A stretch of 38,998 nt of DNA, from the IMG/VR virus record IMGVR_UViG_3300027857_000010, positions 1 through 38,998 of that record, one strand, 5' to 3'. Origin of the DNA: a virus. The number at the start of each line of letters is the position of its first letter. Position 1 is the first letter of the stretch. Below, in pieces: positions 1 to 38,998 of this stretch. The notes beneath the pieces were generated by a model. That model did no database searches and was not told the origin of the DNA. It worked only from the letters and a program-made list of their open reading frames with translations. A program made the translations under genes and the position numbers.

Positions 1-127
1 CGGTCGGCTTGCCGTCGGGTCCAAATTGCGGCATGGAGCCCTGCGGCACGGATGGCATGAAGAACTTCAAGTCGCCCTCAGGGCCAACCAGTCCCGAGCC
101 GGGGCGAGCGGCGGTCGGAGCGATGTA
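1..127. repeat. 127-bp direct terminal repeat, left copy
   Basis: These bases are identical to 38872-38998 at the other end. Both copies lie inside the coding sequence of one virion gene, and the frame continues unbroken when the ends are joined. A length of exactly 127 equals a k-mer size commonly used by de Bruijn assemblers, so I read it as the overlap left by assembling a circular or permuted molecule, not as a biological terminal repeat. The unit length is then 38,871 bp. Confidence 0.95.
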
Positions 128-739
128 GTTCTCTTTCAGCAGTCGCCGCTGGATATAGTCGCGCGCCATCGGTGAATTAGGGGGAATGCCGGCCGCCTCC
201 AATTGCCGTGTCATCTCGAGCGGCGTGTAATTCGGCGCCACGATCGTCTTGGCGTATTCCTGCGGCCCCAGCATGCTCATGAGCGCATTGGCCGTGCCAC
301 GGCCCATATCTCGCGGGATCATGGGATTCGGCGCCGGCGGCGAAACTGCGCTCGGCTGCTGCACATTGCCGGAGGTTACGGCCTGCGCAGCGTCCTGGGC
401 CGCCGGAGGCGCGTCGGGCGAAACAATGCCCGCGCCTGGGCCGGTCGATTGCGGGTGAGGCTGGCCTCCCATCATCCCCTGGAAATATTGCTGCTGCGAC
501 TGAAGCGCACTTTTCTGCGCCTTACCGGCAAGAAGCGCGTCGGTCAGCATTGAGACATTTTGCAGCGCTCCGCGCCGGGGAACCACCTTCATCGAATTCC
601 AATTCTCTGGGGTCTGATTCGACTGCTGCATGGCCCCCATGAGCATCTGCGCGAGTTGCTGCTTGCGCTGGACATCGAGATACGCCGGATACTGCGACGG
701 GTCCAGATAGGGAGGCGGCAGACCGCTCGAATCAGCCAT
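1..739 (-). CDS. Virion internal/ejection-type protein, N-terminal part (origin-spanning gene)
   Basis: This is the first part of a gene that leaves the window at position 1 and continues at 38871-38033; joined, it encodes 525 residues. The ATG at 739-737 lies inside the end of the upstream gene, with an 8-bp overlap (ATGGCTGA), and translation begins MADSSGLPPPYLDPSQYP. The N-terminal 230 residues are rich in Gln, Met, Pro and Ala. They include a Q-rich stretch (QSQQQYFQGMMGG) and the helical segment EYAKTIVAPNYTPLEMTRQL. I recognise no enzymatic domain. Its place after the gp10-like tail gene and before a glycine-rich membrane-active protein fits a P22-type ejection or internal virion protein, which is inference from position and composition. 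A tail-associated structural role is the alternative. Confidence 0.85.
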   Translation of the reverse strand, partial: MADSSGLPPPYLDPSQYPAYLDVQRKQQLAQMLMGAMQQSNQTPENWNSMKVVPRRGALQNVSMLTDALLAGKAQKSALQSQQQYFQGMMGGQPHPQSTGPGAGIVSPDAPPAAQDAAQAVTSGNVQQPSAVSPPAPNPMIPRDMGRGTANALMSMLGPQEYAKTIVAPNYTPLEMTRQLEAAGIPPNSPMARDYIQRRLLKENYIAPTAARPGSGLVGPEGDLKFFMPSVPQGSMPQFGPDGKPT

Positions 740-1049
740 TGGGCCCTCCCGCCGGGAATTGAACTGGCGGCAATTGCGGGGACTGCTGCAATGCCTGCAA
801 GGTTGGGTCTTGCTGCATCATCCGATTGGTCTGCGGCAGCATGGCATTGGCCTGCTGGGTATTGCGCTGGCCCTGCAGCGCCTTCATGAGCATGAGCTTT
901 TGCGAGAGCATAGCCGCCGCATTCATGGGGGCTATTTGACTTTGCATGGCCGGGCCAGCGCCCTGGCCACCGCCGGCACTTCCCCCGCTCACGGCCTGTT
1001 GCAGTCGCTGCATGAGCATTTGCTGCATGGTTCCGGGATCGATGGCCAT
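732..1049 (-). CDS. Small Met/Gln-rich virion-module protein
   Basis: A 105-residue protein beginning MAIDPGTMQQMLMQRLQQ. I chose the ATG at 1049 because AAGGA stands 6 nt upstream; the open frame extends further but that part is antisense-like and arginine-rich. The composition is striking, with many Met and Gln residues and no Cys, His or Trp. The likely fold is helical: a Gln/Met-rich helix, a glycine linker (GGSAGGGQGAG), then a second helix with MLSQKLMLMKALQ. Similar short Q/M-rich proteins occur among podoviral ejection genes, so a part in DNA delivery or as a chaperone for the following protein is plausible but unproven. It overlaps the next gene by 8 bp, suggesting translational coupling. 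Confidence 0.8.
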   Translation of the reverse strand: MAIDPGTMQQMLMQRLQQAVSGGSAGGGQGAGPAMQSQIAPMNAAAMLSQKLMLMKALQGQRNTQQANAMLPQTNRMMQQDPTLQALQQSPQLPPVQFPAGGPNG

Positions 1050-1059
1050 AGAGGTTCCT

Positions 1060-2145
1060 TTAGGCAAGCGCGAGATACATGAGGTAGGAAGCGAGCGCGG
1101 AACCGGCCGCGCCCGTGGTCGCATTATTCGAAGCCACGTTCGCGTTATAGCCCGCAAGCTGCCCCTGATACTGCTGGCCGAAGGCACCGGAAATATCCGG
1201 TGTCGCCGCCGAGACGTTCGCGCTCGGATTGCCCTGCAATTGCTCATACTCGCTGATCGGCGCATTGCGCACTGCGAGCTGATTCTGTAGGCCCTGGCTC
1301 CCTAAGCCAAAGAGCCGCGACTGCTCGGCCCCGCCGCCGGTGATGGCTGAATTGATCGCCTGATTATTGGTGAACGTGTTCTGCCGGTTCTCCTGATCAA
1401 GGGCCGTCTGCCAGGCCTGCGAGCCCGGCGTCGCCCCCTCATTCGCGAGCTGCGAGAGCAACTGCTCATGGCCGAGTTGCTGCTGGGGCTGTAGGTACGC
1501 CTCTTGCTGGTTATAGAGCGCATTCCGGGTCGTGTTCAAATCCTGAGTGGTCGACGGCCCTCCCGGCATCCCGGCAAGCCCCGAGGTATCGATCGGGCTT
1601 GAGAGCATGTCATTCGCCCAGGGCGTGAGCGAGGTGGTTTGCGAGTAGCGTGGCGCGCCAGTGCCGCCCAATCCCATGGTGCCGGTGCTAATCCCGGGGG
1701 CACCCGTCCCAACGCTCGGGGTGAACGTGCCGCCGCGCCCCGTGGCGCCGGCGCCGCCTAGGCCCGTCGATCCTAAGAAATAACTCCCGGGGACCGAGCC
1801 GCCGCCCTGAGTGCCAGTCGACATGGCGGGCGGCACGGCCCCGCCCAAACGATATGCGCCGGTATTGGTGCCCGGGATACCACTGACGCCGCTGCCATCG
1901 TAACCGGTGATGTTCCAGGTATTGGATCCCAAGGGGTTCGAGGAATTCGTGCGATTGAGCGCGGCGTTGTAATTCGCGGTGCCCGTATCGAGGCCATACT
2001 GCGCGGCGGCCTGGGCGTAGGGATCGACGGGCTGCGGCGCGGAGCCGGAGGACTTGCAGGCAGCGATGGGCCCGCAATAGTCGAAGCTCTCTTCCTCCAA
2101 GACGTTGCCGTCCCAATCGAGCACCGCGCGGGTGATGATCTTCAT
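1060..2145 (-). CDS. Glycine-rich structural/ejection protein
   Basis: A 361-residue protein starting MKIITRAVLDWDGNVLEEE. The ATG at 2145 overlaps the acetyltransferase stop as ATGA; an ATG four codons upstream is less well placed. A short N-terminal module (MKIITRAVLDW..GNVLEEESFDYCGPIAACK) resembles leaders I associate with virion proteins of P22/BPP-1-like phages. The middle third is very rich in Gly, Ser, Thr and Asn with many GTG-type turns, probably extended or disordered. Residues from about 215 on are helical and Gln-rich, and the protein ends with a small-residue hydrophobic segment (SALASYLMYLALA) that could insert into membrane. It lies between the gp10-like/GNAT genes and the two Met/Gln-rich proteins, consistent with an internal virion or tail-tip role. 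Function is inferred. Confidence 0.85.
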   Translation of the reverse strand: MKIITRAVLDWDGNVLEEESFDYCGPIAACKSSGSAPQPVDPYAQAAAQYGLDTGTANYNAALNRTNSSNPLGSNTWNITGYDGSGVSGIPGTNTGAYRLGGAVPPAMSTGTQGGGSVPGSYFLGSTGLGGAGATGRGGTFTPSVGTGAPGISTGTMGLGGTGAPRYSQTTSLTPWANDMLSSPIDTSGLAGMPGGPSTTQDLNTTRNALYNQQEAYLQPQQQLGHEQLLSQLANEGATPGSQAWQTALDQENRQNTFTNNQAINSAITGGGAEQSRLFGLGSQGLQNQLAVRNAPISEYEQLQGNPSANVSAATPDISGAFGQQYQGQLAGYNANVASNNATTGAAGSALASYLMYLALA

Positions 2146-2552
2146 AAAAATCGGCACTCCCGCTTCAAAAGCCCCATGACAATCACATCCTCACCATTGA
2201 CCGCGGACTCCCGCAATCGGCCTTCTTGCGAAAAACCCATCTTCTTACACAGATTGATCGACTTCGCATTGCTTTCCTCAATCATCGCGCCGATGTGTCT
2301 GCAGCCCCAAGCCACGAACGGGTTATAAAAAATCGCATGTAAAAAATGTGGCCCCATGTGCTCCACCGCAATAGAGGCGAAGACATTCCCCGGGCTGAAA
2401 TTCGTATAGACGACGCCCGCCGTGAGATCCCCATCAATCTCCATCCCGATCGCCCGCGGCTCAGTGCCCCATCCAGCGAAATGCTCAATGCGCGCCTCGC
2501 ACCAATCCGCCACGCGCTGATGCTCATCGACGATGAGCCTAGAGCGGCCCAC
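2142..2552 (-). CDS. GNAT-family N-acetyltransferase
   Basis: Predicted acetyl-CoA-dependent acetyltransferase of about 136 residues. The C-terminal half shows the GNAT pattern: a beta strand (ITAGVV-like), then a helix and NAKSINLCKKMGFSQEGRLRE, the segment that packs on the CoA pyrophosphate and ends in the usual GF..EG..R. No ATG fits. I chose the GTG at 2552, which overlaps the end of the upstream tail gene and begins VGRSRLIVDEHQRVADW; the start is uncertain. The stop overlaps the next start as ATGA, so it is part of the structural operon. I recall GNAT genes at the same place in BPP-1/BcepC6B-type phages, which hints at modification of a virion protein or a host target late in infection. 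The substrate is unknown. Confidence 0.88.
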   Translation of the reverse strand: MGRSRLIVDEHQRVADWCEARIEHFAGWGTEPRAIGMEIDGDLTAGVVYTNFSPGNVFASIAVEHMGPHFLHAIFYNPFVAWGCRHIGAMIEESNAKSINLCKKMGFSQEGRLRESAVNGEDVIVMGLLKRECRFL

Positions 2553-4104
2553 CGGGCTCGAAGAGATAGTCGACCGACTGCCATTGCAGCGCGATGTTCG
2601 ATGCAAGGAAGGAGAATCGCCCACTCGCTGCTGCTCCAATGCCGCTCACTCCTAGCCAGTTTTTGATTTGATACGTGGGCACCTGGCTTGACCAGGGTGT
2701 CGTATTCCAGGGCGACGTATTCCACGGGGAGACCGCGCCCACATTCGACGGCGGTCCCGGACTCATCACATCGCCAAAATCCAAATTCAAGATGATCGGC
2801 ACGACATTCAAGTTCGCGCTCGAGCGAAAGATCGGCCGCGCCATCAAAAAGCGTTTCTGATCTTCCGACCCGAAGTACGAGAACGCGGGCTTGCCATCGC
2901 AGAGAATGGCCGCGCCATTGTCGGTCGTCCCCACATCGGCCAGATACAGCACGCCGCCCTGGCCGCCGTAGTAGAGATTATCCTGCTGCACTTCCCAGCA
3001 ATTCGCGTTCCAATTGCGAAACCGGCACCAGGCATTGGACGTCGAGACCGTATTCATGACCCATTGATGCGCCGTGGTGTTCACCCCCTCCGGCACATTG
3101 AGGATGAGCTTGTTGCCCAAGGGATGCTCAATGCATTGCCAGCCGAAGTTACCGCCGTAGGTCGCCGCATCCGAATTGATCGCATTGATGATCTTATTGG
3201 TCAAGAGCGCGTCTGGCTGGGTCCGATCGGTCAAGAGCTCCTTGCTCAAGGGCGCCAAACCATCGGTACAGATCACGAGCACGTCGGAGCCGAATTTCAT
3301 GATGCAGCGCCGGCCAATCGGACGCCCGATGCGAAAGACACCGACCAGCGACCAGGTGGCGACCGAACTCGGGTCATAGCCCTGATACACCGCGACTTCG
3401 CCCTCGCTCGTGATAAAGGCGGCGTAGTCGTTAATCCCGGAGACGTTATCGATGGTCCAGGTCGCCATCTGCATGAGCGTGCCGCCCATTTTGAAGATCG
3501 CGCCCAATGGCAATAGCGTGAGCACGCCCTGGAAGCCCGTCACCGTGGCATACCAGACATTCATCGTATTATTTTCGATGTACCAGCAGCGCTGCTTGAA
3601 GACCGTCACGGTGATCAAATTCGAGGGCGTCAAGCCTGCGCCCGAAATCGTCGTCGCGGCCCAGGTCGTGCCATTGTAGAACTGCGGCGCATCGGCCCCA
3701 TTGACCGCGATCAGCATATTGCCGCCCCCGGCATTGAACATCGCGGTCTGCCAGCGCGCGTTCGAGAGGCCCGTCACGAGCGCGGCTCCGACTGCCCCCT
3801 GGGCGGTGGTATCGTAAATATTCGCGCCGGCCCAGGAGAAGAGCTTGCGCGTCGGCAGCCCGTTATAGGCCGCCACCGTCTCGACCGGATTGACCATGCC
3901 GGTGGCCCAGGCGATCGAGCCATTGCGAAGCGCCACATAGGAGGGCGTCGGAAACCAATTATCGAGCACCAGCGCGTCGGTATCGGGCATCGCCGCAATG
4001 GCATCTCGCGCATTCACGCCGCCGGATGGCGCCTGCACTGACTTGATGACCGCAGATTGCTGGCGGCTTTGCGCGCTTGCCCGCCGCGCTACCCCAATCG
4101 CCAC
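2539..4104 (-). CDS. P22 gp10-like packaged-DNA stabilisation / tail hub protein
   Basis: A 521-residue protein. I chose a GTG start at 4104: it overlaps the HNH stop by one base (TAGTG) and follows AGGGGA at good spacing, whereas the longer open frame upstream is HNH antiframe. The early segment DALVLDNWFPTPSYVALRNG is the conserved start I associate with phage stabilisation proteins that plug the portal below the adaptor. The rest is a long series of beta blades with repeated aromatic and glycine turns (for example GEVAVYQGYDP, VLVICTDGLAPLSK), compatible with a beta-propeller. It follows the adaptor gene, interrupted only by the HNH insert. Expected role: sealing DNA in the head and anchoring tail proteins. 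Family assignment rests on motif and context. Confidence 0.85.
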   Translation of the reverse strand: MAIGVARRASAQSRQQSAVIKSVQAPSGGVNARDAIAAMPDTDALVLDNWFPTPSYVALRNGSIAWATGMVNPVETVAAYNGLPTRKLFSWAGANIYDTTAQGAVGAALVTGLSNARWQTAMFNAGGGNMLIAVNGADAPQFYNGTTWAATTISGAGLTPSNLITVTVFKQRCWYIENNTMNVWYATVTGFQGVLTLLPLGAIFKMGGTLMQMATWTIDNVSGINDYAAFITSEGEVAVYQGYDPSSVATWSLVGVFRIGRPIGRRCIMKFGSDVLVICTDGLAPLSKELLTDRTQPDALLTNKIINAINSDAATYGGNFGWQCIEHPLGNKLILNVPEGVNTTAHQWVMNTVSTSNAWCRFRNWNANCWEVQQDNLYYGGQGGVLYLADVGTTDNGAAILCDGKPAFSYFGSEDQKRFLMARPIFRSSANLNVVPIILNLDFGDVMSPGPPSNVGAVSPWNTSPWNTTPWSSQVPTYQIKNWLGVSGIGAAASGRFSFLASNIALQWQSVDYLFEPGGPL

Positions 4105-4571
4105 TACATTCCCCTCAAGAGCGCCCGCGCAATATCGCGCATATCGGCGTCCGAGTCGGCGCCTTTGAATCGATTCAAACCCCACAAAATGAACCGGCAA
4201 TTACCTTCCACATATCCGAGCGCTGAATTGATTCGGTCAAGCGATGGTGAGCGCATGGTGGTTACGCCCTTCCTGCGATCAAACTCAATGCCGGTCAATT
4301 CGCATTTTCCGGTCCATCTTGCCAAAGCCCACTCGGAGTTCAGTGAGAATTCATGGCCAGATTTCTTGCAGCGGAGCTTTGCCTTAGCAAGCAGCAGGTA
4401 CCAAGGCTTGGCATCGTCGCGCCGTCGATAGTGCTCGTAATAGCGAGCCTTGATCTCAGGCTGTTTCATCCATTCGGCTTTCTGTTTCCGGATGCGCTCC
4501 GCTACATGCGGCCGTTTTGAATATTCACGCTTATAAATCCGTGCCTTTTCTTTTGCGGCTTCAGAGATCAT
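4104..4571 (-). CDS. HNH homing-type endonuclease
   Basis: A protein of about 155 residues. The N-terminal 50 are highly basic and helical (KEKARIYKREYSKR), suited to DNA contact. The C-terminal half carries an HNH-like core: CELTG, then SLDRINSALGYVEGNCRF, then NRFKG, as in free-standing phage HNH nucleases. I chose the ATG at 4571, which overlaps the adaptor stop as TGATG; an ATG at 4586 is possible. It sits exactly between adaptor and gp10-like genes, with one-base overlaps on both sides, so it behaves as a seamless insert in an otherwise structural operon. Family members nick or cut DNA to spread into empty alleles; some assist packaging, but those usually lie beside terminase. A homing role is the better guess. 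Confidence 0.9.
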   Translation of the reverse strand: MISEAAKEKARIYKREYSKRPHVAERIRKQKAEWMKQPEIKARYYEHYRRRDDAKPWYLLLAKAKLRCKKSGHEFSLNSEWALARWTGKCELTGIEFDRRKGVTTMRSPSLDRINSALGYVEGNCRFILWGLNRFKGADSDADMRDIARALLRGM

Positions 4572-5290
4572 CAATTTCCCATCCACGAACCAGCAGGCAC
4601 CCAGACTCCCGGCTGAATATTCCCTTGCGGGCCGGCCAAGTTCAGCGTGGGCTTGCTGGCATCGCGACTGATCAAATCCGCGATCGCCGCCTCGGCCTTG
4701 TCGAAATCCTCATCGTAGGCCAGGCGTTTGGTCTGCTTGTAGCGCCATACCGTGTCCAAAGCGATGCAGCGTTCGGAGAGGAGCGTGGTATCCGTATCAG
4801 TCAAGAAAGCCTTCTGCACGCCCACGGTGGGCGCTGCGGCCGTCGAAGCCCAATAATTGCTGATCCACTCGAAGAAGATTTGATCGCCGACCGAGGGCAC
4901 CGGAATGAAGAGCACCTGATTGCCGCGGATACGATATTGAAACCACGGCCCATTGACGAACTGTGCCTTCAGCTGCTGCCACTCGGCCGGCACTTTGGGG
5001 CCAAAAATCGGCCGTTTGGTCGATCGATCCCACATGGTTTCATTGAGAATGGCCACGAAGTCAGGCCCCGCGAGCGTCGTAATCGAGCCCTGGGATTCAG
5101 TCGCCACCGTCGTGAAATTGGCTTCGTAGGTGAGCGCCTGCCAGGTATAGCGATGCGCGAGTTCCTGCCCCGCCTCATTCGCAAAACCGATGATCTGCTG
5201 GATATTCTGATCAGTCGAGGAAAAGGCCGCGGTAGGGATGGTCACTCCCACTTTGAGCGCGACCGATTGCACAATATCCAGCAGCGCCAT
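4571..5290 (-). CDS. Head-tail adaptor (P22 gp4 / tubular-A type)
   Basis: A 239-residue protein starting MALLDIVQSVALKVG. It shows the pattern of podoviral adaptor proteins: a helical N-terminus with IIGFANEAGQELAHRYTWQ, then beta-rich sequence with aromatic residues (GPWFQYRIRGNQVLFIP, FFEWISNYW), and a C-terminal helix RYKQTKRLAYDEDFDKAEA. Adaptors of this type form a dodecameric ring under the portal to which the tail hub docks. The ATG follows directly on the stop of the upstream gene (TAAATG), with a purine-rich GAGGAAG upstream. Position between head and tail genes supports the call. No catalytic motif is visible. Exact orthology to P22 gp4 versus T7 gp11 cannot be settled here. Confidence 0.82.
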   Translation of the reverse strand: MALLDIVQSVALKVGVTIPTAAFSSTDQNIQQIIGFANEAGQELAHRYTWQALTYEANFTTVATESQGSITTLAGPDFVAILNETMWDRSTKRPIFGPKVPAEWQQLKAQFVNGPWFQYRIRGNQVLFIPVPSVGDQIFFEWISNYWASTAAAPTVGVQKAFLTDTDTTLLSERCIALDTVWRYKQTKRLAYDEDFDKAEAAIADLISRDASKPTLNLAGPQGNIQPGVWVPAGSWMGN

Positions 5291-5929
5291 TTACGCCGCT
5301 TCCTCGGACTTGCGCGGCCGCCCAGGCCCGCGGCGCGGCGCCTCATCACCGCCATCCAGTCGCGCCTCAAGCCGCTGGATGCGCTCCTGCAGGCGTTCGA
5401 TGATTTCCTGCTGCGTCTCGATCTTCACGTTGGCATCGGCTAGGGCCTTGGCATTCGTGCCCTTGTCCTTCGCCTCGTTGATCCAGCCCCGCGCGGTGTC
5501 GCGCAAATACCGGCCGTCGATGCCGATCATGGAGAGATTGGTATCTGGATAGGAGGCCAAATCTTCGACCGTGGTCACGCCGATGGCGATGAGGCGCTTG
5601 CGCTGCTCGCCCGTGAGCATGGCCCAAGTCTTGACCGGCGTGCCCTCGCGCGGCAGTTCATTGCCCTTGCGCCATTCGGAATATTGCAGTTCGAAATGGT
5701 TCTTCCACTCGATCGGATACTCCCCCCGGAGCGCCTTCGCCTTGATCTGCAACAGCCATTCATCCACCGGCTTCTCGTGCTCATCCTTCGAGCCCGCGGA
5801 AGTGATGCACGCCATCACGACGACCCGCGGAATGGGCCGGCCTTCCTTTTCGGTGGCGACGGGGTCTAAGCCCATTTCGCGCTCTTCGAACCGCACAAAC
5901 GGCGGCCGCTCTTTCATCAATCCAATCAT
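5291..5929 (-). CDS. Head-module protein with coiled coil and AT-hook-like tail
   Basis: A 212-residue protein with a strong ribosome site (AGGAG, 7 nt before the ATG). Residues 1-100 contain PPFVRFEEREMGLDPVA and are of unknown fold. Residues about 105-150 (GEQRKRLIAIGVTTVEDLAS...IGIDGRYLRD) resemble a helix-hairpin-helix. Residues about 150-195 form a predicted coiled coil (IETQQEIIERLQERIQRLEARL). The C-terminus RRGPGRPRKSEE contains the core GRP of an AT-hook, a minor-groove DNA-binding tail. It is the first gene after a probable terminator and lies between head accessory and adaptor genes. A virion protein that contacts DNA, for example near the portal, is a reasonable inference; no family name is certain. 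Confidence 0.85.
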   Translation of the reverse strand: MIGLMKERPPFVRFEEREMGLDPVATEKEGRPIPRVVVMACITSAGSKDEHEKPVDEWLLQIKAKALRGEYPIEWKNHFELQYSEWRKGNELPREGTPVKTWAMLTGEQRKRLIAIGVTTVEDLASYPDTNLSMIGIDGRYLRDTARGWINEAKDKGTNAKALADANVKIETQQEIIERLQERIQRLEARLDGGDEAPRRGPGRPRKSEEAA

Positions 5930-5946
5930 TAGGGTTCTCCTAAGTT

Positions 5947-5970
5947 AAAAATGGGGCCGGCATGCGCCCC
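5947..5970 (-). terminator. Probable intrinsic terminator within the structural operon
   Basis: Read on the minus strand, GGGGC (5970-5966) pairs with GCCCC (5957-5953) across an 8-nt loop, followed by A and five T residues (5951-5947). It lies 11 bases after the stop of the 122-residue head protein and just before the AGGAG of the next gene. A partial terminator here would reduce adaptor, tail and ejection gene expression relative to capsid genes; a late antiterminator could read through. Confidence 0.6.
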
Positions 5971-5980
5971 GAGCAGGGGA

Positions 5981-6349
5981 TCAAGCGGACTGTGAACACA
6001 GATAGAGCGTCGGAGTGACGCAGTACATGAAGCACAGCGGAGTCGCGGTCGCGATGCTGTAGCCCGCGTTGACTCCGAGCCCATTGATGGAGGCTCCGAC
6101 CGGCGGATACAGCAGAAGCGCATTCGCTCCGCCGTTGCGCACGATGATGTCATCGCCGGGATTCATCGCGGGCGCAATCACTCCCGTCGATGCCGCGACC
6201 GTCGTCACATTGTTGATGTCTGCACCGAGCAGAAGAGCGGTGGCCTGCGTTGATCCAGCGGCGGTGAGGCTATTGGCGACCGTCCCTTGCACCGCCTGCG
6301 CTTGAATGGCCGAAAGTCCGGCCGTAACCATGCGTGCTGCTAGTGACAT
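5981..6349 (-). CDS. Small beta-rich head accessory/decoration-like protein
   Basis: A 122-residue protein starting MSLAARMVTAGLSAIQAQ, with a GGAG upstream. After a short N-terminal helix, the sequence alternates short beta strands and turns: TTVAASTGVIAP, PGDDIIVRNGGANALLLYPP, ASINGL, ending with TLYLCSQSA. Proteins of this pattern are common beside podoviral capsid genes, and I recall near-identical phrases in other phages annotated only as hypothetical. Position three genes after the major capsid suggests a capsid cement or decoration protein; this is inference. No enzymatic residues are seen. It is the last gene before a probable terminator, so it would be expressed at capsid-like levels. 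Confidence 0.85.
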   Translation of the reverse strand: MSLAARMVTAGLSAIQAQAVQGTVANSLTAAGSTQATALLLGADINNVTTVAASTGVIAPAMNPGDDIIVRNGGANALLLYPPVGASINGLGVNAGYSIATATPLCFMYCVTPTLYLCSQSA

Positions 6350-6352
6350 GAC

Positions 6353-6529
6353 TCAGGTCTCCTCTGCGGGCGCGGATGGCTCTTCATCGGGGCTTGCGTA
6401 GGCCGCCGAGACCTGCAACGCCCAATCCTCGGGATGAGAATGGCCGTTGACGGTCGCGATGGCTTTGGCAATGGCCGCGACGAAAAGCGTTTCGCGCTTG
6501 TCGAGAATTTTGGTGTCGCGCTTGTCCAT
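6353..6529 (-). CDS. Short head-module protein (58 aa)
   Basis: Starts MDKRDTKILDKRETLFVAA at the ATG at 6529, which overlaps the upstream stop as TAATG and follows a good GGGGAGGA site. A charged N-terminus leads into a helix (ETLFVAAIAKAIATVNG), then HSHPEDWALQVSAAY, and an acidic Pro/Glu-rich end (SPDEEPSAPAEET). A longer open frame upstream is the shadow of the neighbouring gene. No recognised domain. Tight coupling to two head accessory genes suggests a minor virion or assembly factor. Confidence 0.8.
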   Translation of the reverse strand: MDKRDTKILDKRETLFVAAIAKAIATVNGHSHPEDWALQVSAAYASPDEEPSAPAEET

Positions 6530-7338
6530 TAGGTGATCCTCCCCTGCGCGAAGGGCCGATTGCACTGCACGACGTTGTAGAAGTTCGTGCCATCGTTGTA
6601 GGTCGCCGTCACCGACACACCGCCCGAGAGCGTCGCATTCAATGCCGCGCCCGCGACGCCGGGGCCGGTCGACATGTAGACGCGCCGACCATCCGGATCG
6701 ATGTTCTGCACGACCGCATTCGCCGGAATGCCGGTGCCCGAGAGCGCGCACCCAACGAATACGCCGTCGATCGTGTTGTTGCCGGTGAACTGGATCACGT
6801 TCGAGCCCGAGAGCAGGAGCGCATTCGCCTTGACCACCGTAGTCGTCGCCGGCAGTACGCTCACCATATTCTCGATTTCCTTACCCGCGGAAGTGGCCCC
6901 GAGCTGCCCCGCGCCGGTAATGCCCAAGGTCGCATCTGCCGCAACCGTCGCGCCGCAGAGCACCGGGCGCAGGCCGGAGACTACGACCCAGCCATATTGC
7001 CCCGAGGCCATTTGCTGAATCGCAATGCCCACGGGGCGCGCCTGATTCGCTGAGTTCGCAACTGCCGATGCCACGAACCCGTAACGGCCATTCGCGAGTG
7101 CGGGCTTGATCGATACCGGCGCCCAGGCCGCCACCGTCGAGGAGAAGAGGCAGTATTGGAATTCCGCGCCGCCCCAGTAATTGTCATACCCCGGGATAAT
7201 GGCGCCGTTCGGCATGAAGGTCGGCGGATTCGTCATATTCGACGTACCCGTCACACCGCCGCCGGTATCGTTCTGGCCCTGGAAATATTCCTGCAGCGGG
7301 CGAGCGCCAGCGTACGGGAAGAGTGGTTGATCACGCAT
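6529..7338 (-). CDS. Head accessory structural protein (269 aa)
   Basis: Begins MRDQPLFPYAGARPLQEYFQ if the ATG at 7338 is used; this has AAGGA about 9 nt upstream, while the ATG nine codons earlier has no ribosome site. The protein is dominated by small residues and beta strands: YGFVASAVANSANQARPVG, VVSGLRPVLCGATVAADATL, LLLSGSNVIQFTGNNTIDGVFVGCALSGTGIPANAVV. The last segment looks like the surface loops of capsid decoration proteins. It is the first gene after the major capsid protein, following a GC-rich hairpin. A decoration or minor capsid role is likely from position. I do not recognise a named family. Confidence 0.82.
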   Translation of the reverse strand: MRDQPLFPYAGARPLQEYFQGQNDTGGGVTGTSNMTNPPTFMPNGAIIPGYDNYWGGAEFQYCLFSSTVAAWAPVSIKPALANGRYGFVASAVANSANQARPVGIAIQQMASGQYGWVVVSGLRPVLCGATVAADATLGITGAGQLGATSAGKEIENMVSVLPATTTVVKANALLLSGSNVIQFTGNNTIDGVFVGCALSGTGIPANAVVQNIDPDGRRVYMSTGPGVAGAALNATLSGGVSVTATYNDGTNFYNVVQCNRPFAQGRIT

Positions 7339-7372
7339 GTCGAAATTTCCTTCTAGTGAAGTCATCCAAGAG

Positions 7373-7395
7373 GCCGGCGACGGGATGCCGCCGGC
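7373..7395 (-). other. GC-rich hairpin after the capsid gene
   Basis: GCCGGCG pairs perfectly with CGCCGGC around a 9-base loop, 19 bases after the major capsid stop. No T-run follows, so a classic terminator is unlikely. A 3'-end stabiliser or RNA-processing point raising capsid expression is possible. Confidence 0.45.
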
Positions 7396-7413
7396 TGATC
7401 ACGGGTAGACTGA

Positions 7414-8415
7414 TTACGACTTGAGAACGCCCTGGAGCAGGCGATTGGAGCAAAGCAGATTCCCCATCCATAGCACGGGGATCACGACCGCATCCTGGTT
7501 CACACTCTTGAGCTCATCCATCACGGTCATGTCGGCGTCGCGATGCACGCCGATCTCGAGATAATCCGTGTTGACGAAGTAGCCGTGAATCGCCGGGATG
7601 CCGCCCGAGGAGTCGAAGAACACATCGGCATTCTTGTATTTCATCGTGACGAAGCCGGCGGTGGCATTGTTCTCCGGCGTACCACTGCCGCTGTCGGTGT
7701 AGCGCTTCAAAGAGGTCTGCGACTGCTCGAAGAAGGTGAAGAGATCGTCCGAGAACACGATCATATCGGGCTGATCGGTACCGCGAGTGAGCTTGATGTA
7801 GAGCGTCAGCATCAAGGATTCAATCGTGGAAGGGCCCAACGTCAACGCCGAACCGCCTTGCAACGGCGCTGCGGCCGATTGCACGAGGTTCTGCCAGAAC
7901 GGGAAGGTGGCCGAATTGATCTGCCCCACCGTGCCCGTGCCGGTATCGGAGATCAGCGCCTGGAGGCCATTGATCTGGTTCGCCGCCGTGCCATCAGAGT
8001 ACAGGTCGCCCGACATGCCGTTCTTAAACGAGTTCATGGCGTTTCGAATCTTCGACTTGGTGAAGTTGATGATTCGCGACTCGCCCTTATTGGTGCGCAG
8101 CTCAAGGCCCGATGCCGCGACGTTCACCGCGACCTGACGCCACGGATACTCCGCCGCCGTTAATACGTCGACCGCGTTGATGTTCAAGGCGTCGTAGCCC
8201 GAATAGCGCTGATAGGTCGAGTTGTTGGCGTATTCCAACGGCGCCACCAAACTCAAACCGCCGTCCTCCGTGCGCTTGCGGCCCTTGGAGTTCAATCGCC
8301 GGAAGAGCGCGTTGTGCTTGGAGACCGCATCGGCGACCTCGGTGCTGTGCTTGCGATAAGTCGTGGCGGCCAGCTCCGTCCACGCCTGGAAAATACTGGT
8401 TATGCCCTGGGGCAT
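7414..8415 (-). CDS. Major capsid protein
   Basis: A 333-residue protein with the best ribosome site of the late operon (AGGAG 7 nt before the ATG). The N-terminus reads MPQGITSIFQAWTELAATTY. Features suggesting the HK97 capsid fold in its BPP-1-like form are the long helical N-terminus, a central region with GLELRTNKGESRIINFTKSKIRNAMNSFKNG (spine-helix-like), the phrase PDMIVFSDDLFTFFEQSQ, and a beta-rich P-domain-like end (ADVFFDSSGGIPAIHGYFVNTDYLEI). It directly follows the scaffold gene and is followed by decoration candidates, the standard head order. Expected to form the icosahedral shell. The family call rests on phrase recall plus context. Confidence 0.9.
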   Translation of the reverse strand: MPQGITSIFQAWTELAATTYRKHSTEVADAVSKHNALFRRLNSKGRKRTEDGGLSLVAPLEYANNSTYQRYSGYDALNINAVDVLTAAEYPWRQVAVNVAASGLELRTNKGESRIINFTKSKIRNAMNSFKNGMSGDLYSDGTAANQINGLQALISDTGTGTVGQINSATFPFWQNLVQSAAAPLQGGSALTLGPSTIESLMLTLYIKLTRGTDQPDMIVFSDDLFTFFEQSQTSLKRYTDSGSGTPENNATAGFVTMKYKNADVFFDSSGGIPAIHGYFVNTDYLEIGVHRDADMTVMDELKSVNQDAVVIPVLWMGNLLCSNRLLQGVLKS

Positions 8416-8435
8416 GGGAGTCTCCTAAAAGTGGG

Positions 8436-9617
8436 TTACGTGAAAAATCCGATGGCGCGCGCCGTTTCCTCGATCGTTTGCTCCATCGTCCCGGGCTGAC
8501 CGGGCGATGGGGTCGACCCCCGTCGAGGTACATTCACGCTTCCGGCTTTTCTCGCTTCATTAACCCGCTTCTGGTTTTCAGCGCGGCGTTGAGCTTCTTG
8601 CTCGGCTTGCAGCTTCTGCTGCAGGATCGGGCGGATTTCGGGGTGAGCCCAAATCGCCCGTTCATACGCAGCATCCAAGGCCTGCGCATGGGTCAAAGTC
8701 GGATCAGCGGAGCGAATCTGCGGGACCAATGCCGACATCTCATTGATCACATCGCCCAAATATTCGCGCTTGGGGTTTCCTTGCGCATCGGCTTCATTCA
8801 TCCACCGGGTAACGGTAGATTCCATCGTCGCTTGCTCGCGTTGCGCCAGTTGTTGGCGTTCCGCATTCTGTTGCGCGAGGAGTTGGTCCACGCGCGGATC
8901 TCGAAATTGTTGTGGCTGCGGCTGTCCTTGTGTCGGCGGTTGGCCCTGCTGCTCCACCGCGGCCTGCGCGAGATAGCGCAAATCGATACCGAATTGCTGC
9001 GAAATATCGACAATCGCCTGATACTTCTGCGGCACGCTCCCGGTGCGGAAGATCGCCGCCGTTCGCAGAAGATCCGCGACCGCCCGATCCGGCGTGCCGC
9101 CCTCCGCCTCGATGAGCATGCGGTACGGCTCGATGACGGCGCGCATCTTCTGGCCCATCTCGGCGTCGGGGCGCAGCTGCGCTTGACCATTAAGGAAATC
9201 GGCCTCGCGGCGGTGAATCTCTGCCTTAATAGCCGGCGAGAGCTTGTCGAATTCGGCGCGCGCCGCGGGCTTCCAAGTCGATGGCGCACGATTTATATCG
9301 CGAGCTGGTGACGGCGACTCCGGCGCCGCAGTCTCGGGAGTGGCAGCAGGATCCATGGCCGCGGGAGCCGCCGTCTTGCCCGTTGTAGGCTCTTTCGCGG
9401 CCGCCGTCTTGGCCGGCTTCGCAGTTTCCTCACGCGCTTTAAATTTGCCATCGGGCTCGCGCGAGACGGGAATGGTCTCCGACTCCGGAGACGGGTCGGC
9501 TGGTGAGTCAGCATCCACAGACTCCGGCGCGGGCGTCTCCTCGACCGCATACTTATCCTGAATTTCCTTCCAGCTCGCCGCCATATCGGCATCAACGTCT
9601 TTGTCGCTCAAGGCCAT
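8436..9617 (-). CDS. Capsid scaffolding protein
   Basis: A 393-residue protein with GGGAG before its ATG. Residues 1-110 are acidic and rich in Pro, Ala, Glu and Thr (disordered). A central helical part contains NRAPSTWKPAARAEFDKLSP, then EIHRREADFLNGQAQLRPDAEMGQKM, a phrase I associate with podoviral scaffolds. A Gln-rich linker follows (QQGQPPTQGQPQPQQ), then long helices to an end rich in Lys, Arg and Glu (QAEQEAQRRAENQKRVNEAR), typical of the capsid-binding end. Scaffolds template procapsid assembly and leave before or during packaging. It lies between the portal/ribbon genes and the capsid gene. Confidence 0.88.
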   Translation of the reverse strand: MALSDKDVDADMAASWKEIQDKYAVEETPAPESVDADSPADPSPESETIPVSREPDGKFKAREETAKPAKTAAAKEPTTGKTAAPAAMDPAATPETAAPESPSPARDINRAPSTWKPAARAEFDKLSPAIKAEIHRREADFLNGQAQLRPDAEMGQKMRAVIEPYRMLIEAEGGTPDRAVADLLRTAAIFRTGSVPQKYQAIVDISQQFGIDLRYLAQAAVEQQGQPPTQGQPQPQQFRDPRVDQLLAQQNAERQQLAQREQATMESTVTRWMNEADAQGNPKREYLGDVINEMSALVPQIRSADPTLTHAQALDAAYERAIWAHPEIRPILQQKLQAEQEAQRRAENQKRVNEARKAGSVNVPRRGSTPSPGQPGTMEQTIEETARAIGFFT

Positions 9618-9629
9618 GGGGTTCTCCCG

Positions 9630-9959
9630 TTATCGACCGCGAAACACTTTGCGCACCCGCTCGGGCGCTTCCGCCCAGGCCCGATGCGCCATCTTTTCGG
9701 CGAGGGCGTCGAGCTTCTGCTCATGCGCTGCCCGGACCTTCGCCGCCTCTTTGCTCTCCTGCTCGAATCCCTCGTAGGGGCGCGAATTGGTGCGCAGCAA
9801 ATCCTCGCGCCGCGCCTTGCGCCCCTCGATCCAAAGGCCCGTCACCGGGGACTGATAGCCCGGCAAATCGGGCTGGATGAAGTGCAGCGCGCGCGACTTG
9901 CGCGCAGCCGTTTCCACCAGCGATTTGGTCGCTGGGTCGTAGACGAATCGTCGACGCAT
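9630..9959 (-). CDS. Small ribbon-like protein between portal and scaffold
   Basis: A 109-residue basic protein starting MRRRFVYDPATKSLVE. The ATG abuts the portal stop directly. Central residues read HFIQPDLPGYQSPVTGLWIEGRKARREDLLRTN, a pattern (Y.SP.TG..I.GR..RREDL) seen in small proteins placed between portal and scaffold in many podoviruses. They look like metal-free zinc-ribbon relatives. The C-terminal half is a charged helix (ESKEAAKVRAAHEQKLDALAEKMAHR). The exact function is not known to me; a head assembly or virion role is inferred from its constant position. Confidence 0.85.
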   Translation of the reverse strand: MRRRFVYDPATKSLVETAARKSRALHFIQPDLPGYQSPVTGLWIEGRKARREDLLRTNSRPYEGFEQESKEAAKVRAAHEQKLDALAEKMAHRAWAEAPERVRKVFRGR

Positions 9960-12077
9960 TTAAAGATCCTGAGTGGCTTCGCGATCGGCCGCGCTGATAG
10001 TGGCGACATCTACCGCATTCTTGGCGCCGATCTGCGCCACGATAATTTTCACGGCGGCGTCGAGCTTGGCTTCCATCGCTTCGAATTGCTGCTTCTGTGC
10101 CGTACGCTGCGCCTCGAGCGCCTGTTCCTGAGCGTTCTGCTGAGCCTGCGCCTGCTGCTCAACTTGGGCGACATGCGCCTCGAGGTCGGCCTTGATCTTC
10201 GCGACCTCGATATCGGCCTGCGCTTTGGCTTGGCTCTGCGCGACGGCTGCCTGCGCCTTACCGGCATTCGGATCCGGCGGCGGTTTCGGCGGCTGCATCT
10301 TGTCGAAGGCATCCTCGACCGCTGAACCCATGCGCGCGCGGCGAATCACCGTCATCACCAGTTCTTTGGCGGCATCGATCGGGATCGAGCCATTGAGTAC
10401 CATGGGCTCCAATCCCGCGACCGTCTCATGCACAGCCGTGAGCACCTGGGACAATCCGGCCATATCGGAGGACAGCGTGCCGGAGATGGTCGAATCGGTC
10501 TCGATGTCGATCCGATACTGCTGGCTCTTCTCCGAGCGCATCACGCCAATCACATCCTCCCACGTCGGCATCTGCAGGATCACCGGCGGCTGCGGCGGCG
10601 GCGCGCCCGGCTGCGGAGGCATCTGCTGCATTTGCTGGAACTGCATCGCTGCGGCCTGCTTCATTTGCGCGGTCGGGAAATTGAGTTCCGTCATCTTCTG
10701 GAAAGTCTGCGGCGAGAACTTCTGTGACATTGCGGCCGCGGCTAACCGCAAGAGGTCGCGCGCGTATCGCTGCACTTCCTTCTGCATGCGCTGCAGCCGG
10801 ACCGAGTGATAATTGCTCTTAAGCTCCTGCGCGCCCAAGGTCTCATTCGGATCGGTAGCGCCCCGCACGATATCCGAGATCCCGATGATTTCGTCGATGA
10901 TGGCTTTCTGCTCGCTGCGGGCGGCATATAGCTCTTTAAGGACGGCGGCCGCCATATCGATCGGCATCCAACTGATCGCCTTATCGAGGCCGCCGTCGCG
11001 CCAGGCCGCGGCGTTCTGAATCGGCGTCATCTCGTTGTCGTCTTTCGCCAATAGATCGGCCAATTCTGGCAATTTCGAATCGTAAACCGCGCGCAGGCGC
11101 AGGCCATTGACGATTTTGTCGATGCGTCCCGAGATGCGGTCGAGTTCATCGGCCTGCTGCTCATAGAGCCGGAACATCGGGATCGGTAGAAGCGAGCCCG
11201 TGTTTTCGACAATCAGCAGCGGTCGCGGCGTCGGGAAATAACCCGGCAGATCCAAGGGCGGCTCGCCCTTCGTATTCGCTAGCGGGAAGAGCAGCGCCTC
11301 GACAGCATCCTGGGTGAAAAATACCCGGTTCCCAAGCTTGTCCCAAATCTCCCAGAACTCGGCGACCTTTTGTGTCTCGCCGACCTCCTCCGGGTTTTTC
11401 TTATCGTCAGATTCCGGCGAGGTGAATTTGACTTCGCGCAGCGCCTCATCGCCGAACTTCTTTTCCGCATCACTGCGCGTGAGCTTATGCCGGTAGGCGA
11501 CCCAGGGAACCTCGGGCCACACCCGGCCGTAGCCGTGGCGAAAATCCCGCCAGTCGACATGTTCAAAGCAGACATACTCGCTCTCGAGCTCTTCGTCGGG
11601 CTCCACATCGTCAGTCGCGTTCGGCGAGGCCCCATCCTCGCTTACATCATCGTCGCCATCCGGATCGGTCTTCGCTCGCGCCGGCGCATTCTCGACGATG
11701 GTCGGTACATAGCGAATACGGGAGACCCCGCGCCCCGGTAGGAGTCCATCGAGCACGTCGTTCTTGAGCGCATCGTCAGTCTCATCGCCATCGACGAGGA
11801 CCATCAACGCGCGCTCCAACACGTTCGAGACCGCCTTCCCCAAAGGGTCGGCATCTCGAAAGCGCCTTCGTACATCAGGATTGGGCCGCGAGTTGTAAAT
11901 CGCTGGCCGCAGGATCTCCGTATTCGACCACAACACGTTATATCGATTCTTCTTCGTCTCATCGCCCCGATAGCGCTTGACGATTTTGTCGGCTTCCTTC
12001 TGCCAATCATCCTCGCGCTTTTTCGCGACCTGGAGTTCCTTCTTCCACCGCCGCGCTTCATCAGCCGGGCTTGGCAT
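9960..12077 (-). CDS. Portal protein (P22/BPP-1-type)
   Basis: A 705-residue protein, close to the usual length of P22-class portals. The ATG overlaps the previous stop as TGATG. Portal-like phrases are YNVLWSNTEILRPAIYNSRPNPDVRRRF near residue 50, then VCFEHVDWRDFRHGYGR, AYRHKLTRSDAEKKFG, and AIIDEIIGISDIVRGATDPNETLGAQELKSNY, the helix typical of the portal stem and crown boundary. The last 150 residues are a long Gln/Ala/Lys helix (EVAKIKADLEAHVAQVEQQAQAQQ), matching the barrel of P22 portals that projects into the head. It forms the dodecameric DNA gate for terminase and anchors the adaptor. It is separated from terminase by an unusual block of adhesin genes. Confidence 0.95.
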   Translation of the reverse strand: MPSPADEARRWKKELQVAKKREDDWQKEADKIVKRYRGDETKKNRYNVLWSNTEILRPAIYNSRPNPDVRRRFRDADPLGKAVSNVLERALMVLVDGDETDDALKNDVLDGLLPGRGVSRIRYVPTIVENAPARAKTDPDGDDDVSEDGASPNATDDVEPDEELESEYVCFEHVDWRDFRHGYGRVWPEVPWVAYRHKLTRSDAEKKFGDEALREVKFTSPESDDKKNPEEVGETQKVAEFWEIWDKLGNRVFFTQDAVEALLFPLANTKGEPPLDLPGYFPTPRPLLIVENTGSLLPIPMFRLYEQQADELDRISGRIDKIVNGLRLRAVYDSKLPELADLLAKDDNEMTPIQNAAAWRDGGLDKAISWMPIDMAAAVLKELYAARSEQKAIIDEIIGISDIVRGATDPNETLGAQELKSNYHSVRLQRMQKEVQRYARDLLRLAAAAMSQKFSPQTFQKMTELNFPTAQMKQAAAMQFQQMQQMPPQPGAPPPQPPVILQMPTWEDVIGVMRSEKSQQYRIDIETDSTISGTLSSDMAGLSQVLTAVHETVAGLEPMVLNGSIPIDAAKELVMTVIRRARMGSAVEDAFDKMQPPKPPPDPNAGKAQAAVAQSQAKAQADIEVAKIKADLEAHVAQVEQQAQAQQNAQEQALEAQRTAQKQQFEAMEAKLDAAVKIIVAQIGAKNAVDVATISAADREATQDL

Positions 12078-13300
12078 CAGGTATCACTCAGGATCATATT
12101 ATCGACGTAGAAATTGCCGTTCGAGGCGACATTGTTCTGAATCGCGAATTTATAAAGCGCGTTCTGCACGGCAGCCGGCCCCGCGCCGGATGGGCCCCAA
12201 TCAGTCAGGAAATCCGCGAGCGGAATCTTGTGCGTGCCCCAGACGCCATTGGCCGGTGCCGAACCATAGGAGAGCGATCCCGGGTTCACGTTGTAGGAGA
12301 CGCCCGACGAATTATAGATATGCACATCGCCCACCCGCAGCGCGTAGAGCTGGAAGGTGAAGCTCGGATTCGTCGGCTTAATATCGACGTAGAGGTAGGT
12401 GTAGGCGCCCACCCAGAAATTCCACTGCGTGACCAGCTTGCTCGAGACCGGCAGCATTCCGCCGAAGCCGGAATTGGTGAACAATACATCCGCCACACCG
12501 CCCTGCGGAGAGCCCGTCGTATCGGAGTAATTCGTGCTGCCGCCGAAGCCGTAATCCAAATCCCAGCCGCGCGCGCCATTTTTGTAGATGACGAAGATTT
12601 GCGTGCCCGATAGCGCACTCTCATTGCCGCCCGTGTCGACTGCGGAGACCTTGTACTGATACGTATTCGCCGGGTAGTACGGCGGCGTCGAGCCGGCCGT
12701 GCCATTAGTGCAGAGCGTCGCGGATGTATCGCTGTAGGTCGTGCCGGTGCCTGCCGGGCTCGCATAGAGCGAGAAAGCGCCCCGATTGACGCTGCGATAG
12801 ATTTTGTAATTGTTGATCGCGAGGCCACCCGCGACCGCCGCGGTCCAGGAAATGTCAATGCGATTGGGATTCGTGGGCGTCGGCGGCGAGGGCGTGTTAT
12901 CCGCTGAGTTCTCGCCCTGCAGGATCACTTGCAGATTGGTCGGCGCCGAGGGAGGCCCGACACCGCTATTCGGCGTCACGGCATTCGAGGCAGGCGATGA
13001 TTCGGGGCCATTGCCGATCGCATTCGTTGCATGCACCGTGAAGGTATAAGACTGCCCGTTTGTCAGGCTCCCCGGCGGATACGCAATCGAATTGGTCGCG
13101 CTTGAGGCCGTAATATTATTCGGCGTCGAGGTCGCGGTATACCCGGTGATCGGGGAACCACCATTATTTGATGGCGTCGCATAGGTGATGGTCGCGCTCG
13201 TATTGCCGGCGGTTGCTACGACGCTGGTGGGCGCGCCTGGCACGCCGATCCCCGGCGCGATATAGCCGGTTCCGACAAATGGGGCGAAGCGGACGGCCAT
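12077..13300 (-). CDS. Fibronectin type III repeat adhesin / tail-associated protein
   Basis: A 407-residue protein. After about 20 residues come two FN3 domains: roughly 20-110 (GAPTSVVATAGNTSATITY ... YTFTVHATNAIGNGPESSPAS) and 115-235 (SAPTNLQVILQ ... YQYKVSAVDTGGNESALSGT), each with the conserved Trp or Tyr positions and the closing N..G.G..S pattern. Residues about 240-407 form a beta-sandwich-like module (WDLDYGFGG, DVLFTNSGFGGMLPVSSK, NGVWGTHKIPLADFLTDWG, NGNFYVDNMILSD), similar to carbohydrate-binding jelly rolls that end in a 'DN+' strand. It probably binds host surface sugars. The ATG is set 1 bp into the stop of the spike gene. FN3 domains in phages are usually surface-exposed and horizontally mobile. 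Confidence 0.88.
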   Translation of the reverse strand: MAVRFAPFVGTGYIAPGIGVPGAPTSVVATAGNTSATITYATPSNNGGSPITGYTATSTPNNITASSATNSIAYPPGSLTNGQSYTFTVHATNAIGNGPESSPASNAVTPNSGVGPPSAPTNLQVILQGENSADNTPSPPTPTNPNRIDISWTAAVAGGLAINNYKIYRSVNRGAFSLYASPAGTGTTYSDTSATLCTNGTAGSTPPYYPANTYQYKVSAVDTGGNESALSGTQIFVIYKNGARGWDLDYGFGGSTNYSDTTGSPQGGVADVLFTNSGFGGMLPVSSKLVTQWNFWVGAYTYLYVDIKPTNPSFTFQLYALRVGDVHIYNSSGVSYNVNPGSLSYGSAPANGVWGTHKIPLADFLTDWGPSGAGPAAVQNALYKFAIQNNVASNGNFYVDNMILSDT

Positions 13301-15939
13301 TAGTTGCTCAGGACCGTGCGCACGCCGCGCATCATCAGCACACCAAAGCCGGTACCGTCGAAGTTGACGTTGGGGGTGAGTAGCGGCTGGCCCGTCACCG
13401 TCACCGGACTAGCGATCGGTCGCGCCGCATTGGCTGCCGAGGTTACATTCACCCCTGTGAAAAAGGCCGTCGCCGAGCCCGCGTTCTGCCCCACGTTGAT
13501 GCTCGCGATGGTGCCGAAATTGGTCACGACGCCCCACGCCGCGCGGTCGATCGCGAAGCTCGTCGGATGATTGATCGTGGGCGGCGTATAGGTCGCGCCC
13601 GCCGGCGGCGTGCCCTGCCAATACTGCGTCCAGGCTTCTTCAGCGAGGCCCTGCGTCATATTGATGTCGATGCCATTGCTCACGTCCGTGACGCGCGCCT
13701 TGACGCCGAAATTCACGCCGCCCGTGGGCAGCTGCAGAATGACCCGCGGTTTGAAGGAATCGAACTGTGCCGCGTTCACAAGATTCGCCGTCGCATTGAC
13801 GGTAGGCGAACCTGAGAGCGCGCCGGCCCAGGAACAGGCGACGCTGCCATTGGTGAAGGTCACCGCGCGCACTTGATCATCGCTAAAGCGGACGTTATAG
13901 ACGCCGCTGGGATAGATCCAGCCCACGACGCCGGTCTGCCAGGAGGCGCTCACGAGATTCGCGGACGTGCCGGTCGGTGCCGCAGCGAAGGTGATCGCCG
14001 TTTGCCGCCAGCCGCTCATCTCGACCTTGTGATAATGATCCTGCGTGGACGTCGCCGAATTATTCACGATCGGCCCGCGGAAGGTCTGCGTCGAGGAGCA
14101 GTTCAAAAAGATGATCTTGTCATCGATGTTGATTCCCTCGCCCGCGATCCCGTAGCCCGGGGAATAGGTCGCGATCGTCGGGTAATCCTGCACGATGACA
14201 TTGGTGTCGACGAAGAAATTCACGTGCCCGACGGAGGCATCGGAGAGGATCGGCCAGCCCAACGGGAAGAGCGAGGAATCGAAAATCTTCACATTCTTCA
14301 AGAAGAAATTCTGAATGCCGGCGCCGGGGTACCGGAAGGCAAAGGGACCGCTCACCCCCATGCGAATCGTCGTCGTGTTGGTGTTCAAGAGCGGCTGCGT
14401 CCACGCGGCTGAAATCGCAGTCGCATTGCCGCTCACCACGGTCACCGTGTAGGTAACGAGTCGCACCTCGCCGGTGCTGAATGTCGTCGGATACGAACCC
14501 GAAGTCACTCCCGCATACGTGCCGCCCGTATTATTGCAAGGCCAATTCGCGGGCGTGATCGTGAAGGACGTTGCGCCGGCGCCAGCCGCCGAGACCGTGA
14601 GCACATAGGCGCCGACGCCGCAATCCAAGGCAATGCTGACTCCATCCATCCAGCATCCGGCGCTCGTGATGCTCCCGGTCTGCGAGAGCACATCGGCAAA
14701 GCCATCGGGCCGCTTGGAGACGTAATTCGTGACTGTTGTGAGCGCGCTCGCATCGAACTTGAATGAATTGATATGGCCCGAGGTTTGGCTGCGGCGCGAG
14801 CCATAGATCGGGTTGTTCGAGGTATAAATGCCCTCATCCAAGATGTTCTCGTAATCCGCCGAACAGGTGAACGGCGAGACGCCGGTGTTGCCGCCGGCCT
14901 GCATGTACATCAGATGCGGCGGAGCGAACCATGCGTCATTGGCCAAGTTGCAGGTCTTGCCGCTCACCGTGCCGATGCCGCCCTGATTGTTGCCCGAGGA
15001 GTCCTCGAGGTCGCCATAGCGCAGGCTCACCATGTTGCGGAACTTCAAATTCGAGCCCGTGCCGACCCAGCCCATATAGACGCCATCGACCGTCCAGCCA
15101 TCGAAAGAAATGTTCTGCGGCTGCGCGGTCGTCGTCGTGTTGATCGGCGTTGCGACCGTGACTGCCTGGCCGAACGACCACTGATAATTCAAGCTGAAGA
15201 GCACAGGAATGAATCTGTCCGCCGTCGAGTAGACCGCCGTTGCGCTGCAGCTGCCGATGAAATTGATATTCGATACGCCGCCGCCGATGTAGTGCAGCGC
15301 CGCCGTATTGGTCGGTCCCGGCCAGATGGCCGTTGCGCCGCCGCCGGTGAACGTATTGCCATTGTTCGACCGCATGTAATTGGTGAGCGTCGTCGTATTC
15401 CAATTGCCATTATTGTTCGCCCAGGTCCCGGTGTACTGGAGCATCGTCTGCCCCGGATTACCGACGTAGCGGACGGTATAGTCCTGCCAGGTGCAATTGG
15501 AGGCGCCGACGCCGATCCAGGAGAAGGCCGGAACCCCGAGCGCATCCAAAATGAACGCGCCGGCGGAAGTGAAATCCAGATTCGTGCCGCCGCCGACGAA
15601 GGTCGTTTTGGTGTTATCCGTGCCGACCGAGATCAGCACCGGGCAGTCGACCGCCAAGGTTTGATTGGTGCCAGAGACGAAAGCCATGGCGGAGGCGACC
15701 GCCGCGCGCGAGTCATTCACGCCCGTGGGATCAATCCCGGGCCACGCACTCAAAAAAACGTTCGTCGTGCCAGAATTATTCGAGAGCGGCACCCACGCTG
15801 CGCCATTGTTCCAAACGGGTCCCACGACCGAATCGTAGGCCCACGTTCCCGGTGCGACGTTCTGCGGCGGCGGCAGAATATTGGATGTGACGGCGCCTGC
15901 GCCGATCGTCGCATCGTTTAAGTACTTGAAGGCTGGCAT
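13300..15939 (-). CDS. Pectate-lyase-fold tail spike 1
   Basis: An 879-residue protein, the largest in the genome. Residues 1-55 (MPAFKYLNDATIGAGAVTSN) form a probable particle-binding head. WPGIDPTGVNDSRAAVASAMAF then marks the standard entry into a right-handed beta-helix spike domain. The following 600 residues are rich in Asn, Gly, Thr and Val, with stacked short strands (for example NLKFRNMVSLRYGDLED, GIGTVSGKTCNLANDAWF). The C-terminal 150 residues change character and probably form a trimerisation cap. Such spikes bind and often cleave capsule or O-antigen. The ATG directly follows the stop of the SGNH gene (TAAATG). The substrate cannot be read from sequence. Confidence 0.9.
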   Translation of the reverse strand: MPAFKYLNDATIGAGAVTSNILPPPQNVAPGTWAYDSVVGPVWNNGAAWVPLSNNSGTTNVFLSAWPGIDPTGVNDSRAAVASAMAFVSGTNQTLAVDCPVLISVGTDNTKTTFVGGGTNLDFTSAGAFILDALGVPAFSWIGVGASNCTWQDYTVRYVGNPGQTMLQYTGTWANNNGNWNTTTLTNYMRSNNGNTFTGGGATAIWPGPTNTAALHYIGGGVSNINFIGSCSATAVYSTADRFIPVLFSLNYQWSFGQAVTVATPINTTTTAQPQNISFDGWTVDGVYMGWVGTGSNLKFRNMVSLRYGDLEDSSGNNQGGIGTVSGKTCNLANDAWFAPPHLMYMQAGGNTGVSPFTCSADYENILDEGIYTSNNPIYGSRRSQTSGHINSFKFDASALTTVTNYVSKRPDGFADVLSQTGSITSAGCWMDGVSIALDCGVGAYVLTVSAAGAGATSFTITPANWPCNNTGGTYAGVTSGSYPTTFSTGEVRLVTYTVTVVSGNATAISAAWTQPLLNTNTTTIRMGVSGPFAFRYPGAGIQNFFLKNVKIFDSSLFPLGWPILSDASVGHVNFFVDTNVIVQDYPTIATYSPGYGIAGEGINIDDKIIFLNCSSTQTFRGPIVNNSATSTQDHYHKVEMSGWRQTAITFAAAPTGTSANLVSASWQTGVVGWIYPSGVYNVRFSDDQVRAVTFTNGSVACSWAGALSGSPTVNATANLVNAAQFDSFKPRVILQLPTGGVNFGVKARVTDVSNGIDINMTQGLAEEAWTQYWQGTPPAGATYTPPTINHPTSFAIDRAAWGVVTNFGTIASINVGQNAGSATAFFTGVNVTSAANAARPIASPVTVTGQPLLTPNVNFDGTGFGVLMMRGVRTVLSN

Positions 15940-17433
15940 TTAGTAGGCGTTGTTCCATGCCGCCCGGATGGCATTCGCCATGCGGATGGCAAGGTAGTAG
16001 GCGCCGGCCGGCGTCGGGTGATTCGTATCCGTGCTCACGAAGTTGGAGGCATTACCGGCGGCTAGGGCGATGCCCGCATTGCCAGTGCCCCGCGTCCAGG
16101 ACGTATTGGCGGAGGAGCCCACCGCCTGGATAAAGACGGAATTAGGATCCGCCCATTGGCTGAAGAGCGCGAGCAAATTGGCCGCCTGCGTGAGCGTGCC
16201 GGCGTCCGGACCTTTTGCCTGCGCGAAGCCATCCGTGACCGTAATCTTGGCATTCGGGAACTGCGCGCGCGCGGCGGCCCAGGAGGCCAATGCCGCAGGC
16301 CCCACTTGTGAGAACGGCGTATTACTATCGTTGTAGCCCGCGCTGATCATGACGTGGCTCGGCGCATAAAGCGCGAAAATCTGCTGATTCGCCTGGGTCG
16401 ATAGAATCGTGGGAACGTTGTAGGAATTGGCATTGAAGGCGACGTAACCGGATCCCGCCACGGTCGCATTGACCACGCTCGAAAGCCCGAGGAGCCGCTT
16501 GATCCAAAACCCTTGCGGCGCGGCGAGGGGTGAGGTGATCGAAGGGACGACGGTATTCTGCAAGGAATCGCCCAGGAGCAGCATGCAATCATTCGGCGAG
16601 TCCGAGGGCTCGATGTAACCGATCGTCGAGAGCGCGACGCCGCGGATCTGCGCGCCGACCTGGGTGTCCGAGATGCGCACCAATCGACGTTTGACCACGC
16701 CGTTATAATCAAACGCAATGCACCAGCCTGGAGTGCCGGAGGACGGCAGAGGATTGCCCTGCACCATCACGCCATCGACTTCCACATACACCACGCTCGA
16801 GGAGTTGTGGATCGTAATGCCGAACTTGGCATCCGTGACGTAGAACTCCAAATCCCATTGATTGGTGTTGTAGACGTTCGCGGCGGAAAACCCCGCCTGC
16901 GTGGCATCGCCGGTGCTATTGCCGGATCCCGAAGCATTGCCGCTGGCATACTGGAAATGGCGAATCGCCACGTTCGAATTATTGATCTGCCGAGAGCTGA
17001 ACGGCGTCACCGCAGAATTGATCGTCGTGCCGGAGATGAAAAGCGTTTCCGTAAGTCCCACGGCCGCCGCATTGGCGCCGGAGGTAATGACCGGCGCATT
17101 GATGTCGCTGGCGCTCTTGACCCATGGCAGTCCGTACCATGTCACGCTGCCATCGGTGAGCGGCCGGCCCGTGAGCACTGCTGAGGTATAGACCGGCATC
17201 GATGCGCCCGAGGTGCCAGCGCCGGAGCAGATCAGATGCTGGCCGCTGGTGAGGGAGACGACGTTGCCGGCTACATACGGAGTCAGCGTCACCCAGAGCG
17301 GCGCGATGATTTGCGGCCCGTTCAAATGCGCCGCCACGTTGGCCGCACGCAGCGCATTTAGCTGCAATTGCGGAAGGGGCGGATTGGAGTTGCCGGCGAA
17401 GTTACCGCGATTTAGGGGATTGAAAATACTCAC
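15940..17433 (-). CDS. SGNH/GDSL-type esterase tail protein
   Basis: A 497-residue protein from a GTG at 17433 that overlaps the previous stop as GTGA; the longer open frame upstream is arginine-rich shadow. The N-terminal 110 residues are beta-rich with PLWVTLTPYVAGNVVSLTSGQ, like small carbohydrate-binding modules. From about 280 the SGNH blocks are visible: LLLGDS (Ser290, block I), VAGSGY (Gly327, block II), ISAGYND (Asn368, block III), and DTNHPTPAG (Asp469 and His472, block V). The catalytic set is therefore complete. Phage proteins of this type deacetylate surface polysaccharides. Next to a beta-helix spike and FN3 protein it suggests a composite device that recognises and edits an acetylated glycan. 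I infer it is virion-borne. Confidence 0.9.
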   Translation of the reverse strand: MSIFNPLNRGNFAGNSNPPLPQLQLNALRAANVAAHLNGPQIIAPLWVTLTPYVAGNVVSLTSGQHLICSGAGTSGASMPVYTSAVLTGRPLTDGSVTWYGLPWVKSASDINAPVITSGANAAAVGLTETLFISGTTINSAVTPFSSRQINNSNVAIRHFQYASGNASGSGNSTGDATQAGFSAANVYNTNQWDLEFYVTDAKFGITIHNSSSVVYVEVDGVMVQGNPLPSSGTPGWCIAFDYNGVVKRRLVRISDTQVGAQIRGVALSTIGYIEPSDSPNDCMLLLGDSLQNTVVPSITSPLAAPQGFWIKRLLGLSSVVNATVAGSGYVAFNANSYNVPTILSTQANQQIFALYAPSHVMISAGYNDSNTPFSQVGPAALASWAAARAQFPNAKITVTDGFAQAKGPDAGTLTQAANLLALFSQWADPNSVFIQAVGSSANTSWTRGTGNAGIALAAGNASNFVSTDTNHPTPAGAYYLAIRMANAIRAAWNNAY

Positions 17434-17672
17434 TGCAGTGCGACCAGGAGCGTGGCCGTCGAGGTCGCATCGACAATGCCTTCGTTGAGCTCGATCGGCA
17501 GGATGGAGCCGACCGGCGGGGCGGTGAAGGTCACGAGCGTTCCGCCGACCTTCGAGGCGACGACGACGTTGCCGGCACCGCCGACATAAATCGCGCGACA
17601 GTTCAGCGCCGTGGTGCTTGACGGCACAATCGCCGCGTAGCTCGAATAGGTGGCCCAAGGTCCTGCTTGCAT
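17430..17672 (-). CDS. Small beta-rich structural protein (80 aa)
   Basis: Starts MQAGPWATYSSYAAIVPSST with GAGGG upstream. The remainder is a compact string of strands: LNCRAIYVGGAGNVVVAS, GTLVTFTAPPVGSILPIEL, EGIVDATSTATLLVAL. Phrases like 'R.IYVGG.GNV.V...GG..VTF...P.G..LPI....V.AT.TTAT.LVAL' recur in many phage structural operons as small head or tail proteins. It is the first gene of the adhesin block after terminase and is joined to the SGNH gene by a GTGA overlap. A tail-base or decoration role is possible; no enzymatic function is expected. Confidence 0.85.
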   Translation of the reverse strand: MQAGPWATYSSYAAIVPSSTTALNCRAIYVGGAGNVVVASKVGGTLVTFTAPPVGSILPIELNEGIVDATSTATLLVALQ

Positions 17673-17675
17673 AGA

Positions 17676-17858
17676 TCAGCCCTCTTGTCGGTCGTACTTG
17701 TTCGGCGTCGCGTGTCGGTAGCCGCAGGCCTTGCGTGCCCGCGTCAGGGCGCGCCCACCATTCAGCTCCCCCCACCGCATGACGATATGGCTCACGAACT
17801 TGCGGGGCGCAGGAGGCCGCGCGCCATGCACTGGCGCCCTTCTCGATGGCTTCGACAT
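17676..17858 (-). CDS. Small basic protein after terminase (60 aa)
   Basis: Starts MSKPSRRAPVHGARPPAPRK; GAGGGG lies 8 nt upstream, overlapping the terminase stop region. The sequence is very basic, with FVSHIVMRWGELNGGRALTRARKACGYR in the middle. It fills the exact gap between terminase and the 80-residue gene, whose own GAGGG site overlaps its end. Spacing and ribosome site argue for a real gene. I do not recognise a family. Net positive charge suggests contact with DNA, RNA or the virion interior. Confidence 0.6.
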   Translation of the reverse strand: MSKPSRRAPVHGARPPAPRKFVSHIVMRWGELNGGRALTRARKACGYRHATPNKYDRQEG

Positions 17859-17862
17859 GGAA

Positions 17863-19320
17863 TTACCCCTCGGCCAGACGCTTCTGCGTGGCGCGCTTTA
17901 AGATTTCATTGATCGTGAGCGAGGTCTCAAACCGCGGCTTCGGAATATTCGGCGCATCCCGCACGATCGGGCGCGACATGCAGCCATAGCGCAGCGCATC
18001 GGCCGCATGATCCTCGGAGTCGGAGTCAACGTCCTCCGCGCGGTGCTTATCGTGCTGCAGCGCCGGCAGCGTGCGAATCAAATGCGTTGCGGTCGAAAAT
18101 ACATACAGCATCGGCCGGCCGCCCTCGCCCACCAAACGGTCCCGCACCTGATCCCAGCCGCCGATGGCGCCCTGGCGCGCCACGCGCTTGTTGTCCGCGC
18201 GGCGGAAATTGAGGTCCATGCGCTCGTTGATCGAGGGGCCACCATCTTCGCTGAACGCCGCGGGATCCAAGACCTCCTCCGCCATGCGCTCGCCCGTATC
18301 GGCCTCGATGCGGCGGATTCCGTCCCCCACATCCCGCGCCGTCATCTTGCAGCCGACGTTGGGCTCGCCGTTCCAGCCGTACCATTCGCGGTACACCACG
18401 AGCGCCCCCCGGGGGATCGCCGCGAGCTCGCCATCGGAGACCGCGAGCCACAGCACGCAAAACGGCTTCGCCGAGCCCCAATCCATCGCGCGAATGCGTG
18501 CCCAATGCGCGGGAATCTCGAAGGGCGCAATGACGTGCTTCGCGGCCGAGAACTCGGGGAAATACGCCCCCTCGATGACGTTCCAATCGCCCTCGAGCCA
18601 CGCCTTGACCAGGTTCTCGGAGCCGACCAGATACAGCCGATCGACATAGCTCGGATCCTGCGACAGTAAGATTTTGTTGTCCTGCACCCGGGAGGGGATA
18701 TAGACCGCCCGGTGCGTGCGCCCATTCGGCAGCGAGCGCGTCAAGATGGTCAAGCCCCCGGGGGCCGGGTCGATATACCGCTGCTTGATCCAGTGATGCC
18801 CCGGACCGCCGGGATTGGCCGAGAGCATGAGCTGCACCGGCACGCCGAAGCTCGAGCGGAGGCACCCGAAGAGTCGATCGATCGGCGCCGAGGCCGGATA
18901 GTTGCCCGCCTCCTCCACCGCCGCATCGGAGATATTGCGGCCCTGATATTTATCGGCATCAGAAACGGTTTCCAACGGTCGGAAGCGGATGCGCCCGCCG
19001 CCCGGCATCAGAAACATTTTCTTGCCTTCCTGCCACTTGCCGCCGATCGGCTCGTAAATCTCGCGCGCCCGGTCGATCAAATCGTCCTGCTGGGGCATGG
19101 CCTGACGGAAGAACACCGCATTGAAGCCGCGCCGGTATTTCTGGCTCTTCAGGGCCCACTTGCCTAAGAAACCATCGGTCTTGCCGCCGCCGCGCGCGCC
19201 GCCGAACAGCACCTCAGGTACCGGGCAATCGATGAGCGCCTTCTGCGGTCCTCGCTGCGGCCGCCAAGCGCAGGGAGGCGCTCTCTCAGCCGTTAAGTCG
19301 CTGGGCGCTGCTGCTGCCAT
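17863..19320 (-). CDS. terL: Terminase large subunit
   Basis: A 485-residue packaging motor. The ATPase domain shows Walker A GGARGGGKT at residues 40-48, a Walker B-like strand with NISDAAVEEAGN at about 129-140 (catalytic Glu in VEEAG), and LMLSANPGGPGHHW as coupling motif near 165-177. The C-terminal RNase H-like nuclease shows acidic residues at D280 (AMDWGSAKP), D352 (EVLDPAAFSEDG) and D437/D441 (SEDHAADALRYG). Together these are complete and ordered as in functional terminases. The first 35 bases overlap the small subunit gene. The head-filling or cos mechanism cannot be fixed from this alone; the permuted-looking assembly would fit headful packaging. Confidence 0.97.
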   Translation of the reverse strand: MAAAAPSDLTAERAPPCAWRPQRGPQKALIDCPVPEVLFGGARGGGKTDGFLGKWALKSQKYRRGFNAVFFRQAMPQQDDLIDRAREIYEPIGGKWQEGKKMFLMPGGGRIRFRPLETVSDADKYQGRNISDAAVEEAGNYPASAPIDRLFGCLRSSFGVPVQLMLSANPGGPGHHWIKQRYIDPAPGGLTILTRSLPNGRTHRAVYIPSRVQDNKILLSQDPSYVDRLYLVGSENLVKAWLEGDWNVIEGAYFPEFSAAKHVIAPFEIPAHWARIRAMDWGSAKPFCVLWLAVSDGELAAIPRGALVVYREWYGWNGEPNVGCKMTARDVGDGIRRIEADTGERMAEEVLDPAAFSEDGGPSINERMDLNFRRADNKRVARQGAIGGWDQVRDRLVGEGGRPMLYVFSTATHLIRTLPALQHDKHRAEDVDSDSEDHAADALRYGCMSRPIVRDAPNIPKPRFETSLTINEILKRATQKRLAEG

Positions 19321-19600
19321 AGGTTTGCGCCCATTCCTCCTCCGTCAGCGGCTCTGCGGAGACCGTATGCACTTCCTCGATGATCGTTCCCGAATGCTCG
19401 ATCGCTTGCAGATCAGGCACGGTTTTCTTGAGGAGCCCCAGCGCAGCCGTGACTTGGTGCGGCGACATCTCGATCCGGCCCGTCACGAAGTTCGTGAGAC
19501 GGTTTAATAGCATGGCGGTACGAATGCGACCTCGTACACGCTCCGAATGCATATCGCCAGGCTTGCGACCCGCTCCTGGCCGAGAACCGCCGCTCGCCAT
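19286..19600 (-). CDS. terS: Terminase small subunit
   Basis: A 104-residue protein starting MASGGSRPGAGRKPGDMHSER. The opening GG.RPGAGRKPG is the characteristic basic N-terminal motif of many small terminases. Helices follow (RIRTAMLLNRLTNFVTGRIEMSPHQVTAALGLLKKTVPDL), and then an acidic tail IEEVHTVSAEPLTEEEWAQ that may contact the large subunit. I chose the ATG at 19600, which overlaps the upstream stop as TGATG; the longer frame is arginine-rich shadow. It recognises phage DNA and loads the large subunit. It overlaps terL by 35 bp. Confidence 0.92.
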   Translation of the reverse strand: MASGGSRPGAGRKPGDMHSERVRGRIRTAMLLNRLTNFVTGRIEMSPHQVTAALGLLKKTVPDLQAIEHSGTIIEEVHTVSAEPLTEEEWAQTYGSSSAQRLNG

Positions 19601-19812
19601 CACGCGCCCCGATGCAGCGCCGTGCCGGCTTGCCGCAAAAGCATCCCGTGCGCGCCTTCGATCGCCGCCTCGAGCGAGCCATATTCGCCGATGCAGCGGC
19701 CGAACTTCTCGACTTGGCCGCCCTGCGTCTCGCCATTCCATTCGATCAGGAGGAACATGGCGCGCGCGGGCTCCAAGGAGAGGGTCGGCTGCACTGAATA
19801 CCGGGCGGCCAT
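19600..19812 (-). CDS. Small protein upstream of terminase (70 aa)
   Basis: Starts MAARYSVQPTLSLEPARAMF and is coupled on both sides by TGATG overlaps. The sequence contains FLLIEWNGETQGGQVEKFGRCIGEYGSLEAAIEGAHGML, reading as a strand-turn-strand followed by a helix. It could be a small alpha/beta domain. I do not recognise the family. Its place at the head of the late operon suggests a role in packaging or late expression, but nothing in the sequence proves this. Confidence 0.75.
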   Translation of the reverse strand: MAARYSVQPTLSLEPARAMFLLIEWNGETQGGQVEKFGRCIGEYGSLEAAIEGAHGMLLRQAGTALHRGA

Positions 19813-20027
19813 CAGCGTTTGCTCAGCGCGGCGGCGAGCTGCTTCACATGCGCCGGCTGCCCGATGCTCGCCTGATATTTCGGCTTGTTTTGATTCGGCC
19901 CCTTCGCGGCATCGGCGGCGGCGAAATCCTTGCCGACCGATTGCGGAATGCCGGCCTTCTTGGCGAACTTCGGGTCATGCGCCACGGCTTCCATGAGCCG
20001 GTGCTGCGCGGGTGATTTACTAGGCAT
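19812..20027 (-). CDS. Small basic phage protein (71 aa)
   Basis: Starts MPSKSPAQHRLMEAVAHDPK. The ATG at 20027 overlaps the previous stop as TGATG; the longer upstream frame includes noncoding hairpins. The motif SPAQ.RLMEA..HDP.FA.K.GIP.SVGK.F..AD is one I have seen repeatedly in phage and prophage proteins of unknown role, related in look to short 'MPAKS.AQ..' proteins. It is lysine-rich and probably helical. Coupling to terminase-proximal genes suggests a late or packaging-linked accessory. No function can be assigned. Confidence 0.82.
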   Translation of the reverse strand: MPSKSPAQHRLMEAVAHDPKFAKKAGIPQSVGKDFAAADAAKGPNQNKPKYQASIGQPAHVKQLAAALSKR

Positions 20028-20257
20028 CAGGGTTGTCCTGTGGTTTTGAGAAAATCTTGGTACTGCGCGTGTCTGAGCATCTGCTGACGCCAGAATCCTG
20101 CGCCCTGCGCATCCCAAAGCGAGACCGCATCGGCAAGCAAGGCTTCGGCGCGCCGCAGTCGGTCCCGCGTCATATCCAATTCGCACCACGGGCACTGCGC
20201 CGCGGCACCGGCTTTGATCATGTTGTGGCGTTCTTGGGTATGGACGCAGGGCGTCAT
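20027..20257 (-). CDS. Small zinc-knuckle-like protein, first late gene
   Basis: A 76-residue protein beginning MTPCVHTQERHNMIKAG. It has Cys and His early (C..H...) and a CPWC pair at about 22-25, so one metal site of the C-H-C-C kind is likely. A helical region follows (MTRDRLRRAEALLADAVSLW). The ATG at 20257 is preceded directly by a hairpin arm, not a ribosome site; an ATG 12 codons later is an alternative but would lose the first Cys and His. It is the first gene after the Q-like regulator and the hairpin region. A role in late gene control or packaging is conceivable. Confidence 0.72.
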   Translation of the reverse strand: MTPCVHTQERHNMIKAGAAAQCPWCELDMTRDRLRRAEALLADAVSLWDAQGAGFWRQQMLRHAQYQDFLKTTGQP

Positions 20258-20319
20258 CGCGAGATTTCGCGGTGGGAGCGATCCCACAATAATTGATTGG
20301 GTGAGTTGTAAGGCATTTC
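20258..20319 (-). promoter_or_regulatory. Noncoding hairpin region between Q-like gene and late operon
   Basis: One of the few untranslated gaps in the leftward arm. On the minus strand it is AT-rich after the Q-like stop, then has GTGGGA-TCGC-TCCCAC (20287-20272), a perfect 6-bp hairpin, and at once CGCGA-AATC-TCGCG, whose second arm touches the ATG at 20257. In lambda the same place holds the late promoter and its Q-sensitive terminator. Promoter boxes are poor (TATTGT with CTTACA at 15 bp), and no T-run follows the hairpins. A late control site is inferred from position. Confidence 0.45.
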
Positions 20320-20793
20320 TTACGGCTCCGCAAGCCCATTTGAGAGGGAAATTCGCGGCAGAAATTGTGTTTCCATCACTTTGGCGTTTTTGTCCTCGTA
20401 TTTTGTGCAGATCGTCACAAAACTGTGGACGTAGTTTTTGGCGAAAGCGAGGGTCTTCCAGTACGCCGCGACGTTCATCTCGGCTTCCTTCGCCTTCCAC
20501 TTGACCGGCTTATCGGTCACCACGAAATGCAGCGATATGACGTGCGCCCAGCGTTTGTCCATCTCCCGAATCGCCCGATGCACGAGGAGCGAGCGGCCCG
20601 TATAAACTTCCGGGAAGTTCTGATTGGTCGTGCCTTGGCTTGCCCCTTCCGCATCCTCGCGCACGGCGCCCAAGGTGCTGTTGAGCTTACCGACCCGATC
20701 GCGGGGCTCGAGCGCCAGGCTCCCCTCGATTTGCCGACGCTGCTGCGCCCATTGCATGCACCAGCGGTCCACCTCGTCGGGCGCCCACCTCAC
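20320..20793 (-). CDS. Q-like late-gene regulator / antiterminator candidate
   Basis: A 157-residue protein from a GTG at 20793 that overlaps the stop of the tiny membrane gene as GTGA. The sequence VRWAPDEVDRWCMQWAQQRRQIEG, then RDRVGKLNSTLGAVREDAEGASQG, PEVYTGRSLLVHRAIREM and VAAYWKTLAFAKNYVHSF, resembles proteins of phages that sit at the antiterminator-Q position. The C-terminal YW....AK.YVHSF segment reads like a sigma-region-4/HTH helix pair. It is the last gene before the late operon, the usual place of Q. I infer it activates late transcription, either by antitermination or as a sigma-like factor. A zinc finger, common in lambdoid Q, is not present. Confidence 0.65.
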   Translation of the reverse strand: MRWAPDEVDRWCMQWAQQRRQIEGSLALEPRDRVGKLNSTLGAVREDAEGASQGTTNQNFPEVYTGRSLLVHRAIREMDKRWAHVISLHFVVTDKPVKWKAKEAEMNVAAYWKTLAFAKNYVHSFVTICTKYEDKNAKVMETQFLPRISLSNGLAEP

Positions 20794-20897
20794 TTGAGCA
20801 CCCACCACAGACAGCCCCAAAACCCCGCCATGATCGCGAGCCACAGCGCGAGCCAGCGGTCGGCGCGGATATTGCGGATGGTGCGGATGCGGGTCAT
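20790..20897 (-). CDS. Tiny single-pass membrane protein (35 aa)
   Basis: The sequence starts MTRIRTIRNIRADRWLALW and ends with a hydrophobic stretch with Phe and three Trp residues. The ATG at 20897 overlaps the nuclease stop as ATGA, and its stop overlaps the next GTG as GTGA. Four arginines before one membrane segment predict an N-in orientation. The two exact overlaps are the best evidence that it is translated. Possible roles include membrane-level interference or superinfection control, as with other tiny early phage proteins; none can be shown. Confidence 0.7.
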   Translation of the reverse strand: MTRIRTIRNIRADRWLALWLAIMAGFWGCLWWVLK

Positions 20898-21196
20898 GCG
20901 CCGGCCCTCTGCGTCCGCACCCGCGTGACATGCGCAATCACATCATCGACGGTGCGCACGACCTCAACCTTCGGCCCCTTCCAATCGCGGATAAAGCGCT
21001 CCTGCGAGGCGCGAAGCTTGCCCTCCTCGGTCTTGATTTCAACCGGCGCGCAGTAGCCGGAGAAGTGTACGATGATGTCGGGAAAGCCGAACCCTTGGCC
21101 GTGCGTGTCGATGACTCCGCAGTGAAGGGCCTCGTAGGTCGCAACGATCTCGGCATGGTTCGCATCGGGCCGGCCTTGGGCTGCGGGATTTCTCAT
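20894..21196 (-). CDS. VRR-NUC-type nuclease
   Basis: A 100-residue protein starting MRNPAAQGRPDANHAEIV. A PD-(D/E)XK core is visible: GFPD (D40), VEIK (E53, K55) and a following SQERF with Gln65, spaced as in VRR-NUC nucleases and phage Holliday-junction resolvase-like proteins. An early acidic residue in the N-terminal helix (E16) can complete the site. I chose the ATG at 21196, which overlaps the previous stop as ATGA. It lies in the replication part of the leftward arm. It probably resolves branched replication or recombination intermediates before packaging, taking the place of a NinG/RusA enzyme. Confidence 0.88.
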   Translation of the reverse strand: MRNPAAQGRPDANHAEIVATYEALHCGVIDTHGQGFGFPDIIVHFSGYCAPVEIKTEEGKLRASQERFIRDWKGPKVEVVRTVDDVIAHVTRVRTQRAGA

Positions 21197-21348
21197 AGCG
21201 GCGGCTTCGAAGTGCCCCACTGCCAGCGGCGCTTGTACGCCGCTTTGGGCTTTTTGGGCTTCGCGGTCGTTGCCGCGCGGGCCTGGGCGGTGAGCCAGTC
21301 GGCCGGCGGCAGCGCACTGGACGGAGGCGGGTTTTTTGATTGACTCAT
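21193..21348 (-). CDS. Short basic proline/lysine-rich protein (51 aa)
   Basis: Begins MSQSKNPPPSSALPPADWLT and ends KAAYKRRWQWGTSKPPL. Both ends overlap neighbours as ATGA. The N-terminus is a disordered Pro/Ser stretch; the C-terminus is basic with aromatic residues. No recognised domain. Its coupling between a small protein and the nuclease suggests it assists replication or recombination proteins. Its existence as a gene rests on the exact overlaps. Confidence 0.7.
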   Translation of the reverse strand: MSQSKNPPPSSALPPADWLTAQARAATTAKPKKPKAAYKRRWQWGTSKPPL

Positions 21349-21593
21349 GCGGATACCGAGGCGACCTTTTGCCTGGCCTTCGCGAGGATTCGATAGCCCC
21401 GGTACAGCACCGATTCCGGGTAGCTGCCATCCGCCGCGCAGGGCCGTCCCAATGCCTGATGCAGCGCCTTCGCGTTCAGGTTGGTTTTGATATCGCTCAC
21501 GTCCTCCGGTCGATTGAGCTTGCGCCAATCGATCATGCGGTCGATGAGTTCCTGCTCGGGGTTGATCCGATCACCGTTTGCCTCGAGTTTCAT
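21345..21593 (-). CDS. Small replication-module protein (82 aa)
   Basis: Starts MKLEANGDRINPEQELIDRM at the ATG at 21593, which overlaps the initiator stop as ATGA. The sequence IDWRKLNRPEDVSDIKTNLNAKALHQALGRP is helical and resembles small proteins downstream of phage replication initiators. Next comes AADGSYPESVLYRGYRILAKARQ. I do not recognise a domain. As lambda places P and ren after O, this could be a helicase-loading or accessory factor, though it is much shorter than lambda P. No ATPase motifs are present. Confidence 0.75.
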   Translation of the reverse strand: MKLEANGDRINPEQELIDRMIDWRKLNRPEDVSDIKTNLNAKALHQALGRPCAADGSYPESVLYRGYRILAKARQKVASVSA

Positions 21594-22321
21594 GCGGAAT
21601 CTCCAGTTATTTCGTGGTATGCGGTGCAAAACGCCTTACGGACGATGGAATCCTCGACGCCCTGCTGGCGTTGGGCGATGCGCGACCATCCGCCGGCGGC
21701 ATCGATAGCCGCTTGCAACTCGTGCGTTCGGGGTGGTCTCGCGCCGTCCGAGGCGATCAGTTCGTACCATACGGCGATGGCTGGGTCCGGTGGCCGCTCC
21801 CGTCGGTGGTGCTTTCCGTTCCCGTTCTGCCCATTCGTCGCAGACGAAGGAAGCCCCCCTTGGGGGTTTGGGGGATTCAAGCTATCAGCAATCAGAGAAT
21901 CAGCAATCAGAGAATCAGCCCGAGTCGCAATGGCCTCGGTTGTGCTCGCTTCGGGCCTTGGTTGTTCTGACTTGCGTCCTTGGCGCGTCCTTGGCACTGC
22001 CTTAGCGGCAAGCGTGCTTGGAGCCTCATTTTTATGGGGTTTCTGATGCTTTTTGAACTCCAATATTTGGATGATTTTGACGCCGTCCGCTTCGTATCGA
22101 TCGATGAATTGGTGACGAGCCAACCAGTCGAGCGAAGCCTCGATGTCGACTGAGAAACGGTACGGCAAAACTTCGGCGCGAATTTTGGCAGGACGATCCT
22201 CCAACCGCCCCTCTCTGTCAGCCATACACCAGAGTCCTTCAAACAAAATCGTAAGTACCGGATCGGCCTCTCCTAGCACCTCGTTTTTGAACAATCCCGG
22301 CTTGATGTTGCGGGCGCGCAT
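21590..22321 (-). CDS. Phage replication initiator (O-like)
   Basis: A 243-residue protein starting MRARNIKPGLFKNEVLGEAD. The N-terminal 95 residues (KNEVLGEADPVLTILFEGLWCMADREGRLEDRPAKIRAEVLPYR, then a winged-helix region SLDWLARHQFIDRYEADGVKIIQI) are the standard start of phage O-type or DnaT-like replication proteins. Residues about 100-165 are a low-complexity linker with the repeat DSLIADSLIADSL. The C-terminal 80 residues contain WYELIASDGARPPRTHELQAAIDAAGGW, probably a domain that engages the host helicase system. No helicase or polymerase gene is present, so it likely recruits host DnaB. The coding repeats are iteron-like. Confidence 0.88.
   Translation of the reverse strand: MRARNIKPGLFKNEVLGEADPVLTILFEGLWCMADREGRLEDRPAKIRAEVLPYRFSVDIEASLDWLARHQFIDRYEADGVKIIQILEFKKHQKPHKNEAPSTLAAKAVPRTRQGRKSEQPRPEASTTEAIATRADSLIADSLIADSLNPPNPQGGLPSSATNGQNGNGKHHRRERPPDPAIAVWYELIASDGARPPRTHELQAAIDAAGGWSRIAQRQQGVEDSIVRKAFCTAYHEITGDSA
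21884..21919. repeat. Iteron-like 15-bp direct repeats inside the initiator gene
   Basis: AGCAATCAGAGAATC occurs twice back to back (21887-21901 and 21902-21916), flanked by partial copies (ATC before, AGC after). On the coding strand it encodes DSLIA twice. A C-run/G-run inverted repeat follows 20-30 bases away (21854-21866). Lambda's origin is likewise a set of iterons inside gene O, so this is a candidate origin. Confidence 0.55.
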
Positions 22322-22323
22322 CG

Positions 22324-22770
22324 TCAGGCAGTTCGCAGAAGCTTCGCGTCGTAGCGATCCAGTTCCTCGGCGTGCTGGTAGCAGCCAGCACCCATAGCGC
22401 GCAGTTCAGTCGCCTTATTGCGTCTCTCGGCGCTCGTCAGGTAATCGACGCGCACCATCTTCTGCTTGCCTTCCCGATCCACCAAATAATGCGTTTGAAG
22501 TCGTTCGAACCCAGGTAAAATAATTTGCGGATTCGGCGTCGCGGTGGCACTACCGTCATATCGATTCATGACGCGTCGCGTGTACTCTCGCACCGTGCGC
22601 ATGCTGCAGGTATGGTGAAACCCGTCCGGGTCAGCTGTTGGCAGCAATCCATGGTCCGACATAACGGCATGAGCTACCCAATCGGCCTCGACTCCTTGGC
22701 CTGGAAATAGCTCCTCCATCTCCTCGATCTTGTCTTCGATTTCCCCTTCCAAGTCCGATATTTTGTACAT
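22324..22770 (-). CDS. Conserved-looking early protein (148 aa)
   Basis: Starts MYKISDLEGEIEDKIEEMEE at the ATG at 22770 with GGGGTAA upstream; an upstream extension lacks a ribosome site. An acidic N-terminal helix is followed by VEADWVAHAVMSDHGLLPTADPDGFHHTCSMRTVREYTRRVMNRY and then FERLQTHYLVDREGKQKMVRVDYLT. Several His and Cys residues lie in the middle (H, HH, C) but not in a classic zinc pattern. I recall similar proteins beside replication initiators in other phages, annotated as hypothetical. Position suggests DNA replication or initiation control. Confidence 0.82.
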   Translation of the reverse strand: MYKISDLEGEIEDKIEEMEELFPGQGVEADWVAHAVMSDHGLLPTADPDGFHHTCSMRTVREYTRRVMNRYDGSATATPNPQIILPGFERLQTHYLVDREGKQKMVRVDYLTSAERRNKATELRAMGAGCYQHAEELDRYDAKLLRTA

Positions 22771-22781
22771 GCCGATTACCC

Positions 22782-23435
22782 CTACAAATGCGTAATGAAT
22801 TGATCGAGCCACGCATCGACGGTCGATACATGCTCGCGAAGAGACTGGATTTCGTGAGGCTGGAACGCGCGCGCGATGCGCACTGGATCATTGGCTTGGC
22901 AGAACTCGGCAAACCGCCGCAGTGTGCCACCAGCCTCCGTGGCTCGAGCGAAGTCCGCCGGCGGAATGCCTTGGAGGTCCACTAGCGGCTGCGGTCGCGA
23001 TTGCTTGCCGCGCTCAGCGAGCTGCGTGACCGTAGGCGGTGAGTCGGACTCCACGGCCGCGTGGAATTCTTCGTCGGGGACTGAGGCGACTCGAAGCGCA
23101 GTAACCTTTTGGTCACGCGATAGTCCAGCCTTCCGCGCTGCATCGCTTCTGCTTGTAGGGCTGTCCCCACAAGCGTCGGAATGTTGGTTCTTGGCCGGCT
23201 CAATCTGCTTCAGCAGTTCCCCGCACCTACGGATCGCACGAGCCTGAATCCGATCCGCCATTTTGCGAAGCGTCTCGTCTTTCGATTGCTTCGCATAGCT
23301 CGCCATTGCTTCGGCCTTGTCGGCCCACGTTTGGCATTCATCGATGCGTGAGCATTCCGCGATGGCACGCGTAGCGGCCTCGTAATTGGCGGGAAGCCGC
23401 GCAGATGCGATGTCAGGCAGAGCCACGGCGTTCAT
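22782..23435 (-). CDS. Early helical protein, ParB-like in look (217 aa)
   Basis: Starts MNAVALPDIASARLPANYEA with a very strong AAGGAG 7 nt upstream. The first 80 residues are helical with ECSRIDECQTWADKAEAMASYAKQSKDETLRKMADRIQARAIRRCGELLKQI, a phrase common in phage proteins of the replication region. Next is RSDAARKAGLSRDQKVTALRVASVPDEEFHAAVE, an HTH-like segment reminiscent of the ParB N-terminal region. The C-terminus is a charged helix. I infer DNA binding, maybe at the origin. It has no ParB nuclease/CTPase motif that I can see, so a partition role is not claimed. Confidence 0.8.
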   Translation of the reverse strand: MNAVALPDIASARLPANYEAATRAIAECSRIDECQTWADKAEAMASYAKQSKDETLRKMADRIQARAIRRCGELLKQIEPAKNQHSDACGDSPTSRSDAARKAGLSRDQKVTALRVASVPDEEFHAAVESDSPPTVTQLAERGKQSRPQPLVDLQGIPPADFARATEAGGTLRRFAEFCQANDPVRIARAFQPHEIQSLREHVSTVDAWLDQFITHL

Positions 23436-23601
23436 ACCGGCGCTCCTTTTTTGATCGTTTGGCGGATTGGGGGAGAGAATTGATCGCATCCAAATTCTTA
23501 GCGCCCCACTCCGCACACTGCTTACACAGGCCGTTCTCAGGGCGGGGCTCCTCGCAGGGATATCCGCAGTGGTCGCAACCATTGGGGCGCTGAGCAGTCA
23601 C
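23413..23601 (-). CDS. Small zinc-ribbon protein (62 aa)
   Basis: Begins VTAQRPNGCDHCGYPCEE from a GTG at 23601 that overlaps the previous stop as GTGA. CDHCGYPC and LCKQC form one four-cysteine site, followed by EWGAKNLD and a basic tail KRSKKERRYERRGSA. Its last 23 bases overlap the start of the next gene. It resembles small zinc proteins found in early phage operons, often acting as nucleic acid binders. An upstream TTG exists but the coupled GTG fits better. Confidence 0.78.
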   Translation of the reverse strand: MTAQRPNGCDHCGYPCEEPRPENGLCKQCAEWGAKNLDAINSLPQSAKRSKKERRYERRGSA

Positions 23602-23825
23602 TTCCTGCGCACTCCCGGTTTCTCCCGGAGTTTCCCGGTTATTCCCAGGCCCTCCATGACCTGGCTGTCCAAAATCCAACCATGGATACGTTCAGACAGA
23701 ACGCGCTCTATCTCGCGTTCGATGAATTCGCCGACGTCGATGCCGTCGCGCGCGCAGATCTTGACCAGCGCCTCGTGCCACTCAGGGTCGAGCTTGGCGC
23801 GAATGTCCTTGCGATCCAAGGACAT
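23598..23825 (-). CDS. Ribbon-helix-helix-type regulator (75 aa)
   Basis: Starts MSLDRKDIRAKLDPEWHEAL. The first 45 residues fit an RHH/Arc-like fold: strand DIRAKLD, helix PEWHEALVKICARDG, turn, helix VGEFIEREIERVLSERIHG. The tail is basic (GKLREKPGVRRK). It stands directly after the Cro-like gene, the position of CII in lambda-type arms, so it may be the second regulator of early transcription. It dimerises and binds DNA if the fold call is right. Operators cannot be assigned. Confidence 0.75.
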   Translation of the reverse strand: MSLDRKDIRAKLDPEWHEALVKICARDGIDVGEFIEREIERVLSERIHGWILDSQVMEGLGITGKLREKPGVRRK

Positions 23826-23864
23826 GGATTAAGTGAAACCGTGGGACGAAAAAAAAATGGGCAT

Positions 23865-24071
23865 CTAAGTGCAGGTTTCGGAGGCGCGCGGCTGATAGTC
23901 CGAAGGATTTACCTTCAGCTTGCCGCGGGTGAGCGACTCGATTTTGTAAGCGCTCCCCTCCGGAACAATGCCCTCCTTTGCCCACTTCGAAACCGCAGCG
24001 CGCGAAATCCCCAGTATTCGAGCTACCTCGGCCGGAGATCCGTAATAGGTGATGACGTCGGTCGTTTGCAT
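23865..24071 (-). CDS. cro: Cro-like repressor (P22 type)
   Basis: A 68-residue protein starting MQTTDVITYYGSPAEVARIL. The pattern D VI.YYG....VA..LGIS.AAVSKW.....P...AY+.E..T.G.L closely follows P22 Cro, with the helix-turn-helix at about residues 12-31. I chose the ATG at 24071 to match family length; in-frame ATGs lie at 24080 and 24107 (upstream residues MIVNCSMVNMPS). No ribosome site precedes it, and the predicted promoter places the transcript start almost on the ATG, so the message may be leaderless. It would bind the inverted repeat at 24090-24120 and repress one or both early promoters. No partner CI gene is adjacent. Confidence 0.85.
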   Translation of the reverse strand: MQTTDVITYYGSPAEVARILGISRAAVSKWAKEGIVPEGSAYKIESLTRGKLKVNPSDYQPRASETCT

Positions 24072-24080
24072 GGACGGCAT

Positions 24081-24131
24081 GTTAACCATACTACAGTTGA
24101 CAATCAAATGTAACTGTAGTTAACTCGCTCC
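24081..24131. promoter_or_regulatory. Divergent early promoters with operator (switch region)
   Basis: ACTACAGTT (24090-24098) and AACTGTAGT (24112-24120) form a perfect 9-bp inverted repeat around a 13-base spacer. A consensus -35 TTGACA (24097-24102) points right, with TTAACT 17 bp on (24120-24125) as -10. Leftward, TTGATT (24107-24102) and TAACAT (24084-24079) stand 17 bp apart. Both promoter pairs overlap the arms, so a protein bound there would block both. Binding by the Cro-like protein is inferred. Confidence 0.75.
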
Positions 24132-24155
24132 ATGGTCACCACCACGGAGCAAGCG

Positions 24156-24464
24156 ATGAACCCCCTGAATCAGTTTCGATGCAACGTCATCTCAGTGCCC
24201 AACCTCGGCCGTAATCTCACGGACGCCGATGTGATGGCGTTCTACGAGGCCGGCCTGGCTCTTCCTGAGTACGCCCATGGTCCCCGCGACTGCACCGCCG
24301 ATTGGTACGCGCTGGAGGATCGGGCGGACCGCAATCGCATGCTCGGCCACATGGTCGAGAGGATCGAGCGCGGCCGCGAGCAGCCACGCGATCACGACAA
24401 TCGCTTGACCATGATGGAACGGCTCGCCTTCGCCGGCCTTAATCTTGAGGAGGTCGAAGTATGA
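24156..24464 (+). CDS. First gene of the rightward early operon (102 aa)
   Basis: Starts MNPLNQFRCNVISVPNLGRN at an ATG with GGAG 6 nt upstream; an in-frame ATG at 24132 falls on the predicted transcript start and has no ribosome site. The protein is mixed alpha/beta with DADVMAFYEAGLALPEYAHGPRDCTADWYALED and a charged helix (RMLGHMVERIERGREQ). I do not recognise a family. First position in the lambda pL-like operon, immediately under the switch, is typical for antiterminators, anti-defence proteins or host takeover factors. None of these can be assigned by sequence. Confidence 0.8.
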   Translation: MNPLNQFRCNVISVPNLGRNLTDADVMAFYEAGLALPEYAHGPRDCTADWYALEDRADRNRMLGHMVERIERGREQPRDHDNRLTMMERLAFAGLNLEEVEV

Positions 24465-24823
24465 GCCCCGACGGCCACGAGCAGCGCATCGCCGAGAGCG
24501 AAGAGCGCGCGCGCGAGGACATGGACCGCCTGGACTTGGCGGAGCTTTTGGCCGACGAGAGCCGGGACGTGCCGCCGCTCTCCGAGGCCGAACTCACCGG
24601 CTCCTCAGCCGTGCTCACGCCGACCGAGCGCGGCTTGGTCTCCTCCGCCGTGGTCCTGCAGATGCAGCGCGATGCCTTGCGCGATGTGCTCATGGATTTA
24701 GCCTTCGGCGCCGAGATGATGCTCGAGCCCGTGATGGGCGCCACGGGCACCTTCAAGCGCTACGCCGAGGAAGTGCTGCGGGTGGCGCGGGCGGGTTTGA
24801 AGCAGGCGAAGGTGGGCACATGA
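24461..24823 (+). CDS. Early acidic helical protein (120 aa)
   Basis: Starts MSPDGHEQRIAESEERARED with GAGGAGG upstream and an ATGA overlap with the previous gene. The N-terminal 45 residues are acidic and helical (DMDRLDLAELLADESRDVPPLSEAEL). The rest holds VVLQMQRDALRDVLMDLAFGAEMMLEPVMG and a C-terminal helix (FKRYAEEVLRVARAGLKQAK). No domain is recognised. It is a likely early accessory protein. The acidic N-terminus could mimic nucleic acid, which is speculation. Confidence 0.78.
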   Translation: MSPDGHEQRIAESEERAREDMDRLDLAELLADESRDVPPLSEAELTGSSAVLTPTERGLVSSAVVLQMQRDALRDVLMDLAFGAEMMLEPVMGATGTFKRYAEEVLRVARAGLKQAKVGT

Positions 24824-25512
24824 GCCCCCTCCTCGCCGAACGCTTCCGGCAAATCGAAGCGCTGTCCTTGAAGAGCGGCAATCACGAGGATTTCGAGCAC
24901 GGCATGTGCGTGATGGAGGCTGTCGCCTACATCGCGGGCGAACCCTGGTCCGATCATCCGCAGTGCGCGTGCCCCGTGCTCACGGCCTTCCTGATGGCGT
25001 GGAACGATGGGCTGCCTTCCGATGCGGAGCGCGATCGCTTGCTCAAACCGCTCATCGAACAGATCGTCGACACGCGCTCAACCAAAGCGGTCGAGGAGCG
25101 CCGCTCGTACATGGCCTTGGATTGGCTGATTCGCGTTCACACGCCGAAGTGGCTCGATCTCGTGCCTACGCTGGCACCACATGCCAAGGCGCTGCGCGAT
25201 CTCGAAGAGATTGTCGATCTTGCGGGAGCGAGCGCCGCTGGCGCGAGCGTTCGCGCAGCGCGGGACGCAGCGCGGGACGCAGCGCGGGCCGCAGCGTGGG
25301 CCGCAGCGTGGGACGCAGCGGGGGACGCAGCGTGGGCCGCAGCGGGGGACGCAGCGGGGGACGCAGCGCGGGCCGCAGCGTGGGACGCAGCGGGGGACGC
25401 AGCGCGGGACGCAGCGTGGGCCGCAGCGCGGGAATTTCTTAAGCCGACGACCGAATGGCTCCAGGCGAGCGCGCTCGATCTCGTGGCTCGCATGATCCGG
25501 GTGCAGCCATGA
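24820..25512 (+). CDS. Alanine-rich repeat protein with conserved N-terminal domain (230 aa)
   Basis: Begins MSPLLAERFRQIEALSLKSG at an ATG overlapping the previous stop as ATGA. Residues about 15-110 contain HEDFEHGMCVMEAVAYIAGE and SDHPQCACPVLTAFLMAWNDGL, a domain I have seen in actinobacterial and phage proteins of unknown role. Residues about 146-205 are fifteen copies of the four-residue unit A-A-x-z (x = R, W or G; z = D or A, the last unit ending in E), encoded by 12-bp tandem repeats at 25255-25434. The C-terminal 25 residues return to normal composition (FLKPTTEWLQASALDLVARM). The repeat would form a long helix with alternating Arg, Trp and Asp faces. The function is unknown; copy number is probably variable. 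Confidence 0.85.
   Translation: MSPLLAERFRQIEALSLKSGNHEDFEHGMCVMEAVAYIAGEPWSDHPQCACPVLTAFLMAWNDGLPSDAERDRLLKPLIEQIVDTRSTKAVEERRSYMALDWLIRVHTPKWLDLVPTLAPHAKALRDLEEIVDLAGASAAGASVRAARDAARDAARAAAWAAAWDAAGDAAWAAAGDAAGDAARAAAWDAAGDAARDAAWAAAREFLKPTTEWLQASALDLVARMIRVQP
25255..25434 (+). repeat. 15 tandem 12-bp units, variable at essentially two positions
   Basis: Each unit is GCAGCG followed by NGG and GMC, so only base 7 (C, T or G) and base 11 (A or C) vary among the first fourteen units; the fifteenth ends GAA. The order of codons at the third place is R R R W W G W G G R W G R W R. The repeat stays in frame, so gain or loss of units changes protein length by four residues without a frameshift. 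Confidence 0.97.
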
Positions 25513-25676
25513 GCTGGCAAGCCGCTCTGCTGCTCCTATGCCTACTGATCCTCGCCGTCGATTGTCTCGTAGGCAATATCCAGGAATGGCGCAAAAACAA
25601 GGACGTCATCAAGGATAGCGAGCTGAACGCGCACCGGGTGACGCCGCGGTTCAACGTGGGGAGCGATGCGAAATGA
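25509..25676 (+). CDS. Small membrane protein (55 aa)
   Basis: Begins MSWQAALLLLCLLILAVDCL at an ATG overlapping the previous stop. Residues 5-20 form a single hydrophobic segment with no charged residues before it. The rest (GNIQEWRKNKDVIKDSELN) is polar. An N-out/C-in anchored protein is likely. Exclusion of other phages or membrane-targeted anti-defence are known jobs for such early proteins, but there is no direct evidence. Confidence 0.75.
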   Translation: MSWQAALLLLCLLILAVDCLVGNIQEWRKNKDVIKDSELNAHRVTPRFNVGSDAK

Positions 25677-25876
25677 TCATCGACCTCGAGACCTACATCG
25701 TCTGCCGCGTCGCCTTGGCCGCCGCCAAGCTCGCGAACCCAGGCGAGGCGAAGTACGCGAAAGCCTTCGACGCGCTGCGCCAGGCGCTCGTCGATGAGAA
25801 CGAGCGCGAGTTGAACTCAACCGAGAACATCATCACGGCGAGTCGGCGCCCGGCGCTGGTAAGGAGTCAAGCATGA
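25673..25876 (+). CDS. Small helical early protein (67 aa)
   Basis: Starts MIIDLETYIVCRVALAAAKL at an ATG overlapping the stop before it (ATGA). The sequence is helical with ANPGEAKYAKAFDALRQALVDENERE and a basic end. The AAGGAG used by the next gene lies inside its last codons. No recognised family. It may be an accessory of the RecE-like nuclease that follows, with which it overlaps by 4 bp. Confidence 0.75.
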   Translation: MIIDLETYIVCRVALAAAKLANPGEAKYAKAFDALRQALVDENERELNSTENIITASRRPALVRSQA

Positions 25877-26724
25877 ATCTGATTCAATCCCGTGTCCCGC
25901 GCGAGGAGTACGACGCGATTCCCGGCGTCAACGTCACGCGTTTGAAAGAACTGCGCCGCTCGCCGCTCCATTACCAGGCCGCCGCGACTCACCCGAAAAG
26001 CACCGACGCGCTCACCCTTGGCATCGCGACCCACACCGCCGTCTTGGAGCCCGAGCGCTTCGGCCATGATTTTGCGGTGTGGAATAAGCGCCTTGCCAAC
26101 GGCCGCGCCGCGCCCAGGAATGGCGGTGCCTGGGACGCCTTCAAGGAACTGCACTGCGAGCGGACCATTCTCACGGGCGATGAAGCCGACCTCGCGATGG
26201 CGATTGCCAAAGCGGTGCGCTTCGATGAGACCGCGAACAAGTACCTCGCGGTCGGCGATCCCGAAGTGACGATGCAATGGGAGATCGAGGGACGCCCCTG
26301 CCGCGGGCGCGTCGATTGGCTGACCCAAGTCGAGGGCGAGCAATACCTCGTGGGCTTGAAGACCACCCGCGATTGCCGTCACTTCGCCTTCGGCAGCCAG
26401 GCCGCAAAGCTCGACTACGCCATTCAGTGGGCGTGGTACTGCGATGGCTATGAGGCGATCACCGGCAAAGTCCCGCACATGATTGAGATCGTGGTCGAGA
26501 ACACCGCCCCCTTCGCGGTCGCCACCTACCGCATCGAGAACGACATTCTGCTGCAGGGGCGGGACAACTACCGCGAACTCTTGAAGATCCTGCGCGACTG
26601 CGAGGCCGCCGGCGAGTGGCCCGGGCCGGTGCAGGGCGAACAGATCCTGACCCTCCCCTCTTGGTATTACCCCAGCAATGAGGCCGAGGATCTCGCCGAT
26701 CTCGGCTTGGAGCCAATCACATGA
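25873..26724 (+). CDS. RecE-like PD-(D/E)XK exonuclease
   Basis: A 283-residue protein with a strong AAGGAG site. The pattern matches the RecE/exodeoxyribonuclease VIII-like family: PGVNVTRLKELRRSPLHYQA, LTLGIATHTAVLEPERF (His54), VGDPEVTMQWEIEGRPCRGRVDWL with D148, LVGLKTT with K163, and DYAIQWAWYCDGYE with Q185 and Y189. These form the standard active site of a processive 5'-to-3' dsDNA exonuclease used in phage recombination. The enzyme feeds a single-strand annealing protein, for which the next gene is the candidate partner. It is placed as lambda exo is in the pL operon. Confidence 0.9.
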   Translation: MNLIQSRVPREEYDAIPGVNVTRLKELRRSPLHYQAAATHPKSTDALTLGIATHTAVLEPERFGHDFAVWNKRLANGRAAPRNGGAWDAFKELHCERTILTGDEADLAMAIAKAVRFDETANKYLAVGDPEVTMQWEIEGRPCRGRVDWLTQVEGEQYLVGLKTTRDCRHFAFGSQAAKLDYAIQWAWYCDGYEAITGKVPHMIEIVVENTAPFAVATYRIENDILLQGRDNYRELLKILRDCEAAGEWPGPVQGEQILTLPSWYYPSNEAEDLADLGLEPIT

Positions 26725-27182
26725 TGAACGATGAAGTCGACGCACCGCGCAAGCTGAAGAAACCCACGGTTTTCGATCAGCTGTACGCGGGCCGGTTCCT
26801 AAAGGCCGGAGAGCTTCTCGGCAAAAAAGTCACGCTCACCATCAGCGATGTCGATCTCGAGGAGCTGCAGGGCGATGACGGTGCCAAGAAGGCCAAGGCG
26901 ATCATATCCTTCCGCGAGTCGGAAAAAAAGCTGGTGTCCTGCAAGACCAACGGCATTTGCATCCGCGACATGTTCGGCAAGGAGCTCGCGGGCTGGGTCG
27001 GCAAGCGCATCACGATCTTCGAGGACATGTGGAACGGCGAGCCGTGCATCCGTGTGTGGGGCTCGCCTGATATCGCCGAGGATATCGAAGTCACCATCAC
27101 GCTCCCGCGCCGGCGGCCGTTCAAGAAGGTGCTGCACAAGATGGAATCGAAGCGCTCGCGCGAGCCCGGGGAGGATGGATGA
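26721..27182 (+). CDS. Putative OB-fold/ssDNA-binding partner of the exonuclease (153 aa)
   Basis: Starts MMNDEVDAPRKLKKPTVFDQ, overlapping the exonuclease stop as ATGA. The core GRFLKAGELLGKKVTLTISDVDLEELQGD, then KAKAIISFRESEKKLVSCKTNGICIRDMFG, GKRITIFEDMWNGEPCIRVWGSP alternates strands as in small OB-fold proteins, with a basic C-terminus (LPRRRPFKKVLHKMESKR). I recall such proteins beside RecE-like nucleases in phages lacking RecT. Binding single-stranded DNA produced by the exonuclease is a good inference. There is no RecT/Beta signature. Confidence 0.8.
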   Translation: MMNDEVDAPRKLKKPTVFDQLYAGRFLKAGELLGKKVTLTISDVDLEELQGDDGAKKAKAIISFRESEKKLVSCKTNGICIRDMFGKELAGWVGKRITIFEDMWNGEPCIRVWGSPDIAEDIEVTITLPRRRPFKKVLHKMESKRSREPGEDG

Positions 27183-27415
27183 CCCAACTCTCCGACACCC
27201 TCGCCAAGCTCGTGCTTGCTGAGCGAGAACGCGATGCTGCCCGCGAGGAGGCGCTCCGCTATCGCGACAAGCTCTTGGAGTGCGCGAAAGAGTGTTCGCG
27301 CTGTGACGGCAGCGGCCTCGTGACCATCAGCGGCGGCGGCAGCGGGGACCCTGAGTGGGACGCGGATGATCAGCCGTGTCCCGAGTGCGCGGACATCCGC
27401 GAACTGCTTCTCTAA
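27179..27415 (+). CDS. DnaJ-type zinc-finger small protein (78 aa)
   Basis: Begins MTQLSDTLAKLVLAERERDA at an ATG overlapping the stop before it. The first 40 residues are a coiled helix. CSRCDGSG and CPEC form one CxxC...CxxC zinc site with the CxxCxGxG look of DnaJ-like fingers. Proteins with a helix plus such a finger are common in phage early operons. RNA, DNA or unfolded-protein binding is possible; the target is not known. Confidence 0.82.
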   Translation: MTQLSDTLAKLVLAERERDAAREEALRYRDKLLECAKECSRCDGSGLVTISGGGSGDPEWDADDQPCPECADIRELLL

Positions 27416-27435
27416 GGGAAAAGGAGTTGTCGAAA

Positions 27436-27726
27436 GTGAGTAAGCGTAAGAGATTTGTGGTTGAAGCCGAGTGGAGCGGCTATCACAGCGGTCAGCGGCA
27501 TGTGGTCCATCGGACCGTCGAAACGTTGTTTCGCGCGGGCTGGGACAACCTGCATTACCACTCGTTCAGCGATGGCACGGGCCTCACGATCAGCGTTCGG
27601 GACGCCGAGCCACGGGAGCGCGTCCAGCAGATCCACGGCTACAGCAGCCTTCTGCGTGACGCCGCGTGGCGGAAGTGGGAAGAGGTCCGCGCATCACAGT
27701 CTGCAAAGGCCTCACAGCATGAGTGA
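27436..27726 (+). CDS. Small early protein (96 aa), GTG start
   Basis: Begins VSKRKRFVVEAEWSGYHSGQ from a GTG at 27436, with AAGGAG 9 nt before it. The sequence has a beta look: FVVEAEWSGYHSGQRHVVHRTVETLFRAGWDNLHYHSFSDGTGLTISVRD, then a helix. It carries many His and aromatic residues. I do not recognise the fold. The stop region overlaps the next ATG by 8 bp (ATGAGTGA). A function cannot be given. Confidence 0.78.
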   Translation: MSKRKRFVVEAEWSGYHSGQRHVVHRTVETLFRAGWDNLHYHSFSDGTGLTISVRDAEPRERVQQIHGYSSLLRDAAWRKWEEVRASQSAKASQHE

Positions 27727-28147
27727 CATCCTGGGAATGACCGCGACCGAGGCGGCTCTGAGTCGCGAGAACTCACGCCTACGCGCGATGCTGAAATCGT
27801 ACCAGTACGCTGAGAAAGGCTATTCAGCCGCCTTTGATCCGAACGTCATGCAGGTAAAAGTGTTCACGCCTCAATTGAATATCGCCGTGGAGACGAAGCT
27901 AAAAGACGATGGCATGGGTTATCACGTCATAGCCAATGCCTACTCGGGGTTGCGCACAGCGTATTACGTGGATCGCACGGCGCTCATGCGCCTGAGTAAT
28001 TGGGCTATCGCCGACATGATGAAGCAGCAACTTGAATCGGTGACATGCGCGCTGGTGGCAGCGGTAACCAAGGAAAATGGGTTGCCGAACTTTGCCATGA
28101 ACCTAGACGAATCTGACTCCGCTGCGCAAAACGAGACGAAGCCATGA
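27719..28147 (+). CDS. Early protein of unknown function (142 aa)
   Basis: Starts MSDILGMTATEAALSRENSR. A short N-terminal helix (LSRENSRLRAMLKSYQYA) is followed by beta-rich NVMQVKVFTPQLNIAVETKLKDDGMGYHVIANAYSG and helices to an acidic end. No family is recognised. It is joined to its neighbours by an 8-bp overlap upstream and ATGA downstream. Membership in the early operon suggests an accessory role. Confidence 0.78.
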   Translation: MSDILGMTATEAALSRENSRLRAMLKSYQYAEKGYSAAFDPNVMQVKVFTPQLNIAVETKLKDDGMGYHVIANAYSGLRTAYYVDRTALMRLSNWAIADMMKQQLESVTCALVAAVTKENGLPNFAMNLDESDSAAQNETKP

Positions 28148-28497
28148 CCTGGATATGTGGGATGCCTGAGTGTCGCGCTGTTCGCCCCGGCTTGTCTGAG
28201 GTCATTGTGGACGGCGCCAAATGGGTCGCGATGGAGGGCCGCATCCGCGAACTGGAGGCGGCGCTGCGCACGATTGCGAACGCTGACCGATCCTATCCCG
28301 ACAAGAAGATCGCCGACGACATGCAATATTGCGCACGCACTGCTTTGGAAACGGACGGAGAGTGTCAGGAGCACAAGTGGGAGCGGCTCGCGATCAATAA
28401 CGCCAAGTCGCCGGCCGATCCGCCTGAGTGGGTCTATACGCCATACAAGTGCGTTAGATGCGGCACATATCAGTCGAAAATCGAGGGTGTCAAATGA
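28144..28497 (+). CDS. Early protein with C-terminal zinc-like motif (117 aa)
   Basis: Starts MTWICGMPECRAVRPGLSEV and overlaps the stop before it as ATGA. An N-terminal C....C, a central helix (EGRIRELEAALRTIANADRSYPDKKIADD) and a late C..H...C..C set (GECQEHKWERL, KCVRCGTY) are visible. The phrase IRELEAALR.IA resembles widespread small phage proteins of the same kind. A zinc site between C/H and CVRC is likely. Function unknown. Confidence 0.78.
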   Translation: MTWICGMPECRAVRPGLSEVIVDGAKWVAMEGRIRELEAALRTIANADRSYPDKKIADDMQYCARTALETDGECQEHKWERLAINNAKSPADPPEWVYTPYKCVRCGTYQSKIEGVK

Positions 28498-28577
28498 CTT
28501 GGGCCGCAGCGTTTCGAGATGTCGGAGTCGCCTTTGCAATCGCGCTGGGCGTTTGGGCGATTTATAAATACTTCTGA
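28494..28577 (+). CDS. Tiny membrane peptide (27 aa)
   Basis: The sequence is about 27 residues, starts MTWAAAFRDVGVAFAIAL and ends in KYF. The ATG overlaps the previous stop as ATGA. Residues about 10-24 form one hydrophobic segment. It is very short, but overlap and composition suggest it is translated, as other tiny membrane peptides in phage early operons are. Confidence 0.6.
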   Translation: MTWAAAFRDVGVAFAIALGVWAIYKYF

Positions 28578-28583
28578 CCGGAA

Positions 28584-28760
28584 ATGAAAACCATCACCGA
28601 ACTGCAGGCCATGGCCAAGAAGGTCGACGCGCAGCACTGGGAGTTGCAGTACTGGCCGAACGGGATCTACTTCATTGAGTCGCCGAGCGGTGAAGGCACC
28701 GAGGTTCCCGAAGAGGCCGTGGCCGGCGTGCTGGCGGAATTGTTCAGGAAGTTTTTCTAA
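28584..28760 (+). CDS. Small early protein (58 aa)
   Basis: Starts MKTITELQAMAKKVDAQHWE and contains LQYWPNGIYFIESPSGEGTEVPEEAVAGVLAELF. It has a helix, then two strands, then a helix, which is a plausible compact fold. It begins 6 bases after the tiny membrane gene. No clear ribosome site except GGAA next to the ATG. The balanced amino acid use supports coding. Family not recognised. Confidence 0.72.
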   Translation: MKTITELQAMAKKVDAQHWELQYWPNGIYFIESPSGEGTEVPEEAVAGVLAELFRKFF

Positions 28761-28903
28761 GAGTGACGATGCGAACCTGTGAGAGCGCAAACCCTATGAT
28801 TTACGGCATTTCCTCGCTTTTTGCCTTCACTTCGCCCGCGCGTGCTGAACTTTCGCGCCGCCGATTTGCGGCATATTCTAGGGGTCCCCAACGAGGAGAC
28901 ACC
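28761..28903 (+). promoter_or_regulatory. Noncoding gap with possible internal promoter
   Basis: This is the longest untranslated gap in the rightward operon (143 bases). TATGAT (28795-28800) and TATTCT (28874-28879) resemble -10 boxes, the latter 25 bases before the next gene's ribosome site, but neither has a good -35. A GTG-started extension of the next gene through here is rejected for lack of a ribosome site. An internal promoter for the distal operon is possible but weakly supported. Confidence 0.35.
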
Positions 28904-29077
28904 ATGGATAAGCCCAAATTCAAAGCGATCACCGATCCGGCCATTGCCGATGAACTGACGCGCGATCCGTCCGACCTCTCGCTGCCGTTCACCTGGAAGC
29001 CCAATGGGCACCTATGGGTTGAGCCGGAAGAGTTCGATGCGTGGTACTCATCTCGTACTTCATGCGAGAAGCCATGA
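28904..29077 (+). CDS. Small early protein (57 aa)
   Basis: Starts MDKPKFKAITDPAIADELTR with CGAGGAG 5 nt upstream, one of the strongest sites in this operon. It contains DLSLPFTWKPNGHLWVEPEEFDAWY, a strand pair with aromatic residues, and ends SRTSCEKP. It follows a 143-base gap and may start a separately expressed group. Family not recognised. Confidence 0.78.
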   Translation: MDKPKFKAITDPAIADELTRDPSDLSLPFTWKPNGHLWVEPEEFDAWYSSRTSCEKP

Positions 29078-29241
29078 CCGACGAACTTAAACTGGCCGAC
29101 GCCTACTACATCGTTGTCCGCAGTCTGAGAGAGAACATTGCGCGCCAGTCGGAAGTGGCATCAATGCTTGAAAAGATCGCCGACGGCTTGAGCGAGCGCA
29201 ATACAAAGCCAACAGCGAACGACACAGAGGCGAAACCGTGA
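29074..29241 (+). CDS. Small helical early protein (55 aa)
   Basis: Starts MTDELKLADAYYIVVRSLRE at an ATG overlapping the previous stop as ATGA. It is nearly all helix (NIARQSEVASMLEKIADGLSER) with a polar tail. A dimeric helical protein is likely. No family recognised. An upstream ATG in the same frame lies inside the preceding gene and lacks a ribosome site. Confidence 0.72.
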   Translation: MTDELKLADAYYIVVRSLRENIARQSEVASMLEKIADGLSERNTKPTANDTEAKP

Positions 29242-29450
29242 GCATGCCACATATTTGTCGATGCGCTGTTTGCGGCGATGAAATGATTAAGCCTATCGGA
29301 GTGCCGTGGGTCGGTATGGATGCAGCCGTGGGGCGGCCCGACACGACCTTCTTTTGGTGTACCAAGCATGGTCCTACGAAGTCTCCTGGCAAATGCGAGC
29401 AGTGCGATGCCGAGCGATTTCCTGCCGATGGACGTGCTGAGCATGAGTGA
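29238..29450 (+). CDS. Small zinc-ribbon early protein (70 aa)
   Basis: Starts VSMPHICRCAVCGDEMIKPI from a GTG that overlaps the previous stop as GTGA; an ATG two codons in is an alternative. Cysteines C7, C9, C12 and later WCTKHG and CEQC can form a zinc site. The length and pattern fit small phage zinc ribbons. It overlaps the following gene by 8 bp (ATGAGTGA). A nucleic acid or protein binding role is a guess. Confidence 0.75.
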   Translation: MSMPHICRCAVCGDEMIKPIGVPWVGMDAAVGRPDTTFFWCTKHGPTKSPGKCEQCDAERFPADGRAEHE

Positions 29451-29616
29451 AAAGTGCATCCATCCGCACTGCGATAAGGACGGCGAGCGCTATCGCCAGA
29501 ATACGGCCTATGTGAACGAGGAATCGAATTGGGTCGTTCTGTGCCCGGAACACATCGAAGAAAACGAAGCCTATTGGGCAGACATGTGGGCTGAGTATTA
29601 CTCGGGGTGCATGTGA
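29443..29616 (+). CDS. Small zinc-binding early protein (57 aa)
   Basis: Starts MSEKCIHPHCDKDGERYRQN. C5, H7, H9 and C10, with LCPEH further on, give a probable metal site. The remainder is acidic (IEENEAYWADMWAEYYSGCM). It is coupled upstream through ATGAGTGA and downstream through a GTGA overlap. It is one of a run of three neighbouring Cys/His-rich genes. Family not recognised. Confidence 0.72.
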   Translation: MSEKCIHPHCDKDGERYRQNTAYVNEESNWVVLCPEHIEENEAYWADMWAEYYSGCM

Positions 29617-29873
29617 TTAGGAATCCGATCTGTCGTGTCCTCGGCCATCGCTACCACCCTGAAGGCGCGGAGTTTTATTGTGTCTATGACTGCATGAGGT
29701 GCGGCCACCATGGTTACGAGTACGGCTGGCGAGAGATCATCCAAGGCAAGCTGTGGCGCTTCAATCGATGGGGCGAAAGCTGGCGGTGGGGCTCTTGGTG
29801 GGCTTACAAGTGCGTCGATTGCGGCAAACGATTTGGGAGACACGATGACAAATTCGACCATTTGCCGTTCTGA
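29613..29873 (+). CDS. DUF1660-like zinc-ribbon protein (86 aa)
   Basis: Begins VIRNPICRVLGHRYHPEGAE from a GTG overlapping the stop before it as GTGA; a GTG two codons upstream is also possible. The opening C..LGH.Y matches small prophage proteins of the DUF1660 type. Two more pairs follow: CVYDCMRCGHHG and CVDCGKRFG, so two zinc sites or one large one are possible. A Trp-rich segment between them (WRFNRWGESWRWGSWWAY) is unusual. No role is known. Confidence 0.78.
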   Translation: MIRNPICRVLGHRYHPEGAEFYCVYDCMRCGHHGYEYGWREIIQGKLWRFNRWGESWRWGSWWAYKCVDCGKRFGRHDDKFDHLPF

Positions 29874-29900
29874 CTCTACGGACAGCGGAGAGGGAAAGCC

Positions 29901-30152
29901 ATGATTGATCGTTGGCAATGTACGTCTGACGGCATGAAGCAGAAAGACGATGGTGTGTGGGTTCCAGTGTGCCAATACGATCTCGCTTTGGCGCGCATCA
30001 AACAATACGAGGCCGCAGCCGAAGAAGTGCTGCAGGCATATATGCCTCAGTTCAACGATAGCCGCGCCGTCGATGACTGCCTCGTGGGGTTGGCAATGGC
30101 TGTAGCCGGGATTGATGCGACACAGTCTGATGCCGGTACAGAGCATGGCTGA
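29901..30152 (+). CDS. Small early protein (83 aa)
   Basis: Starts MIDRWQCTSDGMKQKDDGVW with GAGAGGGA upstream. It has a short strand region (WVPVCQYDLALARIKQYEAAAEEVLQAYMPQF), then helices to its end. The pattern of an aromatic N-terminus and charged helices is common among phage orphans. It overlaps the next gene by 8 bp through ATGGCTGA, the same junction used between two virion genes at 732-739. Confidence 0.75.
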   Translation: MIDRWQCTSDGMKQKDDGVWVPVCQYDLALARIKQYEAAAEEVLQAYMPQFNDSRAVDDCLVGLAMAVAGIDATQSDAGTEHG

Positions 30153-30411
30153 GATCGACCTCGAGCAGCTGGCCGAGGAGGTGCGGGAGGAGCATCGGGC
30201 GGGGCGGCGGCGCAAGATCCACGTGGAGCAAAAAATGGGCGAGTGGCAACCGATTGATACCGCGCCCCATGACAGGGATTTGCTGGTGTACTTTCCAGGC
30301 GCGCCCATTCCGTCGATCAGGCGCATTGGCGAGTGGCATACAAAACTTCCGCCCAACTGGCGTGCAACACATTGGATGCCGCTCCCCGAGCCGCCCCGCG
30401 ATGAAAAATAA
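30145..30411 (+). CDS. DUF551-like protein (88 aa)
   Basis: Starts MAEIDLEQLAEEVREEHRAG. The C-terminal half, GEWQPIDTAPHDRDLLVYFPG ... GEWHTKLPPNWRATHWMPLPEPP, follows the DUF551 pattern (W.PI.TAP.D...LVY ... W....P..THWMPLPEPP), a common phage domain of unknown function. The first 40 residues are a charged helix. It is the last member of the tightly overlapped gene run; a 62-base AT-rich gap follows. Confidence 0.82.
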   Translation: MAEIDLEQLAEEVREEHRAGRRRKIHVEQKMGEWQPIDTAPHDRDLLVYFPGAPIPSIRRIGEWHTKLPPNWRATHWMPLPEPPRDEK

Positions 30412-30473
30412 AGTGTTTCGCATCATCGATGTATATCTGTTTTTCGAATTTGCCGTGGCGTATAAACTCATGA

Positions 30474-31022
30474 ATGAAGTGCTACGTATATTTCGTGATG
30501 GCCGCGACCGAGCCACCCCTCTACAAGATAGGCATTGCGAAGAATCTGCGCCGCCGTCTTCGCTGCCTTCAGACTTCATGCCCTTTCGACCTCGCCATAT
30601 TTTACAAACGGCGTCGCCTCAGTCGCCAATTGGCCAGGGACGAAGAAAGACACTTACATGCTCTTTTTCGAGAGAAGCGTTGCCGCGGAGAGTGGTTTCA
30701 GCTCGGACACGCCGATCTGCAGAGGGTGATGCGTTCACCGGGAGACCAGCATGAGCAAGCGTGGAAGACCGTCAAAGCTATCCCCCGCCGACAAGCACGA
30801 GGTGCGGAGATATCGCGAAGCCGGCGTCTCAATCGCGCGCTTAGCATCGATGTGGCAAGTATCGACGACGCGGATCTACGAGATCTTGGCCGAGCAGCGA
30901 GCAATGCTCGGACCCGAGCAATTACCGAAAGACAAAAGACATCTTGTCCGCCGGCATTTGTTCACGTCCGAAAAAGACAGCCCTACAGTTGTCAGCAATT
31001 AGAATTACCGTACCTCAACTAA
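30474..31022 (+). CDS. GIY-YIG nuclease (T5orf172/MUG113 type) with long out-of-place C-terminus
   Basis: The first 90 residues carry a GIY-YIG domain: YVYFV (4-8) for GIY, YKIGIA (17-22) for YIG, RRRLRCLQTSCPF with catalytic-type Arg, DEERHLH with Glu near 57-58, then GEWF (72-75). This fits the T5orf172/MUG113 branch. The frame stays open for another 90 residues across the whole of the next gene, and this part is Arg-rich and looks like its shadow. No ribosome site is clear; ATG at 30474 is used. A TATAAA box (30461-30466) lies just upstream. The C-terminal extension may be an accident of a missing stop, a frameshift, or genuine overlap. A mobile endonuclease is likely. Confidence 0.72.
   Translation: MKCYVYFVMAATEPPLYKIGIAKNLRRRLRCLQTSCPFDLAIFYKRRRLSRQLARDEERHLHALFREKRCRGEWFQLGHADLQRVMRSPGDQHEQAWKTVKAIPRRQARGAEISRSRRLNRALSIDVASIDDADLRDLGRAASNARTRAITERQKTSCPPAFVHVRKRQPYSCQQLELPYLN
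30751..31002 (+). CDS. HTH DNA-binding protein (83 aa)
   Basis: Starts MSKRGRPSKLSPADKHEVRR with GGGAG 6 nt upstream. KRGRPSK is AT-hook-like, followed by a homeodomain-like helix-turn-helix (LSPADKHEVRRYREAGVSIARLASMWQVSTTRIYEIL) as in resolvase-type HTH domains. A basic tail follows (KDKRHLVRRHLF). The gene is wholly contained, in another frame, in the open frame of the GIY-YIG gene. A small regulator is likely; candidate sites are the repeats in 31003-31114. Confidence 0.82.
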   Translation: MSKRGRPSKLSPADKHEVRRYREAGVSIARLASMWQVSTTRIYEILAEQRAMLGPEQLPKDKRHLVRRHLFTSEKDSPTVVSN

Positions 31023-31087
31023 TTAGGTTGTAAGTAGCTGAATTTAGTATACATTATGCGCACTTGGACCTATGCTAAAAGGGTCAA
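31003..31087 (+). promoter_or_regulatory. AT-rich regulatory gap with 13-bp direct repeat and promoter
   Basis: ACCTCAACTAATT occurs at 31012-31024 and again at 31102-31114 inside the next gene. The first copy is part of a near-palindrome (CAACTAATTAGGTTG). TTGTAA (31028-31033) and TACATT (31050-31055) form a possible promoter with 16-bp spacing. CTACAGTTG, identical to the left operator arm at 24091-24099, occurs at 30983-30991. AAAAGGG before the ATG at 31088 is the ribosome site. Regulation of the final gene by one of the phage repressors is inferred. Confidence 0.55.
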
Positions 31088-31462
31088 ATGCGCAGTCGGC
31101 CACCTCAACTAATTGGCATCAATGTCAACGAACTAGCGCGCATATGTCACGTGAGTTTGAAGACCGCCACGCGGTGGAAGGATGGGACAACCTGTCCACC
31201 CAAATCGGCGCTGATGCTGCTGGCTGGCGACCTGGGGTGCTTCGACGCGAGTTGGAAAGGCTGGTGCGCCCGTAGGGGTGTTCTGGTGTCTCCGGAAGGC
31301 TGGGAGATTAAGATCGGGGACGTCATCTCCTCGCCGCTGCTGCGCCAGCAGTTGGCCGCCTTCAAGACGGAACTGAAGCGGCTACGGGCGCAAGAGGACC
31401 TATCGCACGAGCAGCCGACGCCGGCCGAGTGGCCGGATTGGGTGTTCGAGAAATTGGCCTAG
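31088..31462 (+). CDS. DUF3653-like phage regulator (124 aa)
   Basis: Starts MRSRPPQLIGINVNELARIC. Residues about 12-45 form an HTH of the XRE/Cro look (VNELARICHVSLKTATRWKDGTTCPPKSALMLL). Next come GDLGCFDASWKGWCARRGVLVSPEGWEIKIGDVISSPLL, the W.G.....G.L.SPEGW pattern of DUF3653 phage proteins, and a C-terminal helical tail. It has its own promoter region with repeats, and its end overlaps the convergent spanin gene by 4 bp. As the only other XRE-like protein, it is the best candidate for a lysogeny or late-versus-early regulator. Confidence 0.8.
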   Translation: MRSRPPQLIGINVNELARICHVSLKTATRWKDGTTCPPKSALMLLAGDLGCFDASWKGWCARRGVLVSPEGWEIKIGDVISSPLLRQQLAAFKTELKRLRAQEDLSHEQPTPAEWPDWVFEKLA

Positions 31463-31905
31463 CGCGGCCACGCCTCGATCAGCGCGGCGAGCTGACGGGC
31501 GTCGGCGTCGCAGGCGGCGATATAGTCCCCAAGGCTTCGTTCAACGCGCGAAGGGCCGACGGGCTGCGCGGCGGTACCGACAACTCTTGCGGGATCGGTG
31601 CGGGCTTCGGGCACGGGACAGCTTGGAGAGTTGGCGTAGATGAACACCCGATGAGCAGTGCCGGCAACAACAGGATCAATCGGCGCATCTTGGTACTCCT
31701 TCAAAACGGCATTGACGCGGGCGGATTCGGCGGCCGCTGAGGCGCGCTCTGCCAGGACGGCCTTTGCTGTCAGTTCAGATTGCTCGGCGCGTAGGGCTTC
31801 GTATTGCGTTTTAGAGGCCATCGCACCAAAGTGCCACCCTGCTCCGAACAGCACCGCGATAATAAGCGCGCCGGCGCCGAGCTTGGCGTAGAGGATCGCC
31901 GTCAC
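31459..31905 (-). CDS. Rz: i-spanin (Rz)
   Basis: A 148-residue protein from a GTG at 31905 overlapping the previous stop as GTGA. Residues about 7-30 form an N-terminal membrane segment (LGAGALIIAVLFGAGWHFGA). A periplasmic coiled coil follows (QYEALRAEQSELTAKAVLAERASAAAESARVNAVL). The end CDADARQLAALIEAWPR is characteristic of Rz-like proteins. It spans the periplasm with the outer-membrane lipoprotein encoded inside it and fuses the membranes at lysis. It converges on the early operon and overlaps its last gene by 4 bp. Confidence 0.92.
   Translation of the reverse strand: MTAILYAKLGAGALIIAVLFGAGWHFGAMASKTQYEALRAEQSELTAKAVLAERASAAAESARVNAVLKEYQDAPIDPVVAGTAHRVFIYANSPSCPVPEARTDPARVVGTAAQPVGPSRVERSLGDYIAACDADARQLAALIEAWPR
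31479..31688 (-). CDS. Rz1: o-spanin (Rz1), nested in Rz
   Basis: A 69-residue lipoprotein read in another frame wholly inside Rz, starting MRRLILLLPALLIGCSSTPT with AAGGAG upstream. The lipobox LIGC gives Cys15 as the lipid-modified first residue after cleavage. The mature part is proline-rich (PCPKPAPIPQELSVPPRSP), as in lambda Rz1. It completes the two-component spanin. The nested arrangement is the classic lambda form. Confidence 0.92.
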   Translation of the reverse strand: MRRLILLLPALLIGCSSTPTLQAVPCPKPAPIPQELSVPPRSPSALRALNEALGTISPPATPTPVSSPR

Positions 31906-32165
31906 TTCGAATCCCCCGGATTGGTCGTGCGGCGGATCTCGGCGCGCAGCTTGTCCTGCTCACCGATTAGCCACATTTGCCTTTCCTTAAGTATCCGCTG
32001 CTGCCCTTTCATCTCCTCGGCCGACATAGTGAGGCCGTCCAGGCCCGATTCGAAGCGCGTGCGGCTGCCGTCGATCGCAGCGAGCATCGACTCGACGTTC
32101 TCGATCTCCTGGCGCAGCTGGCGCTCCTTGGCCAGCAGTTGCTCGACGCGGGTCGTCTTGCTCAC
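31902..32165 (-). CDS. Coiled-coil protein in lysis cassette (87 aa)
   Basis: Begins VSKTTRVEQLLAKERQLRQE from a GTG overlapping the previous stop as GTGA. Almost the whole length is heptad-like helix (QEIENVESMLAAIDGSR, EEMKGQQRILKERQMWLIGEQDKLRAEI). There is no membrane segment. It lies between a membrane coiled-coil protein and Rz. It may pair with the membrane protein before it or control lysis timing. No family name is known to me. Confidence 0.78.
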   Translation of the reverse strand: MSKTTRVEQLLAKERQLRQEIENVESMLAAIDGSRTRFESGLDGLTMSAEEMKGQQRILKERQMWLIGEQDKLRAEIRRTTNPGDSK

Positions 32166-32518
32166 TTCAACCGTCTCCTGGCGTGGGGCGGGGCCTCGGC
32201 AGCATCCTCGATGCGCTCGCGCCACTCGCGCTGGCGCTTGACATCCTCGGCGATGGTATCAACTTTGCCGCCCATCACGGCCAGATCCTTTCGGATCTCG
32301 TTGAGCACCTCGAGGCGCGCCTGCATGTCGGCCATCTGCTTGCGCGAGTCCGCGGCGCCCTCCTTGAGCTGGCGCACATCGGACTGCGTGTTGACGATCC
32401 AGGTGATCGCCACCACGAGCGCGGCGACCAGCGTGCCGATCGCGCTCCACAGCATCGTCGGGGTGACCTTGCGCCGCACGTAGGCGATGACCGCAGTAGT
32501 GCCGCCATCGTAGTCCAC
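32162..32518 (-). CDS. Membrane-anchored coiled-coil protein (118 aa)
   Basis: Begins VDYDGGTTAVIAYVRRKVTP from a GTG at 32518 that overlaps the previous gene's end. Residues about 21-43 are a membrane segment (MLWSAIGTLVAALVVAITWIV). The rest is coiled coil (SDVRQLKEGAADSRKQMADMQARLEVLNEIRKDLAVM) with a basic end. Single-pass proteins with a helical tail in this place can be holin-related or act as lysis regulators. The start codon is not certain. Confidence 0.75.
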   Translation of the reverse strand: MDYDGGTTAVIAYVRRKVTPTMLWSAIGTLVAALVVAITWIVNTQSDVRQLKEGAADSRKQMADMQARLEVLNEIRKDLAVMGGKVDTIAEDVKRQREWRERIEDAAEAPPHARRRLK

Positions 32519-32519
32519 A

Positions 32520-32822
32520 CTACGTCGTGACCCGCGTGGTGCTGGCGGTGGTCGAGATCGAGGTCTGCGCATCCCACACCCGGCCGCCGCTCACGTACAC
32601 CTTGAAGACGTAGCCAGCGACCGCCGATTGCGCCGAAAAGACGCCGAAGCAGAAGGCGGAGGCTTGGGACGTCTGTGCCGCCATCGGCAGATGGGTATAC
32701 CAGCCGATTAAGTAGTCGGTTGAGAACGCGAACCACACGGCGAAGGCGCCCAAGAGGAGGCGCGGCACGACGCGCCAGGCATCGAACACCTCGGCCGCAT
32801 CGAGCCACGCGCCCTTGTTCAC
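32520..32822 (-). CDS. Putative holin (100 aa)
   Basis: Starts MNKGAWLDAAEVFDAWRVVP. FDAWRVVPRLL followed by a membrane segment (LLLGAFAVWFAFSTDYLIGWY), then a second one around AFCFGVFSAQSAVAGYVFKVY, fits holins I know from podoviruses (the 'DAWR..PR' motif). It overlaps the endolysin gene as ATGA. It would open the inner membrane for endolysin release. A second small two-segment membrane protein follows the endolysin on the promoter side. Confidence 0.8.
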   Translation of the reverse strand: MNKGAWLDAAEVFDAWRVVPRLLLGAFAVWFAFSTDYLIGWYTHLPMAAQTSQASAFCFGVFSAQSAVAGYVFKVYVSGGRVWDAQTSISTTASTTRVTT

Positions 32823-33322
32823 GCGAACGCCCCGCCCGCGTTAGCGTAGGCATTGATGAGCTTGGCGAAGGGCGTAATCGGCTGCCCCGCGGTCGACCCC
32901 GGCAGGCTCGCCCATTCGGTATGGCACAGCGGAATGGCGTCCCCTACCCGGCCGGCGAAGATGAGGTCGAGTGCGCCACGTTCCTTCAAGAGCTGCACGC
33001 ACGCATCATCCTGCGAGTCGGGCCCGAAATTGTTGAGTTTCAAGATGCCCTTGACCCGCAGCCAGGTCGGCAGCGTGAGCTGGTAGCGGCCGGCGGCGCT
33101 CGAGATGCAGCCGGGCGAGAGGCCCACATTGGCACACTGCTCATCGGTCAGCCGCTCCCCGCCCCACTCGCGGGTACCGTCGGGACGCAGCTCGTGCGGG
33201 TGAAAGCTCAGGTCGTGGATGACATGCCGCTTGGCGAAGCATACGCGATAGGCGTCTGGCTCCTGCTCGGTGCCTTCCGAGACCGCGATCATCGTCATGA
33301 AGGCGGAGAGGTTAGGCGTCAT
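32819..33322 (-). CDS. Endolysin, lambda R-type lytic transglycosylase
   Basis: A 167-residue protein. FMTMIAVSEGT includes the catalytic Glu (residue 16), as in lambda R and P2-type lysins. HPHELRPDG, CISSAAGRYQLTLPTWLRVKGILKLNNFGPDSQDDACVQLL and CHTEWASLPGSTAGQ complete the pattern. There is no signal peptide, so it depends on a holin. It cleaves the glycan strand of peptidoglycan. The ATG directly follows the stop of the 49-residue membrane gene. Confidence 0.95.
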   Translation of the reverse strand: MTPNLSAFMTMIAVSEGTEQEPDAYRVCFAKRHVIHDLSFHPHELRPDGTREWGGERLTDEQCANVGLSPGCISSAAGRYQLTLPTWLRVKGILKLNNFGPDSQDDACVQLLKERGALDLIFAGRVGDAIPLCHTEWASLPGSTAGQPITPFAKLINAYANAGGAFA

Positions 33323-33472
33323 CTACGTGAACAGCACTGCGAGCAGGTACGCCGTGAAGGAGCCCGCAAAAAGATTGAAGCGCGCGTTCGATGGAACGTT
33401 GAATGTGGCGAGCACGCCTAGCACCAGGGCCAGGATCACGAAGAACAAATGCCATGTGAATGCTTGATGCAT
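33323..33472 (-). CDS. Small two-segment membrane protein, holin/antiholin candidate (49 aa)
   Basis: The protein starts MHQAFTWHLFFVILALVLGV with AGGAG 6 nt upstream, a very good site. It has a membrane segment at about residues 8-24 and a second near residues 34-48 (SFTAYLLAVLF). As the first gene of the lysis cassette, just before endolysin, it could be the holin itself or an antiholin balancing the 100-residue protein after the endolysin. Confidence 0.78.
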   Translation of the reverse strand: MHQAFTWHLFFVILALVLGVLATFNVPSNARFNLFAGSFTAYLLAVLFT

Positions 33473-33481
33473 CGAAATCTC

Positions 33482-35365
33482 CTATGCGGGGGTAATGGCG
33501 GCAAAAAGGCTGACGCCGTAGACAGGGGTCCAGGTGGCAGTGGATGAGGATCCGCCCGCGACGTAGAGCACGCCATTCGAGCTACAGATGCACATTTTGC
33601 CGAGGTATTTGTATCCCAAATTGGGGTAACTCGTTTTGTTCGCAATGCCGGGCGCGTTGGTTCCGGTCGAGGCGGTGCCAGTGGCAGCCTGCGCGACGCC
33701 GTTGAAATCCCAATTGCCGGAAGAGGCGATCGTGCCATTGGCGATCAGGATCGGGTTGACGAGATTGTTCCCCGAGGATGCAACGCCCGTCGTCTGCACC
33801 ATATTGCCGCCACCGCCGGCATTCGTGCAGGTACAGTTCTCGACGATGACTCCATTGCACCCCGAATCGCAGAGCACACCAACGGTTTGCGTGGCCTCAT
33901 TGCCCGCCCCGTCATAAAGGGCGTTATAGCCGAATTGGCAATTGACGAATTTAGCACCGGAAACATTATTCATTTCGGCGCCATAGAGATTGCCCGCGAA
34001 TAGGCAATTCTCGAAAATCAAGCGTTTCTGCCTGACAGGACTCCAGGCTCCGGTGCTCGCGATATCGGCGCGAAGCCCTGCACCCGTTCCGCCGATAATG
34101 GAACACTCCTCCATTCTCGCGAAGGTGCAGTCATCATTAATGACGACCGGATTTAAGCCCGTACCGCTGGCATCGAAATGGCAGAGTCGCACGGTCGTGT
34201 GGGTGCCACCGATCACAATGCCCGTACTTCCGGTGGTCGAGCAATTGTCAACCTCGAAAGTCATGAGGTCGGTCTGCTGCTGCGGCGTGAAGCCGCCCTG
34301 CACGTTTGAGCCGGCCAATTGAATCGCGGTGGCCGTGACGCCCTGCGCAATGATCCGGCTGATCTTCGCGCCGCGCTTCTGTCCGGCCGTATCCCCAGCC
34401 GGCACGTTGTAGAACATTGCCTGGCCGACCGAATAGACGAAGCCCTGCGCGCTGCTAGTCGTATACAGGCCGTCGAGGTGGAAACTCTCCATCCCGGTAA
34501 TACCGACCGCGGGACCGCCGCAATTGAGTACAGTATTATTGGTCCAGCGAAAATTCTTGGCATGCGTCGTGACGACTGCATTGCTCGGCACCGCGCCGCT
34601 GCCGGACCAAATGCCCCACTCGTAATAAAAGGCCGAAATCGTGCCGAGATTGCCGCAATTGAGCGTGCAATTCTCAATGACGCTATTGGTCGCCGCATTT
34701 CCCAACATGGTGATCGGCGGCGCGCTGTTGCCGCCAGTGTTTCCCGCGATCGATAATTTGCAATTGCGGATGAAGATATTGCCCAATGGCACGGGCAGCG
34801 TGCTTTCGGTCACCGAGTAGTAATGCCCGGGCCCACGCGCGCCACCATAGATGCAGGCTGCGGCATTGACGCCTGCGGCGGTGTTCACGCTACTGTTGAT
34901 AGTCAGCTGCTCGAACACGCAATCGGAGAGCGCGTAGAGGAATCCCACATTCACATCATTCGCGCTCGAGGTGCCGATGACATTGATCGTCACGCCATAG
35001 CCAGTCAAGCGAATGCCGGGGCGCATCGGGACCGTGGGCGGTGTGCCACCCCCCACCGCTCCGAAAGTGTACACGTCGGCGCCCGTGACTTGCGGGAAGA
35101 AGAAATCACCAGTCGGGCCGGCGACGCTCGGATTGAACAATGCGATCAAGATCGCGAGGTTATTGGCGCCCGCCCCCACGGAGTTAGGCACAATCCCATA
35201 GCGCAGCATATTGCCCGGCAAATAGCCCGGATTGACCACCAGCGTGGGACTGATCGCAAGCTCGGCCTGCGTCGGCTGAAGCGGCGCCGTGATGGCACCT
35301 AAATCTTGGGAGAGCGCGGTGACGAGAGTCGGATACGCCTCGCCCTGATAGTAAGTATTGAACAT
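33482..35365 (-). CDS. Pectate-lyase-fold tail spike 2 (627 aa)
   Basis: Starts MFNTYYQGEAYPTLVTALSQ at an ATG in a TGATG overlap with the fibre gene. The bulk is a beta-helix with repeating ladders (IFIRNCKLSIAGNTGG, VIENCTLNCGNLG, FRWTNNTVLNCGGPA, VDNCSTTGSTGIVIGG, MEECSIIGGTG, FENCLFAG, FVNCQFGYNAL, VENCTCTNAGG), where xxxNCxxxx marks each coil. A C-terminal 75 residues (NKTSYPNLGYKYLGKMCICSSNGVLYV) form a knob. It is the partner of the fibre gene before it and the second spike of this genome. The substrate is unknown. Confidence 0.88.
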   Translation of the reverse strand: MFNTYYQGEAYPTLVTALSQDLGAITAPLQPTQAELAISPTLVVNPGYLPGNMLRYGIVPNSVGAGANNLAILIALFNPSVAGPTGDFFFPQVTGADVYTFGAVGGGTPPTVPMRPGIRLTGYGVTINVIGTSSANDVNVGFLYALSDCVFEQLTINSSVNTAAGVNAAACIYGGARGPGHYYSVTESTLPVPLGNIFIRNCKLSIAGNTGGNSAPPITMLGNAATNSVIENCTLNCGNLGTISAFYYEWGIWSGSGAVPSNAVVTTHAKNFRWTNNTVLNCGGPAVGITGMESFHLDGLYTTSSAQGFVYSVGQAMFYNVPAGDTAGQKRGAKISRIIAQGVTATAIQLAGSNVQGGFTPQQQTDLMTFEVDNCSTTGSTGIVIGGTHTTVRLCHFDASGTGLNPVVINDDCTFARMEECSIIGGTGAGLRADIASTGAWSPVRQKRLIFENCLFAGNLYGAEMNNVSGAKFVNCQFGYNALYDGAGNEATQTVGVLCDSGCNGVIVENCTCTNAGGGGNMVQTTGVASSGNNLVNPILIANGTIASSGNWDFNGVAQAATGTASTGTNAPGIANKTSYPNLGYKYLGKMCICSSNGVLYVAGGSSSTATWTPVYGVSLFAAITPA

Positions 35366-36120
35366 CAGTTCAGCTGAACCAATTCCATCCAGGAGCCAGC
35401 GAGGACGGAGGTACCGGCAGCGTTCGAGCTATTTTGCGCCCACGTCAAATAGACATTTCCGGCGCCCGTCGTAGTAAAGGTTGCCTCCAGCAATACAAAA
35501 TCGAAGCCGCCCGCATCAATAACGCCACTTGCGACGGCGGGCGTATTGGCCCCCATTGCATTCGGAATGGGGGTCCCTGACGCAATCACATTGAGGTAGC
35601 TCGACAACACAATTTGAATTGTGCCCGCCGCCATGCTAGCCGAGCAGCCGATTCCCAAAACAATTCCGCCGGCGCCTCCCGAGGCACGAGCGAGGCAGCG
35701 GACTTTATAGGTCTTGCCCGAGAGCACAGCAAAGGAGAGATGCGGATCTGCGGAAAGCGCGACATTATTGGTTCGCGTGGTATTGCTCGGCTTGATCCCC
35801 GTCTGCATGATGGGGATGCCATTTTGGTAGAGGTTCACCGCATTGATGGTGCCGACGCCCTTATTGCCGCCCGTGGCAGCTCCGAGCACCACGACCGCAT
35901 TGCTACCCGAAATGACCCCTGCATTATTGACCGCCTGATTTCCCACATTGAGGGGCCCCGTCATGGGGGCCTGGCCGTCGCGGGTGAGACAGAGCGAGAG
36001 GCCGGCGGCGAATCCATCGTCCTCCCCGTCCATTTCGGGGGCACTGATATTGATGCCATTGGCGGCATCCTGTTGCCAATTATGGATACGGTTAAACGTA
36101 CCCGAACCGTTAAAGGGCAT
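35365..36120 (-). CDS. Tail fibre with conserved podoviral N-terminus (251 aa)
   Basis: Starts MPFNGSGTFNRIHNWQQDAA with TGGAG upstream. MPFNGSGTFNR.HNW..DAANGI.I....MD.EDDGFA.GLS is a well-conserved particle-attachment sequence of podoviral tail fibres. A central linker (PMTGPLNVGNQAVNNAGVI) leads to a C-terminal beta-sandwich (residues about 120-251: HLSFAVLSGKTYKVRCLARASGG ... FDFVLLEATFTTTGAGNVYLTWAQNSSNA) resembling receptor-binding tips. The short length suggests it is an adaptor or short fibre that holds the next spike. Confidence 0.88.
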   Translation of the reverse strand: MPFNGSGTFNRIHNWQQDAANGINISAPEMDGEDDGFAAGLSLCLTRDGQAPMTGPLNVGNQAVNNAGVISGSNAVVVLGAATGGNKGVGTINAVNLYQNGIPIMQTGIKPSNTTRTNNVALSADPHLSFAVLSGKTYKVRCLARASGGAGGIVLGIGCSASMAAGTIQIVLSSYLNVIASGTPIPNAMGANTPAVASGVIDAGGFDFVLLEATFTTTGAGNVYLTWAQNSSNAAGTSVLAGSWMELVQLN

Positions 36121-36184
36121 TCGAATCTCCAGTCAATAAGGGTAGAATCGGGGTCGCGGGGCAAACCCGCGCCGAGAAAACCTC
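36121..36184. promoter_or_regulatory. Gap with hairpin and plus-strand promoter-like box
   Basis: TAGAAT (36143-36148) reads as a -10 on the plus strand, without a convincing -35. CGCGGG (36155-36160) pairs with CCCGCG (36166-36171) around a 5-base loop. No T-run follows on either strand, so it is not a classic terminator. The minus-strand fibre uses the TGGAG at its edge. It may serve the plus-strand gene that follows. Confidence 0.4.
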
Positions 36185-36424
36185 GTGGATACAGTGCTGT
36201 TGGTGATGGCCAAACCGTTGATACTTGCCGCATGCGGCTTACTGGTTTGGGTGATCTACACAATTCTCGACCGCATCATTCCTGATGGGCCGATTAAACG
36301 ATTCCTCTATAAACCCCGCGGCGCTAACGCGAGGCGGGCTGCGCAACAGGCGGAGCCAGCATCAGCGCCGCCGCGAGCGCCTGGGGTAAAGCTGCTTGCG
36401 TCACCGGGACGCCGGCGCGAGTAG
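36185..36424 (+). CDS. Lone plus-strand membrane protein, moron candidate (79 aa)
   Basis: Opens from a GTG at 36185; an ATG at 36209 begins MAKPLILAACGLLVWVIYTI. One strong membrane segment is followed by LDRIIPDGPIKRFLYKPRG and a basic, Pro/Ala-rich tail. The segment, turn and basic cluster look like a real small membrane protein. Its last 101 bases overlap the 3' end of the opposite virion gene. It lies on the strand opposite to all surrounding genes, as morons do. Ribosome sites are weak, so confidence is moderate. Confidence 0.55.
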   Translation: MDTVLLVMAKPLILAACGLLVWVIYTILDRIIPDGPIKRFLYKPRGANARRAAQQAEPASAPPRAPGVKLLASPGRRRE

Positions 36425-38036
36425 CGCCGCTTAAGGCCAATTGACTGCCGACGTTGCGCAGCGGCGTGGGGACATTGCCGCGGAGTGCTTCGATCAATTT
36501 CTGCGCGCCCTGCTGTGGGCCCGTCATTCCTGCTGCGAGGCGCCGACCGGTCGGCGTCAGAGTCAAAGCGCCAAGACCTGTGCCAACGGTGGCGCCAACC
36601 GCCGGATGCGACATGGCCAATAGGCCCATGCCACCCATTGTGCCGAGCGCCGCGCCCGTGGGCGGCACAGTTGTCTGAAAAACTTGCGTTCCCTGCTGCG
36701 CAAGATCGCGCAATGGACCGCCAGCACCCCGCGCATAGGCGGGATCTGGCGTCTGGTTATAAACGGCCTGCGAAAGCTTCTGGGGCGTGAGTCCCGCGAT
36801 ATTGTCTTTCGCCTTGGCAACCGCATCCTCGACGATTTTATAGGTCCCATATTTTGAATCCGCCGACCGCAATGCCGTGAGCGGCGTTGGAGGCAATTGG
36901 GAATTTAAAGCCCTTGTCACGTGGTCGTCGGCCAATCCGAAAATATTGGCTTTATCTCCGGCGATCGTATCGTTGGAAAGCTTGGCGTTGCGCGCAGCGG
37001 TGCGAATGTTTGAGCGCAATGTCAGCAGATCCGTGCTCGATGGATTAGCTGGCAGGCGGGTCAATTCATTATCGAGAAAGGATTTTGCGGCTTTCTGACC
37101 GGCCTCCGTAGTGCCCGGTGCTTTCGATGCCTGATCGAATAGCGCCGAGAGCTTTACGCCCTGCCGGCCGTTCATCACCGCCGGCTTGACTGGAAATCCT
37201 TTCGCTTGGTCATACAGTGGCGCGTAACTGTCATACGCCTGCTGCAACATGTCGTGGATATTGTCTGAGGGACGGATGGGCGCTGCTCCCGGGGCCGCTC
37301 CCTTCCCAATCACGGTGGCCTGAAATTGATGCTCGGCATTATCCCGAGCATTTTTGATGAGTGGCCCGACGCCCCAAATATGCTCGCCGGCCTGCTCCAT
37401 TTGATTGGCAATACCATCTGGATTCAATTGACCTGGCGTTAATTGAATACCCTGCTTGATGAGTTCGGCGGCCTCCGGGGATTTGGTCAACCCGTTGATG
37501 AGTTTTCCCGCAAGTGATCCGCCGGTCGCGAGGCCCGCACCGGTAAGAGCCCCCATAGTGGCGTTCTGCCCCCGCTCGCCAGGATCTGACGTCAGCGCCC
37601 CCTGTATGCCGCCCTGGACCGCCGCATTGCTGATCGGATTGGCCGCAAGGGCTGCGGCGAGCTTGCCGGCGTTCCCCATGAGTGCAGTCGTTCCCATCCC
37701 GATCGGCGCCGTCACCGCCGTCTCACCCAGAATATTGCCCCACTTGCCCGGGGTGGTATTGAGGAGCGGCGCGTCGATCTGCTTCTCATCGGTCATGACC
37801 GAATCGGGCACCGCGCCCACGAGATTGCCGATCGAGCGGCCCGTATGAATCATGCCGCGGCCGGTGCCGGCGGCGACCTTATCGAAGGTGCTCATACCCT
37901 CCGTGGGGTCGTGTAGCAAGAATCCGCTCGGCGCCGGTGCGGTCGTGTGCTGCATCATTGCGGCGTTCTGCCGCTGCTGCGCAGCCTGCATCTGCGCCAG
38001 CAGATCGTCATTGGAGAGGGTCGACAGGTCGCTCAT
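36324..38036 (-). CDS. Large glycine/alanine-rich internal virion (ejection) protein (570 aa)
   Basis: Starts MSDLSTLSNDDLLAQMQAAQ at the ATG at 38036, overlapping the previous stop as ATGA; the longer frame is shadow. Residues about 60-170 have several Gly/Ala-rich hydrophobic stretches (GRGMIHTGRSIGNLVGAVP, ETAVTAPIGMGTTALMGNAGKLAAALAANP, GALTGAGLATGGSLAGKLI) of the kind found in pore-forming ejection proteins. The centre is helical; the C-terminus has another (GALGTMGGMGLLAMSHPAVGATVGTGLGAL in pieces). It closes the ejection group before the tail fibre. Expected to leave the head with DNA and form a channel through the cell envelope. Confidence 0.85.
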   Translation of the reverse strand: MSDLSTLSNDDLLAQMQAAQQRQNAAMMQHTTAPAPSGFLLHDPTEGMSTFDKVAAGTGRGMIHTGRSIGNLVGAVPDSVMTDEKQIDAPLLNTTPGKWGNILGETAVTAPIGMGTTALMGNAGKLAAALAANPISNAAVQGGIQGALTSDPGERGQNATMGALTGAGLATGGSLAGKLINGLTKSPEAAELIKQGIQLTPGQLNPDGIANQMEQAGEHIWGVGPLIKNARDNAEHQFQATVIGKGAAPGAAPIRPSDNIHDMLQQAYDSYAPLYDQAKGFPVKPAVMNGRQGVKLSALFDQASKAPGTTEAGQKAAKSFLDNELTRLPANPSSTDLLTLRSNIRTAARNAKLSNDTIAGDKANIFGLADDHVTRALNSQLPPTPLTALRSADSKYGTYKIVEDAVAKAKDNIAGLTPQKLSQAVYNQTPDPAYARGAGGPLRDLAQQGTQVFQTTVPPTGAALGTMGGMGLLAMSHPAVGATVGTGLGALTLTPTGRRLAAGMTGPQQGAQKLIEALRGNVPTPLRNVGSQLALSGATRAGVPVTQAALPQALAAALMLAPPVAQPASR

Positions 38037-38998
38037 TTGATGAGGCCTCGCCGGCGCGCCTCGGCCTGCAACTCCTCGAAAGAAGGCGCCGGCCGCGGGG
38101 AGTTCGATTGCCCTTGATCGATGGCGGTGTTCTGCTGCTCGAGCCAGTGCGCCGTATGGCCCGCCTCCCACTCATCCGGAGAGACGCCCTTTTTCCACTG
38201 CACAAAATCCTTCTGCTTCGCGATCTCCTGCTTGGCCTTATTGTCCATGTAATCGACTACCCGGTTGAAGGCGGCCGGATCTGCCATGTTCATGTTCGGG
38301 TTGTTGCGGATGAAGGTATCCAAGTCGAAGTTCGTGCCGCGGCTGGTCATCGCGTGGATGCTATTGACCGCGAGCGTAGCGTTTTGCTTCGCGGCGGCCT
38401 GCAGCGCCCCCACGTCGACGCCGAGCCACTTGCCGGTGGTCTCCGGCGATACGCCGGCCGCAATCATCATCGAGCCCAATTTCATCTTCGATTCGTTCGC
38501 GGCGCCAGGGGTCGCCTGCGCGGCGAGATTGCGCATCTCGGAAAGACTGCGGCGAACCTCGGTCGCACCGGTCGCATTCTTCGAGAGCTCGCTCGAATAG
38601 ACCTGGCCCGATTCGCCGCCCTTGCGTTGTGCCTCGACAGTCGCCGGGCTCGCCGTTTGTCCGGCGCCAGGTGCTGCGGCCGCGGTGCTGCCAGCGCCGC
38701 CCGCTGCGGCGGGTTTCTGGCCTGAGAGCGCCGGCGGCGTCGGATAGACGAATACCTTGCGCCCCTGCGCGTCGACGCCGACCTCCTGCGGCGTCTGGGA
38801 AACCGTGCCCGCAGTCTTGCCGGCCGACTCCGCTGCTGCCGCTGCTTCGCCGCCCGGTATTTGTGTGATGGCGGTCGGCTTGCCGTCGGGTCCAAATTGC
38901 GGCATGGAGCCCTGCGGCACGGATGGCATGAAGAACTTCAAGTCGCCCTCAGGGCCAACCAGTCCCGAGCCGGGGCGAGCGGCGGTCGGAGCGATGTA
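38033..38998 (-). CDS. Virion internal/ejection-type protein, C-terminal part (origin-spanning gene)
   Basis: Continues the gene of 1-739; positions 38872-38998 repeat 1-127, so the unique C-terminal part is 38871-38033. A TTG at 38941 can be read as a start but is internal to the joined frame. This part has GDLKFFMPSVPQGSMPQFGP, then an Ala/Gly-rich linker (about 45 residues), a helical region with NATGATEVRRSLSEMRNLAA, and FDLDTFIRNNPNMNMADPAAFNRVVDYMDNKAKQEIAKQKDFV. The end NSPRPAPSFEELQAEARRRG is a charged helix. The overlap with the next gene is ATGA. No catalytic motif is seen. A role in genome delivery is inferred. Confidence 0.85.
   Translation of the reverse strand, partial: YIAPTAARPGSGLVGPEGDLKFFMPSVPQGSMPQFGPDGKPTAITQIPGGEAAAAAESAGKTAGTVSQTPQEVGVDAQGRKVFVYPTPPALSGQKPAAAGGAGSTAAAAPGAGQTASPATVEAQRKGGESGQVYSSELSKNATGATEVRRSLSEMRNLAAQATPGAANESKMKLGSMMIAAGVSPETTGKWLGVDVGALQAAAKQNATLAVNSIHAMTSRGTNFDLDTFIRNNPNMNMADPAAFNRVVDYMDNKAKQEIAKQKDFVQWKKGVSPDEWEAGHTAHWLEQQNTAIDQGQSNSPRPAPSFEELQAEARRRGLIK
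38872..38998. repeat. 127-bp direct terminal repeat, right copy
   Basis: Exact copy of 1-127. Trimming one copy gives a closed circle of 38,871 bp with the split gene restored to a continuous frame of 525 codons plus stop. Confidence 0.95.

Follow-up and report, generated by a model that had tools for sequence, protein, structure and literature searches.

How can a run of tandem repeats stay fixed at most of its bases while its units differ at essentially two of them? This question is raised by a gene in an IMG/VR virus record of 38,998 bp, which was analysed over its whole length and is called the window here. The gene carries an array of 12-bp units (Table 1) that encode two alanines followed by two residues, here called x and y. 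We confirmed base by base the preliminary description of this array as 15 in-frame GCAGCG-NGG-GMC units, the last of which ends in GAA. Positions 1-6 and 8-10 of the unit are invariant in all 15; position 7 is C in six units, T in five and G in four, position 11 is A in ten and C in five, and position 12 is C in 14, its sole change being the A of the terminal GAA (Glu). Synonymous changes at positions 3, 6, 9 and 12 were absent from the 15 units, which run, by x and y, RD RD RA WA WD GD WA GD GD RA WD GD RD WA RE. In strength the array far exceeds every other tandem repeat of the window (score 262; runner-up 72), and it does not lie at a contig end of the record. Its collapse during assembly is of little worry, because the longest exact repeat inside it, 35 bp, can be resolved by a k-mer assembler. 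The codons of the array depart from those preferred in the genome: among the 13 other genes of the window, three of them, GGG, CGG and GAC, make up 17%, 23% and 36% of the codons for their own amino acids. AGG makes up 3% of the Arg codons in the genes of the window, and more than half of the arrays elsewhere use AGG. A second in-frame tandem repeat of the window (21884-21919; 15 bp x 2.4, with ADSLI repeated) lies within a replication-initiation-like gene on the minus strand (21590-22321).

Table 1. Features of the array gene and its neighbours in the window
Feature	Position	Strand	Basis or remark
P22 Cro / YdaS-like regulator, divergent from the array operon	23865..24107	-	PF14549, 1.3e-18; PHROG profiles
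CDS of the array protein, 230 aa, ATG to TGA	24820..25512	+	Homologous ORF in about 100 loci
Conserved N-terminal domain (N-domain), ~133 aa	24820..25218	+	Without Pfam match; phrog_13065 / phrog_3416 (function not annotated)
Start of the first long helix (residues 134-145), a short linker ahead of the array	25219..25254	+	AlphaFold2 model
Array, 15 x 12 bp, AA[R/W/G][D/A], last unit AARE	25255..25434	+	Contiguous, in frame in the CDS
Predicted hairpin tip (residues 177-180, adjacent AAGD-AAGD units)	25348..25359	+	AlphaFold2 secondary structure and dip in pLDDT
Conserved C-terminal helix, FLKPTTEWLQASALDLVARMI...	25435..25509	+	Recurs in relatives as LxPTxxxLQxSAxxLxxRMI; AlphaFold2
Exonuclease VIII / DUF3799-like gene, downstream; candidate phage recombination function	25873..26724	+	PF12684, 1.1e-29; phrog_412, 6.1e-59

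Relatives of the window protein were collected by its N-domain in two overlapping scans of viral sequences, which gave 40 and 80 loci (the latter kept from 113 relatives found), and ten bacterial contigs were matched as well. In nearly all readable relatives, with N-domains 39-92% identical, a tetrad array lies between the N-domain and the conserved C-terminal helix, so that the suggestion of a tail that recurs throughout the family was borne out by the N-domain search and the comparison of tails. Complete clean arrays have 8-31 units with a median of 17.5, in a set that leaves out arrays of fewer than 8 units; in the exceptional relatives the array is short, degenerate or absent (e.g., L059, L084, L105 and L078). 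In L078 (2501-3052) the N-domain is without an array and the frame continues into hydrophobic sequence, perhaps because the end of the gene is broken or was swapped. In the translations of two genome contigs, from Arthrobacter (L127) and Kribbella (L129), X occurs inside the array, maybe through assembly gaps or masking in the collection. Residues C30, E33, N62, D63, R71, R95, D101, W102 and R105 of the N-domain are invariant in the full-length alignment. The whole window protein matches phrog_3416 at 3.6e-8, partly on the repeats, and its N-domain matches phrog_13065 at 1.8e-3, a profile also matched by 13 of 30 relatives; DUF6197 (PF19698) was weakly matched by one of the 30 N-domains (E=0.092). 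The window protein matched no Pfam family at E<=0.1, including the Imm5 and Imm5-like families PF14423 and PF21805, and sequence searches of Pfam, NCBIfam, PADLOC and the PDB yielded no function for the array protein.

A few relatives have other sets of x residues in which the third base is C, as in L024 (Tyr/Asp/Arg), which argues that what is conserved is the protein tetrad rather than the DNA word NGG. Within this tetrad frame, L024, L098, L111 and L123 have other residue sets (Tyr/Asp/Arg; x-Ser units; Asp/Val), showing at the level of sequence that the tetrad slot is kept while its alphabet can change. In the nearest relative of the window, L001 (4001-4882), the array contains a composite cassette in which DAST is inserted several times. 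Longer odd cassettes are thus evidently copied too.

The contrast between silent and replacement positions was measured in a main set of 66 clean arrays with 1,102 units, the loci of which were chosen by the N-domain and not by the repeat, after removal of about a dozen loci that were duplicates or strongly degenerate. Within an array, the mean heterozygosity at silent positions 3, 6 and 12 is 0.005, 0.009 and 0.040, and the inner units of 60 of the 66 arrays are without any variation at these positions, whereas between array consensuses the corresponding values are 0.62, 0.73 and 0.30. At replacement positions 7 and 11, the heterozygosity within arrays is 0.62 and 0.485, near the maximum for three and two types, respectively, and the contrast of position 7 with positions 3 and 6 is roughly 70-fold or larger. 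When the left-out loci are included (84 arrays), the contrast is smaller and still large, with 0.07-0.09 at silent positions, 0.59 at x and 0.45 at y. Each phage thus has its own silent spelling (GCAGCG..., GCTGCC..., GCCGCT..., ending in GMC or GMT) and the same residue mix. Arg, Trp and Gly each make up close to one third of the x residues, with a variance at most about 2.2 times binomial; Trp occurs in about a third of the units, and the three residues are near-even in nearly all arrays. An array spells Arg either AGG or CGG, both codons being found together in only 2 of 63 arrays and 2 of 365 units. Raw counts on the N-domain tree give at least 17 changes in the choice of Arg codon and at least 42 in the silent spelling.

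Traces of the way in which units spread are seen in arrays with rare silent variation. In L125, a contig of Leucobacter soli, all ten RA or RD units have T at silent position 6 and all 17 W and G units have C, as does the last unit, RT; in L036, position 12 is C in 9 of 9 RV units and T in all others. As far as sequence can tell, such linked markers show copying of whole cassettes. The association between x and y is strong within the unit (z=11.6), weak 8 bp away (z=3.2) and none further, and repeats of four-unit blocks exceed those in shuffled arrays 3.3-fold (62 versus 18.7). A convincing lag autocorrelation of unit order was not found. These three observations are explained if unit types are copied with frequent breakpoints, and local slippage as the sole driver is disfavoured because unit order is without the expected correlation between neighbours.

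The preliminary description had also proposed that the locus acts as a rapid switch of length and pattern. That part of the proposal that concerns change stood, as unit number and order differ between close relatives; rapidity was not seen at the shortest distances, where pairs at least 99.7% identical keep their arrays as far as these can be compared. Unit order is unrelated at N-domain DNA identities of 95.9% (L007 and L048, from the same metagenome), 90% (L004 and L005) and 87% (the window and L001), and the result that had been set beforehand as speaking against the proposal, one order and number shared by all relatives, was not observed. In pairs that are 99.7-100% identical, the arrays agree as far as they can be compared: over the whole array in L002 and L003, over a very short one in L059 and L060, and up to a contig break in L118 and L120 and in L037 and L038. 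Judging from these sequences, arrays thus turn over before a divergence of a few percent is reached, though not visibly at 0.3%, and fast switching is plausible. E. coli genomes queried for strain-level variation with the DNA of a relative from an Erwinia phage gave no match.

Evidence of another kind comes from the ends of contigs. About 90 IMG/VR contigs carry a member of the family, and 29 of them end inside the array gene, almost always within the array or at its border, where by a rough estimate about one would be expected by chance (contigs cut in arrays include L006, L021, L088, L157/L172 and L199). In about half of 33 stopped contigs that were examined, both ends lie within or beside array sequence, so that the array is the cut point of those genomes. 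By themselves the breaks prove nothing, because the mean GC content of the arrays, 84%, could itself cause them. Two contigs are more informative. In 3300036859_000026 (38,842 bp), the end of the contig repeats its start for 126 bp, mostly N-domain, and the two copies then part at the x base of the second array unit, which encodes Arg in one and Gly in the other. In 3300037219_000061 (43,134 bp), a 127-bp N-domain flank is common to two quite different arrays, which share some rare Leu units. The simplest reading of both contigs is that two array alleles occurred on one genome backbone in the sample, and alleles thus appear to coexist; two strains with the same flank, a duplicated gene or misassembly are possible alternatives. 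Because phage contigs are often cut in these arrays, those that end there and look linear or incomplete may be nearly whole genomes.

Arrays of this kind are found in other proteins as well. A scan for five tandem units returned at least 120 stretches, and the N-domain of the window family accompanies 35 of the 120 listed; some of the remaining listed stretches are fragments of the N-domain gene and many are different proteins. One such scaffold matches the Imm5-like family PF21805 (2.5e-11) and another DUF7666. Isolated phages with array proteins include AF, PPpW-3, Bcep176, P26059A and phiEt88. The array protein of Curvibacter phage P26059A (L253, 1953-2540) is annotated as a tail fiber, yet is related to an array-bearing accessory family. 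As these arrays were picked by the repeat pattern, which fixes positions 8-10 by choice, only free positions were compared: in 66 arrays of other scaffolds, heterozygosity is 0.023 and 0.008 at silent positions 3 and 6 and 0.56 at x, and both Arg codons occur in 1 of 59. In one such family, from Burkholderia-type phages, the arrays differ between members whose flanks share as much as about 95% identity.

The AlphaFold2 model of the window protein (63 sequences, mean pLDDT 93.8) has two long helices that span residues 134-176 and 181-227, and the tip between them falls within the array. An unrelated scaffold is likewise predicted to divide its array between two helices (100-136 and 142-182), here with a tip of low confidence (pLDDT about 51). 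From these models we infer that the array forms a helical hairpin of variable length. When x residues at mirrored places of the predicted hairpin were compared, neither W facing G nor R facing D gave a signal of pairing. Foldseek comparison with the PDB gave a best E of 1.0 and a second look with VIA a best Z of 2.9 over 54 residues; a structural search of a viral library returned two uncharacterised proteins. Gene order is similar in Pseudomonas phage AF, where a different array protein has a repressor-like gene on one side and ERF/exonuclease genes on the other. Since an array gene is situated between regulator and exonuclease-type genes both in the window, where the Cro-like regulator and the exonuclease VIII-like gene flank it, and in AF, position makes it likely that the window protein is made early in infection. 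Exonuclease or ERF genes are seen near only a minority of array loci, the flanks of which are short. Elsewhere in the window (30474-31022) is a protein with a T5orf172/MUG113 domain.

Explanations of the pattern have to account for uniform silent bases and balanced replacement bases at once. Targeted hypermutation, by which positions 7 and 11 of every unit would be mutated at a high rate as in a diversity-generating retroelement, would agree with near-maximal variation confined to two positions and with a unit order close to random. However, under simulated random-base mutation at position 7, 18-20 of 20 arrays came to contain AGG and CGG together, the minority codon making up 34-37% of Arg units, far from the Arg-codon exclusivity observed; the silent markers linked to cassettes speak for copying, and adenines at other positions are untouched. 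We therefore regard hypermutation as very improbable. Neutral evolution of tandem repeats, with slippage and drift under purifying selection and no selection for a mixture, fares equally poorly: the block duplications and the homogenised silent sites are what it would produce, but it predicts that x and y are as uniform as the silent sites, and simulated purifying selection alone indeed gave an x heterozygosity of about 0.05 or less, against the 0.62 observed. Of the schemes simulated, only recombination combined with selection for a balanced mix, in a simple accept/reject model, gave little variation at silent sites, close to the maximum at x and y, and exclusive use of one Arg codon. It is well supported that the pattern rejects decay and random-base hypermutation; what fits it is a small number of unit types that are copied and shuffled, together with balanced-mix selection. 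The preliminary description had noted that changes are not scattered as in a decaying repeat and suggested selection or shuffling of unit types; the heterozygosity contrast, Arg-codon exclusivity, cassette markers and simulations indicate both.

That short-read assembly of GC-rich repeats made the arrays, or the contigs with two alleles, might be suspected from their base composition and from the many contigs that stop in them, but arrays of this kind are present in the complete isolate records of AF and PPpW-3, no internal repeat exceeds 83 bp, and the two contigs branch at the first array bases after the N-domain flank, which leaves an artefact hardly credible. More weight has to be given to a passive spacer, an Ala-rich hairpin in which length and order are irrelevant, R/W/G and D/A serve only solubility or stability, and turnover is a by-product of repetitive DNA. 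The seemingly random and unconserved order, the absence of mirror pairing, the occurrence in unrelated proteins and the wide range of array lengths are all in its favor, and it may be true. Yet the abundance of Trp and the near-even mix of R, W and G in nearly all arrays would be unexpected of a spacer, and Q, L, E and K are rare, though Q and L are one base away from CGG, and E and K one from GGG or AGG.

On balance, we consider it probable that the window gene encodes an accessory phage protein with a variable arm, the units of which are copied and shuffled while selection keeps a balanced mix. Each AA-x-y unit would offer two fixed alanines and two free slots, with Arg, Trp or Gly at x and Asp or Ala at y. 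The long antiparallel hairpin predicted by the model would return the conserved C-terminal helix to the N-domain, and with such a fold whole units could be gained, lost or swapped without breaking it. Unit types would be spread by copying, most likely through homologous or slipped recombination, possibly driven by the recombinase that the phage itself encodes nearby, as position suggests. Copying would make silent bases uniform in each array and let order and length drift fast, and selection, as the statistics and simulations suggest, would hold Ala-Ala fixed and the x and y types near even; the outcome would be an arm of constant composition and changing pattern. The likeliest use of the array is perhaps as an interaction surface that varies in response to change in a host partner or sensor, a tentative proposal to which a length-tolerant spacer is the main alternative and nearly as likely. 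Rather more speculative is a mutator-free diversity generator of phages, in which six types of four-residue cassettes would be recombined into variable recognition arms, portable across many unrelated phage proteins, that track changing host targets or escape host sensors.

The arrays offer a clear natural case of concerted evolution that makes every silent base of an array uniform, although two residues remain balanced in almost all lineages and on several unrelated scaffolds. They suggest that phage accessory proteins contain a recurrent module that lacks annotation, is hypervariable within its locus and also interrupts genome assemblies. As laboratory phages with arrays exist (Pseudomonas phages AF and PPpW-3), a role in the conflict between phage and host is directly testable.

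A search of open-licence PMC papers found no description of such arrays. One array scaffold matches the Imm5-like family PF21805, whereas the window protein matches neither this family nor PF14423. Like simple-sequence contingency loci, the arrays differ in repeat number between relatives; unlike them, they consist of 12-bp units that keep the frame and provide no on/off switch, and pattern varies as well as length. The predicted Ala-rich antiparallel hairpin resembles Alacoil-type coiled coils, but the period of the array is four residues instead of seven, and a convincing PDB match was not found. With the variable proteins of diversity-generating retroelements, the arrays have in common diversity at chosen codon positions within a conserved frame; however, Arg-codon exclusivity and cassette-linked silent sites point to copying and speak against the adenine-directed random substitution of those elements. 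In TALE repeats, tandem units are nearly fixed except for two adjacent variable residues and are spread by recombination. The phage array likewise has two variable residues in otherwise constant tandem units. In contrast to TALE repeats, its unit comprises four residues and not a helix-loop-helix of about 34, its predicted shape is a long hairpin and not a superhelical solenoid, and it belongs to an accessory protein of a phage.
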